Origin: Cylicocyclus nassatus
Taxonomy: Eukaryota > Nematoda > Chromadorea > Rhabditida > Strongylidae
NCBI GenBank assembly: GCA_958299035.1
Contig: CATQJL010000316.1
Coordinates: 10,076,347 to 10,140,346 of the forward strand
Reading direction: 5' to 3'
Length of the DNA: 64,000 nt
Position 1 is the stretch's first letter, and each line of letters starts with the position of its first letter. Under the pieces are notes generated by a model. It was given only the letters and a program-made list of their open reading frames with translations, was not told the origin of the DNA and searched no databases. The translations under genes and the position numbers were made by a program. Positions 1 through 64,000 of the stretch are shown here, one piece after another.

Positions 1-362
1 TCTGAAGCAGATTTCAATACATCATGAGCCATTTCCCCAAGAAAAAAGAATCAAAAGGGCTGAAAGTCTTGCTTTAGATTTCTAATGACACTCACTTTAT
101 GTAGAATTTGCACTCAACAGTAATGCTTTTTTTTCAAAACAACGCCAGGTATCCTGTGTCCCCGAAGTTCCCATGTGAGCCAGCGTGCGTACGTGGTGCG
201 ACGCTGCCTTTCGCTATTTTGAACGTGTTAATTTCGGGCTCCGTTGAAATCTCAAGACAAACGTGTCAAAAAGAGCGAAAGGCAGCGTCGCACCACGTAC
301 GCACGCTGGCTCACATGGGAACTTCGGGGACACAGGATACCTGGCGTTGTTTTGAAAAAAAG
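1..362. repeat. Foldback element: left arm, loop and inner right arm
   Basis: Positions 1 to about 213 are the reverse complement of about 276-357 continued by 3405-3529. Without the LTR retrotransposon and its duplicated AAAAG, this is a single palindromic element of at least 487 bp with a loop of about 60 bp near 214-275. The arms are nearly perfect over more than 200 bp, so it is a foldback/MITE-like element. The left end coincides with the window edge, so the true terminus and any target duplication cannot be seen. No coding capacity is evident; the open frames here are arm artefacts. Confidence 0.9.
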
Positions 363-580
363 TGTTGTAGAGCCGTCCCTTATATTGGAACTTGCTCACT
401 CACTATAGGCTAGATCGATATGGTCTCTGTGGTTGCGGCGTACCCGCCGCACCTTGATATCTTTGTGTGTGTTGTTCTCTTGTTATTCCTAGTGAACCCT
501 CGGCATGTACGCCGATAGGCAGAGGGGGAACTCTTGTGTTTTTCTAATAAATTGTCAACGGCTCAACGCGTTCCACAACA
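363..580 (+). repeat. 5' LTR of the retrotransposon
   Basis: 218 bp, bounded by TGTTGT and ACAACA inverted ends and preceded by target-site copy AAAAG at 358-362. It is identical to the 3' LTR except at 549. Confidence 0.93.
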
Positions 581-582
581 AC

Positions 583-600
583 TGGCGATCAGGATCAAGG
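583..600 (+). promoter_or_regulatory. Putative primer-binding site
   Basis: The sequence starting TGGCGATCAGGATC lies two bases inside the 5' LTR boundary, where a tRNA 3' end (complement of CCA) primes minus-strand synthesis. I cannot name the tRNA. Confidence 0.5.
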
Positions 601-734
601 ACAGGAAGACTCCACCATCAACCGAGGACGAGAAGAAGCTCCATCGCCGACTAAGGAGAAGAAGAAGCCTGCAATCAACTTCAAGGACAACTTCTCCAGA
701 TAAGTTCTATTTGACTCGTCGTTGCAGCGGAGCC

Positions 735-3173
735 ATGCCGAAGGTTGCAGAAGAGCGGCATGCGGCGGATCTGGAGAAGGTCCTCAACGTCATGATGGAG
801 CAGATGCGGCTTCAACAAGAAGAAGTTCGGATTCAGATACAAGCCCAGCAAAAACAAGTGCAGATGCAGCTGCAAGCTCAGCAAGAGCAAATGAGGACGC
901 TGATCTCCGCTCTGGCCAGTAATCAGGGAGCCGTCCAAGACACCAGCAAGGATCAGTACGATCAGCTGAGTAAGGACGTGCAAAGGTTCGTCTCAGACGA
1001 AGAAACAGGTAACACCTTTGCGTACTGGTATGGCAGGTACGGACCGGTTATACGCGACTCCCAGCTTTCGGATCAGAAGAAGCGCGACTTAATCCTAATG
1101 AAGCTGGATGAAGAAGCATACCGGAAGTATGCTGATGAGGTCTTGCCTGCGCAACCGAGCGACTTGGACTTCGACACCACCGTCGCGAATCTCCAGAAGC
1201 TGTTCGCCTCCAAGAAGACGCTCATCAGGAGACGGTATGAGTGCCTGAGGATAACCTGCCATCCGCTTACTCCAGCGTACGTACCGTTCCGCGAGTACGC
1301 CAACACTATCAAGCGGATGGACGAGGACGCCCGGCTTAAGGAGGTCGACTACACGGCGATGAAGACGCTGCAGTTCGTAGCAGGTCTTCAAGATCCCTCG
1401 CTTAGGGAAGTTCGCCTTCGGATGATTCGTCGACTGGACGCTCACACGGACGAAGCACCGCTGACAATCGAGGACCTAGTCGCGGAATGTGAAAACTTTA
1501 CTGCCCTGAAAATGGATAATACAGACATGGAAGGCACGCGAGACATCCATGCTGTATGGAAGAAAAAGGTAAATTGCTTCATATGCGGAGGACCACATTT
1601 CAGAAGAGAATGCCCTCAATCTGGCAGCACTGGTCGGAAGAAGCGACGAAGGACAAGTACAAAACACTTTTGTCGCAAGGGACAGTGCAAGAATGTGGTC
1701 GTTTTCGACGCCGAGAAGGCGCGGACTTATATCGACGTCGTAATCAAAGGATGTTCCCTCAAGCTACAGCTAGACACAGGTGCGGATATAACCCTGATTT
1801 CGCGAAGAGCCTGGAAGAGGATGGGATCCCCTGCTCTGGAACCCTGTGTATTGCCCGTGAAAACTGCAGGCGGGACGTCGATGAAGGTATATGGTAAATT
1901 CTCAACCGACTTTTCCGTCAGAGATCGAGTTACAGGGAAGATGCTTCATGGAAATGGCACATGCTATGTCACCGAAGGCTCGAATCTACTAGGACTGGAA
2001 TGGTGCATCCAGCTGCCGGCATACAAAAAGCTGAAGGGCAACTTCCATTGCAGAAAGGCGACTAACGAAGAGAAAATCCGAGCCGAAGTGGTCGCCGACT
2101 CAAAGAATAAGTATGGAGAAGTCTTGAACAGCGACCTAGGAAAGTGCAGGAAGAGTAAGGGCATCAACAGAGACATCAAGCACTCAGTGCGCTGCTGTAG
2201 GGATTGTCAAGAAGCCTCCAAAATGCCAATGAAGACGTTGCTGCATTCATGGAAAGTAGAAGACAAACCATGGAATCGACTTCACATTGACTACGCAGGG
2301 CCGCTGAATGGTAAGATGTATCTCGTCGTAGTTGACGCTTACTCGAAATGGCCAGAAGTTTTTGAGATGCCTTCATCGTCAACTACAGCTACTCTCAGAA
2401 AACTCAGATCTCTATTCGCACGATTTGGAAATCCGCAAGTGATCGTGTCGGATAAGGGGACGCAGTTCACAACAAAGGAGTTCCAAGATTTCTGTGAAGA
2501 GCGAGGAATCAAGCATATGCGTTCACCTCCATTCCATCCACAACCAAATGGACAAGCGGAGAGGTTTGTGGATATCTTCAAAAGGACCTTCCAGAAAATT
2601 AAGAAGGGAGGAACGGCAGAGAAGCTCGCGGAGTTTCTGCAGTCTTATCGACGAACGCCTTGTGCAACTGCTCTAGGACAACGTTCGCCTGCCGAGCTGC
2701 TCCTGGGACGTCAGATAAGGACACCACTGTTGCTGCTCAATGAAGATTCCAAAGAAGAGGGAATGGGCAATAAATCTATGGAGAAGCAGTTCAACCGCCG
2801 TCACGGAGCACGAAAGAAATCGTACCAGCCACAAGAAGCCGTGTGGGTACGTGAATTTCGCTCTGGATGTGAAAAATGGATTCCAGCACGAGTGAAGAAA
2901 CGATATGGAGAAGCGCTATATGGCGTGCTCACGGAAGACGGTCAGTTATGGAGACGACATGCGAACCAGATGCGCCGCGCAGCAAGTATGGATCGACATC
3001 ACGACTCAACACAGTCCATCCCCGACGAAGGCCGACTTAACAATGCTATGGATGCTGCTGAACGCAAGCCACCTCGTCTACGCCACCGACATCAACCAGA
3101 CCAAGTCCATCGTCGCCCACCAGAACGTCTACAAGTAGATCCTTGTTATAAGATGTACCGTTGTTCATCTTAG
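735..3173 (+). CDS. Gag-protease-integrase polyprotein lacking RT/RNase H
   Basis: The frame is open for 812 codons from the ATG at 735; it stays open upstream into the LTR, but with no earlier ATG. The N-terminal third is Gag-like, with a Gln/Glu-rich coiled-coil-like stretch at about residues 20-65. A zinc knuckle CFICGGPHFRREC follows at 281-293 (CX2CX3HX4C, one residue shorter than the classical spacing). The retropepsin motif LDTGADITL has its catalytic Asp at 347. The integrase core has D519, D573 and E609, with exactly 35 residues between the last two, and a GPY/F-like chromodomain-free C-terminus. After about residue 470 (motif LGKCRKSKG, normally the entry to RT) the frame jumps to the CCRDC half of the integrase zinc finger. 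RT, RNase H and the HH half of that finger are therefore absent, without loss of frame. The stop at 3171 abuts the purine tract. Confidence 0.88.
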   Translation: MPKVAEERHAADLEKVLNVMMEQMRLQQEEVRIQIQAQQKQVQMQLQAQQEQMRTLISALASNQGAVQDTSKDQYDQLSKDVQRFVSDEETGNTFAYWYGRYGPVIRDSQLSDQKKRDLILMKLDEEAYRKYADEVLPAQPSDLDFDTTVANLQKLFASKKTLIRRRYECLRITCHPLTPAYVPFREYANTIKRMDEDARLKEVDYTAMKTLQFVAGLQDPSLREVRLRMIRRLDAHTDEAPLTIEDLVAECENFTALKMDNTDMEGTRDIHAVWKKKVNCFICGGPHFRRECPQSGSTGRKKRRRTSTKHFCRKGQCKNVVVFDAEKARTYIDVVIKGCSLKLQLDTGADITLISRRAWKRMGSPALEPCVLPVKTAGGTSMKVYGKFSTDFSVRDRVTGKMLHGNGTCYVTEGSNLLGLEWCIQLPAYKKLKGNFHCRKATNEEKIRAEVVADSKNKYGEVLNSDLGKCRKSKGINRDIKHSVRCCRDCQEASKMPMKTLLHSWKVEDKPWNRLHIDYAGPLNGKMYLVVVDAYSKWPEVFEMPSSSTTATLRKLRSLFARFGNPQVIVSDKGTQFTTKEFQDFCEERGIKHMRSPPFHPQPNGQAERFVDIFKRTFQKIKKGGTAEKLAEFLQSYRRTPCATALGQRSPAELLLGRQIRTPLLLLNEDSKEEGMGNKSMEKQFNRRHGARKKSYQPQEAVWVREFRSGCEKWIPARVKKRYGEALYGVLTEDGQLWRRHANQMRRAASMDRHHDSTQSIPDEGRLNNAMDAAERKPPRLRHRHQPDQVHRRPPERLQVDPCYKMYRCSS

Positions 3174-3181
3174 GAGGGAGG
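3172..3181 (+). promoter_or_regulatory. Polypurine tract
   Basis: AGGAGGGAGG sits directly before the 3' LTR, the expected plus-strand primer position. It overlaps the stop codon of the polyprotein. Confidence 0.75.
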
Positions 3182-3399
3182 TGTTGTAGAGCCGTCCCTT
3201 ATATTGGAACTTGCTCACTCACTATAGGCTAGATCGATATGGTCTCTGTGGTTGCGGCGTACCCGCCGCACCTTGATATCTTTGTGTGTGTTGTTCTCTT
3301 GTTATTCCTAGTGAACCCTCGGCATGTACGCCGATAGGCAGAGGGGGAACTCTTGTGTTTTTCTAATGAATTGTCAACGGCTCAACGCGTTCCACAACA
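3182..3399 (+). repeat. 3' LTR of the retrotransposon
   Basis: 218 bp direct copy of 363-580, followed by target-site copy AAAAG at 3400-3404. Confidence 0.93.
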
Positions 3400-3529
3400 A
3401 AAAGCATTACTGTTGAGTGCAAATTCTACATAAAGTGAGTGTCATTAGAAATCTAAAGCAAGACTTTCAGCCCTTTTGATTCTTTTTTCTTGGGGAAATG
3501 GCTCATGATGTATTGAAATCTGCTTCAGA
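3400..3529. repeat. Foldback element: distal right arm
   Basis: Reverse complement of positions 1 to about 128, displaced from the rest of its arm by the LTR retrotransposon. It may extend beyond 3529, since its partner reaches the window edge. Confidence 0.9.
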
Positions 3530-3870
3530 CTTACGGTAATTTTACAGCAGTGAAAAGCGATTGATAAATCGCCCCATCGCCTCTAAATTGACGTCAGCCT
3601 ACAGTTCTACATACTGTTGGGACCGCTGTATATCCAATCGCAACTCTCAGTGAGGATATATAATCTTCTTTGGGGTACGAAAAATCTCTTCACAACCGTC
3701 ACAGGAGTAGCTTTCAAGTTCCTAAGTCTCTTCACGTCACGATTAAACCGTTTTTACATCGTAAATTGTACCATAAGAATGTGTCCATTCTTAGCACTTA
3801 CATGAAACAATTTGTTCTCAGTGTTTTGGCCTTTCATAGGCAGTCTCAATGACGTGAATTATTCGGTCAG
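3530..3870. other. Intergenic, nothing recognised
   Basis: About 340 bp between the foldback and the TTCGAA satellite, downstream of GAPDH. Only short open frames without family resemblance. Confidence 0.5.
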
Positions 3871-4125
3871 TATTCGAAAATCGAATGATATTCGAAATTC
3901 GAATAACGAATGATATTCGAAATTGGAATATTATTCGATTCGAAATTTTCATTTTCGAATAATATTCGATAATCGAATATTCGAAATTTCCGATTTTCGA
4001 ATCATATTCGATAGTCGAATATTCGAGAATTTCGATTTTCGAATATTATTCGATATTCGAATATTCGAAAATTTCAATTTTCGAATATATTCGATATTCG
4101 AATATTCGAAAAAAATTTCGAATTT
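3871..4125. repeat. TTCGAA/ATTCGAT tandem satellite
   Basis: About 255 bp of irregular tandem repeats built on ATTCGAA, TTCGAAAATC and TCGAATATTCG, open in frames on both strands because of the periodicity. It lies just beyond the GAPDH 3' end. A second, looser patch of the same motif is at 39308-39640. Confidence 0.9.
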
Positions 4126-4309
4126 CCCCAAGTATAGTGTCCACATATACAAGACGCTTAGCTTCCCCACTCGTTGAAGCGAAGTACGATACTTTATTAC
4201 ATAAATCTCTACATAAATACATCTACAAAGAGAATCTACACATCTAATAAAACAGTGTACGCTCGAGAGGGTGGCAACTAATACAACGAAACATTAGGAA
4301 ACCACAACT

Positions 4310-4315
4310 TTTATT
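4310..4315 (-). promoter_or_regulatory. Polyadenylation signal AATAAA for GAPDH
   Basis: AATAAA on the minus strand, 28 bases past the stop codon. It implies a very short 3' UTR, typical of nematodes. Confidence 0.6.
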
Positions 4316-4343
4316 GGGAGCGAAGGGGCCGGGGCGTCGCACT

Positions 4344-9182
<4,839 letters not shown>

Positions 9183-9340
9183 TCAACCATGGGCTTCCTT
9201 TTCTGTAAGCGTAATGAGCTTTGCGCCACGTTCGCGCGCGTCTGGCTCGGCATTAAAATTGGCCTCATCGATTGGGGTCCGCACGCAGGGCCCTTGCGTT
9301 GCGCATGCGTAGTTCCTATGCGAAAGGGAGTACATAATTG
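9183..9340 (+). repeat. Dispersed repeat, copy 1
   Basis: It shares GCGCCACGTTCGCGCGCGT, a central ATCGATTGG and CCTTGCGTTGCGCATGCGT with the reverse complement of 19745-19920. Two diverged copies of one non-coding family in opposite orientation. Confidence 0.75.
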
Positions 9341-10165
9341 ACATTGACTCTATGATCCCAGAGATTATTGCGCAAACTCCAAAAAATATCGAATGAATGC
9401 TTTTGCCTGTAACTCTTTTCTACAAAGAAGTTCGATTATTTTCTCGCAAAGTTATTTTACAAGAACCCGAGAACATTTAGTAGGCAAAACTTGCTTTGTC
9501 TAGAGCGTCTGGAATGATGTTTTATTACACTCACTAGCGTGCAATTTGCAATGCAAAAACTGCAAAAAAACCTTTGCAGACGAGATGTCTGCCCTTATCT
9601 CTGCATTGGATCAGTCTGTTGAAAAAAAAACACAGTTCACAGGTGAAAGGGCAACGACTTAGCGTGAGATTGGGGAAGTATAAGCCTATCGACAACCTCA
9701 CACCTTTATGTTACATATAGAACTGGATCGGAACAAGTCTCATATATATCAAAGTAAATTTGTTGAAGAATTCAGTGATTACATATTGCAGGAAAAGAAC
9801 GAATAAATGGATGGTGAATTAAGTGAAGTGTACTAGACTCTCATAACCTACGCGGTCGAGCTCTCTTATATCCACATTTGATAATTAAATCAAGTTCTTA
9901 ATCGCTTTAGCTTTTTCATGGACGCAGAGCTACCCGGTGCCCCTCCATTCCGGAGGATTCGAAAGTTCGCATGAACTCTATGTGGACAGGGTTGTTTACT
10001 TTTAAGCCCTCTGCCGCCATAGCATGTTATTCGGTGTCAATTTTCGTGCGCTCTTCCGTTTTGTTTTCGACAGTGTTAAAAAGCAGCTGCAATGCGTAAG
10101 CAGTGCATTGAATTTGTTCCAGAGCGCACTACGTACATATCCTCTAGGGGGTTCAGTGCTAGGGA
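9341..10165. other. Intergenic, nothing recognised
   Basis: AT-rich DNA with only short open frames; no repeat partner or gene found by eye. Confidence 0.4.
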
Positions 10166-10443
10166 CCCGTCATACTTCGCCGAAAAAAGCCCAAAAGCGT
10201 CAAGTGAGCCGGAACGTCCCCTCGCAAGTTTCGGCGCTAGGGTTGCGTTGTGTTTGCAAGGCGGTCCTTTCATGTGATTATTCTTCAAACCTAGTTTCTA
10301 GTATCCCATGTTTCCAAAAGTAATGCTCCAGCGCCAGAAGTTGCGCTCGTGAAGTTAGCGTTCTGGCGCTTTCGGGCGTTTTTGGGCTTTTTCGGACTTT
10401 TTTGGGCTTTTTTCGGCTTTTTTTTCGGCGAAGCATGACGGCC
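10166..10443. repeat. Inverted-repeat element, GTCATRCTTCGCCG termini
   Basis: CCGTCATACTTCGCCGAAAA at the left faces its reverse complement (TTCGGCGAAGCATGACGG) at the right. The interior holds several C/T-rich TTTTTGGGC-type repeats. MITE-like and non-coding. Confidence 0.7.
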
Positions 10444-11459
10444 CACTGTAGTTTGCGCGCGGCAGACATTTTTACAGCGTTTCTTCTGTGCTTACAGAAA
10501 CAACTGAAAATCGCTAGTTTAGCTTCTTAAATGTCGTATTGTAGCCATATTACTACGCAGACAGACTTACTATTACTACGTTATCGCAGACAGACATGAC
10601 TAATATCTGCCACAGGTTTTTCTCATCACATCCCCATTCGAAAATCTGAACAGCGCGTAGAACGTTCGCGAAAACATTGTTCGAACGTGGCCGTGCCTAG
10701 GTGACCAGAGTTCGATTTCGGCAGCGCTATCGATTTGGTTGCGAGAATGGGGCACAATCTGCACACTGCGCCAAAGTTCATGTGTCGATTCCGCTCCAAT
10801 AAGTGAAAAAACAGGGAAGAGGATGTTACACTTGAATGAGCGCCGCAATTCGGAGCTCGTTTCCAGCACGTAGGAGATGCTGAGGGGCTTTCTCACCTCC
10901 TAAAGGTATTAGTAGGAAGACATGAACCTGTCCGAACTCGAATCCGCTCCCATTGTCCCAGAAAAAAAATGATCTTTTGTAGTTCTTTGACAAACCATTG
11001 AAGCATGATAACGTCAAACTCAAACAACGATCACATCCGGCCTTTTTTTTCAGCATTTTTAGTTCCCATTTCTTTACAAATGTCTAGGGCGTCGCCATGC
11101 AGTAATGATTAGCGTTATCAGCATGCTAATTGTCCACAAGAGCCCGCCTATGATAAAAATTTGAATAAACTGCTGGACAAAACAGGGCACGGTCGTCTTC
11201 AGGGATTGTAGACGCGCAAGTGTTGTTGGCGCCGCAGCGACATTACTTCAGCACTCAAACTGCGCTGTGTGCTTGTACATCGCTGTTTTACTTCTGACAA
11301 GGTCGATTTTTTGCGCAATATTTGTCTACGATTCACGTTGTTCAAATGTCTGCAATCAACTGTGCAAGAGGGAAAAAAATCCAGCATGTGTGTTCCGCTT
11401 TGCAAATCTATCTCAACCAGTTCTTGGTAGTTATAAGAAAGTTGAATGAGGGGCTCCAT
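10444..11459. other. Intergenic, nothing recognised
   Basis: Open frames on the minus strand (10600-10896, 10826-11056) have no recognisable motif or splice context. Confidence 0.35.
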
Positions 11460-11696
11460 GTCAGGAGTCACGCCGCGCGCCGCGCCGCTTCGCCGCGCAC
11501 GTCGCGTCTAAATTTTGTACCCCATAAAACTGCCCGGTGTTGAAGTGGCACGGCGCCAGTCTAGGGGGATGGGGGGTAGGGGCAGATACATGGCTCGTGC
11601 CATAAGTAAGACTGCGCCAGGAGTGCTGGCTTCTGTTTTGCTGACATCGCTTGCGGCATCGCTTCGCGAAAAATTCGCGCCGCCGTGACTCCTGAC
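11460..11696. repeat. TIR element, GTCAGGAGTCACG termini
   Basis: The 13-bp terminus at 11460 is repeated inverted at 11684-11696, with GC-rich subterminal GCCGCGCGCC sequences. About 237 bp, non-coding, MITE-like. Confidence 0.7.
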
Positions 11697-13870
11697 CGTT
11701 CCCCGAATGAGGGCAGTTACGCTCACCACCTTGTGAAAAAGACCGGCCTCTCATGATACTAAGAACGAACTCTTGACTAACCAGAGAGAGAGTGCAGTGC
11801 CGATAAAATGTAAACGGGTTACTGAATGGGTAATCTATCGAGAATGAATGGAGATGATTGGATTGTTCGCCCAGGTAATGGCATGAGCTTATTTCTGCCA
11901 TCATGTAAGGCTGCGAGGTTTATTGCTTTGCGTCACTTCTCAAGAAAAACATAATCAATCTTCTATAGCGTTTGTCTATGTCCTCAAAAATAACAAGGGT
12001 AACGCGCTGGCCTGGAAATATTTTTTTGTAGGGAAGAAAGGGCATTAGTGTGAGCAAATCTTGCTTCACGTTGCTTGAGTATTGCTTTTACTTCACATTA
12101 CAAACCATTGGTATTCATAAATTAAAAGTGCATTCAAGCAGCTGACACGCAGTTATCATGCTGGTTATGAGAAAGCTTATCTCATGTATAGTGTTCTTGC
12201 GATATTGGCAACATTCTGCACGAGAAAATAACCATAAAGCAACTGCGTATGTGGCTGTGTAAATCATTCTTTATACGCATATGTTGACGACATGACAAGT
12301 AGGGCAATTTTTTTCGAGCAAGTGTTGTCGTCACCGCAGCAACACTCTCTCAACCGTAAATCTACTAGCAAGCTTAGAAATTCGGAATCTTGCTCTTTAA
12401 GTGCGCAACTTTACTGGAGGAAATTTCTGCAGGGTTTTTTCTACATGGTCTCTCATTGCTACAGCTTTATAGAGACCAGTGCGTCACCTCTGCTTCGCAG
12501 AGGCTCGCACTGGCCCTACTATCTATGTGCCTTACTCATTCTCGTAAAATCGTGGCACTGGAACTCACCGCGCTATGCCGACTACCACGAATAAAATGTA
12601 AACAACCACTCATTTAGAAAGTTTTTTCACGTGAGATCGGTGATTTCGCGTGAATGAAACTTTTCGTAGGAAGACAAACGCAAATTTGAATAGGTTTTTG
12701 GATTTGTCATGGCTTGGTAATCGCCATAGAGGTAATAGTAACCGTGAGCTACATCTCTGTGCGAAAATCTTCTCAAAAGCTTAGCTAGAACCTTGGCAAA
12801 TTGACCATTTACACAACCAATTCTTTTTGGCGCCGTTTTCGTTATGTAGTAAACTTTCGACCACTTTTCGGGCTAAACTTCATCGTTTGCACATTTACTT
12901 ACCAAAGTCATCCACGACTCTGCAAAAAGTGGTGATACGGACCCAATTTTGCGGGATAGAAGCCAGGTGGATCCGTTTGGCGCGCAGTTTCTGAGGGATC
13001 CACTCAACGAATCTACTCGTGCTTTTGCACATTGGGCTTTCATGATGGTAGCATGCGTTATGCAAAATTTGAGCTCAAGACGTTGGCTGGAAACTGCTCT
13101 ACGAATTTCGTAACAGACACACTCTCACACAGACAGACACACAAAGTCACGTAAACATCCTTAGCCCGTTATTATAAGTTATGATAGTGCTTTTATAAAT
13201 GAGAGCTTCATGGACAAGGAAGATGTCAAACCGAGTCCTCGCTCTCTCAGCCTGCTTGCGTAGGTTGAGCGGCTGGACGTTTGTCAAGTGCAAATGCGCA
13301 GTGCGTCGACATTCTTCGCTTCTTGCAGTTATTACACACGCTGAGGTTATGCAGTAAAACTGGCAGCCTTCAAGGACATGAAGAGACATATTTCAATTTT
13401 TTAACTCTGGGATAGAGTTCTGCTATCGGCCAAACTTTCATCGAACAATCCAAGCAGTGAAAATCCTTTTAAGACACGCTTTTAACCACTTTCATCCGCA
13501 AAGCATATAGCATCTTTTCTTGCAGGTCTGGAATGCGGAAATGCATCAGTCCATCCATTTTCTCGTTTTTTGCTCCAAGAAAGAATCTGCTCTATAAAAG
13601 GAAGGAACTAGCAAGAACTGAACTATTAGCTGCAACATTGCAATCATTTTCTTTTGCAGAAGCTGAGTCATTTATCAAACAAAGAGGAAAAACAGAAACA
13701 AAGTGTGCGTTGACTTTGAAGATTGTGAGATAAGCAGGGGAAGTTCGAATAATCTATAGACTAGTACGTCATTGGACACAGAGAACAAAAGGAAATGCTA
13801 AGGAATGTTTCTTTTATCGCATTCGTCTTCTATCATGAAGAGGTCTTGGAAGCAATAGAGCTAATAAAGT
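11697..13870. other. Intergenic, no gene recognised
   Basis: AT-rich DNA. A CA/GACA-rich microsatellite tract lies at about 13110-13142. Open frames are short and unremarkable. Confidence 0.4.
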
Positions 13871-14050
13871 ACGGGAACTTGTAAACTCATTCGTAGGAGA
13901 GAGCTTTTGACTTTTGTCCGGCACCATACTCGAGGATGGTCTAGGAAAGTACGGCAGTGGACGAGTAAATCCATTTGTAGGAGAGAAAGCTTTTGACTCT
14001 TGCCCGGTATCATACTCAAGGAGTGGTCTAGGAAAGTACGGTAGTGGGCA
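13871..14050. repeat. Tandem duplication of about 87 bp
   Basis: Two successive copies share GTAGGAGAG, GCTTTTGACT and GGTCTAGGAAAGTACGG, at about 85% identity by eye. Confidence 0.8.
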
Positions 14051-16504
14051 AAAGTTTAGAGTTCAATAAACTGTCTTGAATCAAATTGTATGAGCTGTAT
14101 CTGACTGTGAGATAGTGGCTTACTTACAGCTCTCACAAAGCTTCGACATAAGAAATACTTCTACCCACATTTCAAAGGGAAACTAAAGGAAAGAGGGGAA
14201 AGAGAGCATTTTTTTTGCAGGTGTGCCCTTTCAGTTGTCTAGCCGTAATCGTCATCGACGGGACCTTGACGTTTGGCCTCTCTATAGAACAATATTAGCT
14301 CTAGACATCAATTATATCAATCGTCACAACATATTTCAATATTGCATCAAAAGGTTAAATTGAGTCGGATGGAAAGGGAAGAGGAAAAGTCAAGGGGCGG
14401 AGGGGGGTGGGGAAGCTGCACATGGGCACGAAAAAATGAACATGTGAACAGTTCTGTTTAATACATTTTCATTCTAGGAAAAACATACCACCCCATTTTT
14501 TATATGCGTACCTCAATAGCGGTTGTGCTTCTACTAACCGCTTTTGATCCTATCTTCACACTCAAATGTTTTTCGTGTAGGTTTATTACAATGATCGCGT
14601 TAACCCCGTAGTGCTCCGATTTCTTCCCGATCAAAACAAGTTTTTTTTGTTTACTGTTTCACTAGAGGTCGGTCGCCTGTCAGAGGGTAAAACAATTTTT
14701 ACCGCTGAGATTTATATGCTGGGGTTGCAAGATGCAAGTATACCAATTAATTTCGGCAATAAATGAGAAGCATGTGCTCACGTTCAGTGCATAAAAAATG
14801 ATAATAGGTCACTGAGTATCTAGAACAGATTTTTAGATTAATCCAAAAATAATTTCTTGTTTGCTTTGCCAATTAGTATTCGTCAAAATTTAACAAGTTT
14901 TAGATTTCGATTTAGAAGTATGTATTATTTAGACTTTGATACCGAAATGTGGATTCAGACCTTGAATTAAGCAATTCATAACTGGGATGTGAAGACTGCG
15001 AAATTTTCAATCAAATGCTTGCCAAAATTTTCCAAAGCAATCTCAACTTTTTTGTACAATTCTTCTTGTATCTTTGCGCCACAGTCGCGCATCTACTTTT
15101 GTTTGCGTTTTGAAGATCGAACATCGAGGACATACCAGTGGTGACCACTCCCTTTGTCCCTTTTGGAGGTTCTTTCATTGCATCTGGTTCAGATGTTGTG
15201 TTCCAGCGAGGAGCCCTGGCCTAAATGCTGAAAACAATGTATTCGAGCTTTGGTTCAGAGAAAAAAAATATGAAGTTGAACCGGAAGTTCTGTCGCACCA
15301 TTTTCAAAAACAGCAACTTATTCCTGTCACGATGGTCTTGCAAGGCAAAAATACCACTAGAAAGTAAATATGTCCTTTTTAATGACATTTTCCTATTCTC
15401 AACTATGCTCTAGTTGTATAAAAATGAAAAAGGATCCTATCGCGCAGTTCCAATTTTTAAGGGGCTTGCCTCAAACCACTAAAGCTCAAGATCTCGTTTT
15501 TCCATTTTTATCTCTCCGTCCAGAGTATAAAAGAGAGTAGGAAATGTCTTTAGAAAGTACATGATTTACTCTTTTTAATAATAAATTTGCCATACAAGCT
15601 ATCGCGACAGGAAGAAACAATTTTTTGAAAATGATGATAACTTTCTGTTCAACCTAACATATCACAATCGGTAGTTTGAACATCCATGCACAGAGTTTAT
15701 CATAACATTGTGGGCTGGCAGCTTCGGCGTTTTTATAGAGGAAAATGATGAGCAAAAATTTGGACACGAGATTTTTTGTTAAAGTCATTAGCTCTGTGAA
15801 TGCTTACGGTCTTTACCAGTGTGATGGAAATAAGGAATACCGGCGTTGAGGTCAAACAGTTAAAGTTTGCACTTTTTGGGCTACTCTTTTTTTTTGCGTC
15901 ATTCCTACCCACATATTCAATTCTTTGCCATCTGCAAGTTAAGTGTAGAACACCTTGGTAAAAGAATGAATAGGCTCTTACCTACATGTTTGTCTATGAA
16001 AAATTAGCGCAACGGGTTCCGCCGGCTGCCACGAGAATACAATAGATTGTCGTTTTTGAAGGCAAAAAAAAAGAGAATGAGCACCGTGTATACTTGTCTA
16101 TACATGTTATACGTGTTTTAAGGCATCGTCAATGATTTATGGACAAGTTAACACGGGGCCACCATTTACATGCTCTAACATGATCTTACCATGGCGGGGA
16201 ATTTGAAACTTTGTTTTGCTGGCACGTTGCCAGCCTGTCGGCTAGGCTAATATTATACGAATTCATATTTTCCTTTTCCTTCTCTCATACTGTAAAATAC
16301 GTTTATGCACATCTACAAAGCAATAACAACAATCATAGATTAGTCACGCAAAAAGTGTGCTGTGGAAATCTCATACTTGTGGAACTTGAGACTTGCCCTC
16401 GGTCAAGCTGTGAAGGTCTGAGAAAAAGTTAGGGGAAATGGAAAACTATAATATTGTTTTTGTAACGCAGAAAATACTGGATGTTTTGGCATAACATAAA
16501 TAAT
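14051..16504. other. Intergenic, AT-rich, no gene recognised
   Basis: Scanned on both strands. Frames such as 15074-15367 lack an ATG, splice partners and family resemblance. Confidence 0.4.
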
Positions 16505-16568
16505 GACCTCATAGTTTATAGAAGAACATGTGATTCTAGAGTAGTAAATTCGAATCCCAATTGAGGTC
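16505..16568 (+). pseudogene. tRNA-like sequence, probably a tRNA pseudogene
   Basis: GACCTCA and TGAGGTC form a perfect 7-bp acceptor stem. A GTTT/GAAC D-arm is possible, and TTCGAATCCC resembles a T-loop and B box. The T-stem does not pair and the anticodon arm is weak, so a functional tRNA is unlikely. It could be a tRNA-derived SINE head. Confidence 0.35.
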
Positions 16569-17419
16569 CTATGCTTTCTTTTTTTGCTTACTTTGGTATT
16601 TATCTGCTTTCTGTTGAATAGCTCTCATTTAGTTGCCAGACACGAGTTGAAGCTTGAGGATATTTTCGATTATGGCCTGGTCGAATGCCCGAAGACGTCT
16701 ATTGGATGCTTGTAGGTTTTTTTTTACATTCCTCGAAGAGTTTTGCACAAGGAAAACCTAGAAACCTTTATGATTGTCCAGGTAGTTGAGCAAACCTTTA
16801 GAGAAGGTTATTGCGTGCGCAGCTTGTAGAAAAACGCAAATAACACAAATGCTTGATGTGTGCAGGATGTATAAAATTTCTAACGTTCTCACCAACCTTT
16901 TCTTTGAGTTTCAGCACAAATCAGTGAGAGCAAAGAGAAAACTGAGGCAAGGAGAGGAAGGCTTGATTACTGTGATATCTCCGTTCAATGGAGTAAAAGC
17001 GCAGAGAGATGGTTGAAGGAAGTACAATAATTGACTCTGTAATGATTTTAATCAAGCACATAGAATTTTGCATTTTGGTATTTCCCGTTACATCCCATTT
17101 TCCCCTGCTAGATACTTTTCTAGCATTTTTTTTTCAAGGGAAACCTATTTTCTCGAGTGATGCAGCTCGATTTTATCTAGTAAATCAAAAGGCAGGTACT
17201 CATACAAATTTGTACAACTGAAATTTGTAGATGGCCGTTGCCCTAGCGAAAACTCATATAACACTGATAACCGAGAAACTCAGCCCTAAACTCCCACCCA
17301 GCACCGTAATAGCTCCGAGCGCACCAATCAGCGCGCTCGGGTACGGTACCGGACGAATGCTCAGAGCTGCATACTTCGACCACGAGTGCCAAATTAATGA
17401 GTTTCAGCCTTGGTTTCAG

Positions 17420-18049
17420 CTATTACCCTCATTGGCAATGCTTTGAAAAGAAATGTGGTGTAGCTTATTCTATTACTGGATGTCTAAATAACCCGAACCT
17501 GTGCATTGTAAATTTAAACTAAAATAAGTTTGCCCCAATTCCCACAACCTTCTAACAATTTCTAGACAAACAAAACCGCCACGAAGCTGAATGATGTTGC
17601 TCGCTGCTGTTATTATTCTGGTTGTAACTATGCGGTAAGTTCAGGTAACCCACCACTTGGTAACAGGATAACCGTAATCTTTTCAGCTCTACAAATATCT
17701 TACGGCTCTCAACGACTCAACACCGGTACACGACTTCAAGGACTGCGATCAATCCATGAAGTGTGATGAGACGCCGGTCACATCGACGACAACTTCTGAC
17801 CAGTTTGTTACTGCACCAACTGTAACGTACAGTAGCCAGGAAAGTAGTACGATTGTGACGCGGACAAGCGGTGTAATCAGTAGTAGCACACCCGGTTCAA
17901 CTGACACTACAAACACTCCGACTGCGACTACGCTCACTAGTTCAAGCGAAAGTAATCTTGCTACATTCCGCCGCCTGAAGATGTTGAGAAGGATGAGGAG
18001 GTCGATGGTCGTTGAGAAGGATGATCTACTTCATTATTTTAAGAATTAA
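17420..18049 (+). CDS. Cys-rich Ly6-like secreted protein, 3' exons only
   Basis: Three exons join in frame: 17420-17507, 17566-17634 and 17687-18049, with GT-AG introns of 58 and 52 bp. The deduced segment carries C-x4-C-x8-C-x6-C, then CC-x4-CN (motif RCCYYSGCN). This resembles the C-terminal signature of Ly6/uPAR three-finger domains, which are common in secreted or GPI-linked nematode proteins. A Thr/Ser-rich, mucin-like stretch of about 60 residues follows, then a basic tail ending in a stop at 18047. The first exon starts in phase 2, so a signal-peptide exon must lie upstream; I could not identify it. The tail shows no clear GPI hydrophobic end. The splice chain is well supported; the family call is inference from cysteine spacing. 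Confidence 0.6.
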
Positions 18050-18610
18050 ACTTTGGTTATATTCTAGTGTCCATAACGTGTGTTACGGTAAAGCTTTAAC
18101 TTCACCTTTTTCCCATTCCGACGCTACAAATCACTTTCCTTCTTCGCAGATGGGTCCTGATTTTTTCAACAAAATACCGTCCTGATATTTTTTACTGCAA
18201 TGCTGGTCTCGCATTTCTTCGGGAACCCAATGAAATCGGCGCAGCTGAAGAAAATATACGGTCAGTAAAATGTTCGGCAGCTTTTAACTGTCTGCCGTTG
18301 CATATCCTTGTTGATAATGAAGGGTTCAAGCTTCCTACATGAATTATCTAAACTTCAGAATTTCCCCGTTGATAGCCAAGATTTGGAATGAGCATTTGAT
18401 GATGTCGCGAAATTTTTGAAACTTACTCATATGGGTTATAAAAATGTGCAAACGACTTGTTTATTTTTGTAAATAATTAAAATATTATTTGAAATTTTTT
18501 TTTTAAATTCAAATTAGCGGGGCGTGGCTGACTCCATAGCCCCTTTTTCCAGGTTTTAGGGGTTGGGGACCCGCAAAAATTTTGAGAAGCACGCCAAAAG
18601 TTTTTTCGGA
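18050..18610. other. Intergenic, nothing recognised
   Basis: Region downstream of the Cys-rich gene; AT-rich, without motifs I can name. Confidence 0.35.
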
Positions 18611-18693
18611 GTGCGTGGCTAACGCCACGCACCTTCATTTGAAAAAAGAAATTTTTCCGCGCCCCCCGGTCGAAATCTGCGACCGCCACTGAT
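18611..18693 (+). repeat. Dispersed repeat, copy 1 (CGCCACTGAT end)
   Basis: GGCTAACGCCACGCACCTTCATT ending CGCCACTGAT recurs in the same orientation at 38946-39022, ending CGCCACTGAT. Confidence 0.75.
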
Positions 18694-18701
18694 ATAAAGC
18701 T

Positions 18702-18800
18702 GTCTGTCTGCCTGTCTATCTGTATGTCTGTATGCCTGTATGTCTGTATGTCTGTATGTCTGTACGTCTGTATGTCTGATGTCTGTATGTCTGTGTGTAC
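18702..18800 (+). repeat. (TGTATGTC)n-type microsatellite
   Basis: Imperfect tandem TGTC/TGTATGTC units. It is followed by a sequence (CCAAACTTGTCACACATGC) found inverted at about 47540-47600, so the array belongs to a dispersed repeat. Confidence 0.85.
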
Positions 18801-18918
18801 GTATGTTCCAAATAGAAAATTCCATTTCTGAACCGATCCGGACCAAACTTGTCACACATGCACTTAGGGGCGGGGCGGGTGTCATAGGCTACTTTTCATC
18901 ATTGATCGAAATCGATTT

Positions 18919-19203
18919 TTTTGCAAAGTTTGGGCCATGCGGCTGAGAGTTGGCACAGGGGCGGGGTAATCGAGCATGCTGATTACGAATACAGTATTAG
19001 TTTTTGAAATTATCCATTAGTTTTATCGCTTTTATCGATTTCTTTGCAGAGTTTGAGCTACGGGGCTGAAAGTTGGTACGGGGGGGGGGGTAATCGAACA
19101 TGCTGATAACGAATATATTTTAATAGTTTTTGGAGCTATCCGTTAGTTTCTTCGATTTTATCATTTTTTGCAAAGTTTGAGCTACGAGGCTGGGAGTTGA
19201 CAC
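18919..19203. repeat. Tandem repeat, about 120-bp unit
   Basis: Two and a half imperfect copies of a unit carrying TTTGCAAAGTTTGAGCTACG, GGGGTAATCGARCATGCTGAT and AACGAATA. Related sequence appears inverted near 46950 and, more diverged, near 55390-55440. Confidence 0.75.
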
Positions 19204-19217
19204 ATGGATTGAGCACG

Positions 19218-20558
19218 TGCTATAAAGCATTTGTCGTCCCTATTGTAGAACATGCAGCCAGTTTAGAGCCCCTTTCTGAGGAAGCATAAGCAGGCCCTGG
19301 AGAACGTCCAGAAGGTTTTTACCCGCTTGCTTTTCTACAGATGTTATCCCAGTCGTGGTTATTCACGATCGCTTCCAAGCTATGGTGAACGATTGAAAGT
19401 GCTAGGTCTTAAAAGCCTTTTACACCGTAGGATTCTGCATGATATAATACTTGCTTTCAGGAATTTTAGAACGAGACTAAGCTAGGACCTTCTAAATATT
19501 GGGTGTTCAGGCCTAGTCATGGAAGGACCCTTTTTCTGTTTATTTACATCTAAATGGTGGGCGTAAACAATTAAGCTCCCTATCAGAAAACAGTTTTTTG
19601 CACGCACTTCGAAATATCTTCAGTGTTTACCTAAAGAAATTTTTTGTCTTCTCCAGATAGTCTCACTTTCAAACGAAGACTTAAGAAGTTAAATTTGACT
19701 GATTTTCTCGAAGAAGTTGAGTTTGAGTGATTTTCTTCCAAAGTACAGGCAGTGTCAACTACGTACTCCCCTTCGCATGGGAACAACGCATGCGCAACGC
19801 AAGGGCCTGCGTGTGGACCTCCAATCGATTAGGCTCATTTGCATGACGAGTCATACGCGCGCAAACGTGGCGCGAAGCTCATTGCATTGACGGAGAAGGG
19901 AGCACGTGATTGACACAGATTATACTACTTCTCGTCATCACTCGTATAGTGCCACCGTTGCCTACCAATCTTCCTACACTTGCTGCTTCGCGTGTTGCTT
20001 GGGCCAACCCCGATACTATGAAATTGACTAACTCTGCACTCCTAATCATCGCACAGAAGGTCTTCCAGTGATAGCCTTCTCATGTATCAAATTTGTGATC
20101 GTTGGACCTTTATATCACTTTTGTTCCGATTTTTACTTCGTCCACACGTTGGTTCGAATCTGGTTTACCCTTTTGTTGTTATTTGGGGATAGCTTGTCTG
20201 ACCTGACATCTTTTTGCATCACAATCTTTTATTTGGAGTTCTGCTCTCTCCCCAGAACTTAGTCGGGCGAAATTTTATTATTACATCCTTTCCCCGCATA
20301 CACAGTTGCTTGAGTTGAATGGTCTAAGAGCACTTTTGGTGCAAGCAGGGGGCATGAGATAGACTCCACCGAGCATCTGCACCGATTCGTACACGGTCTA
20401 ACAGGCTTTACCCCATTCTACTCTCAGCACGGTGCTGGACTTGAACTTTTGTGGATGTTTTGTTTTTTCTTATTACTGTTTATGCTCTAATATTTTCGTC
20501 CTCTGTTTCAAATATGGCACGCCTTGTGCGTATTGAATAAATAAAATAAATAAATAGA
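19218..20558 (+). mobile_element. Decayed non-LTR retrotransposon (LINE) 3' end
   Basis: Conceptual translation gives YKAFVVPIVEHAAS near 19219, then after a frameshift SPFLRKHKQALENVQ, FTRLLFYRCYP, SYGERLKVLGLKSL and HRRILHDIILAFRNF up to about 19465. This is the conserved C-terminal end of LINE reverse transcriptases, where the usual order is 'SPF..K..+ALE.VQ..FTRR'. Later sequence is too degraded to read. It ends in an AATAAATAAATAAA-type tail at 20534-20558, as expected of a 3' LINE end. It is 5'-truncated, frameshifted and interrupted by the dispersed repeat at 19745-19920, so it is inactive. Confidence 0.78.
19745..19920 (-). repeat. Dispersed repeat, copy 2, inside the LINE
   Basis: Inverted relative to 9183-9340 and about 80% similar by eye. 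Its position within the LINE tail suggests later insertion. Confidence 0.7.
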
Positions 20559-21752
20559 TGTTGATAACTAGCACAGCGGGAATAGGGAGTTGGAGTTGGT
20601 ATGTAGAAGTGGGCACAAGGACAGGTTGTACAGGGATAGAGATGGTAGCTTCATCATAGCGTGTTTTGACAGGGCCGGGCGGAGCCGGGTAAGCCAGCTA
20701 GTATTGTATAACAAGGTCTTTAGCATAGAAAAATACTGCTACTCTTTCACTCTAATGAAAAATGGGATTTTGTGTCTTTCCTTAACAGAAAAATTGAATA
20801 TCCTGCACACACTTTCCATCTGTTCCACAACGAAGAAATCTCTCTTAAACGCCAGACTTTCGCACTGTAATACACGAAATGTTGTCTACCAACATGCTAT
20901 GAAATGAACAGAGCTCATAAAAGAGTAAAATAATTGCACAGCTGTAGTGTAGGGAGAGTAGAGAGTAGTAGAGAGTTTCTCATTCAAAAGTTTTTGCAAC
21001 AAAAAGTAGATCTTTGCAAGTTTATTGTTACTGTGAAATCATTGTGCGGTAAGGGTACTAGGCAAGCGCGCTATTAGCTCATGACTACCGCAAGCCTTAC
21101 AGTATAATCTTGATCATCTTGCTAGTCCAATCTTATCAGATCAATCTTAGCTGCCCATTAGAAAAGCTGTCTTCAAAATAGCGTCAACTATTGCAAAATC
21201 TGATGTCAAGTATGGCATAGTTCCCTCTTTTCTTTTCTATCTCTTTGTTGTGTGCTTGTTTACGTTCCAATCGTCAATGTTTCTCTGTTCTGCATCGACT
21301 CCTCTTTCTATCCTCGTAGTTCTATATCTGTCTGTACCTTTTCCTTTGCTCTTCTTTCTTTTCAAGGTTCAGCACCAGCTGGAATAAAGGAGATTTTAAA
21401 ACGAAGCCCTCCTTGACTTCAAGGAATTCTTACGAAAGCTCCTTTGACCTTCACCGTCCCCAAGTACATCTCATTTTTCTCTTGACTGTGCCTTCGCTCA
21501 TACCAAAATAAATCTTATAAGGCTGATCACTCCTTTACTATTTACCAAACAGAAAATCCAAGAATTCTTCTTCATTACTCTCCGCATCATGCGCCGATCG
21601 CGTTTTGCTTGATGGTCGGAGTCTCAACCTACCTGTCCAGCCCTTGTCTTGTCCCCTCCACATCTCCCCTATTCATTTCCCAGACATTTCCTGCTCGTCT
21701 CCCCACTCCGTACACCTCCCTCTTCCCCCCTGAGAATGATTACAGATATGTC
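20559..21752. other. Intergenic, no gene recognised
   Basis: Contains a GGGCCGGGCGGAGCCGGGT segment at about 20670, typical of dispersed repeats. Otherwise AT-rich without supported features. Confidence 0.35.
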
Positions 21753-22362
21753 CAGGGCGTCCCAAAAAGATGTGCCTACTGTTTGATTGTAAATAACTTC
21801 TTTTAATGAATTCTTTCAATGAACTTCTTCTTCTAATGAATGATGTTTCGAGAAGCTTTAGGTACCGTTTTGTAGCGAGGTTGAACTTTGATTTACAGCA
21901 TTGAGCGAATCATCGATCGCTCTTCATTACTGTAGGGTTACGGTAAGAACTTCCAGCATATGGAACCAATGTGTTACGAGTATTTTCAGCTTTTTTGACG
22001 GTGTAATTACATTTCTGACAAATGCTGGAATTGAATTATTACGATTTACCGGGGATATCTTTGGAAAGAAGCATCACAGTAAAATGGGAATTTCAAATTC
22101 GAAATCAGCGGTTGGGTAGTATAAAAGTTTTTGGCTTGCTCGGTTCTGTACCAAGGCAGAATATATTATCCAATGGCCTAAAATCCTTGTCGAAGTTCGT
22201 ACCGTAATCATACAATAATGAAGAGCGATCGATGATTCGCACATACTGTCGATCAAAGTTCAAACTCGCTCTACAAAAAGGTTTCTAAAGCTTCTTGAAA
22301 CATTTCAATACAAGAGAGTTATTTACAATTAAACAGTAGGCACATCTTTTTGGAACACCCTG
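21753..22362. mobile_element. Mariner-type MITE, about 610 bp
   Basis: Terminal inverted repeats of about 46 bp begin CAGGGYGTYCCAAAAAGATG, the start common to mariner-family ends, and run to GTAAATAACT. A second inner inverted pair surrounds CATCGATCGCTCTTCATTA (about 21908 and 22222). TA follows the right end; the left dinucleotide has changed. No transposase frame, so it is non-autonomous. Confidence 0.85.
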
Positions 22363-23145
22363 TAACAAGAAAGAACATAAAAACAAAAGGAAATAGAAAG
22401 TCAAGCATAACCAAAGCTAAGTAGGTCAATGAAGAGATTTCCAAGGCTATAAAAAAGCCTAGAATAAAGATTGTGAAATGGTTTCTTGCTCGTATGAAAA
22501 CTTTCACAGTGAAGATACAATATATACTCGAAAAACGCGAAAAGTTAAGTGAGCAAAGGGTCCCAGCTAAATTAGGAAAAAGTTCATCACGGCTTTCATT
22601 CATGTAAGTAAATATTTGGGTCTTTATTCGAGTTTCCTCGCATGCGCGCAGCAAGTTTATGTCATACCATTGTGTTTTGTTTGTATTTAGACAACGCTTT
22701 ACTGGTGTAGGTTAGAGTATGCCGGTTGCATGCCGCAAGCATGTCTGCGGCATATTAACGGCATGCTTGAGGCTCTTATCCGCAAATCTCGCAAAAAACA
22801 ATATTCCCATTGCTTCCCCCCCCCCTCCCTTCAGAAACGATTCTAGCTTGACCCTGTTCCAGCTCTGGGCCCTGTTTCTTTTTGTTTCTTTCTACTATTT
22901 TTAGAGTGCAGTACCGCTGCTTCACGAACACTTAAACACCAAGCGGTTTGCTTATGAGGTAGATCAAAAATAATTATGGAGCGGAAGTATCTTCGCTTTA
23001 CGCAACACTTCTTCAAGAATCTTCATTCAATAACAGAAAGAAACTTTCTGGAAAGATATGAGCATAGGAATAAACTTCTGAAAGGTCGAAAACTTGAGTG
23101 CAGTGTGCTCCATTGAGAGGAAACGGCGATGGCCTTGCTTGTTGT
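22363..23145. other. Intergenic, nothing recognised
   Basis: Downstream flank of the minus-strand Tyr/Arg/Ser-rich gene. Contains C-rich and T-rich runs only. Confidence 0.35.
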
Positions 23146-26100
23146 TTATGAGTACAAACGGCTGGTAAACCTGTAAATGTAATTTTCATGGAAAAAATTA
23201 GAAGCCCTCTATGCTGCGCGTAAATCTTCGTTTTTTTGACATTTAATTTTTGCACCAGAATCTAAAGTCTACAAAGTCAAAAATCAAAATGGTATGATAC
23301 CTGTTGTATCTGTTGGCATAGTCGTAATTCCCACGACTAAGAGATGATGATAGATTCATCTCCTTCTCTCGCCGTGAAGCCCATGTGGCTGGTGAGAGCC
23401 AGTACTGTAAGAAGAACGGATTTAAAGATTTTCAAGAAGGTGTATTCTCATACTTATCTACTACTCTCTATCTACTTACTTATAGATTTACGTTCCAAAC
23501 TCTTAATCAAAGTAATTAATTACCCACCTTCGACAAGGTCCCAACAGTCATGCACCGCTTTTTATACATATCGACAGCATCGTCGAGAGGCATATAACTG
23601 AATCAGTCCTTTCAGACGTTACAGAATTTTAGGAAAATAAAACTTACCGTATATAGCTTCTCTGAGGCGTATAAGCACGTTCGAGATGTGAGTTATAAAC
23701 AGGCCTTTGGAATTGTGATGGATTATAGGAGGTCAATTTACCCTCTAACCATCTTTTTGTACCAATGTCTCGAATGGCGGAGGTACGAGAGTACGCCTGC
23801 AAAAGATGATTAAAGAGATTTGTGTCGTGATATTCACGGCCATCAAAACTTCGAAGTAGAACGAAAAGAATAAGAATGTAATTTGAATATCTATTGCACA
23901 TTTGGCGCTGAGAATTTGACGATTTATTGCTGTTTTCTGGGCTCAAATTTTTATACCGCAGAATCTCTTGGGATGTGGAAAATGGAAGTAACTTAATTTT
24001 GTCGAGACTATCGCCAACGTAATAATGAATAAAATTGGAATGAGAACGTTTCTAAATGTGACTATAACTACAAGTAAAGATGTTTCTTTGAGAACACTAA
24101 ACATCATCACTTCGTTCAGTTATTTCCTTAGACGGAGTTTAAAATGAGTTCTAGGTCTTCCCCGGAACTCCTCAGTAAGGAAGGAAGACCTAGACATGTG
24201 CTTATTCGTTAATTTTGTATGTTTATAAAAATATTCAGTTTAGTGAGCTTCTTATTACTATTGTTGTAAAAATTAATTTGAATTATTAAATTATCAAATT
24301 TGTTTTATTACCATTGCTGTAGAGTTAAAGGCAGCGGCTCGGCAGATTGACCCACCTTAGATTTTGACACAGATGGATAGGAGGTCCTCCAAGTGAACCC
24401 AAAACAGCAACTCCACTCCGAAAATGTGAACTCTGCAAGCTAGGGGGGCGGCCCAAGCGCCGCTCCCCTTCCTCCTTTCGCTCCCCTAACACCTTGTTCG
24501 GACGAGTATTCTCCGCTAGACGGCGCGGGACCTCCTAACCGCTTCCCCGCATTGTGCATGCTATACAAAGCCAAAATTACAGGCAGCAGGGTCTTCGTGC
24601 CAGGGCCTCCCGACTTCCCTTTGAAATTCTGGTCCGAGCTGCTTTTTGGAGATTGAAAAAAATGCCCCGAAAAAGGCCTTTTCACCCCTTTTAAAGCTCA
24701 CGGGATTTACGGGTCGAGAAGGCCCAAAACATGCAAAAAGATGGAAATGCAAAATCTGGCAAGACGCTGCCTTTAAGCTGTGGAGTACTTACTTACTTAT
24801 GTTTATATTTTATAATTTATCCTTGGTTCATTTCATTTTCAACAGAGAAACAGTGGGTAAAACAGAACATTGTGTTCGAATTATTATCACTGTAGATGTT
24901 TAATATATACTAGACATTTTACGTAATTCTAGAATCAATTCAATTTGCTGTTCTCGAATAGATTATATTCATAAAGTATAAAATTCATTCTTTTTTAATC
25001 GTGTGAATATACTAAATGTAATTGTAGTAATACCATAGCCGTTTTTAATACATGTATATTCGAGTTGTAATTTTCGAACTAGGAAGTCTTCAAAGAGGAA
25101 ACATGTACATGCTAATCTTAATGTTTCTGTGTATATCATTGCTCTTTTGAAATTTTTAGATAAGGAAGAAGTAGAATGAAGGAATTTTATAGAGCACATG
25201 AACCCTTCTCGTCAAACATTAGAGCTTCACCTCACTAAACTTCTAGTATCGTGCAGAATTTGGGAGTTGGAAACGGAAAAAGCTTCGTTTTACAGAGCTA
25301 ATATTCTAGGTAAACTAGCCACTTTAAGTACTATCTAGTAGAAGCACATGACGTGAACGATTTTATGACTGATCTAAGCTACTCTCAGAAAATTCGAACC
25401 CCGAACCACTGCAAAAGTTCATAGGAAAAGTGGAAAAGTGTTATCACAACGAGTAAGGAGACGCCGCTAAGTTTCCAAAGGTACGACTCATCCTTAAAAA
25501 AGTGATTTGATCTATTCTGGCTCTTTTGAATTTCCGAAAATCAATCGCCTCCCAAAAATTTAAGAAACATCTGCGCCAATGAGCCGATGTGTTTCATCAA
25601 ATGCTATCGTGACGTCCCTCCGTGTGTTTACTTTATCCCTGGGTGACAGTTGTCACTCAGTGTGCGCATTTTTTTCATTGTTGAGAAGTTCGAATAATTC
25701 ACTAGCGCTTAGTTCAAGCATCGAAATTCAGCTCACATAGCACTGGTGGATGCAGGAGGCTGAAGAAGGGGGTGGAGGGGGAGAGGGACGGGAAGGGGAG
25801 GGGAAATTAAATTTTTCAAAGTAAATTTTTCGATAACGAGCAATTGTAAAGATTCATCCAATCTTTACCGTTATGATGGGAGAGTTGAATAATTTCAAAA
25901 CAAGCTAATTCTACATATGTTTTGATGGTTGCAATAACCATAACACACATCTGTATGGAATCACCGGTAGAAGGAAAAAAACAAACAATATGGAACTCAG
26001 CCAATATGAGCTTTGTTCATTATAGTCAATATTTGAGCATTAGTACGGTGCTTTTGCGTTGCCAACAACATTTGCGCGTAAAAAAAGCTTCTGAGTGGAT

Positions 26101-28205
26101 ATCTCCACAATTTTCGCGTCACATGGCCATTTTTATGGGCAAATTTTGTCGACAACGCAAAGACTGCGTCACTTTGGAATATACTAGAACGGATGTCGTT
26201 ACTTTCTATGTGGGATTTTTCGCAAAGTTTTTGAAGAAATTTTGTGAACAATTTATAGTTTGCTATTAAAAATATCTGAAACTCACTGATTCGGATTGTG
26301 TTTTGATGCCTAGGGCAGTGTCCGTGTTCCCGTAACTATACCGTACATAAGGGTATCTGAAAGACGCACAACATTTTTTTATACCATGTTGGGAATTCCA
26401 AGAAAAATGTCCGCACTTGTCCGTAAAATGTGGTGTACTTAGCTGTACTCCGACATTATGCAATGGTGACGTTTTTGTTAGAGCTGTTGCCGCCAGAGAA
26501 CGACCGAACAATGAAGATCCTTAACGATAGCGATAACTCATCAGAATGACGAAAATTTACACCACATCCTTGTTTTTCTACTTTTGTTTTTTGTACATCA
26601 CAACACTTTCATACGTGGGCGTGTGGAGTTCCGCAAAGTGTCAGACACAAACGTACATTTGCACACTGATCTCTCTGTGCTGGACATAGACAAGCCGATG
26701 AATTCTCTCAGTTACGACGCCAACTGTGTAAAGCGCGAAAAAATACAGCGCTATGTGAACGAAGCCATGAGCAATGGATTATCGATCGATATTGACCGAT
26801 CATTGTTCATGCAGATGTTATTGTCGAACACCACAGTTCACAGTAGAAATCTTTACTACACGAACAAGTTGTCGAACCCATAATGCAGAAGCACACCGTA
26901 TCAATTGTACAACATTGGTTGTTATTTACAGATATTAGCATTAGCAAAGGGAGTGCAAGCGATAAATTCCGAGGAAAAAATCATGCAGTATCAGTCGATA
27001 AGGACAATCCCACAAATTCACGGCAGCAAAAATCATGAAGGAGATAAAAAATCTCAACAAAAATTCAAATCTGTGATTTTGTGCTAAATATGTCAACGAA
27101 TTTGGAGCCGACAAGAGCAATTTAACTGCAAATCTAGATCTTTATCTATTGATTTTTCTAGGGCATCAATCTTATAATTTAGAATTATTTGAGATTTGAA
27201 AAACAACAGACTATTGCCTATTCTTTATTTTTGGCAGATTTCGAATCACTGTTCCTTTTTACGAATTTTTGAAAGGCACGACAAATCAAAATTTTAGCTT
27301 TCGGATGCAACAGTTCAAAAACTTCTTGGTCTAAAAAATTTAGAATTCGGTTTAAGGACAAATATCCTCTTGAATTGCTCCAAAGATATGGTTATCTCTT
27401 CTCAAATACTCCATCAAATTTATTCCTAACCTCCTCCTCTTCGATCTTCTAGATTAAACAGAAAACGCGAAACGTTAACAGATTTCAGATGGCGAGAAGC
27501 TCAGAGAAAATTCGTCCTCTAAACAGCATTTTTTAAATTCTTGTAACTCAATTAGATGAATCCGAACAATAGAAACTGGATTAAATCACATAGATAGTGA
27601 CTAGAAAAGCCGGTAAATCTAGCTTTTGCTATTAAGATGGGTTGAATAAAATAATTTTTTTCCACAATTTCGACTTTTATCACATCTGTAACCTTTCAGT
27701 ATTTGTGAACTCGAAAGTTACACGTTTCGACTGATGATGTCTCAAATGTTCAACATGATTTTCAGAATAAGTTCGGAGAAATCCTGGGATCTGCTTAGCT
27801 AACGCTAATAAGGCAAGACCTGTGCTGAGAAAGTGGGCTGAGCTCTCAAGCTACCCAAATAATGACCAAAAGTCCGACGGCACCGAGAAACACGGACAAA
27901 GCGGTGAAAACAGTGTTGAATTCAAACTCGTGCACATCGAATAGACCCGTACCACTTCGGCTTAAACTTCTAGCCATATAACCGCCACCGTAACCATAAC
28001 TGGGACGATATCGAGTCATTGACGGGCTATAGGAAAGTGATCCAGTTCCGGAGAATGAACTTGACCTGAAATAATTCCTTGAAATTGATTTTTAGGCTTT
28101 TCGAAAGGTTTGTAGTCACCTTTTCATTGATGTCGAGCGTACATCGCTTCTTGATCTGGCTAATGGTGAAATAAAATGATAACTCGGTGAGCTAAGTAGC
28201 TCCAT
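23146..28205 (-). CDS. Tyr/Arg/Ser-rich protein, long isoform (167 aa)
   Basis: Six exons join in frame with consensus GT-AG sites: 28205-28120, 26356-26287, 23796-23648, 23597-23528, 23404-23301 and 23170-23146 (504 nt including stop). Every junction phase matches, and acceptors are TTTCAG- or TTACAG-like. The protein starts MELLSSPSYHF, is basic and rich in Tyr, Arg and Ser, and has no signal peptide or membrane segment. Conserved-looking blocks are GTKRWLEGKL, AYTPQRSYIRYMPL, DAVDMYKKR and YWLSPATWASRRE. The spacing of aromatic and Arg residues recalls small sarcomeric proteins, but I do not recognise the family. It shares exon 1 with the tail-anchored isoform. The 1.76-kb and 2.49-kb introns are long for this locus and could hide further exons. 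Confidence 0.68.
24325..24776. repeat. TIR element with TTAAAGGCAGCG ends, copy 1
   Basis: TTAAAGGCAGCG at 24325 is inverted as CGCTGCCTTTAA at 24765-24776. About 452 bp, non-coding. The same 12-bp terminus bounds 46998-47517, so the two belong to one MITE family. It lies in an intron of the long-isoform gene. Confidence 0.75.
26546..27087 (+). other. Possible secreted-protein remnant, antisense in an intron
   Basis: An ATG at 26546 opens a hydrophobic signal-like peptide (MTKIYTTSLFFYFCFLYITT) that stops after 47 codons. An overlapping frame then stays open to 26883 with a normal soluble-protein composition. A strong acceptor (GTTATTTACAG) at 26932 precedes another open segment ending at 27087. 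It could be a frameshifted pseudogene or a gene whose exon joints I have mis-set. No family recognised. Confidence 0.25.
27846..28205 (-). CDS. Tail-anchored Ser/Arg/Tyr-rich protein, short isoform (101 aa)
   Basis: Exons 28205-28120 and 28065-27846 join across a 54-bp GT-AG intron (acceptor TTATTTCAG) to give 101 aa and a stop. Residues 1-70 are rich in Ser, Arg, Tyr and Gly (SYSPSMTRYRPSYGYGGGY). Then comes an acidic turn (DVHEFEF) and a final hydrophobic run of about 23 residues (NTVFTALSVFLGAVGLLVII) ending WVA. That is the layout of a C-terminal tail anchor facing the cytosol. Exon 1 ends in phase 2, and both this exon and the distal exon at 26356 begin with the single base needed. Alternative terminal exons are therefore the simplest reading. 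Family unknown. Confidence 0.7.
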
Positions 28206-29120
28206 CGTCGTCGATCGTTCTGGAATCGCGGATCAGCGGTGAGCCGCACACCGGGCACGAAAAATACGACGGCGGGGGGGGGGGGGGGGTCGAGCAATGC
28301 TGGTGTCGTGGTGCTCTGGTAAAATCGAAACAGATGACTGAGCCTTCACAGCTCGATCATCACGCCCACCGATCGGCCAGTGGGACTCTAAGGAGGAAGC
28401 AAACAAATCTTGTGGACATTTGTGAAAGAAAAGTTACCTATCAAAAATCAATTTTATCGCTCACAAATTAAAAAGAATCAAATAGAATTGATTAGCTCAA
28501 AGCTAGGAAATAAAAGGTCCACAGATAGTCTGAAATATCCATAACACCTCCCCCTCCCCTCCCTACCCTCCCCCCTCCCCTGTAATCCATAGAGCAAAAA
28601 AAAAACGAAGTGCAAGTGCGATACGTTAAGCGAAATGAGTTTTCTGCGAATATGTCCCAGTTGCCCGAGCCGAGTCGCCATCGGCATTTTTACACAACGC
28701 CCGCCGAGGAAAACGAGCGCACAAGCGAAAAAGAGCGTATGCGGCTTGATGTAAAATTGCCATCAAGCCAGTTTATGGCATAAGCTGTTCAGGTAGGAAA
28801 GACTCTCTCAATGCCAAAAATATTTTCTGAGAACCTCATTGTGAAAATAAAACCCTAAAACGCTGGAAGTTTGGGCTATACTTTTGAAGAATTGCTAAAA
28901 ATACAATAGCAAATCATTTGCGTGACCACAAAAAAATTTAACAGCATCTGTTGGAAGCAATACTTGTTGGAAGGAAATTGTCCTTTAGCGCCTGATTTTC
29001 TGGAAACGAATTTCCTTTGAACTGTTAATTTTACAAAGCTTTTATCTGAAATCAACAGAAAAGTGCCCTTAGTTATCACACACAATGAGGGCTCGATAAT
29101 ATAGTTGACTGCAACGAATC
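28206..29120. other. Upstream region of the minus-strand gene
   Basis: Probable promoter side of the two-isoform gene. A run of about 18 G (28274-28290) and a C/T-rich tract (28545-28580) are the only notable features. An acceptor-like GATTCCAG 11-14 bases before the ATG may mark trans-splicing. Confidence 0.4.
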
Positions 29121-29192
29121 GCCCGAATAACCGTAGGCTGAACGACCGCGAGCGTTCTTGCGAGCGGTCGTTCAGCCTACGGTGATTCGGGC
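29121..29192. other. Near-perfect 72-nt hairpin
   Basis: Two 29-nt arms (GCCCGAAT..CCGTAGGCTGAACGACCGC and its reverse complement) pair with a single mismatch around a loop of about 14 nt. The length fits a microRNA precursor, but arms this perfect also fit a tiny foldback transposon or an endo-siRNA source. No copy elsewhere in the window. Confidence 0.6.
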
Positions 29193-31622
29193 TGCCTAGA
29201 TGGAGTTGCCTTGCGGACTACTACTGGCACTCGCGCGCATGGGTCATGATGGCGCCAGTACTCGGCATCCCCGTTGCAGGCACGCTCATACCCTCGATAC
29301 ATAGAGCCACGTACTCTGATAACCTTCACTTTGAGGGCTATGGGGGGACACAACCTTCACCTGGGAAAAAACAGAAGTCATCCGGGGCTTCGCCCCGGAT
29401 GTTATTATCCTGATTATATTGGAACGAATGTTAATGAAGCAAATATAAGGAATGATATCTTCAGCTTATCTCAGCGAAACCGAGAATTTGCGTTTCATAG
29501 CCTTTTTTGGCTTAAAAAAAGCTTTCCGTGGGATTTTCGCGAATTCAAAACAAAATTTCTAGTTAACCTCTCATTTGAACAAAATCGAGTTGCAGAAGTT
29601 TCGGAAAGCTATTGGAGTTAAATAAGAACGAGAAACTGCGCTTAAATTTACGCGGAGTCGCGAACGAAAACGCTGGTCTACTTCGTTAATGAGTGATTTT
29701 CAAAGCTTGGGACGTTGTCAGTTCTCCTCGTCCTGTCATGACGAACGTAGTGATATACAATGTTGCAGGGTTTCATTGAGACCCCGCGGAGATCTACGAC
29801 CAGAGCCAAATACCCCGTCGCTCTGGTCTGTCTCCGCTGCTCGTCTGCGTCTCCGCGCGCTGCGCGCTACCTCGCTACCCCCACGCGGGCGCGGGCTTTT
29901 GACTGTGGTACCCTTTTCTTCGCTGATTCGAATCCAGTTTTAGCAAGCTATATATCATTTTGAAGCTCTTGATCTCTATTTTCACGCTGACAAGTTCCAG
30001 AACCACATTTTTTTAATTTGATCGAGAAATCCGGCAAAAATCTTATTTTCAAAAATTTCTTGTTTTTCTCCTAGTTTAACTATTTTCATGCGGTTTTTTC
30101 GTGCATTCTATAGATCATGCTTCTGTTCATAATGCAGAAAACCACCCAGCCCTTACATTCTCGATTATGGTGGAATTTTTTTCGAAGAATCGTGAAAAGC
30201 GCGTTTTTCTTTGCCTTCTTCTGTTTCAGTGCTTTCGCATCGATTTTTTTCCAGCTTGGGCGATTGTTGCTCAGAACAATAAGCGCAACAATCTAGACAG
30301 CGTCCCAGGAGACAGGAACGTCAATGTGGGAGTAAAAATTCAAAGGACGCATTAAAAATCAAAACCCCGTGTTGCGAATTGCTGGTTGGAGCGAAAACTT
30401 GCACTCTGAAAAGCCGCCAAATGAAAGATTTCAAGCCTCATTGCAGCGTTTTTATCCGGTTCTCAGCAGTTTCTTTACCTTTCCATATCTGTTTTATGTC
30501 ATTTTCTCTTCTCTGATCATCTTCAAACAACCTTCACTATTTCTGTCGTCAAATGTTTAAACAACGTTCACTTTTGACGCCCTGTCTCTAGACTATCGAA
30601 GGTATGGGCACGCTTGCCTCGTTCATCCTATATGGACGATTTGGTGCAGTCGACTTTAGCAGCGGCTGAGTAATTCAGAGCCCATGATACGGCTTGGAGC
30701 AGGACTGCACCATCAGGACTGTACTTTTAACTAGGGAACGAAAGTCGCAGTGGCGATTCAGAAGGGAATGCCTATCGTTAGTTCGTCTTGTTGAGTTGAA
30801 TCCAAATTCAACCTCCGTATCTGGTGTGCGACTTTCTAGAAGAAGTATGAGCCTGAAGTATGAGCATGGCAAAAGTGCAGTAGCACCGCCTTAAATTGCT
30901 GTTAAAAAGCACTTATTTATGTTACTGGTTAATGTACTGGTTACTGTTACTCGTTCAAGTGGAGACCCCACCACCCTCCCCTATCCCCCCTCCCATCCAC
31001 ACACGACGACGCAAATTGTCATTCCTGCCTTATCGATCCCATTCCCGCAAGAACCAAAATCTTCGTTTCAACAGGTTCGCCGGGTAAGCGCGCGAATTCA
31101 AACTTGCCCCGAAATAAACAAAAGACTTTGTTTACAGCGAAGAGAAAATGAAATGACACCAAAATTGGTGTGTAGATGGGCAGTGGGAAGCTAGTACTAT
31201 GTGCAAAAAATTATGAAAAAATTATGTGAACTGAAGGCGTGGTAAACTTGAAGGCGTAGCAAACTTTTTTTTGAGTTAGGTGGCTTTACAGCCACCTGGA
31301 CAGCCACCTGAGGTGGCTGTAAAAAGAAAAAGTCATAAATTTCCCTTCCTTCAATAATTTTTTTCATGTGTTTGACATAAAAACATTCTATATCAAAACC
31401 CTACACTGGATTGGGGTCATCCTAAACCCCGTCTTCCCCGCATAGTTACAGCCCTCCAAATATTTTGTATGGCGGCGGCAAGTCTGCTCCAAGCGCGCAA
31501 GGGTGCGCGCCGGGCACAGCATGCCTCCAATTCAGAGGATACGAACATTTTCAATTCTATTCCGTCTGTTCAATGTTTTCTTTATGTTTTGTTCCATAAT
31601 TTCTGTTGTTCATTTTTATCCA
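29193..31622. other. Repeat-rich intergenic region, no gene recognised
   Basis: Contains a short perfect hairpin ATCCGGGGCTTCGCCCCGGAT at about 29380, GC-rich repeat-like DNA at 29750-29930, and a short GGTGGCT/AGCCACC palindrome cluster at about 31278-31320. Open frames match nothing known. Confidence 0.4.
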
Positions 31623-32096
31623 GTCAGACAAATGACCGAACTTCCGCAGAGCGCTTGCAGAAGTTCCGCCGGGTCACCTGCGGAAGTTCCGTAAACGTGC
31701 TGCGGAAGTTCCGAAATAAGGTCCTGCGGAAGTTCCGAAGAATGCCAACCACAACAGCAAAAGAGAACACCGAAGCGAGATTTGAATCTCACTCTATTGA
31801 CTGTGAGACCCCCTAGTATCCTCCACGCTACGGCTGACATGTTCGATAATGCACTCTAGTTGTTGGCGGGGCAACATCACGAAACAACACATTTAAAGTG
31901 CTGCGGAACTTCTGGCATTTTTCGAAATTTCCGCAGGATTTTGAAGATTCTGCGAAATTTCGGTTTTCAACCAGTTTGGCATGAAAATCCCGCGAATCCG
32001 ATTTTCAAAGTTTTCATTTTCGCAATAGTGAACAAAATCCTGCTGAACTTCTGCAAATTTGGCTTATCCTGCGGAAGTTCCGGTGATTTGTCTGAG
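31623..32096. repeat. TIR element with GCGGAAGTTCCG repeats
   Basis: TCAGACAAATGACCGAACTT at 31624 is inverted at about 32068-32095 (AAGTTCCGGTGATTTGTCTGA). The interior holds several copies of CTGCGGAAGTTCCG and AAATTTCCGCAG. About 474 bp, non-autonomous. Frames read here are repeat artefacts. Confidence 0.75.
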
Positions 32097-33758
32097 CATT
32101 TATGTTCGCGTCATACGTGATGTCGTGTTCTTGTGGCGAAGTCTACGGGAGCTTCGTTTTTGAAAAATTAAAAAAGCCATCTTATGCGGAGCCCTGCTGT
32201 AGGGACATTGCCTACAACTTCTCCCAGAGAATCTCGAGGCAAATATGGACTTGGAACATCAAGATGCATCTGATGATATGCATTTCAATTTAGTTTGCTA
32301 CTACAATTTGGGCTCCTTCCCTTGTAAAGGGGTGTAAAAAAGGAAGGGAAAAGTATGGAGAGCACTTTACGTAGTAAAAAAGGAGCATCAGAACCACCCC
32401 AAAAATCAATCATATATGTTGTCGAAAAGTGATAGAATTTGGGACAGCTTTATTACCAAATACTGTAATCAAAATGCCACCATTTAGTAAAGAAAGCTAT
32501 TTATTTCAAACTCCATAATCATTCCAGGTTTTTGATTTGTGACTATCATGATGTTCATTCTTCACTTCAATCATACATGGGAAGCTCGAATACTTGGGCC
32601 GGAGTAGTGGGTTGGCTATCAATCCTTGCAAATGCTAAATCATACATTTGGAAAGGTATGCCTCTAAGAGTTCAAATTCAACGCAGTTGATATAGCATCG
32701 ACTTTCGATAAATCTCGGCATAGTTCATAAATAATTAATATTTATGAATGATATAATGCAGTTGATATATTTACTAGTTAATTGCTAAAAACGTGGGAGT
32801 TCTGATAAATTCTCGTCTAAACTTTGCTGGACATATCCACTATGCAATAAAGAAGCGCTACTCCAAATTATTTTTTTCGCATCCCTTACAGATAGAGCAA
32901 TTTTGTTTGTACTTTTTGAGGCCTAGGTGATTCCACAACTAAGATGGTTGGAGGGCTCCGATGTAGCCTTGGGAGGATGGATGCCGTCTGTAGTGGAGTG
33001 TGGTGGCTCCTGATGTGTTATTAGAACACGTAAGCTATTAGAGCTTATTGAACGAGGCGGCGTGGCAGGAGTTCCCAAAGCCTAGCCGCTTCTCCTCGCA
33101 GGGGTACTTGACACCTCCAGAAATCCCTTAGAGGACATCACAACTTATCGGGGCCAAAGGGGCGCTCCGCCCATCACTCCTCCCTCTAGGTGCCCTCATT
33201 ATGAATTGTGTACATGCACTGTAAGACTTGTATTGTTTTTGAAGATAATAGCAGAAATAGAGAAAAAATTTCAAGGGTGAAGGATCCGTAAATGAGTGCA
33301 GCTGAATTTCCAGCATTTCGAGTTACGTTTTAATCACGTTTTCGGATAAAATGACGCTTCAGCAGAAGTTATGAGTTTTCCAATCGCAGTATATAACAGA
33401 GAAGTTAGTCAATTACAGGCAAGTTCTAAAGCTCATCAAAGAATTATAGCAAATTAAGATAGCTTGCAAGTTTAGTGTCGTATTTGAAACCCTTAGCCAA
33501 CTCTTCAATCACGCATGCGATCGAAGCTCGGGATTCACATCTATTGTAGGAAATACTACATTCAAAAATTGGTTTTGACAATTAAGATATTGATCATTAG
33601 AGTTGCAATGAAAGACTCATTGAAATACATATATATTGGCAGACGAAGGTATGAAAGTATATATGTTCAAATATCCCAACTGCTGGAAAAAGCGTCAAGT
33701 TGTTTATTTGAAAATTTTGATATACTCCTTTCAAAATAGATAATTTTAATGTCGAGAA
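32097..33758. other. Intergenic, no gene recognised
   Basis: AT-rich, with short frames only; nothing supported on either strand. Confidence 0.4.
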
Positions 33759-33808
33759 GGTGATGTGGTTCTAAACCCCACTTCTGGGGGGTTTAGAACC
33801 ACATCACC
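33759..33808. other. Perfect 50-nt hairpin
   Basis: GGTGATGTGGTTCTAAACCCC is followed within 8 bases by its exact reverse complement (21-bp stem). Short for an animal microRNA precursor; possibly a mini foldback. Confidence 0.6.
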
Positions 33809-33850
33809 ACTTCAACCCCATTTTTTTTTCACAAATTACGGGTGGTATTG

Positions 33851-35577
33851 TACAAGGGAGCTACCAGATTTTTTTCTACAGAAATCGTGATATCACACAG
33901 CAGATATCATGCAGTGGACGCCAAGTACAGTCGAGTAGATTTAGCGGTAAATATAGTGTGCTTGCACAGAAGGTGAAATGCGGTGAAATTAGCGCGTGAA
34001 GAAATAGTTTCGACTGTGACGCCGGCCAATTGCGCGCGCAAGATACCCGCGGTACTGAGGTGGCTACTTGTTCACGCGCAAATTTCACCGCATTTCACCT
34101 TCTGTACAAGCACACTATATTTACCGCTAAATCTACTCGACTGCACATAGCTGTAGCTGTTGGGATTTTTTTGGGGCTAAAAAAGAAACAAAAATACTTT
34201 GAAAATGCAAAAAATGTTTCTTTTTTCGGTTTCTTTGTGTAAAATGTCATATTTCTCGATGATTGGGTGCATACAGGGATAAGATTTTTATGCTTTCATC
34301 AAATACAATCGCCACCTTGTTTTGCATATGTAGGCAAGTCCTACAAAATATGCGAAACAAACTGGCGTTTGTATTTGAGATCGGCCGTTATTTTTTCTCA
34401 CTCAAAAAATATGCAAAATGCATACAAAGGATTGTGTGCGAATGTCACATGCTGACCAGGTAGGGGATGCAATTTCTTTGGAGATCCAATTTTTGGGGCA
34501 CTCTGTTTATAAATTTTGGCTTTAAACTCCGTGATTACAATTTACGCCAATATCTGGTGTTTACTTTGTGGAATGCTTTGCTTAATCGAATTCTGCCCAC
34601 TCATTTTTTAAGATATATTCACACCACGGCTGTAGCAAAAGAAACACTCTCATTTTGCATCGACTCACTTCAAAACTATTTTGATATACTTATTGTTATG
34701 TATTATGATTTAGAGCTACTGAATTACAACGTTATTGCTAAGTGCTGTAGGGTAAGAGTCGAAACATACAGCAGTTGCATCACAAAGTTCCTTCTAAAAG
34801 CCAGATTGACACTGCTGTAATGTATTGTTAACTAAGTTGTGCCACGTAAGACAGGCATACGATTGTAATTAGGAAGAATCAAAGACGTTTGATGAATACA
34901 TTGTAACATTCTGTGGAACTTAGTGACAGAAGGGCTAGGAATTATGTACATGACATATCCTGCAATCGTTATGGCTATGAACATGAGGACGGCTGCCAAA
35001 TTGTGAGAAACGTCTCAAATAAAGGATATGCAATCCTCCTCGGTAGCAAAGCTTTCTTGGAATTCACAATGATATTGAAGCTCAAATCACTAAATTAAAA
35101 TAGAACTATGGGTACATATGGACTTTTTCTACCTATTAGGTTCTTTTTGCAAAGCATTTTGCAAATTTCATTGTTTATTCCTGCACAAAGAAGCACACAC
35201 AGATGAATGAGATACTGGAGATTAGGAAGAGAAATTTGCAACCCTAGCCGATCTTATGCTTGATCTGGCGGAAGTAAGCGAGTCTTTAACCAATGCTTAT
35301 TTGAACAGTGCTCTTCAGAGAATGGTGATGGCTAGCGCTTTATGCAGCCACTTTAACTGCAGCACTCATGTTCTTTACTATCAAGATTAGTCTTCGAACT
35401 TATACACAAGAACAGCTGCAGACGCCAGAGAAAAATTATCAAAATTCTCATGATGTTAAAACCCTACGCATTTCGCTTCCGAATTAGCATCGCGATATTG
35501 AAGTTTGGCCACATCACGCTTCTGACGAACGAAGTACCCTCTTCATCATTTAGAGTGAGCCCGACTCGAGCGGCTAA
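33851..35577 (+). repeat. Dispersed 1.7-kb repeat, copy 1
   Basis: Collinear with 60891-62686 in the same orientation, from GAGCTACCAGATT to GAGCCCGACTCGAG, at about 85-90% identity by eye outside insertions. This copy carries the 216-bp foldback 33928-34143, which the other lacks. No intact coding region is seen. A decayed DNA transposon or other interspersed element is likely. Confidence 0.85.
33928..34143. repeat. 216-bp foldback inserted in the 1.7-kb repeat
   Basis: Arms of about 75 bp from CAGTCGAGTAGATTTAGCGG to GCGGTGAAATT are mirrored at the right, ending CGACTG at 34143. It is absent from the sister copy at 60891-62686, which shows it was inserted. Confidence 0.85.
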
Positions 35578-35817
35578 GGCCTAAGGCACACCTCTCGCGA
35601 TTCCGTCAAATCGCTACATCCGAGCGACTTGGCAATTTGCTAGATGTCTTCAGATCAACCGTGCGCGGATTTCAAAAGCACAGGCGTGTGGCTTGTGCAA
35701 GTTGTCGCAAAGGCATTGAGTCTGGCCCAAGCAAAGCGCACTTAGTACCATTTATGAAGAATTGTTGTAGTGCTAAATCGCGCAGCGACTGAAATCGCGT
35801 GAGGTATGCCTAAGGCC
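35578..35817. repeat. Inverted-repeat element, GGCCTAAGGCA ends
   Basis: GGCCTAAGGCACACCTC at the left faces GAGGTATGCCTAAGGCC at the right, abutting the end of the 1.7-kb repeat. About 240 bp, MITE-like. Confidence 0.75.
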
Positions 35818-36583
35818 CTGGGCAGAGCTCATGCAATCTCGTCGCATCGCGCCCTATCATTTTGGACAAGTGTTCCACGCCACGCTGCTTAGTGTGTGGG
35901 TCCCGACGCGTTTGTAGTGGCTGCGCGGCGCGACGGATCGCGCCACACTTTTCTGCGTTCATAGCTCGCCAGGCGATATCGTCGCGATTTTGCCGAATCG
36001 GCGCGATGTCGCGTCGCTCGTTTGCGGCGAGCGACGGGGCGACCGTCGCGCCGATGCTGAACTGCATTTTCGGTGTTATTGTTGAAGTTGTTGTTTTTTC
36101 TTCGGATTATGAGTTTTTTTGCAAGAAATGTTGTAAATGCCAATTTATGCCTATCCTTGCATTGTTTGATGAAGGCAGTTAGTCCTCATTTTGCATCTTT
36201 TCATGTCTTTCATCTAAATTTTACTACATCTCATATATCCTAGGCTGCCAAAAAGATCCGTTAGAAGCCCTACCCTGTTCGATTGCGCATCGAATAGTTA
36301 AAGAATGTGCTCACAGTCTACGCTGACGATGGTATGGAGCAAACTTTGAAATATGAGCTTTGCATGAGGTAATAACAGTATATTCGTCTATCATGTGCAG
36401 CACATGGGGACGTTTGTAGAGCTGAAAACATCGTTTTGCCGCGTAACAGTTCTTTCGGAATGTCCGCAGCCACTGGGCCTTGCTGGTATCTCTTCCCTGT
36501 TCGTAATTGATGCTTCCCAACATTTTGCTTATGAGCCATTTACCAGAACCACGATGGTTGCAGTTAGATTGATTGCAGTTATT
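35818..36583. other. GC-rich repeat-like DNA and spacer
   Basis: 35820-36060 is full of short CGTCGC/GCGACG motifs (degenerate internal inverted repeats). No gene recognised. Confidence 0.4.
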
Positions 36584-38163
36584 AGATTGCAGTTATTCAT
36601 CTGCGAGATAAGATCTCCAAACGCAATCCCCAAACATCAGTTAGTCTGGATTTCGTCCCGAGGGCAATGTAGTGAGTCACACTCTGATGTAGTAGAAACT
36701 GATATGTTCCACCGCGGTGTTAGTGAGTTAGTCTGTAGCCGCACAGAAAGACTGTCGACACTGAGCGTTGCTCAGCAAAATGATCTCTATATATGTGCAG
36801 GCTGTAGCTCACATATCAACAAGAATGGCAAGAGTTCGGTCGTCGATAAGCCTTCATCAAAGAGTGCCTAAAATGTAACATCTTTAAGAGGTTTGAGAAC
36901 TACTACTCCCAGATTGCGATCTGTCCTTGTGATATGTTTCATGAGCAAGATTGAGCAACCAGTATTGGCACGCCTATCATTTATGAACTGTCGATACAGA
37001 TGGCTGCTGAATCATAACGTCAACCCAGAAATGGACGAATGTTCAGAATGTTGAACCAGCAGTCCCAGTATATTAAGTTTACACAATAAAGTCAGGACAA
37101 TGTGTGGCTTTCCTTTATGAATACCCAAATACGCTTGTCTGCTAACACCATTCGTAAATGGTATCGAAAAAGTTCGGAGAACATTATATTACATGCCAAC
37201 AGCGCATCCGAGTGCAGTAAAACGATCTGTAGTTCGCAACATGTTCCGGACGGCCACGAGCGTATGTACGGGTGAGCAGGAGCGCCTCGAATCCAGAGAC
37301 TTGGCTACGCAGATGGCGCACAGTAATGACTACTTGTCGCAACATACCTACCATAAGTCCTCGAAGATTGCGATCAACTGCCAACCAAATAGGGATGATA
37401 ATAAAATACCCCTATGCATACCGTTTATTTGATGCAATCAGCTCAGCAATCAAACGATGTGTAGTACGAACACAACTTCAAAATAAAGTCATTGTCTTAA
37501 CTATTCCGAATGACAACATTAAGAAGCAGCTAATTAGGAATAGAGTATATGACGTAGTGTGTCTTTCGGAAGACTGCATCGTTCGCGCGCACGGGAAGAT
37601 TGGCGATTGCGCGAAGGTAGGGGTCGCTCACCAACTAGAATTTGTAAGCTGTGGCGCACTAAATATTGTTGAAAAGGGTAGAATGTTGAAAGTTAGAATT
37701 AAGGAACATTTAGCGGATAAAAGGCGAGCGAGTGCATTGTTACCTTTAGGAAAGCATGGAATAGAAGTACTAACGGCAGTGATTTTGATGTAAATTGCAC
37801 AGCTTTATCATACGAGGCAGAGATTATAGCACGAAAAACTATGGAAGCAGCATGGATTTCTGTCAAGAATCCAAGTATGAATAACAAAAATAAAGGCTTA
37901 TAGACGACCGAACTCTTGCCATTCTTGTCGGTATGTGAGATACAGCCTACACATATAAGATCATTTTGCTGAGCAACGCTCAGTGTCGCCCGTCTGCTTT
38001 GTGCGGCTACTGACTAACTCACTAACACGACGGTGGAACATAGTCAGTTTCTACTACATCAGCGTGTGACCCAGTACATTGCCCTCGAGACGAAATTTCA
38101 GATTGAATGATGTTTGGGGATTGCGGTTGGCGATCTTATCTCGCAGATGAATAACTGCAATCT
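36584..38163 (+). mobile_element. Penelope-like retroelement remnant in inverted arms
   Basis: Two 269-bp arms (36584-36852 and 37895-38163) are inverted copies of each other at about 90% identity. Between them lie fragments of RT C-terminus, linker and GIY-YIG endonuclease in two or three frames. Penelope-like elements are known for complex, often inverted, terminal repeats and a GIY-YIG nuclease after the RT. The element is badly truncated upstream and frameshifted. Confidence 0.72.
37090..37894 (+). pseudogene. Penelope-like RT tail and GIY-YIG domain, degenerate
   Basis: Frame 1 (to 37432) reads RKWYRKSSENIILHANSAHP, AVKRSVVRNMFRTA and RLESRDLATQMAHSNDY, resembling the RT-to-linker region. 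Frame 2 (to 37793) reads IKRCVVRTQLQ, IPNDNIKKQLIRNRVYD, a Cys cluster CLSEDC..GDC and KVGVAHQLEFVSC. It then has ALNIVEKGRMLKVRIKEHLA. Here the GIY and YIG triads have become GVA and NIV; the Arg and RIKEHL remain. After 37785 a frameshift continues DFDVNCTALSYEAEIIARK to the stop. A dead copy. Confidence 0.72.
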
Positions 38164-40077
38164 ACTTCAGACCTCCGAAGCGACGACTTTGTTGAATTGT
38201 ACGTAAGGTCAGTGAATGATACCACCATACTAACCTGGATTTGGCACAAATAATATAGAGCGAGTACATCAAGATGCCTAGGTTCAAAGAAGAGAGAACT
38301 TGAAACTCAAAGATCGCCTTGATTGATTGGATAAAGTAAGGTGCAGGAGATTGTTGTTTGGCTTTATGTTTTCAAATATTGCACAAGGTTGACTTCCAAG
38401 CCAACACTTTGGGCATCCGATGGTAAGCTGTAGACTTGGAAAATTGAGTCTCCATTCGCCTAGACCAAAAAATATGTTTATTCAACCCTTTACTTTCTTT
38501 TGTCATTCTCGCTATCTTGCACAACAGCCACTCATCGGATTTTTTTTCAAACAAAACATTGGTTTTTCCAAATTTTTGGAATCGTGTCTGTCCTAGACTT
38601 CATTTTTTATCTTCCGAAATGTGCAGGACGCGTTCGAAAATTGAAACTTAACCACGGGCACTAAAGACTAAACGTACTGTCTCTTTTTTCCTTGAGTCCT
38701 TCGCATTTGGTCAGAAAACAAGATCGTGTTTGCTGACAATCCGCACGTGTAAACACAAGAAAGGAACCTACAAATGCTTTTGGTCTGCATGCGTCACTGT
38801 AATCAAAGTTAGATCATTGTCAAAAGATATTGCTTGAATATATTAGGAAAAGTGGCGTACCGAGGGTTCTGCACTTATAAATAATTGGAATACTTTCTAA
38901 AATTTTCAAAAAATTCATTTTGACTTATAAAAAATTTTTTTTCAGTGACTTGGCTCACGCCACGCACCTTCATCGGAATTTTTTTGTCGCGCTCCCCGCA
39001 GCCCAAATGGGTACGCCACTGATTAGGAAATATCACTTTTTCGGCAAATAGCCAAAATTGATTGTCCTAGCTTGCTACAATCGATATAGAAACCTGAAAA
39101 CTTATTAGTGAGTTTGTACAGCTACTGCTACTATCAAGAATTGTGACATGATCAGTTTGAAAACATTGATTACAACCTTTTCTCCACACTGATTTATATT
39201 GCATCAAGTTGATTCTGAGTCATTTTGAGAAGCAAAAGCCATACAGTATACTTACTTTACTTATAGTACTTTAGTATACTTTTTAATGGCTAGGCACCCG
39301 ATAAATCATTCGAATACATTAACATTCGAAAAACTTAATTGAATAGTCAAAGCAACTACTAAAACTTTCTGTCGTAATCTCGGTAGGGGATGTGGCTTGC
39401 CTCGAATAATTCGATACGAATTATTCGAGGCATTCGAATAAAATATTCGAATATATTCGTCCGGAATCTCGGTTCCGGATAATTCTGCTTCCAGCTTTTC
39501 CAGAGACCCCCTTTTTTGAAATTTTCGTGCTTCCGTTTCTTGATTGTTCGAGTTTTTGAATTTTATTCGAAAATGGAAAATCCGAATTTCGAATGCGAGT
39601 ATGTTCTGTTCTATCCGAATGATTGAATGTCTATTCGATTTGGACCAAATTACAACTGGAAAACATTACTACTCAACTCTGCTACTTCAGGTTTGAAGAA
39701 AGCAATAGCCTCAAGTTCATTTGAATAAATAAGGTACTATTGGAGATATGCAGCTCGAACAGTTCCAAAAGAAAAGGCTCTGTAAAAAGAAAATTTTTCA
39801 GATAACTACGCAGCTGAACTCCACTTGTTGAAAGAATAAAAAGTCCGCGGCTTACCGGCTGCGATCAATATTTTCTTTCAAAAGCCTTTCAAGTGCCACA
39901 TTTTTTGATTTTGGCGGATTACAAGAACAAATGCTACGAAGTGTTATTTTCTTCAAGATTCACGGCCAGAGATCTTTCAATGTTTATTTTAGTCTATCTT
40001 TCTGGAATTCTCCAACAGCCTACACGTTGTAGTGTGAAAATTTATAATTATGGTGTGCAAACTATTTTTCGCACAAA
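38164..40077. other. Intergenic with short repeats, no gene recognised
   Basis: Includes dispersed repeat copy 2 (38946-39022) and a TTCGAA-rich patch (39308-39640) with a perfect 15-bp stem hairpin GCCTCGAATAATTCG at 39399-39431. No supported coding region. Confidence 0.45.
38946..39022 (+). repeat. Dispersed repeat, copy 2 (CGCCACTGAT end)
   Basis: Matches 18611-18693: CACGCCACGCACCTTCAT near the start, CGCCACTGAT at the end. Confidence 0.75.
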
Positions 40078-40613
40078 CAGTACTCATTTAGGCCTGTATG
40101 CCCGTACATCCTCGCGGGGATGGGAGGGGATGAGAGTAGAGACCTCATATCTTGCTAATCTAGATATCTTTCTTCTTCTTTCTCTATCTGGATTAGAAGG
40201 TTCTTACACCTGATACCTGCCAGCTTACTACCATACAAGATTAGATTTTCACTTATTTTGTGTGATCCCCTAGAAATCTCCAGGGTATCACCTCATATTT
40301 TCCAAGTCATTTGTCTTCCTGAAAACTCAATGAAAATGCCAATTTGTACTGAGAATATGCTACGGCACTGCTAACAGCGGTTCATCGAAAATCTCCATGT
40401 CCCTAGGAGATCACACAAAATAGTGAAAACTAATTTTGTATGGCAGTATCCTGGCATATATTATGGCAGGATACTGCCATACAGGGTGTAAAAACCTTCA
40501 TAACCAGATAGAGAAATAAGAAGATAGATGTCTAGAATAGCGAGATATGACGTCCTCTCAGATCCCCTGGCCTCCTCGCAGGGATGTACGTGCATACGGA
40601 ACTTAGTGCTAAT
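40078..40613. repeat. Large foldback element, 536 bp
   Basis: Arms of about 190-200 bp face each other: GCCCGTACATCCTCGCGGGGAT on the left, ATCCCTGCGAGG-type sequence inverted on the right. An inner hairpin GTATGGCAGTATCCTG sits at about 40438-40482. Divergence between the arms is about 15-20% by eye, so it is an old element. Non-coding. Confidence 0.8.
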
Positions 40614-41358
40614 ATATCGTGGAAAGACCTTCAAAGCTAAAATGGAGCTCCCTTTCAGTAGCAGACATGCTTCCAACAGTTACTGACAATGAAGGAAGGA
40701 AAAACCAATCTTGGAAAGCTTACCATCATACAACCTAAGCTGCATACCATTCCATACAGCATAAAAGACATCAGGCTTATTGTTGCCCTCCTAGCTCACT
40801 TTTAGGTATGGGCCATGTGATGTAAATAACTACATGTTTTGGTCCAGAATTAAGCCGAACAGGCTCTAGATCAAATTTGCCCTTTCCATGCACGATTTTC
40901 AGCAGAATAACGGCCTTCGTAGCTTATAACTTATCCACAAAAGTGTCCAGCAGAAAAGAAAGACAGATTTGGAGTCAGCGTTTCATGCTGCATCTAATGA
41001 AGCATCTAGCGAATAGGCACGGGTAAGCACAATATCTAAAAATCGACTTTTTGCCCGGACACTGCCTTTAACGCTGCGCTGGGGCGGATAAGGTGCGCAG
41101 AAGTTAGTGCACAAAAATTTCACTGTTTATATCGTGTGCCACCTAGTTTCAAATTCTACAAGATATCGATGCAAGCAAGCAGCATATGCTTAGCGGAGGA
41201 AGAAACGCAGCGGTCATTGAGAGGCTTATCGAACATTTCTGGGAGCATAACAGGACGAGCAATCGCTTTTTGCAAAGTTCGTGCACAAAAGTGAAGGGAA
41301 CTGCAAATGGGTTTTTTGCTTTTACTTCACTTTTGCCTGGCTTTGTCTTAGCCTTCTA
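40614..41358. other. Intergenic, nothing recognised
   Basis: Only short frames. A CACTGCCTTTAACGCTGCG segment at 41062 resembles the TTAAAGGCAGCG terminus family. Confidence 0.35.
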
Positions 41359-42298
41359 TAGGGTGCGCCAAAAATATTTGCGTCAACTTTGCATGAGTGC
41401 TGCAAAGAAACTACTCGTAGTTTTGATTTCGGAATTTATATGGTAGAATGCTGCAATCATCCTCTACAAAACAACGCTTTATGAGCCCAGGACAATTGAC
41501 ATACCCTTGTGCAAATAATGAAATTGTCGTACTTATACTTCTAGAAAGCGCAAAAACCTAATTTTTTGGTAGTCATAATTCATTCCGTAAGAGATTCTTG
41601 AGACATTTTCAAGGGATTTTATGTCCACAGTGTAGAGGAGGCTTTGCGCTATCGAATCGTGGTACTGCGTTCACCAACAATTATTCTTCCCAAAATGGCA
41701 ACAAAAAGTATGCAAGTGCCACCCGCGTGTCAGTGGCCGTTTTGTTTTCAAATCACATTTGTAAGCTACAGAAACGTGCCTGTCACCGGATTCAATGCTA
41801 TAGTGCTTTCACAAAGCTTCTAGATAAATATTCATTTCTTTTCCACTGATGAAATTGAACTTCAACCTCATTTGGAGTCAATTTCTGCTTTTTTTCCGCT
41901 CATTCGCACCCCTAAAATGTGCAGTTTTTGAGCATGTAGCAAACACGTGACTTTGTTTAAACGTCGATAATTTTCTTGTCAGACCATCCTAGATTTTGCG
42001 CTTATAGTATGTTGCAGCCGAAATCTTGCTCTTTCATGTGATGTGTTCCTTGCATCACAGGAGCATTTTCCTATGAAGAAGCAGAAGATTCTCTGAAAAA
42101 TTACCTGCGTGCTGCGCGCAACTTAATCAGTAAGATATTTTCTGATTTTTCTCAAGCCACACTTATAAACTCCAACTCATGCTATAGCCTTTTAATGATA
42201 AAACTTTACTGAAACAAAATAGCTTTTTGCCTATCGCTGATCTCGTCTTGCACGAGTTTTGCGCAGAATACACGCGCAAATAATTCTGGGGCACCCTG
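41359..42298. mobile_element. Mariner-type MITE, 940 bp
   Basis: Ends YAGGGTGCSCCARAATTATTTGCG are inverted at 41359 and 42298, and TA flanks both sides (41357-41358 and 42299-42300), as for Tc1/mariner insertion. The interior has no transposase frame. Confidence 0.75.
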
Positions 42299-42921
42299 TA
42301 CAATGAACTGAACGTCAATCTATTGTATTTATTGCTCCTTCGTCCCGTGAAGGCCGTGTGTTGTTGAGTGGATATTTAACAAGTAGTTCAAATTGACTAA
42401 ACTCTAATTTCGGTCAGTAATTAATTTCCTGAGAAAGGATATAACACAAGTCTGTCAACCGTTTCTTCTTTTAGTCGTTTGAATTTGTGACAAAAAATGT
42501 TCGCCGAAAAGCATTCAAAAGTATACCAAGAGGAATACTCTAAAGGGTGATTATCACACTTATACGAAGCCACAGCATCGCTGTTGAAAAAGAGATTCTG
42601 TTGAGCATTTCGGATTGGGAAAGTGCCTTAAACAATGCTCTTCCTTGAGATTCGGTATATTAACTGCATCTACATCGAGGATTGAAGTTTGCATCTCAGT
42701 GGCAAAGTTAGCCCTTACTTTGTTGAAGTTTGCGAAAAATCGGCAAGCAGGCGCTCATACAGTCGGTGCCGTAGCTTTGGAGGACACTCGAAATCTGGCA
42801 GAGCCGCGGAGGACCCAATTGACCATTGAGAGCGGGGCGTGGGGCGGTCCCTTCTTGTAGGTCACGGTGACGTCACAAGCAGGCAAATGGGACCCCTCTC
42901 CGGGACGCGCAAATCTCTGCT
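42299..42921. other. Intergenic, nothing recognised
   Basis: Spacer between the MITE and the minisatellite; no supported features. Confidence 0.35.
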
Positions 42922-43065
42922 TCGGAGGTACACCAGATTTGGGAGAGCCCCGGAGCAGAGATTCGCGCTCCGGAGGTACGCCAGATTTGGGATACCTCCG
43001 GAGCACAAAATGGCAGGTCTGCGGAGCACAAATGGGAGGGCCCGGAGCACAATAGGTACGCAGCC
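42922..43065. repeat. CTCCGGAG minisatellite, locus 1
   Basis: Irregular units built on CTCCGGAG, GGTACRCCAGATTTGGGA and CACAAAATGGGAGG. The same units form a cleaner array at 45411-45530. Confidence 0.85.
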
Positions 43066-43129
43066 AATTTGCTGTGATATGCAGCTTAGCATTTTGGAAA
43101 ATAAGCTGCCTTCGCCCTCGACTTAACCT

Positions 43130-44575
<1,446 letters not shown>

Positions 44576-44758
44576 TTAGTCACAATCCTCAGTTATGGCG
44601 CAAAAACAACATCCACTACTCGTCGCAGTATTAGAATAGCTGGTCTCGAAGGTGCTGTTGGCCTTGGAGATACTATAGGATATGCCGTTTCTGGCACAGT
44701 CCGAGAGCAAGCATCTATTCTGAACTTCTCCTCTTAGCTTGTTTTTTATTTCTGGCAT
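44576..44758 (-). CDS. Cys-rich hypothetical exon (60 aa)
   Basis: The ATG at 44758 opens 60 codons to a TAA. The sequence has a non-random, secreted-domain look: CLLSDC, a Ser/Thr/Asn-rich middle with two N-x-S/T-type sites, and a dense CCFCAITEDCD end. An internal GAAGTTCAG could be an acceptor, so this may be the last exon of a longer gene whose signal peptide I did not find. No named family fits. Chance is possible at this length. Confidence 0.3.
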   Translation of the reverse strand: MPEIKNKLRGEVQNRCLLSDCARNGISYSISKANSTFETSYSNTATSSGCCFCAITEDCD

Positions 44759-45410
44759 TGATACGGATTAACATTCATGGTATAGTGAACCTCTTAAGTA
44801 GTTCACGTGATCCTTTTATGACACGTAAAAAGCTAAAACGCATCGATCACAGCATCACTTCAAAGGTTCCTGTTTTCAATCCTGTAAAAAAGCGGAGACG
44901 CCGGGTCAGATAGGGGAGAGTGAAGGAGGAAAGGGCAGGTAGCCGGTTTTCGGTACTCGCTGATTTTTCATATAATCGTTTTCGTAGGAAAATGTACAAG
45001 CAGAGCGACAGTACGTATGGCGCGATTACTATACGCTCAACTGCATCTATTCAATACTTGCAGCCGTCGTGGAGTAATCATGATGATACCTATGGACAGA
45101 AGCGAACTCAAGCTCAACGCGATGTACAACAAAAGTTTTGTTTTGCGATTTGCAGTAGATTGTTTGCCTTGATTCAAAATAAATGTCTTGTCTCTTCATT
45201 CTTCTATCTTCTATCTACAAACGCTAGGGGTGAGAGGGAGAGGGTAAAGAACGGGGTTGAGGGTCGCGCTGAACTCCTACCCGGGGGGGGGGGGTCGTAT
45301 TCGGCGGTCGTATGCCATGCTCGACACTGGTCTAGAGCTAATTTGGGTGGGGTTTACAGACATAATTAGGGTTTGGAGCTTAATTAGGGCTAGTTACAGT
45401 ATGCCGCGGC
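44759..45410. other. Possible plus-strand exon near 44990-45171, otherwise spacer
   Basis: After GTTTTCGTAG (ends 44989) two overlapping frames stay open. One ends in TGA at 45171, six bases before AATAAA, which would suit a last exon. I could not find a partner exon, so it is left unassigned. Confidence 0.25.
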
Positions 45411-45530
45411 AGACTTCCGGAGCACAAAATGGGAGGACTCCGGAGTCCAAAATGGAAGGGCTCCGGAGCACAAAATGGGAGGTCTCCGGAGCACAAAATG
45501 GGAGGGCTCCGGAGCACGAGTGGCAATCCC
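45411..45530 (+). repeat. CTCCGGAG minisatellite, locus 2
   Basis: Five near-identical units of about 25-27 bp with GGAGCACAAAATGGGAGG and CTCCGGAG. Confidence 0.9.
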
Positions 45531-46997
45531 CCGCTGGGGAAACCCCGCGGCTCGGCCATTTCTGCTCCGGAGGTATGCCTCGACTGTCTGAGCGGTGATC
45601 GACCCATGTTGCGATGAAAATTGCTGCAGAAGCAGAGCGTTTTGGGATTCCATAGGAAAATAAGCTAGCTTCTGTCCTGATAAGAGTAAGGATCGCAAAT
45701 GATCAGCAATGCGTTTTTCTCTGCTCGCTTCCGCCTACACCTGACGATTGTTTGAGGGCTATCCATTGAGACGCATGCATATGAAAAAGGTATTATATAA
45801 TATTAAAAGGAATTGTATTGAAAGACTTTGACTTTGCGTTACAGCAATTTTTGGAAGCGACTGATGGAGTGAGCAATTATGTGCATTACAAATTCTGCAT
45901 CGTTAGAAACGCGACGATATGAATGTAGAGCCACCACTGAATTTGTGTAACGCCAAGAAAAAGAGTTTCCCAAAGCCTCGAACGCCCAAAACTCAATTGG
46001 CAATCTGGAGAGATAATAAGGGTGGACGAAGCGTGTGCATTTCTGACTTTGGAATCTCAGTTCCCTCCAATCGCCGCGGCAAGAAAATCTAAAAGCTTTG
46101 ACAGAACCGTTATGGATGGCCCATCATACCCAAAAAACGAAAATAAACTGAGCCATGTCTATAAAAATGCTATTATATGGTCTCAAGATGAGCTGCTCTA
46201 AACTTGACACTGTCTGCACCATTTACGAAGCTGAAGCTTTGGAAAAGCCTTTTGTGCCACTTCCACACGTTCAAGCACAGTACCAGAACCAAGGCGAGTA
46301 TGCCTATGAAGCAAAAAATTTGTAGATCAGTTTCCTCGCAAACCGTTTGACCACGCACCTGCGCCGACTCGTGTGCCTGCAGAAGAATCATTTTGTGACT
46401 TTCTTCTTTACAGAGTACCACAAATTATGGCTCGTAGTGAAAAGTCTGTCATTTCAAGTCGGTCGCCTGAGGCGGGCCTAAGTTGACCTTAGGCACCACA
46501 GATCAGCACTAGTGTCCCACTGATCTAGATGCTGATCGCTTGAAACGAGCGCGTTTTTAACAAGAGAACATTATTGACATTTGCAGTTTTTGTTTTCATA
46601 GTCAGTCCAATGGACTGGCGCTATACATGCATCTCCACCTTTGCTATCGGGCACAAAAAATCAGTGATGAACGCTATGAGACATTTTGCCGAGCACACGG
46701 GGAGATAAAACAAGGGAATTACAATAGTTTAACGTGCATTGTCATGAAAACTGCAAAGTCTGCGAATGTGTAAAAGAGACTACTTGGCTACAGGCTGTGC
46801 TCGGCTCTGCCAGTACACTATGATAGAAATCACCAAGCCCTAATCTGTACAACATTTCCCTTTCTCGCAATGCAAGAAATCGATAAAGTCGGTGAAGGTA
46901 GTGTATAATTAATAGTAAAAGTTTCATACATAATCAGCAACCCCCCGTAGCTCAAACTTTGCAAAAATGTACAAAAATTGATAAATTGAAAAAGTCG
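45531..46997. other. Intergenic, no gene recognised
   Basis: AT-rich spacer. A piece of the 19-kb tandem unit (GTAGCTCAAACTTTGC) appears inverted near 46947. Confidence 0.35.
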
Positions 46998-47517
46998 TTA
47001 AAGGCAGCGTACACTCAAAATTTTGCCTTCGATATTTTTGTCATTCTGGGGCCTTTCCGTGCCCCTGGTTACAGTTATGACATTAAAATTCTCCAAAAGT
47101 CTCAAAAAACCCCGATTTTCAGGGATTCTCTCTTCAGGGGCGGACGAGTTTCGAACTGCTCGCCCCGTCATGCCAGCAGCTGCAACAGCATGACAGCCTG
47201 CAGTTGCAACTGCAACTGCTGCATATGCTGTCGTGGTTCGTCGCACGAAGGATGTGCACCGCAAAAAGCAACTACACTATTGCAACTGCAGTTGCAGATG
47301 CAACAGCAGTTGCAACAGCAACTGCAACTGCGACTGCAACTTACGCTGTCGTGGATTCATCCGAAGGAGGCGGAGTGAAAGAAAAATCAGGCGGGTTTTA
47401 TCCGCTTAGAAGCAACATTGGGAGACCGGACCAACGCAACTGGTCTTCTTCTGAGCCCTGTATATACACGGTATAGAGAACTGGGTAACTCAACTTTTGG
47501 GTGTACGCTACCTTTAA
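46998..47517. repeat. TIR element with TTAAAGGCAGCG ends, copy 2
   Basis: TTAAAGGCAGCGTACACTC at the left is mirrored at the right as GTGTACGCTACCTTTAA. The interior holds a CTGCAA/TTGCAG array (47170-47345) that is itself palindromic. 520 bp, no transposase. Confidence 0.85.
47170..47345. repeat. CTGCAA/TTGCAG hexamer array
   Basis: Dense CTGCAACTGCAA and CAGTTGCA units in both orientations, forming a foldback within the TIR element. It opens Gln/Leu- or Cys-rich frames that are repeat artefacts. Confidence 0.85.
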
Positions 47518-49188
47518 CGATCGATAAAAAAAAGTAGCCTAATCCCCGAAGTGTATGTGTGCAAAGTTTGGTTCGGATAGGTGCACAAACGAATATTCTA
47601 TTCGGAACAACATACGTACACACATAAATACTAACACACATACAGACAGACAGAGACAACATTCACCTTCATATTTAAAACCTGAGCACAGTTCCCCATA
47701 AACGAAGTAACGTCTGCAAGAATTAGTGATAAAACTATTACTTTTTTACTTGTGGCTGTGATCAGCTGCTCATCGACTTCCTCGGACCTCAGATCCTTCT
47801 CTCCCCCCCCCCCCTCCCCCGCCGAAAGTGAGTAGTTTCACTATCGTCCGTAGACTATGTCACATTACGGGTACCGTAAGTCACTCAAGGGCAACTTACT
47901 GGACACGTAAAAGAATTTTCTCTAAACTTCCACTTTTACACACTGTTTACGGCCGTTGACCTTCCGATCCACCCTTGACTTACAGCAAATTCGAGGAGTA
48001 GAGGCAAGATGGTGTTTTCGCACGGCGTCTTCAGCGCTACCCTGATAACTTGTCCGCACACGTCACGACTTGGCGGATCTTCCCTTCGCTTTGCTTGAGC
48101 AAAGCCCTCGCAATGTGTGTGCGCGGCGGTGGTCCTGTGTGGAAAGATTATGGTCGTGACTCGTTTTATATCCGCGCGCAGAAGCAGATAGGCAGTCCAT
48201 CCTCTGTCATCCTCACAGGGTCAGAGCAACGATGCTTACCTTGCAAAACAGAAATTCAACATGCTCAAAATAAGGCTTCGTACAAAAAGCATTTCTAAAT
48301 GTTATAATGTATTCTTCAAGAGCCTGTCTAAGTGGCGTAGCAATGGCTTTTACTGTGGGCTTTAGAGATTATAACAAGGCGTTATGAGCTGACGTAAGAC
48401 ATAGAAGAAATAGTTTACGATTAGAGGAGAGTTGTTCCTTATAAATGCAAGCTGGAAGGTGTGGCTTTGTTTTGCTCCCATTCTCTAGACAGAATAGACC
48501 GAGCTTTGGCAGAAACTCCGCAAATAATTCTCTCAACTTTCTCAACTATGGCGTCTCGCTCTCTTTTTGTTTGTTTAAAGAGTCAAATCATCCATGATAC
48601 TACCCAGTACTTTGCTTGGGTAAAGCCACTATCATGTTCTAGCATGAACCACACACGGCACTAGATTGAAGTTGTGCCCCAGTCAAAATGCCCTGTATAT
48701 TTTATGGCCCTTGCCGTAATTGTTTTATAAACTCTTTATGTATAGCATATAAAGGACGTTTTTTCACTTATTTTGACTTCTTTAGTCTACATTTTTAGCG
48801 CAAAGTTCGTTGAAGATTTTGCAAAAACTGCGTTATTTCAAAATGAGAAATCATTCTTGTTTTGGATGCACTCTGTCGCACATCTTCTCATAAACATTGT
48901 GAATACTTTCTAAACTCTTTGCCTCTTCTTCGCGGCCTCGGAGAAGGATGTCAGAAAAATTTAGGTTTGAGGCTCATTTTCTTATTTATTAAAATACGTT
49001 CTTTCGGAATGGATTGAATTCCACGAAAATTAAAAAAATTTTTAGCGGTATACGAGATTCTCTGAGAGAAATGCTCTTTTCTTTACTAGCATCTCGAAAA
49101 AAAAAACTTTGTTGGGGCCTCCGGATTTGGTGAGCACAATCAAGCAAACGCACCAAAATTTGAAGTATTTGATGCCAGACAACCTCCA
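47518..49188. other. Repeat fragments and spacer, no gene recognised
   Basis: Holds an inverted copy of the 18.7-18.9 kb repeat (about 47530-47665) and dispersed repeat copy 1 (48019-48165). Nothing else is supported. Confidence 0.4.
48019..48165 (+). repeat. Dispersed repeat, direct copy 1
   Basis: TTTTCGCACGG, a central GCTTAGGCAAA/GCTTGAGCAAA block and a GGTGTGTGGAAAG-like end recur at 55792-55940 at about 70-75% identity by eye. Confidence 0.6.
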
Positions 49189-49777
49189 CTCAGATAATCG
49201 CCGGGGGCAAGCGGTCCGCAAACTCGCGCTTTTCTGCAGGCGGTCAGCAGAATTTTGAGGCGTAGCCAAACATTCAGCGGGCGGCACTTCCTTTACGGTC
49301 GCATATTCTGCCAGCGGGCAGCAATACAGCATTTTTTGCAAGCGCTCGGCAAGTAAATTCTTTCAGCGAGCGCTGGCCGAACTTTCAGCAAGCGCTCGGA
49401 CTCTTTTTAGGCATTTTCGGGCGTACGTCGAGCGCAGACAAGACTCTGTGTGACAGAGGTGTGACCGTTGGTTTAATTACTCAAGTTTGAGGTACTTTCT
49501 CTCAGCGGAAAGTACCTGGGGGCTGCGCGGTCCTCCACAAAGGACCGTGCGGCCCTCGAAATTTTTGCATATTCTCGCGGAAAGTCCGCGAGAATGCGGC
49601 CACTGCGCCGCAGCTAATCCATAAAGAAACCGCGATTGTTCTTCAAGCATTCGTCTTTAATTTCGCCAACTTTCTTCCAAATTTCTGCAAGCGGGCCGCA
49701 GAAAATCAACGAACTATTTTTCCGGTGCGCGCTTGCTCAAAATTCGCATGGCCGCCTGCCCCCGGCGGTTATCTGAG
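49189..49777 (+). mobile_element. TIR element carrying an SL RNA gene, copy A
   Basis: A 589-bp unit with terminal inverted repeats CTCAGATAAYCGCCGGGGGC (about 26 bp in all), flanked on both sides by CA, a likely 2-bp target duplication. It is 586/589 identical to 59455-60043. All three differences I count lie upstream of the SL leader, and the flanks are unrelated. No transposase is encoded. The 5' half carries repeated GCGCTCGG motifs; the middle is a complete SL RNA gene. It therefore looks like a non-autonomous DNA element that has captured, or evolved around, an SL RNA gene. Confidence 0.85.
49470..49595 (+). ncRNA. Spliced-leader RNA gene (SL1 variant), copy A
   Basis: Donates a 22-nt leader to pre-mRNA 5' ends by trans-splicing, as an Sm-bound snRNP. 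The leader (49470-49491) starts GGTTTAATTAC and ends CAAGTTTGAG, matching canonical SL1 except T for C at position 12. A GT donor follows at once (49492). Stem I pairs 49491-49499 with 49508-49516 and encloses the splice site. Stem II pairs 49520-49533 with 49542-49555 (two G-U pairs). The Sm site AAATTTTTG (49559-49567) is next, then stem III, an 11-bp perfect stem 49571-49581/49585-49595. This is the canonical SL RNA order. About 126 nt, slightly longer than typical. The promoter element was not identified, and function is not proven. Confidence 0.85.
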
Positions 49778-50172
49778 CAAGCGCCTTGAAGACTGCTAGG
49801 AGTCATATCAAGTCATGATGAAGTCATATCAATCTGTGGGTTATGTCAATTGCATGAAAGATTGAGGAAAAGGCGCTGCTGCGCATATACTAAAAAATTG
49901 ATCATAATGTACCTGTGGTTTATATCTAACATATAGAGAATCGTTAGCTCAATTCAAAAATCTTCCAATGGCGGATCCCGAAACGTACGCTCTTCCAAAC
50001 AGCACCTTTAGATTACTGGTTCACTAGTTCGAAGAAATAAAATTTGATCGTAAGCGTAGAAGTTTTATTTTGATCTGTACACGAACAAATCCGTCCTCGT
50101 CAATTTTTAACTCTACGATTCTCATGAATACATAACGACTGGACACATAGCAGAAGTCCGTAGGTCGTTGCA
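49778..50172. other. Spacer and probable promoter of the secreted-protein gene
   Basis: About 395 bp between the SL element and the start codon at 50173; no motif I can name. Confidence 0.4.
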
Positions 50173-51490
50173 ATGGCACATCTTCTTGCATTACTCATAG
50201 CTACAACTGCTTTCATCTCTCTGGAGGTAAGTATGCTTACCTTCATACAACTAATTCCTTTCCACTTTCGTAGGCCGCACCAGCCAAAGTCAATGTTGTT
50301 GCTACAGTGGTAACCGACTTCAAATATAATGATAGGACCGCAAATGAAGCCACAAAGAACATGATCTTCAAAAAAGTTACGACTAGCTAGGAGTGCAAGC
50401 TACGATATTTCACCATTCATTTAGCTCTCCGAAGCTGCAAATAGGAATGGCCCTTCTATGCTTAAAGTAGTCAAACTGGAATTGAAAAACGTAGACGGAA
50501 ACCTTGCAGCTATTTACACCGTGACTGCCCCCAATTGCGAAGAGGTAAGAATAAATCTAGACATTGAAATGCTCTTTTTACACTTACAAGGAAAGGAAGG
50601 TCGGTCGAAGTGGTCTTTTGAGATAAGACGTACGCTATCTTGTAAAGCTTGGAATGCTGATTTCAAATCTACCTTTGCTATCTGCTGCGAGCTTCTGAGT
50701 GAGGAGTTATAAAGGTTTTTGTGAGTGAAAATTTGTTTGCAAGACTAACATAAATTCAGTCTTTACTTTCTCCTAATCAGGGCTCGGCACAGGTGGCTTA
50801 CAAGCAAGCTGGGTATCGTTTTTGGGACAAAAAGAAAAGGGGATTTCGTTCCTGTGACCGAAGAGACACGGAAAATTGGCGACGGCGACCTTCTTTTTTT
50901 TTCGTCGAGGTTTCGTTTTTTGGGGATTTTGGGGAATTTTTCAGGTTTTTAGAGGAAATTTGGTTGAGGGTCAAAGGGGACTTCGTAAAAATTCCCAAAA
51001 GTCAGGGGGACTTCGTTTTTTCCATTTTCATCTAGCCACCTCGTGCCGAGCCCTGCTCCTAACGTTCAAATGAGGCAGCAGCGAGTTGATATAATTGAAC
51101 CAAAATAATTGGTTGAACCGAGTGACCCGAATATTACTAAGCGTAGAAAAATTGTTACGACTGATTTTACACTAACCTTGCGTTTAACTTTTTACTTACA
51201 GAAACCTTCATAACTCCTCGCCCAAAAGCCCGCAGTAGATAGCAAAGGCAGATTTGGAATTAGCGTTCCAAGCTCTACAAAAAATACATATCATCATAAA
51301 AGGCCACTTCGACCAACCTTCCTTCTTTTGTTAGATGCAACAAAGATATGAAATACTACTTGCTTAACACCGCCATTGTTTTCAGGTCAGTAGAGACGCA
51401 GGTGAATTTATGAAATATTTCAAACCAGTGACATATATCAAGTACAAATGCGGAGGCGAGCATGAGTTGCTGCGCCATGGAAGCTCTTAG
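50173..51490 (+). CDS. Small secreted protein, complete (126 aa)
   Basis: Four exons join in frame: 50173-50226, 50274-50375, 50425-50544 and 51386-51490. All introns are phase 0 GT-AG, with acceptors TTTCGTAG, TCATTTAG and TTTTCAG. The first exon is exactly a signal peptide (MAHLLALLIATTAFISLE). The mature part, about 108 aa, has a regular alternation (VNVVATVVTDFKYN, SMLKVVKLELKNVDG, AAIYTVTAPNC) suggesting a small alpha/beta fold. Two cysteines (TAPNC and KYKCGG) probably form one disulphide. AATAAA occurs at 51519, 29 nt after the stop. I do not recognise the family. The last intron (841 bp) is filled by nested foldback elements. Confidence 0.75.
50583..51334. repeat. Foldback element in the last intron
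   Basis: Arms of about 150 bp (GGAAGGTCGGTCGAAGTGG... and its inverse ending CCTTCCTTCTTTTGTTAG) face each other across a centre holding a second element at 50779-51054. MITE-like and non-coding. Confidence 0.85.
50779..51054. repeat. Nested TIR element, AGGGCTCGGCAC ends
   Basis: AGGGCTCGGCACAGGTGGCT at 50779 is mirrored by AGCCACCTCGTGCCGAGCCCT ending at 51054. About 276 bp inside the larger foldback. A related end (GGGGACTTCGT..CGTGCTGGGCCCT) lies near 60370-60416. Confidence 0.85.
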
Positions 51491-53477
51491 AAACAATCTT
51501 ATTGATTTGAGATCACAAAATAAAACATTAACATCGCAACTCCTTCCAATAATACAAAAATTCTGGCTTGCTCACCTATACACTTTCCATACCAGAAAAT
51601 TTATATGTGCGGTTACTTTATTTCTTCCTCGGTTAAAAACCAAGAAAACGAAAATCTTTCTGCTTTTGTCAAAGTGTGGCTGCGCTGTTCCTAATATGGC
51701 ACCCTTAATCGGGTGTCTCTTGCTAAAATCTATATTTCTCGAAAACTAGAGCTGGTAAAAAGCTGAAAAATCACTGCTACACTTCTACAGGTTTGTAGCA
51801 TCAATTTACTCATGTGAAAACAGCACTGCATCACTTCTGACGAATGGCCGTTTCCATACACCCTAGGAAAAATGACGTTAGCTCTTCAATCTGACTTCAC
51901 TATTTTCATCGTAATCATTAAACGTGCATTCAAGTATGAATTTTGTGCTCAAGACCGAAGAAAGGACCTGAAATAATAAACAATGGTAAAAGTTAACGTC
52001 TGCAGTCGTTTTTTGTATGCGTCTGCTCCCGAATGGCATACCTAGTAGTCTAGTATGCAATTTCTTAAACAGACTAAACCAACTCAGCTTCAATCGCGAG
52101 TGTTAGCGAACTCGCCTGCATGGGCTGTGGCTTGTTTGGGGAACTCTTCTTATACAGGAGACAGGCCTTAGCAGAAGTGGCGCTTTTACAAACTGGATGC
52201 CGTTTTGGGGGGGGGGGAAAGAAAAGGGGAACCCGTAGAACACCCGGAGAAGAACTTAAATGCTGCGAAATGGCCGTTATCATTAGAGCGCGTTTTCGAC
52301 CTGGGACTTGAATTTCGCCTAGATTCCACTTACGATGAGCTGCAGTAGGAAAAGGGCCCTTTGTGAAGTGTTACTGCATACGTATGGTAGTCCCCGTCCA
52401 GAGATGAGAAATTCTCCATCATGCTGTTTACGATTTAATATCATATGCGTTGGAATAGTGATTTTGCTCAGTTAACGTAAAGCATGCTTTAGATCCAACG
52501 CGACTTCGAAAGGTGATGTCAAGGATAATCAAAGTTAGGGAAAAAAGTCTGACAGTGCAAAATTAACACGATATTTGTGAACACTTTGTCATATAAGACC
52601 CTACCCTTTGCGAAACCGAAATCTGAGATTATAAATTTCTGTGTTGTATAAAGTGGAAGAGTGTCGCTCATTCCTTCGAAGTCATTCGTGTGAACAATTC
52701 CTTGTCTAGTGATGGGTTTACTCATCACATTTTCTTGTCTGCATAGGATTGCTGAATGGATCACCGAGCATACGTTTACTTTGCTATTTCTATTTCAAAT
52801 CGAATAACGAACGGAACGGTCAGAAACAGAAAGAACACGTCCTAGATGATTAGATGGCATGAAGTAAAGCACCTGGGCCCGTAGTAATCTACCTTACCAG
52901 GTGGCATCAAAGATGCCGGCAAGTTTGCGGACCTCGCGGCATGTTCGTGTTTCGGGCGCCAGCTAAATCTTGCTTTAAATTCTCGTTTTTAATTAGTTTT
53001 TCTCTTTTCTTTATACTTCTCGAGCTTGACGTCTTATTCGCCTTGATCGTTCGTACGTTCTGATAATTTCAAATACCCGTACTCCGCAGTCATATGCACA
53101 TGAAATTTTGATAACGCAAGCAGCCGCAAAACACTTACATCAAGCGCGTTCGAACCTGCATGCGTCAACTTTGAGCGCCGCAGCACTAATCATTCAACCA
53201 CGCGATCAGTTTTCTACGTGCGGCAGCAATGACAAAAACGCACAGAAAAGTCGCGCCTGTGAGAGCACAGGATCAATACATTGGTGATAGACGTTGACCT
53301 GAAAGAACAGCTGATTGATCCTCTAATATACAAAAGATGGAAACGCTGAACTACAGTAGTTTGGTGTTAAAGGGCGATCGTTCCGGGAGCCTGGATACCG
53401 TAACCCCTTTCAACATCCATCCTTAGGAAATTGGAAAAGTGGGCGACTACTATGGTACACGGTGCCAGAAGCGATGT
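51491..53477. other. Intergenic with repeat fragments, no gene recognised
   Basis: Includes a segment at about 52230-52320 (GAAATGGCCGTTATCATT) that recurs inverted at about 59040-59130, and a MITE end (GGGCCCGTAGTAATC) at 52876 that matches the inverted end at 56990-57010. Confidence 0.45.
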
Positions 53478-53580
53478 GGTCTCAATGGTCTAGTGGCTAA
53501 GGGGTGCGACTCTCAGCTGCCAGACTCACAGATCTTATTCTATAGAAAGAATCTGTGTCTCAAAGTTCAAAGGTAGTTCC
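53478..53580 (+). other. tRNA-like A box/B box segment
   Basis: TGGTCTAGTGGCTAAGG matches an internal pol III A box (TRGYNNARNNG), and about 80 bases on AGTTCAAAGG resembles a B box with a mismatch. No acceptor stem closes it, so a tRNA-derived repeat is more likely than a tRNA gene. Confidence 0.25.
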
Positions 53581-56500
53581 TCTTTAAGGCCACATTTCGC
53601 CCTCAAAATGAATGAAATTCAAAAATCTAAGAGCATTTTCGCTTAAGAGCTTTTCTTGTTCTTTTTATTGGTACCATTCTCTTCACCCCACCTTTAGTGG
53701 TTGGTGAGTTATGAGCGCTCAAATTTAGCGTATCGGTTGAAAAAACTGCTGCTTTTTGAGTGATGTTTTGTGAAGTTTTGGCAGCTTTTAGTATTTACAA
53801 AACGCTAAAAGCCTGTATAGACGCTTCCAGTCATTTGATGTCATAAGTCACTGTGGAAGTAATCAAAGTACATTCTGAAATTCTCCCAAAGGGCTGCTGC
53901 AGAGCGACGACTATCAGGGAAATAAGTATTATGGAGTAAAATGCCAGAAGCACGTATAGTGAATGAATTGTATTACTCTAACATCACAAGCAAAGAGCTT
54001 TGTTTCCTTCTTTTGCTTGGGCTAAATAGATGTGGCCGGCTCACGACAAATATAATCTATGTTCATTTCAAGTGCGCTATGATACTAATCGCAGTTTCAT
54101 CAAGCAGCGTAGATGACAAAGAAAAGAAAACATGTTAGGTAATCTATTATATGAAAAATGAGTAAGGTAAAAAGTATAACGAGCGAAACGACAAATTATC
54201 GTACCTTGTAACAAAGATACTCTGTACCCTACTAAGGCCAAATTCTAACATTCACTTCTTTTTCCACTGAACTTAAGCAATCACACAACTATTCATAAAC
54301 TGCCATCAACTGAGTGAGAGAAACCATAAAGAATGGGCCAGATCAAGCGCTCCTCAACAGTAGATAACCTTCACTCTCTCTCTTGCATCTTTGAAACCAA
54401 AACGTTACTATGCTTTGTAATGTGAATGCTCATGATGGAATGTAAAGCCTAATCCTTGACAATAGCGGTCGTTTTGCGAAGCGGATGCGAACGGAAGTTT
54501 GAGCGCCTTTCGTGACTGAGTTTACGCCCGCGCACAGCTCGCTTTCATGGGCAGCCGCTTGCGTTTAAGACTGGCTAATAAAACTCCGTAATTCCAGTAC
54601 GGACACTGTTGTGAATTCACTCTGGAAGTCACCGTAATTGATCTCTTGTTGATGGAAATGTCTGAAACTTCGCTGTATAGCGCGCATGCTAGCAGAACAT
54701 ATCAAAACTGTTTCCGGTCACTTGAACTTTGAGCGGAGAGTAAAAAATTGCGAAACCGCGTAGCTATATGATGTTACCAATCTACCGGCTTTTTCGAAGT
54801 ATTATCGCGTTTTTTAACTCCCAGATCTTTTTGTACACTTACGCACGAAAGCATGACACATTTGCTAAACCTAGGATCTTTCGTCCTGTTCACAGGAAGG
54901 CGATCAATGTGTATCTGCTTTTGAAATATCAAAAGCCAACCTGCTTTCTCAAACCTGTGAGATTTTGCTCTTTCTTTTTTGCTTAGATTAAAAGCGCCAC
55001 AGAAGGGCGCTATGAAGATCCCCGACTTGTGCATCCACGAGATGAGCGCGAATTGCGCGTAAAAGCGATCGCCGCCGCATTTTCCATTTGTGATTTATCG
55101 GCTGCAGCATAACATGCTTCGAATAAAGATAGAGAGAACTTCCAGAAAAAAAGGAGACTTGCGCTTTGGCATAAAAATTTTGGAAAACGAGATGTTTACT
55201 TGGACTGGATTTGCTTGCGGGGAAGTTCGAACGGTGCTATCTCTGTGTCCGCGGCCCAAAATTTCAAGGTCGCGAATTTGGCTGAAATTCGGTCGAGGAA
55301 TCACAAATATTACGTTCTTTTTTCACAAAAACTTCATTTGATGCAGCAACGGTGGGTATACATAGAAGAGTCAATTCAGTTTTGGCTGAAATTTGGTCTA
55401 AGTGGTTTTCTGGGGTGCTGATTACGAATACCATATTCTTTCTGCATTCTGCAGCGGGCTTAGTCTTCCATAATCTTTCGAACCAACGTACGCCGGGCCC
55501 TGCGGTTTTGGCACGAAGGATGAGGGGGACGCTGTGAGCATACTGAGTGGAAGTACATTGAAGGGAGAGGAAGATACTGTGACTTTTTTAAGTAAGCTTT
55601 TGCGAAAAGGGTGTTTTTAAACGGGACAGCTCCTTGAATAACGAAGAAAGAGTGGACAACTTCACTGTGGAGTTTTAGAGGGAAAAACTTGGTGCATTTT
55701 GGCTAAGAAAATGGGAAAAACTGATGTTTTAAGGCAAGAGTGATGAGGAAATTAGGCTCTTCTAATGGGAAACGATCTTTTCGCACGGGCGGTCTCCAGT
55801 GCTATCCTGATTTTTACTTGTCTTAACACATCACGTACGCCGCGAATCTTTCTTCCCCCTGTTTTGCTTAGGCAAAAGCCGCCGCAGGGTGTTCCGCGCG
55901 CGACAGTGGTGTGTGGAAAGGAGTAGGACGCGAATCGCGTTCTCACCCTCCTCTAATGATTTGACGGAAAAAGCCGCTAACGCTTTGAGAAAATTCTAAA
56001 GCGAAAGGAACATACAATACATTAGCTAAGAAAAGCCACAGAAAGGAGAGCTACGGGAAGCATGCTGTACGAGAAGAAGAAACATTACTCGTTTCTCTAA
56101 TGCGAGGGTGAGTCTAGAGAAAAAGCGCAAAGTGTAAGGTGTGCATTTCTATTTTGGAGAATGAGCTTCACTCAACGCGACATCTTTCTTGACTCCAAAC
56201 GTTCTTCTGCAAGCTGTCGTACTTTCGTCATTAGAAATATATGCGCACCATGCCTTCCCAGCAAATTTCAAGCAAACATCACTAGACGAGTTTATTAGCT
56301 TTCATGGCATTGTGTAATACGAGGCTATGGTGACTCAATACAACATTTCTCACACCTGCTCGCCATTGGGCCGCTAGTAAGAGCAAAAGGCAGGCGAAAG
56401 CGTTGCAAACAAGATTTAAAGGATTTGCAAGAAGAAGATGGCGCTCTTTTCGGTTATATGATATAAATATTCATTTTTTCTATAGATATATCAAGAATGT

Positions 56501-56625
56501 GAACAAGGAAAAACCCATATAATGATAAAAATCATAGTTTTTTGATAGAAAATGAATTTTTCTGACCTTTTGGCTTGACGTAAATCTTGTGATATTGCGG
56601 CGCGACGCAATTTCACAGACGTCCA
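53581..56625. other. Intergenic with repeat fragments, no gene recognised
   Basis: Dispersed repeat copy 2 at 55792-55940; the diverged 19-kb-type unit near 55390-55440. Open frames are unremarkable. Confidence 0.4.
55792..55940 (+). repeat. Dispersed repeat, direct copy 2
   Basis: Pairs with 48019-48165; shares TTTTCGCACGG and the CGCGCGYRRCRGTGGT-type 3' part. Confidence 0.55.
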
Positions 56626-57011
56626 AAGGTGCCGGCATGTGGACGTGGTAGGGGCACGTCCACATGCCGGCAGGTAGCGCTCCACAAACTACGCACTATT
56701 TTCTGCATTCTCTGACCTGCCGGCAGGCTGCGAGCTAGATGGCATCTCAAATTTCGACAAAAATAGATCGTGAACCTGCCGGCAGGTTCACAATTCGGCC
56801 CAAATAAATGGCAAACGAGGACATTTTTTTGATTTCCTTTCGATTCCCATACTATTTCGACAGCAAAACTGGACCGTAACACAAAAAAATAGATGATCAG
56901 CCTGGCTTGGGGGTCCCTGGAGGCTGCCTGAGGTTTTAGGGAGCTCAAGTCCACATCAGGGCGACCTCAGGGCATGAGATGCCGGCAGGTAAGGTGGATT
57001 ACTACGGGCCC
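56626..57011. repeat. TGCCGGCA-rich foldback repeat
   Basis: A perfect palindrome TGCCGGCATGTGGACGTG around 56628-56674, further CTGCCGGCAGG copies, and a right end (GGATTACTACGGGCCCTGA) whose inverse occurs at 52870-52925. The left terminus was not found. Confidence 0.65.
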
Positions 57012-57176
57012 TGATCTACAACAACTGATAAGTCCATGTCCACAAACATGATGAGTGCGTTCAACCTAGAAAAAATAACAACTCAGAGCCTAATAAATCA
57101 TGGCAGTGTGGCACATTGAAAAGATGATAACGCAAACGTCCGATACAAAGTGAAGAAATTGAAAGTAGAAAAAATT

Positions 57177-57535
57177 TCAACACGTCGAAGTTCTAGGCAA
57201 CAACATTTTCGTTATGATCACAATCCTTGGGTCGCATCTCCTAAAAGCATATCCACAAAAGCTAATACTCCTGAAAGAACAATTGTACTGCATCTCTAGG
57301 ACGCTTTCTCCACAGTTTCTGCATTGTCGGTCGCTTACGCAGTCCAAGTAAACCCATATATGGCAGAAATCGCAGTATCCAACTGATTTCAGTCGCATTT
57401 GTCTCTGCCGGTGTAGTTTCTTTACAGTATCCGCAAATGATCGATTCATCCTCATCGATATTCTCTAGTCCAGCAGCATTTGTAGTTACCATCAAAGACT
57501 GCGGCAATATGCTGGCTTCACTCGTGGATGGGAAA
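57177..57535 (-). pseudogene. PHD-type zinc-finger exon with a frameshift
   Basis: After a good acceptor (TTTTTCTTTCTAG) the minus strand reads FPSTSEASILPQS, an acidic stretch NIDEDESIICGYCKE, then ATEISWI. The expected CDFCHIWVYLDC continues only in another frame, at about 57375, and leads into QCRNCGESVLE. Cys pairs and the Trp fit a PHD finger (C-x2-C, C-x2-C-x2-W, C-x2-C), but the usual His is Tyr and the frame is broken by about 1-2 bases. It is either a pseudogene or has an unrecognised splice at TGAAATCAG. Chromatin-reader-type function is inference from the fold. Confidence 0.45.
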
Positions 57536-57868
57536 CTAGAAAGAAAAAGCGCTGAACTCTAATAACCTTTTAAGTTGGAAAAACACAAAGTTTTGAAGAT
57601 GAAGGGAATACAAATACAAACTGGGCGCTGCTCCCAGTATCGGGGTCTCAAAAACACCAAAAAGTGTATTTCGCCCAAACCCGGTCCACGGAGTCATCGA
57701 CCTGCTGACCACGTATATCACCCTCTCTTCGCACAGCATCATCAGATTCGGTGGTTCCGATGGGGACGCTAGGGGCTCAAAACTACGATTTGGCTAATTC
57801 CTGTCTGCTAGAATTGTTCGACATTATCATGGACACCTTTACGTTTTCTGCTCAACCACGTCATCCTT

Positions 57869-58389
57869 GGGTTGTTTCATACTGCCGCACTGACTGCAGC
57901 AGTCTGCACTGACCGCAGCGGACTGCAGCAGACTGCACTGACTGCAGCAGACTGCAGCAGACTGCAGCTGACCGCACTGACCGCAACGACCGCAGCGGCT
58001 GTAGCATGCAGGGGGAGAGGATAAATAGTTGTGGTTTAAACAAACTACAACAATATATACGTAAAAGCAAAAGACAACACGGTTTAGAATGTTACAAAAC
58101 AGGTATGTGCAATGATAGGAGGAATTAGAACAAATACGAACATACCAAAGAAAACTATCGCCAAAATTTGATTGAGAAGAATTCTGATGGAACTCATGAT
58201 CTTCTTATGCGTAAATCACGCTGTTTTGGTAATCGCGGTTGTTTTCTTTTAAGAAAAGAGGCTGCGACCGGTACGGTCAGTGCGGTCAGCTGCAGTCAGC
58301 TGCAGTCTGCTGCAGTCTGCTGCAGTCAGTGCAGTCAACTGAGTCTGCTGCAGTCTGCTGCAGTCAGTGCGGCAGTCTGAAACAACCCC
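57869..58389. repeat. TIR element with CTGCAG-type subterminal arrays
   Basis: GGGTTGTTTCATACTGCCGC at the left and its inverse at 58389 enclose arrays of ACTGCAGCAG and AGTCTGCTGC about 110-150 bp long on each side, with a unique centre. 521 bp. The arrays are mirror images, so each strand can fold. Non-coding. Confidence 0.85.
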
Positions 58390-58492
58390 TTGGTGGACCG
58401 TAACTTTACCGTATGCAATGAAGTCAGAAACTTGGGCAAAACTCTCAACAACAACAACGAAGTTTTGAACAAAAATTCAGGAATATCGACGT

Positions 58493-58916
58493 TCAATTAA
58501 ACCGAGTTTCGGCAGTGATAAGCCGAAATTCGGTTTCGAAAACTTGCTTTTTTCCAACAACGTTGTTTTGCAAAAAGCTAGGATGAAACAAGTCTAGCAT
58601 GTGAGAATGGTGGTCAAGTGATGTAAAATCGAAAGTGAGTCGAGAACACAAACTCCTGATAGAGCCTTTCATCGCACACCATCGTAAACACCCAATGACG
58701 TTTTCAAAGCATAATGTTTCGACCAGCTGGTCAACACTCCCGATAGACTGAGCAACAGCATCGAGAATGGTCATGTCTTGCCACTTTTCGACAAAAAGAC
58801 AAATTAACATACCAGTAGTCTTTGATGCTCTCGTCCAGCTTGTTTTCTTTCCACGTTTAGTCGATCCGACAGAGGAACGCCGCTTCCACCGAACATTTTC
58901 CCACAAGAATTGCACT
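58493..58916 (-). CDS. Hypothetical coding segment, minus strand
   Basis: Following an acceptor-like CACTTTCCAG, one frame stays open for about 140 codons (QFLWENVRWKRRSS, VEKWQDMTILDAVAQSIG, CLRWCAMKGS) with no ATG near its start. A second frame also reads CNSCGKMFGGSG up to a GTATGT donor at about 58810. It could be an exon of the same minus-strand gene as the PHD exon, separated by the CTGCAG element. No family recognised; the frame choice is uncertain. Confidence 0.25.
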
Positions 58917-59454
58917 CTGGAAAGTGAACAATATGAAACATTACAGAATGACAAATAATGAGCAAAACCGAGACGGTAGAGAACATCTAAAGGGGGAAAG
59001 GTCCACGATTCATGCAAGGAAAAGAACACATGTTCCGAAACTGGAGCACAACGCTAAGTTCTGAGATAAAAACGCGCTCCAATGATAACGGCCATTTCGC
59101 AGTATTTAAGTTCTTCTAACACCCGGAAAAGAAACCTGACAGAATATCAGAAAGTACAAATCTAACTCCTAGCACGTCTAAAGGTCTAACGTAATCTTAC
59201 AATTTACAGGTAAAGTAACACGTAAAGCACGAGTAGTGAGTAAACCTGGGTGCATCGATTTCAACGTGTCAAAACAAATCTTTACGCACAAAGATATAAA
59301 CAATCTGTTTGTTTGTAACGAGTAAGCAACATCGAGCCCCACCAAATTTGTTGTGCACACCCGCGGCGATGGTAAGAAGAAAAGTACGAAAATTTGTGAA
59401 AAAGTTATATGAGTTGTAAGTATTTTTAAATTTTAGGTTGCTCACGCGCCACTA
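58917..59454. other. Spacer before SL element copy B
   Basis: Contains the inverted partner (about 59040-59130) of 52230-52320; nothing else supported. Confidence 0.35.
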
Positions 59455-60043
59455 CTCAGATAATCGCCGAGGGCAAGCGGTCCGCAAACTCGCGCTTTTC
59501 TGCAGGCGGTCAGCAGAATTTTGAGGCGTAGCCAAACATTCAGCGGGCGGCACTTCCTTTACGGTCGCATATTCTGCCAGCGGGCAGCAATACAGCATTT
59601 TTTGCAAGCGCTCGGCAAGTAAATTCTTTCAGCGAGCGCTGGCCGAACTTTCAGCAAGCGCTCGGACTCTTTTTAGGCATTTTCGGGCGTACGTCGAGCG
59701 CAGGCAAGACTCTGTGTGGCAGAGGTGTGACCGTTGGTTTAATTACTCAAGTTTGAGGTACTTTCTCTCAGCGGAAAGTACCTGGGGGCTGCGCGGTCCT
59801 CCACAAAGGACCGTGCGGCCCTCGAAATTTTTGCATATTCTCGCGGAAAGTCCGCGAGAATGCGGCCACTGCGCCGCAGCTAATCCATAAAGAAACCGCG
59901 ATTGTTCTTCAAGCATTCGTCTTTAATTTCGCCAACTTTCTTCCAAATTTCTGCAAGCGGGCCGCAGAAAATCAACGAACTATTTTTCCGGTGCGCGCTT
60001 GCTCAAAATTCGCATGGCCGCCTGCCCCCGGCGGTTATCTGAG
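59455..60043 (+). mobile_element. TIR element carrying an SL RNA gene, copy B
   Basis: Same 589-bp unit, length and orientation as 49189-49777, with three substitutions, all 5' of the leader. Flanked by TA on both sides, where copy A has CA, so each copy has its own 2-bp duplication. That favours transposition over a segmental duplication of this 10-kb neighbourhood, whose other sequences are not duplicated. Confidence 0.85.
59736..59861 (+). ncRNA. Spliced-leader RNA gene (SL1 variant), copy B
   Basis: Identical to copy A across the leader, donor, stems I-III and the Sm site (59825-59833). The leader is 59736-59757, again with T at position 12. No 5S rRNA gene lies nearby, unlike the tandem 5S/SL1 arrangement known in Caenorhabditis. 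Confidence 0.85.
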
Positions 60044-60470
60044 TAAGAGCAACCTGAGGTTCTTTTTTTATTGACCAGATAAAGTTATGAATCTTCACAC
60101 TTCTCCCCATTCCTCACATAAATTTCTAAATTTTTCTACGTAAGTCTATTCTTTAGATCAAGCTCTACCTACGAGTACTCACCTCGATTCAAAATTCATT
60201 CCTATGCTTTGTTACGGCTCTTAATTATATAAAAGCAGCCTTTCATTTCGCTTTACAGTTTTCGATTTGTTCTTTTCTTCTCTTCACTTCAATCCATTTT
60301 TTTCATTGTATATTATTAGAATACCTTTCACGAACACTATAAAATGGATCTCTAATTTTCTAAAATGCAAGGGGACTTCGTCTTTGAATCACATGCTTCC
60401 TCGTGCTGGGCCCTGACAGGAGATTGATAAAACCGCGTCAGATCTGCTTCTTCCCTCAATGATGTGCCCA
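60044..60470. other. Spacer, nothing recognised
   Basis: T-rich DNA ending in a fragment related to the AGGGCTCGGCAC element (about 60370-60416). Confidence 0.35.
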
Positions 60471-60615
60471 GGGTGGAGGACTATATGTCGCCGAATTTGG
60501 AAGAGTCCCGCGCGGATTTCCTGCAGGAACGCATGTCCGCGCATATACAAGGATGCCTATTGTCGCAAATGACCGCGAAGGCAGCCCCTTTCCGGCGGCA
60601 TATAGTCCTCCACCC
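60471..60615. repeat. Short TIR element, GGGTGGAGGACTATATG ends
   Basis: GGGTGGAGGACTATATGTCG at the left and its near-inverse ending CCTCCACCC at 60615 enclose a GC-rich core. 145 bp, MITE-like; the open frame across it is an artefact. Confidence 0.75.
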
Positions 60616-60890
60616 ATGTGCCCATAATCTACGATTTCATAATTGCTATCTTAATCAATCTGACCGACTTCATTCCACTTGAAACGTCAGTTGTGGCTGC
60701 TCTAACAAATGCGCCAAGAAACGTTTGTTTCAAACTCACATCGATCGCCTAAATGAATCAGAAAATTATTTCTAACAATAAGATATTTTTGTAACACACA
60801 ACTGGCAAAAGTAACAAGCTTCGCTTATCTGACGGCCGCAGAGTGAATATCGAACATGTTCAAAGTATATCAAATGGGCAAAGCAAGCTC

Positions 60891-62686
60891 TACAAGGCAG
60901 CTACCGGATTTTTTTTCAGAAATCGTGGTATCACACAGCAGACATTATCCTACAGTGGACGCTAAAGTACTTAGATGTAATTGCTAGAAAATTTTCGAGG
61001 CTAAAAGTCAAGAAACAAAGATAGATACCATAAGATTGCAAAAATGTTGCTTATTTCGGTTTTTTGTGCAAAATGTCATTCGATGATTGGGGTGCAAACA
61101 GGGAGAAGATTTTCATGCTTTCGTCAAATACAATCGCCAGCTTGTTTTGCATATGTGGGCAAGTCCTAAAACATATGCGAAACAAACTGGTAGAGAAGAT
61201 TTTCATGCTTTCGTCAAATACAATCGCCAGCTTGTTTTGCATATGTGGGCAAGTCCTAAAACATATGCGAAACAAACTGGTATTGTATTTGCGATCGGCC
61301 GTTATTTTTTCCTAATCAAAAAAAAAACGCGAAATGCATACATTGGATTGTGTGCGAATGTCACGTGCTGACTATGCAGGGGATGCAATCTTCTGGATTG
61401 AGATCTAATTTTGGGGCACTCTGTTTTAGATTTTAGCTTTAAACTCCATGTATAGTCGATTCGTTGACCGCACGGACTGGACATCACTGCGGAGCAAGCA
61501 CCGCGAGCTAAAAGCCTGCCCCAGTACAAATTCGCCATTGTACAAGTCGTGCTCTCGCAACAATTCGGCCGCTCCGCATGTGGTCCGCAGCGTTTGAGCA
61601 GTCCGTGCGGTCGACGAATCAACGGTATGTTACAATTAACACCAATATCTGGTGTTTACTTTATGGAATGCTTTGTTTAATCGAATTCTGCCACCCATTT
61701 TTAACAATATATTCGCACTGCGGCTGTAGCAAAAGAAGCACTCTCATTTTGTATCGACTCATTTTGAAACTCTTTCGATATATGTCATATATTATAGTTT
61801 AGAGCTACTGAATTACATCGTTATTGCTAAGTGCTGTAGGATAAAATTCGAAACATACAGCAGTTGCTTCACAAAGTCCCTTCTAAAAGCCAGATTGACA
61901 CTGCTGTAATGTATTGTTAATAAGTTGTGCCACGTAAGACATATGATATAGGCATATGATTGCGATTAGGAAGAATCAAAGACGTTTGATGAATACATTG
62001 TAACACTCTGTGAGATTCAGTGATAGAAGGGTTAAGAATCATGTACATGACATATCCTACAATCGTTATAGAAACACTATGAACATTAGAAAGGCTGCCA
62101 AATCGTGAGGAACGTCTCGAATAAAGGATATGCAACCCTCCTCGGTAGCAAAGCTTTCTTGGAATTCACGAAGATACTAAACCTTAAATCGCTGAGTTGA
62201 AATTAGAATTATAAGTACATGATGGACTTTTTTACCTATTAGGTTCTTGAAAAGCTTTTTGCAGATTTCGTTGTTTATTCCTGCACAAAACACACACCGA
62301 TGAGTGAGATACTGGAGATTAGGAAGAGAAATATGCCAACCGTAGACGATTTTGTGCTTGATCTTACGGGTAAGCGAGTCTTTAACCACTGTTTGTTTGA
62401 AAAGTACTCTTCAGAGAATGGTGACGGCTGGCGCTTATATGCCAGCCACTTTATACACGGCACTGTTCTTTACTATCAAGAATAGTCTTCGAACTTATAC
62501 GCAAGAACAGCTGCAGACATTAGAGAGCAATTGTGAAAATTTTCAGTAATGATGTTAGAACCCAGTGCAGCTTCGCTTTCGAATTATTATCGCGATATGA
62601 CTGAAGGTTGGCCAAATCATTACGTTTTTGACGAATGAAGTACCCTCTTCTTCATTTGGAGTGAGCCCGACTCGAGTGGCTGAGGC
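60891..62686 (+). repeat. Dispersed 1.7-kb repeat, copy 2
   Basis: Collinear with 33851-35577. It differs by a 78-bp tandem duplication (61117-61272, unit starting AGAAGATTTTCATGCTTTCG) and by the TIR insertion at 61457-61621. Short frames are not conserved between copies, which argues against coding function. Confidence 0.85.
61457..61621. repeat. TIR element inserted in copy 2
   Basis: CGATTCGTTGACCGCACGGA at the left and its inverse (GTCCGTGCGGTCGACGAATC) at the right. Absent from the sister copy, which defines it as an insertion of about 165-175 bp. Confidence 0.85.
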
Positions 62687-64000
62687 GGGCGCGGCCGCGA
62701 TGCCTCTGCGACGCGTTCGTGATCACCACATTCTCTGACCAATTTTCAACGCTCAGTTAACGATTGAAGCCCTCCTCTAACCCTTTTCCATGCCTAGGCG
62801 TTGGAAAATAGACAAACGACGCTTTGGTGAACGCGGCGCGAGTACAATGGAGGGAGAGCCTCTTCGGACTCACCCAAATAAAACAGAGAATATGCCTAGC
62901 AAAAATAGGTAACCATGGTAATAGGTAACCACGCCGAACAATTCACAGAGCCGATGTGCATAATGACAGTCTTTAGACAAAAACCGCGATTATAATGTGG
63001 ACCCCTGCCAGCTTCTCATATGGCCTCCGCGCCGCGCACGCAGCGCACGCCTTCAGTGCGCTTTTCATCCCGCCTCTATTGGTTTTTATGCGTTTTTCTA
63101 GCTTTACTGACTTTGTTTTTTCTGTAATCTCTCTGTTTTAGGGTTAAGCGACCGACAGCTGATGCCCAAAAGCTTTTACAAACTTTAGTGCTCTTGAGGA
63201 GCATTTATCCAAAAAGTTCTAGTTTTTCCCCCTCGGTAGTGAGGATTGAGTGCTTTCTATTGAGAGCTGTCTGCAAAAGTTTCTATGACGGACCTAGCAT
63301 CTCTCCGAATGGGTTTGTTTTGTATAAGTGCTTTTACTTCCTTTTCGATGCGACATTGAAGCTTCTTCTTGTACAATTACGCCCTCGAGGCTTATACTTC
63401 TCAGGTTCATTACGACTACCGAAGGAAAACGTTTCAGAAATGCCCCCTCTGTAACTTCTACGATTTTCACCCATAATTAGTAAAATCATACAATTATTCA
63501 TGAGATTGACTAGAAACTAAATGTTAGTGAAAGTTGTGAAAGCTTTCTTTTTCTTAGGCTTTTCTCGAGCTGAGATTAGAGGGTTTCCACTTCTTATTCC
63601 CTATCTTCACGTAAAAATGTTATTTGTTCGCAAGTGAGATGAAAAGCGTCAACAGAGCGCGCGTTGGCGCGCGATGCGTATACGCCGCGGAGGTACGTAT
63701 GGGAAGCTGGCCGGGGCCCCCAATATATTTTTCTTAACCCCTCCCCCTAATCATGAAACATCCGCAGCGGCGTTCGCTTGTGGCCGTTTCATACTGATGG
63801 ACGCCACTCTCCTCGCCTCAAAAATGTTAGTGCACAGCCTGATCTATAGAACACGGACAACAGCTTCAGTTTTGCTCAGAGAACATGTTGTATTTTGCTC
63901 CACAACTTCATTCACACGAAAAACGTAAGGACTCCAACGTTCACAATAAGGAGATATGATAGCATAATTTATGTGTTCTAAAAAAATAGGATGGCAACAT
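62687..64000. other. Intergenic, no gene recognised
   Basis: GC-rich patches at 62690-62720, 63020-63060 and 63655-63720. The open frames at 63188-63454 and 63674-63928 show no family features or splice context. Confidence 0.4.

Follow-up and report, generated by a model that had tools for sequence, protein, structure and literature searches.

A spliced-leader (SL) RNA gene has been dispersed by a non-autonomous DNA transposon (MITE) to more than 1,000 sites of the Cylicocyclus nassatus genome, and the copies described below establish this dispersal firmly. Two copies of the 589-bp unit lie in the window, which is the whole stretch of 64,000 nucleotides that was analysed. In our assessment, it is very probable that the unit is such a MITE and that its cargo is a complete SL1-type SL RNA gene. 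The wider reading that we put forward, with a probability of roughly one in three, is that selection acts here on SL RNA genes carried as transposon cargo. A DNA transposon would then be multiplying a working variant SL donor, whose exact leaders are about eight times as numerous as the SL1 genes of the tandem arrays. LTR retrotransposons would in turn have an exact SL1 exon and a donor within their LTRs, probably close to where transcription starts, and mobile DNA would both supply and imitate the leader.

The first copy of the unit occupies positions 49189..49777 of the window, with the SL RNA gene on the + strand. It is bounded by terminal inverted repeats of 26 nt (left, 49189..49214, + strand; right, 49752..49777, − strand) that are 92% complementary, and by a CA target-site duplication at 49187..49188 and 49778..49779. 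The second copy (59455..60043, + strand) is 99.5% identical to the first and is flanked by TA on both sides. The first-pass annotation had described a 589-bp element with inverted termini of about 26 bp, a 2-bp flanking repeat and a second, 99.5% identical copy at 59455 with other flanks, all of which was borne out. The two window copies have 11 derived variants in common, of which any other of the 62 aligned copies has at most five; judged by these shared variants, they are thus recent siblings, 10 kb apart. The ends of the unit are CTCAGATAA and begin with CTCAG, and GCARGCG-like repeats run along its left arm and recur inverted near the right end. The 589 bp hold no transposase frame, as none of the five window ORFs of at least 150 aa overlaps the first copy.

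The leader exon of copy 1 (49470..49491, + strand; GGTTTAATTACTCAAGTTTGAG) is identical to SL1 at 21 of 22 positions and has T for C at position 12 (T12); the second copy carries the same leader at 59736..59757 (+ strand). With up to three mismatches to SL1 allowed, the window had no further site, and none arose in 100 shuffles. A GT splice donor follows directly (49492..49493, + strand), in agreement with the annotated SL1-like leader with one substitution and an adjacent GT. The 131 nt from the leader onward are predicted to fold into three hairpins (−71.1 kcal/mol, z −8.5), namely hairpin I (49490..49517), with the donor site inside it, hairpin II (49518..49557) and hairpin III, with its core at 49573..49593. 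The Sm-like site AATTTTTG (49560..49567), which reads AAAATTTTG in older copies, lies between hairpins II and III on the same + strand, so the annotated arrangement of three stems with an Sm site between the second and the third was recovered. The last bases of AATTTTTG are, in the fold of minimum energy, taken up by a weak helix on the outside of hairpin III. By sequence, the spacing from the donor GT to ATTTTTG is 67 nt in the element versus 43 nt in the canonical SL1 gene, and it exceeds the default range given for SLIDR, with the Sm motif 20–60 nt after the donor (PMC7986045).

A check against an SL RNA covariance model, which the first-pass annotation had suggested, gave a divided result. 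The Rfam SL1 alignment (RF00198) covered the whole element gene, but the score of 18 bits fell below the gathering score of 75, and the match was dropped as proof of an SL gene. Since the canonical SL1 array gene of the same genome also fails, at 37.5 bits, this cut-off is not decisive for the element. The RNA gene sits well within the unit, whose boundaries are about 280 bp upstream and about 180 bp downstream of it.

We have then searched the whole assembly (514,686,895 bases, or 515 Mb, in 369 contigs). The unit gave at least 62 matches, of which 43 spanned its full length, and each of the six large contigs had some; the count is a lower bound given that 40 of 3,134 first-look candidates were scored. 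The exact T12 leader occurred 1,105 times (reversed control, 0). The 100 sites listed among these were dispersed and in both orientations, and the first 30 listed, once fetched, all lay inside whole or partial copies of the element. When a 22-mer taken from the unit's right half was searched with up to two mismatches, it matched 1,732 sites (control, 0). The 64 full alignments represented 62 distinct full copies, 27 from loci picked by the exact leader and 35 not. An exact 2-bp target duplication flanked 49 of the 62, where about four were expected by chance, and it comprised 13 different dinucleotides; a duplication of 3 bp only was seen in three further copies, and 1-bp agreement (14/62) was at the chance level. 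In five cases, a full copy was nested within another copy and the target coordinates resumed within a few bases, so that the family itself reveals what the empty insertion site looks like. The family includes both old and recent copies.

The dispersal by a MITE-like unit that had been proposed from the window is thereby confirmed, and the genome-wide search for sharp ends and 2-bp duplications returned many such copies. We did not meet the unit in a head-to-tail tandem arrangement or in ordinary tandem arrays: its copies were dispersed and carried target duplications. Two of them, L018 (C305:69386476) and L027 (C305:69390632), are in opposite orientation and have identical near flanks, from which it follows that a longer segment was duplicated there.

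The MITE features examined are all present in the unit: inverted ends, target duplications, dispersed high copy number and a short length without a transposase frame. Tc1/mariner elements insert into TA only, and this class was rejected because only seven of the 49 duplications are TA. Elements of the CACTA-Mirage-Chapaev group make 2–3 bp duplications and have CACTA-type ends. The unit resembles them in its duplication length and in the repeats of its arms but differs in ends that begin with CTCAG instead of CACTA (CTCAGATAA); we take it to be CACTA-Mirage-Chapaev-like by duplication length and layout, with ends that are not CACTA-like. A transposase made elsewhere would recognise the inverted ends CTCAGATAAYCGCCG together with the GCARGCG-type arm repeats and move the unit, whereby the SL RNA gene would be copied to each new place.

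It is somewhat short of an even chance that the MITE captured an SL RNA gene that is now dead cargo, its T12 leader never being spliced onto mRNA. This possibility was approached through retrocopies, on the logic that in a retrocopied trans-spliced mRNA the leader is no longer followed by the donor. The donor G was missing after 37 of the 1,105 T12 leaders; all of these were read by eye, and they comprised 33 copies of the unit and four LTR-like sequences, with no mRNA-retrocopy-like sequence among the 37. The 582 canonical SL1 leaders included 90 without the donor G (67 with T and 23 with A or C). Twenty of the 23 A or C sites were fetched, and by eye 10 were LTR-like and 10 mRNA-retrocopy-like, two of the latter having an ATG directly after the leader; the canonical count covers these 20 sites, and the few of the 67 T sites that were seen were LTR-like. 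At L042 (C1:12993315), a further site and one with a G after the leader, canonical SL1 is joined directly to an uninterrupted CAP_C coding segment, which is likely a retrocopy of a trans-spliced mRNA. By these readings, the leader that occurs on mRNA-like sequence is canonical SL1, and both the retrocopy counts and the long donor-to-Sm spacing of 67 nt argue for dead cargo. Given 10 retrocopy-like sites with the canonical leader versus none with the variant, the T12 share of mRNA leaders is probably below about one quarter, with which a minor role is compatible.

The comparison between subfamilies argues against dead cargo. We have compared 31 young with 24 old copies, dropping seven intermediate ones, and counted as shared those differences that were present in at least 30% of the old copies; the leader was excluded because 27 of the 62 copies had been picked by its exact sequence. 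The 107 remaining SL RNA sites had 4 shared differences, and the 408 internal sites outside the SL RNA had 53 (p=0.005), a test based on these 4 and 53 differences and on 24 old copies, and no 107-nt window had fewer shared differences than the SL RNA body. Private singletons over the same sites were not depleted (48 versus 177, p=0.80). Such a pattern would be expected with free decay of copies once inserted and constraint on the SL RNA of those that propagate. The Sm-like site changes from AAAATTTTG, found in 23 of 24 older copies, to AAATTTTTG in younger ones, and yet stays Sm-like, which also speaks against dead cargo. The exact T12 leader was kept in 31 of the 35 full copies not picked by leader, with C12 in one old copy; in these 35 copies, the conservation of the leader alone was unexceptional (78 of 567 windows changed as little or less).

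The predicted structure was also examined for signs of constraint. Stem changes common to at least five copies kept pairing in seven cases and broke it in one, and private stem changes kept it in 19 and broke it in 23, the neutral expectation being 37% kept; over all distinct stem changes, 30 kept and 35 broke pairing, which was not significant (p=0.12). Among the 27 copies from leader-picked loci, change per copy was 0.047 in hairpin I and 0.048 in hairpin III, and 0.13 in each of hairpin II and the Sm segment, as in the rest of the unit. The structural evidence for constraint is therefore weak: hairpin II and the Sm segment change like the rest and the overall excess of kept pairing is not significant.

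If the mobile genes are in use, source copies would be transcribed as a capped small RNA, which would bind Sm proteins and give a small proportion of mRNAs their T12 leader. Working source copies would explain why the SL RNA body changed little between subfamilies despite the free decay of inserted copies. We infer a function of the variant leader in trans-splicing at about even odds: the apparent constraint on source copies speaks for leader supply, and the retrocopies and the Sm spacing speak against it. The promoter was examined with a matrix built from 13 of 14 fetched U2 upstream regions (46 U2 matches; L150, by eye without the shared block, was omitted). The element scored −6.5 and the canonical SL1 gene −12.5, on a scale where shuffles had a median of −10.5 and a 95% point of −0.6 and U2 regions left out one at a time scored 6.0 to 39.4; neither gene was recognised.

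The SL RNA part could also be kept for a reason at the DNA level, for instance if its hairpins aid excision or strand transfer, and not as RNA. We regard this as unlikely. In the 27 copies whose loci had been picked by leader, and with the leader set aside, the lowest change per copy is indeed that of hairpins I and III and the inverted ends, but hairpin II changes like the rest, and the kept leader, donor and Sm-like site would be left unexplained. That SL RNA genes spread by SINE-like retroposition or by segmental duplication, and are only seemingly bound to a transposon, is very improbable: at least one copy did arise with a longer duplicated segment (L018/L027), but for the family this is refuted by sharp inverted repeats at both ends, 2-bp target duplications, self-nested insertions and unit boundaries that lie well outside the RNA gene.

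The canonical SL1 genes of this genome, about 130 copies, reside in separate tandem arrays of 680 bp (C1:30138576-30172843, C1:31608630-31630427 and contig C37), and the SL RNA body of the element is unlike theirs. A stretch of 3 kb, which takes in roughly two units of one array plus flank, contained no 5S rRNA, so this array is not 5S-linked in that stretch. The first-pass annotation had seen in the element an explanation for multi-copy SL genes and leader variants. This is partly supported: T12 genes were spread by a MITE, but canonical SL1 sits in the separate arrays, and 0 of the 37 T12 sites without the donor G looked like mRNA retrocopies. At L091 (C1:31165020-31165420), canonical SL1 followed by GTACC or similar recurs in either orientation at a spacing of about 82 bp, and inverted repeats are present; by this layout, it is a third kind of SL1 repeat.

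Nematodes differ in the number, arrangement and leader sequence of their SL RNA genes. C. elegans is reported to have dispersed SL2-like genes, whereas its SL1 genes, about 110 copies, share a tandem array with those for 5S rRNA (PMC1657053). The element gene is like nematode SL1 RNA genes in its 22-nt leader with one substitution, GT donor, three stems and Sm-like site, and differs from them in being mobile and dispersed, in T12, in its longer Sm spacing and in a body unlike the canonical one. SL1 variants with a single substitution, each seen one time, are described from A. suum, B. malayi and N. brasiliensis mRNAs, and the same source states that their cognate genes were not identified in the B. 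malayi shotgun sequence (PMC1657053). Here, too, there is one substitution, with about 1,000 variant leaders in the genomic DNA. The literal T12 leader was absent from the open-licence literature searched.

Introners are likewise described as inverted-repeat units with splicing signals, but they bring an intron, whereas the cargo here is a gene for a trans-splicing donor RNA (PMC7789003). NeSL non-LTR retrotransposons also link nematode mobile DNA to SL exons; according to their description they target these exons, whereas the present element carries an SL gene (PMC4640811). Among the matches listed from titles and abstract starts of the open-licence literature, none described a DNA transposon with an SL RNA gene in it. 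Carriage of the entire gene by a transposon would be a direct mechanism for the amplification and relocation of SL genes and for the birth of leader variants. If source copies stay intact because their RNA works, a selfish element would be spreading a core component of mRNA processing.

Canonical SL1 was also found at 27 dispersed sites on contig C1 (L031-L057). Four pairs of these (L033/L034, L037/L038, L043/L044 and L050/L051) lie in the paired LTRs of retrotransposons, with LTRs of 339–686 bp, and most of the other sites are similar in layout. Directly after the exact 22-nt SL1, 20 of the 27 sites have GT and four have TTGAGGT; ATAAA occurs within 15 nt upstream of SL1 in 17, and 21 have a CGTGGC-like motif on the downstream side (control, 3). 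A primer site, TGGTGCATCGG, was located behind three of the SL1 sites (control, 0). Judging from this arrangement of motifs, transcripts of the LTR elements may begin with an SL1 exon and splice donor of their own, of which the matches listed from the literature (titles and abstract starts) held no report. The site L057 is a solo-LTR-like insertion with canonical SL1 that, by eye, lies inside a copy of the SL-carrying MITE.

The window contains other repeats as well. An open frame of 879 aa at 534-3173 is, by eye, retrotransposon polyprotein-like with an integrase, and it is flanked by direct repeats of 220 bp (362-581 and 3181-3400). A different repeat, over 1 kb long, is present in two diverged copies at 34265-35580 and 61090-62686, which are 78–94% alike in pieces.
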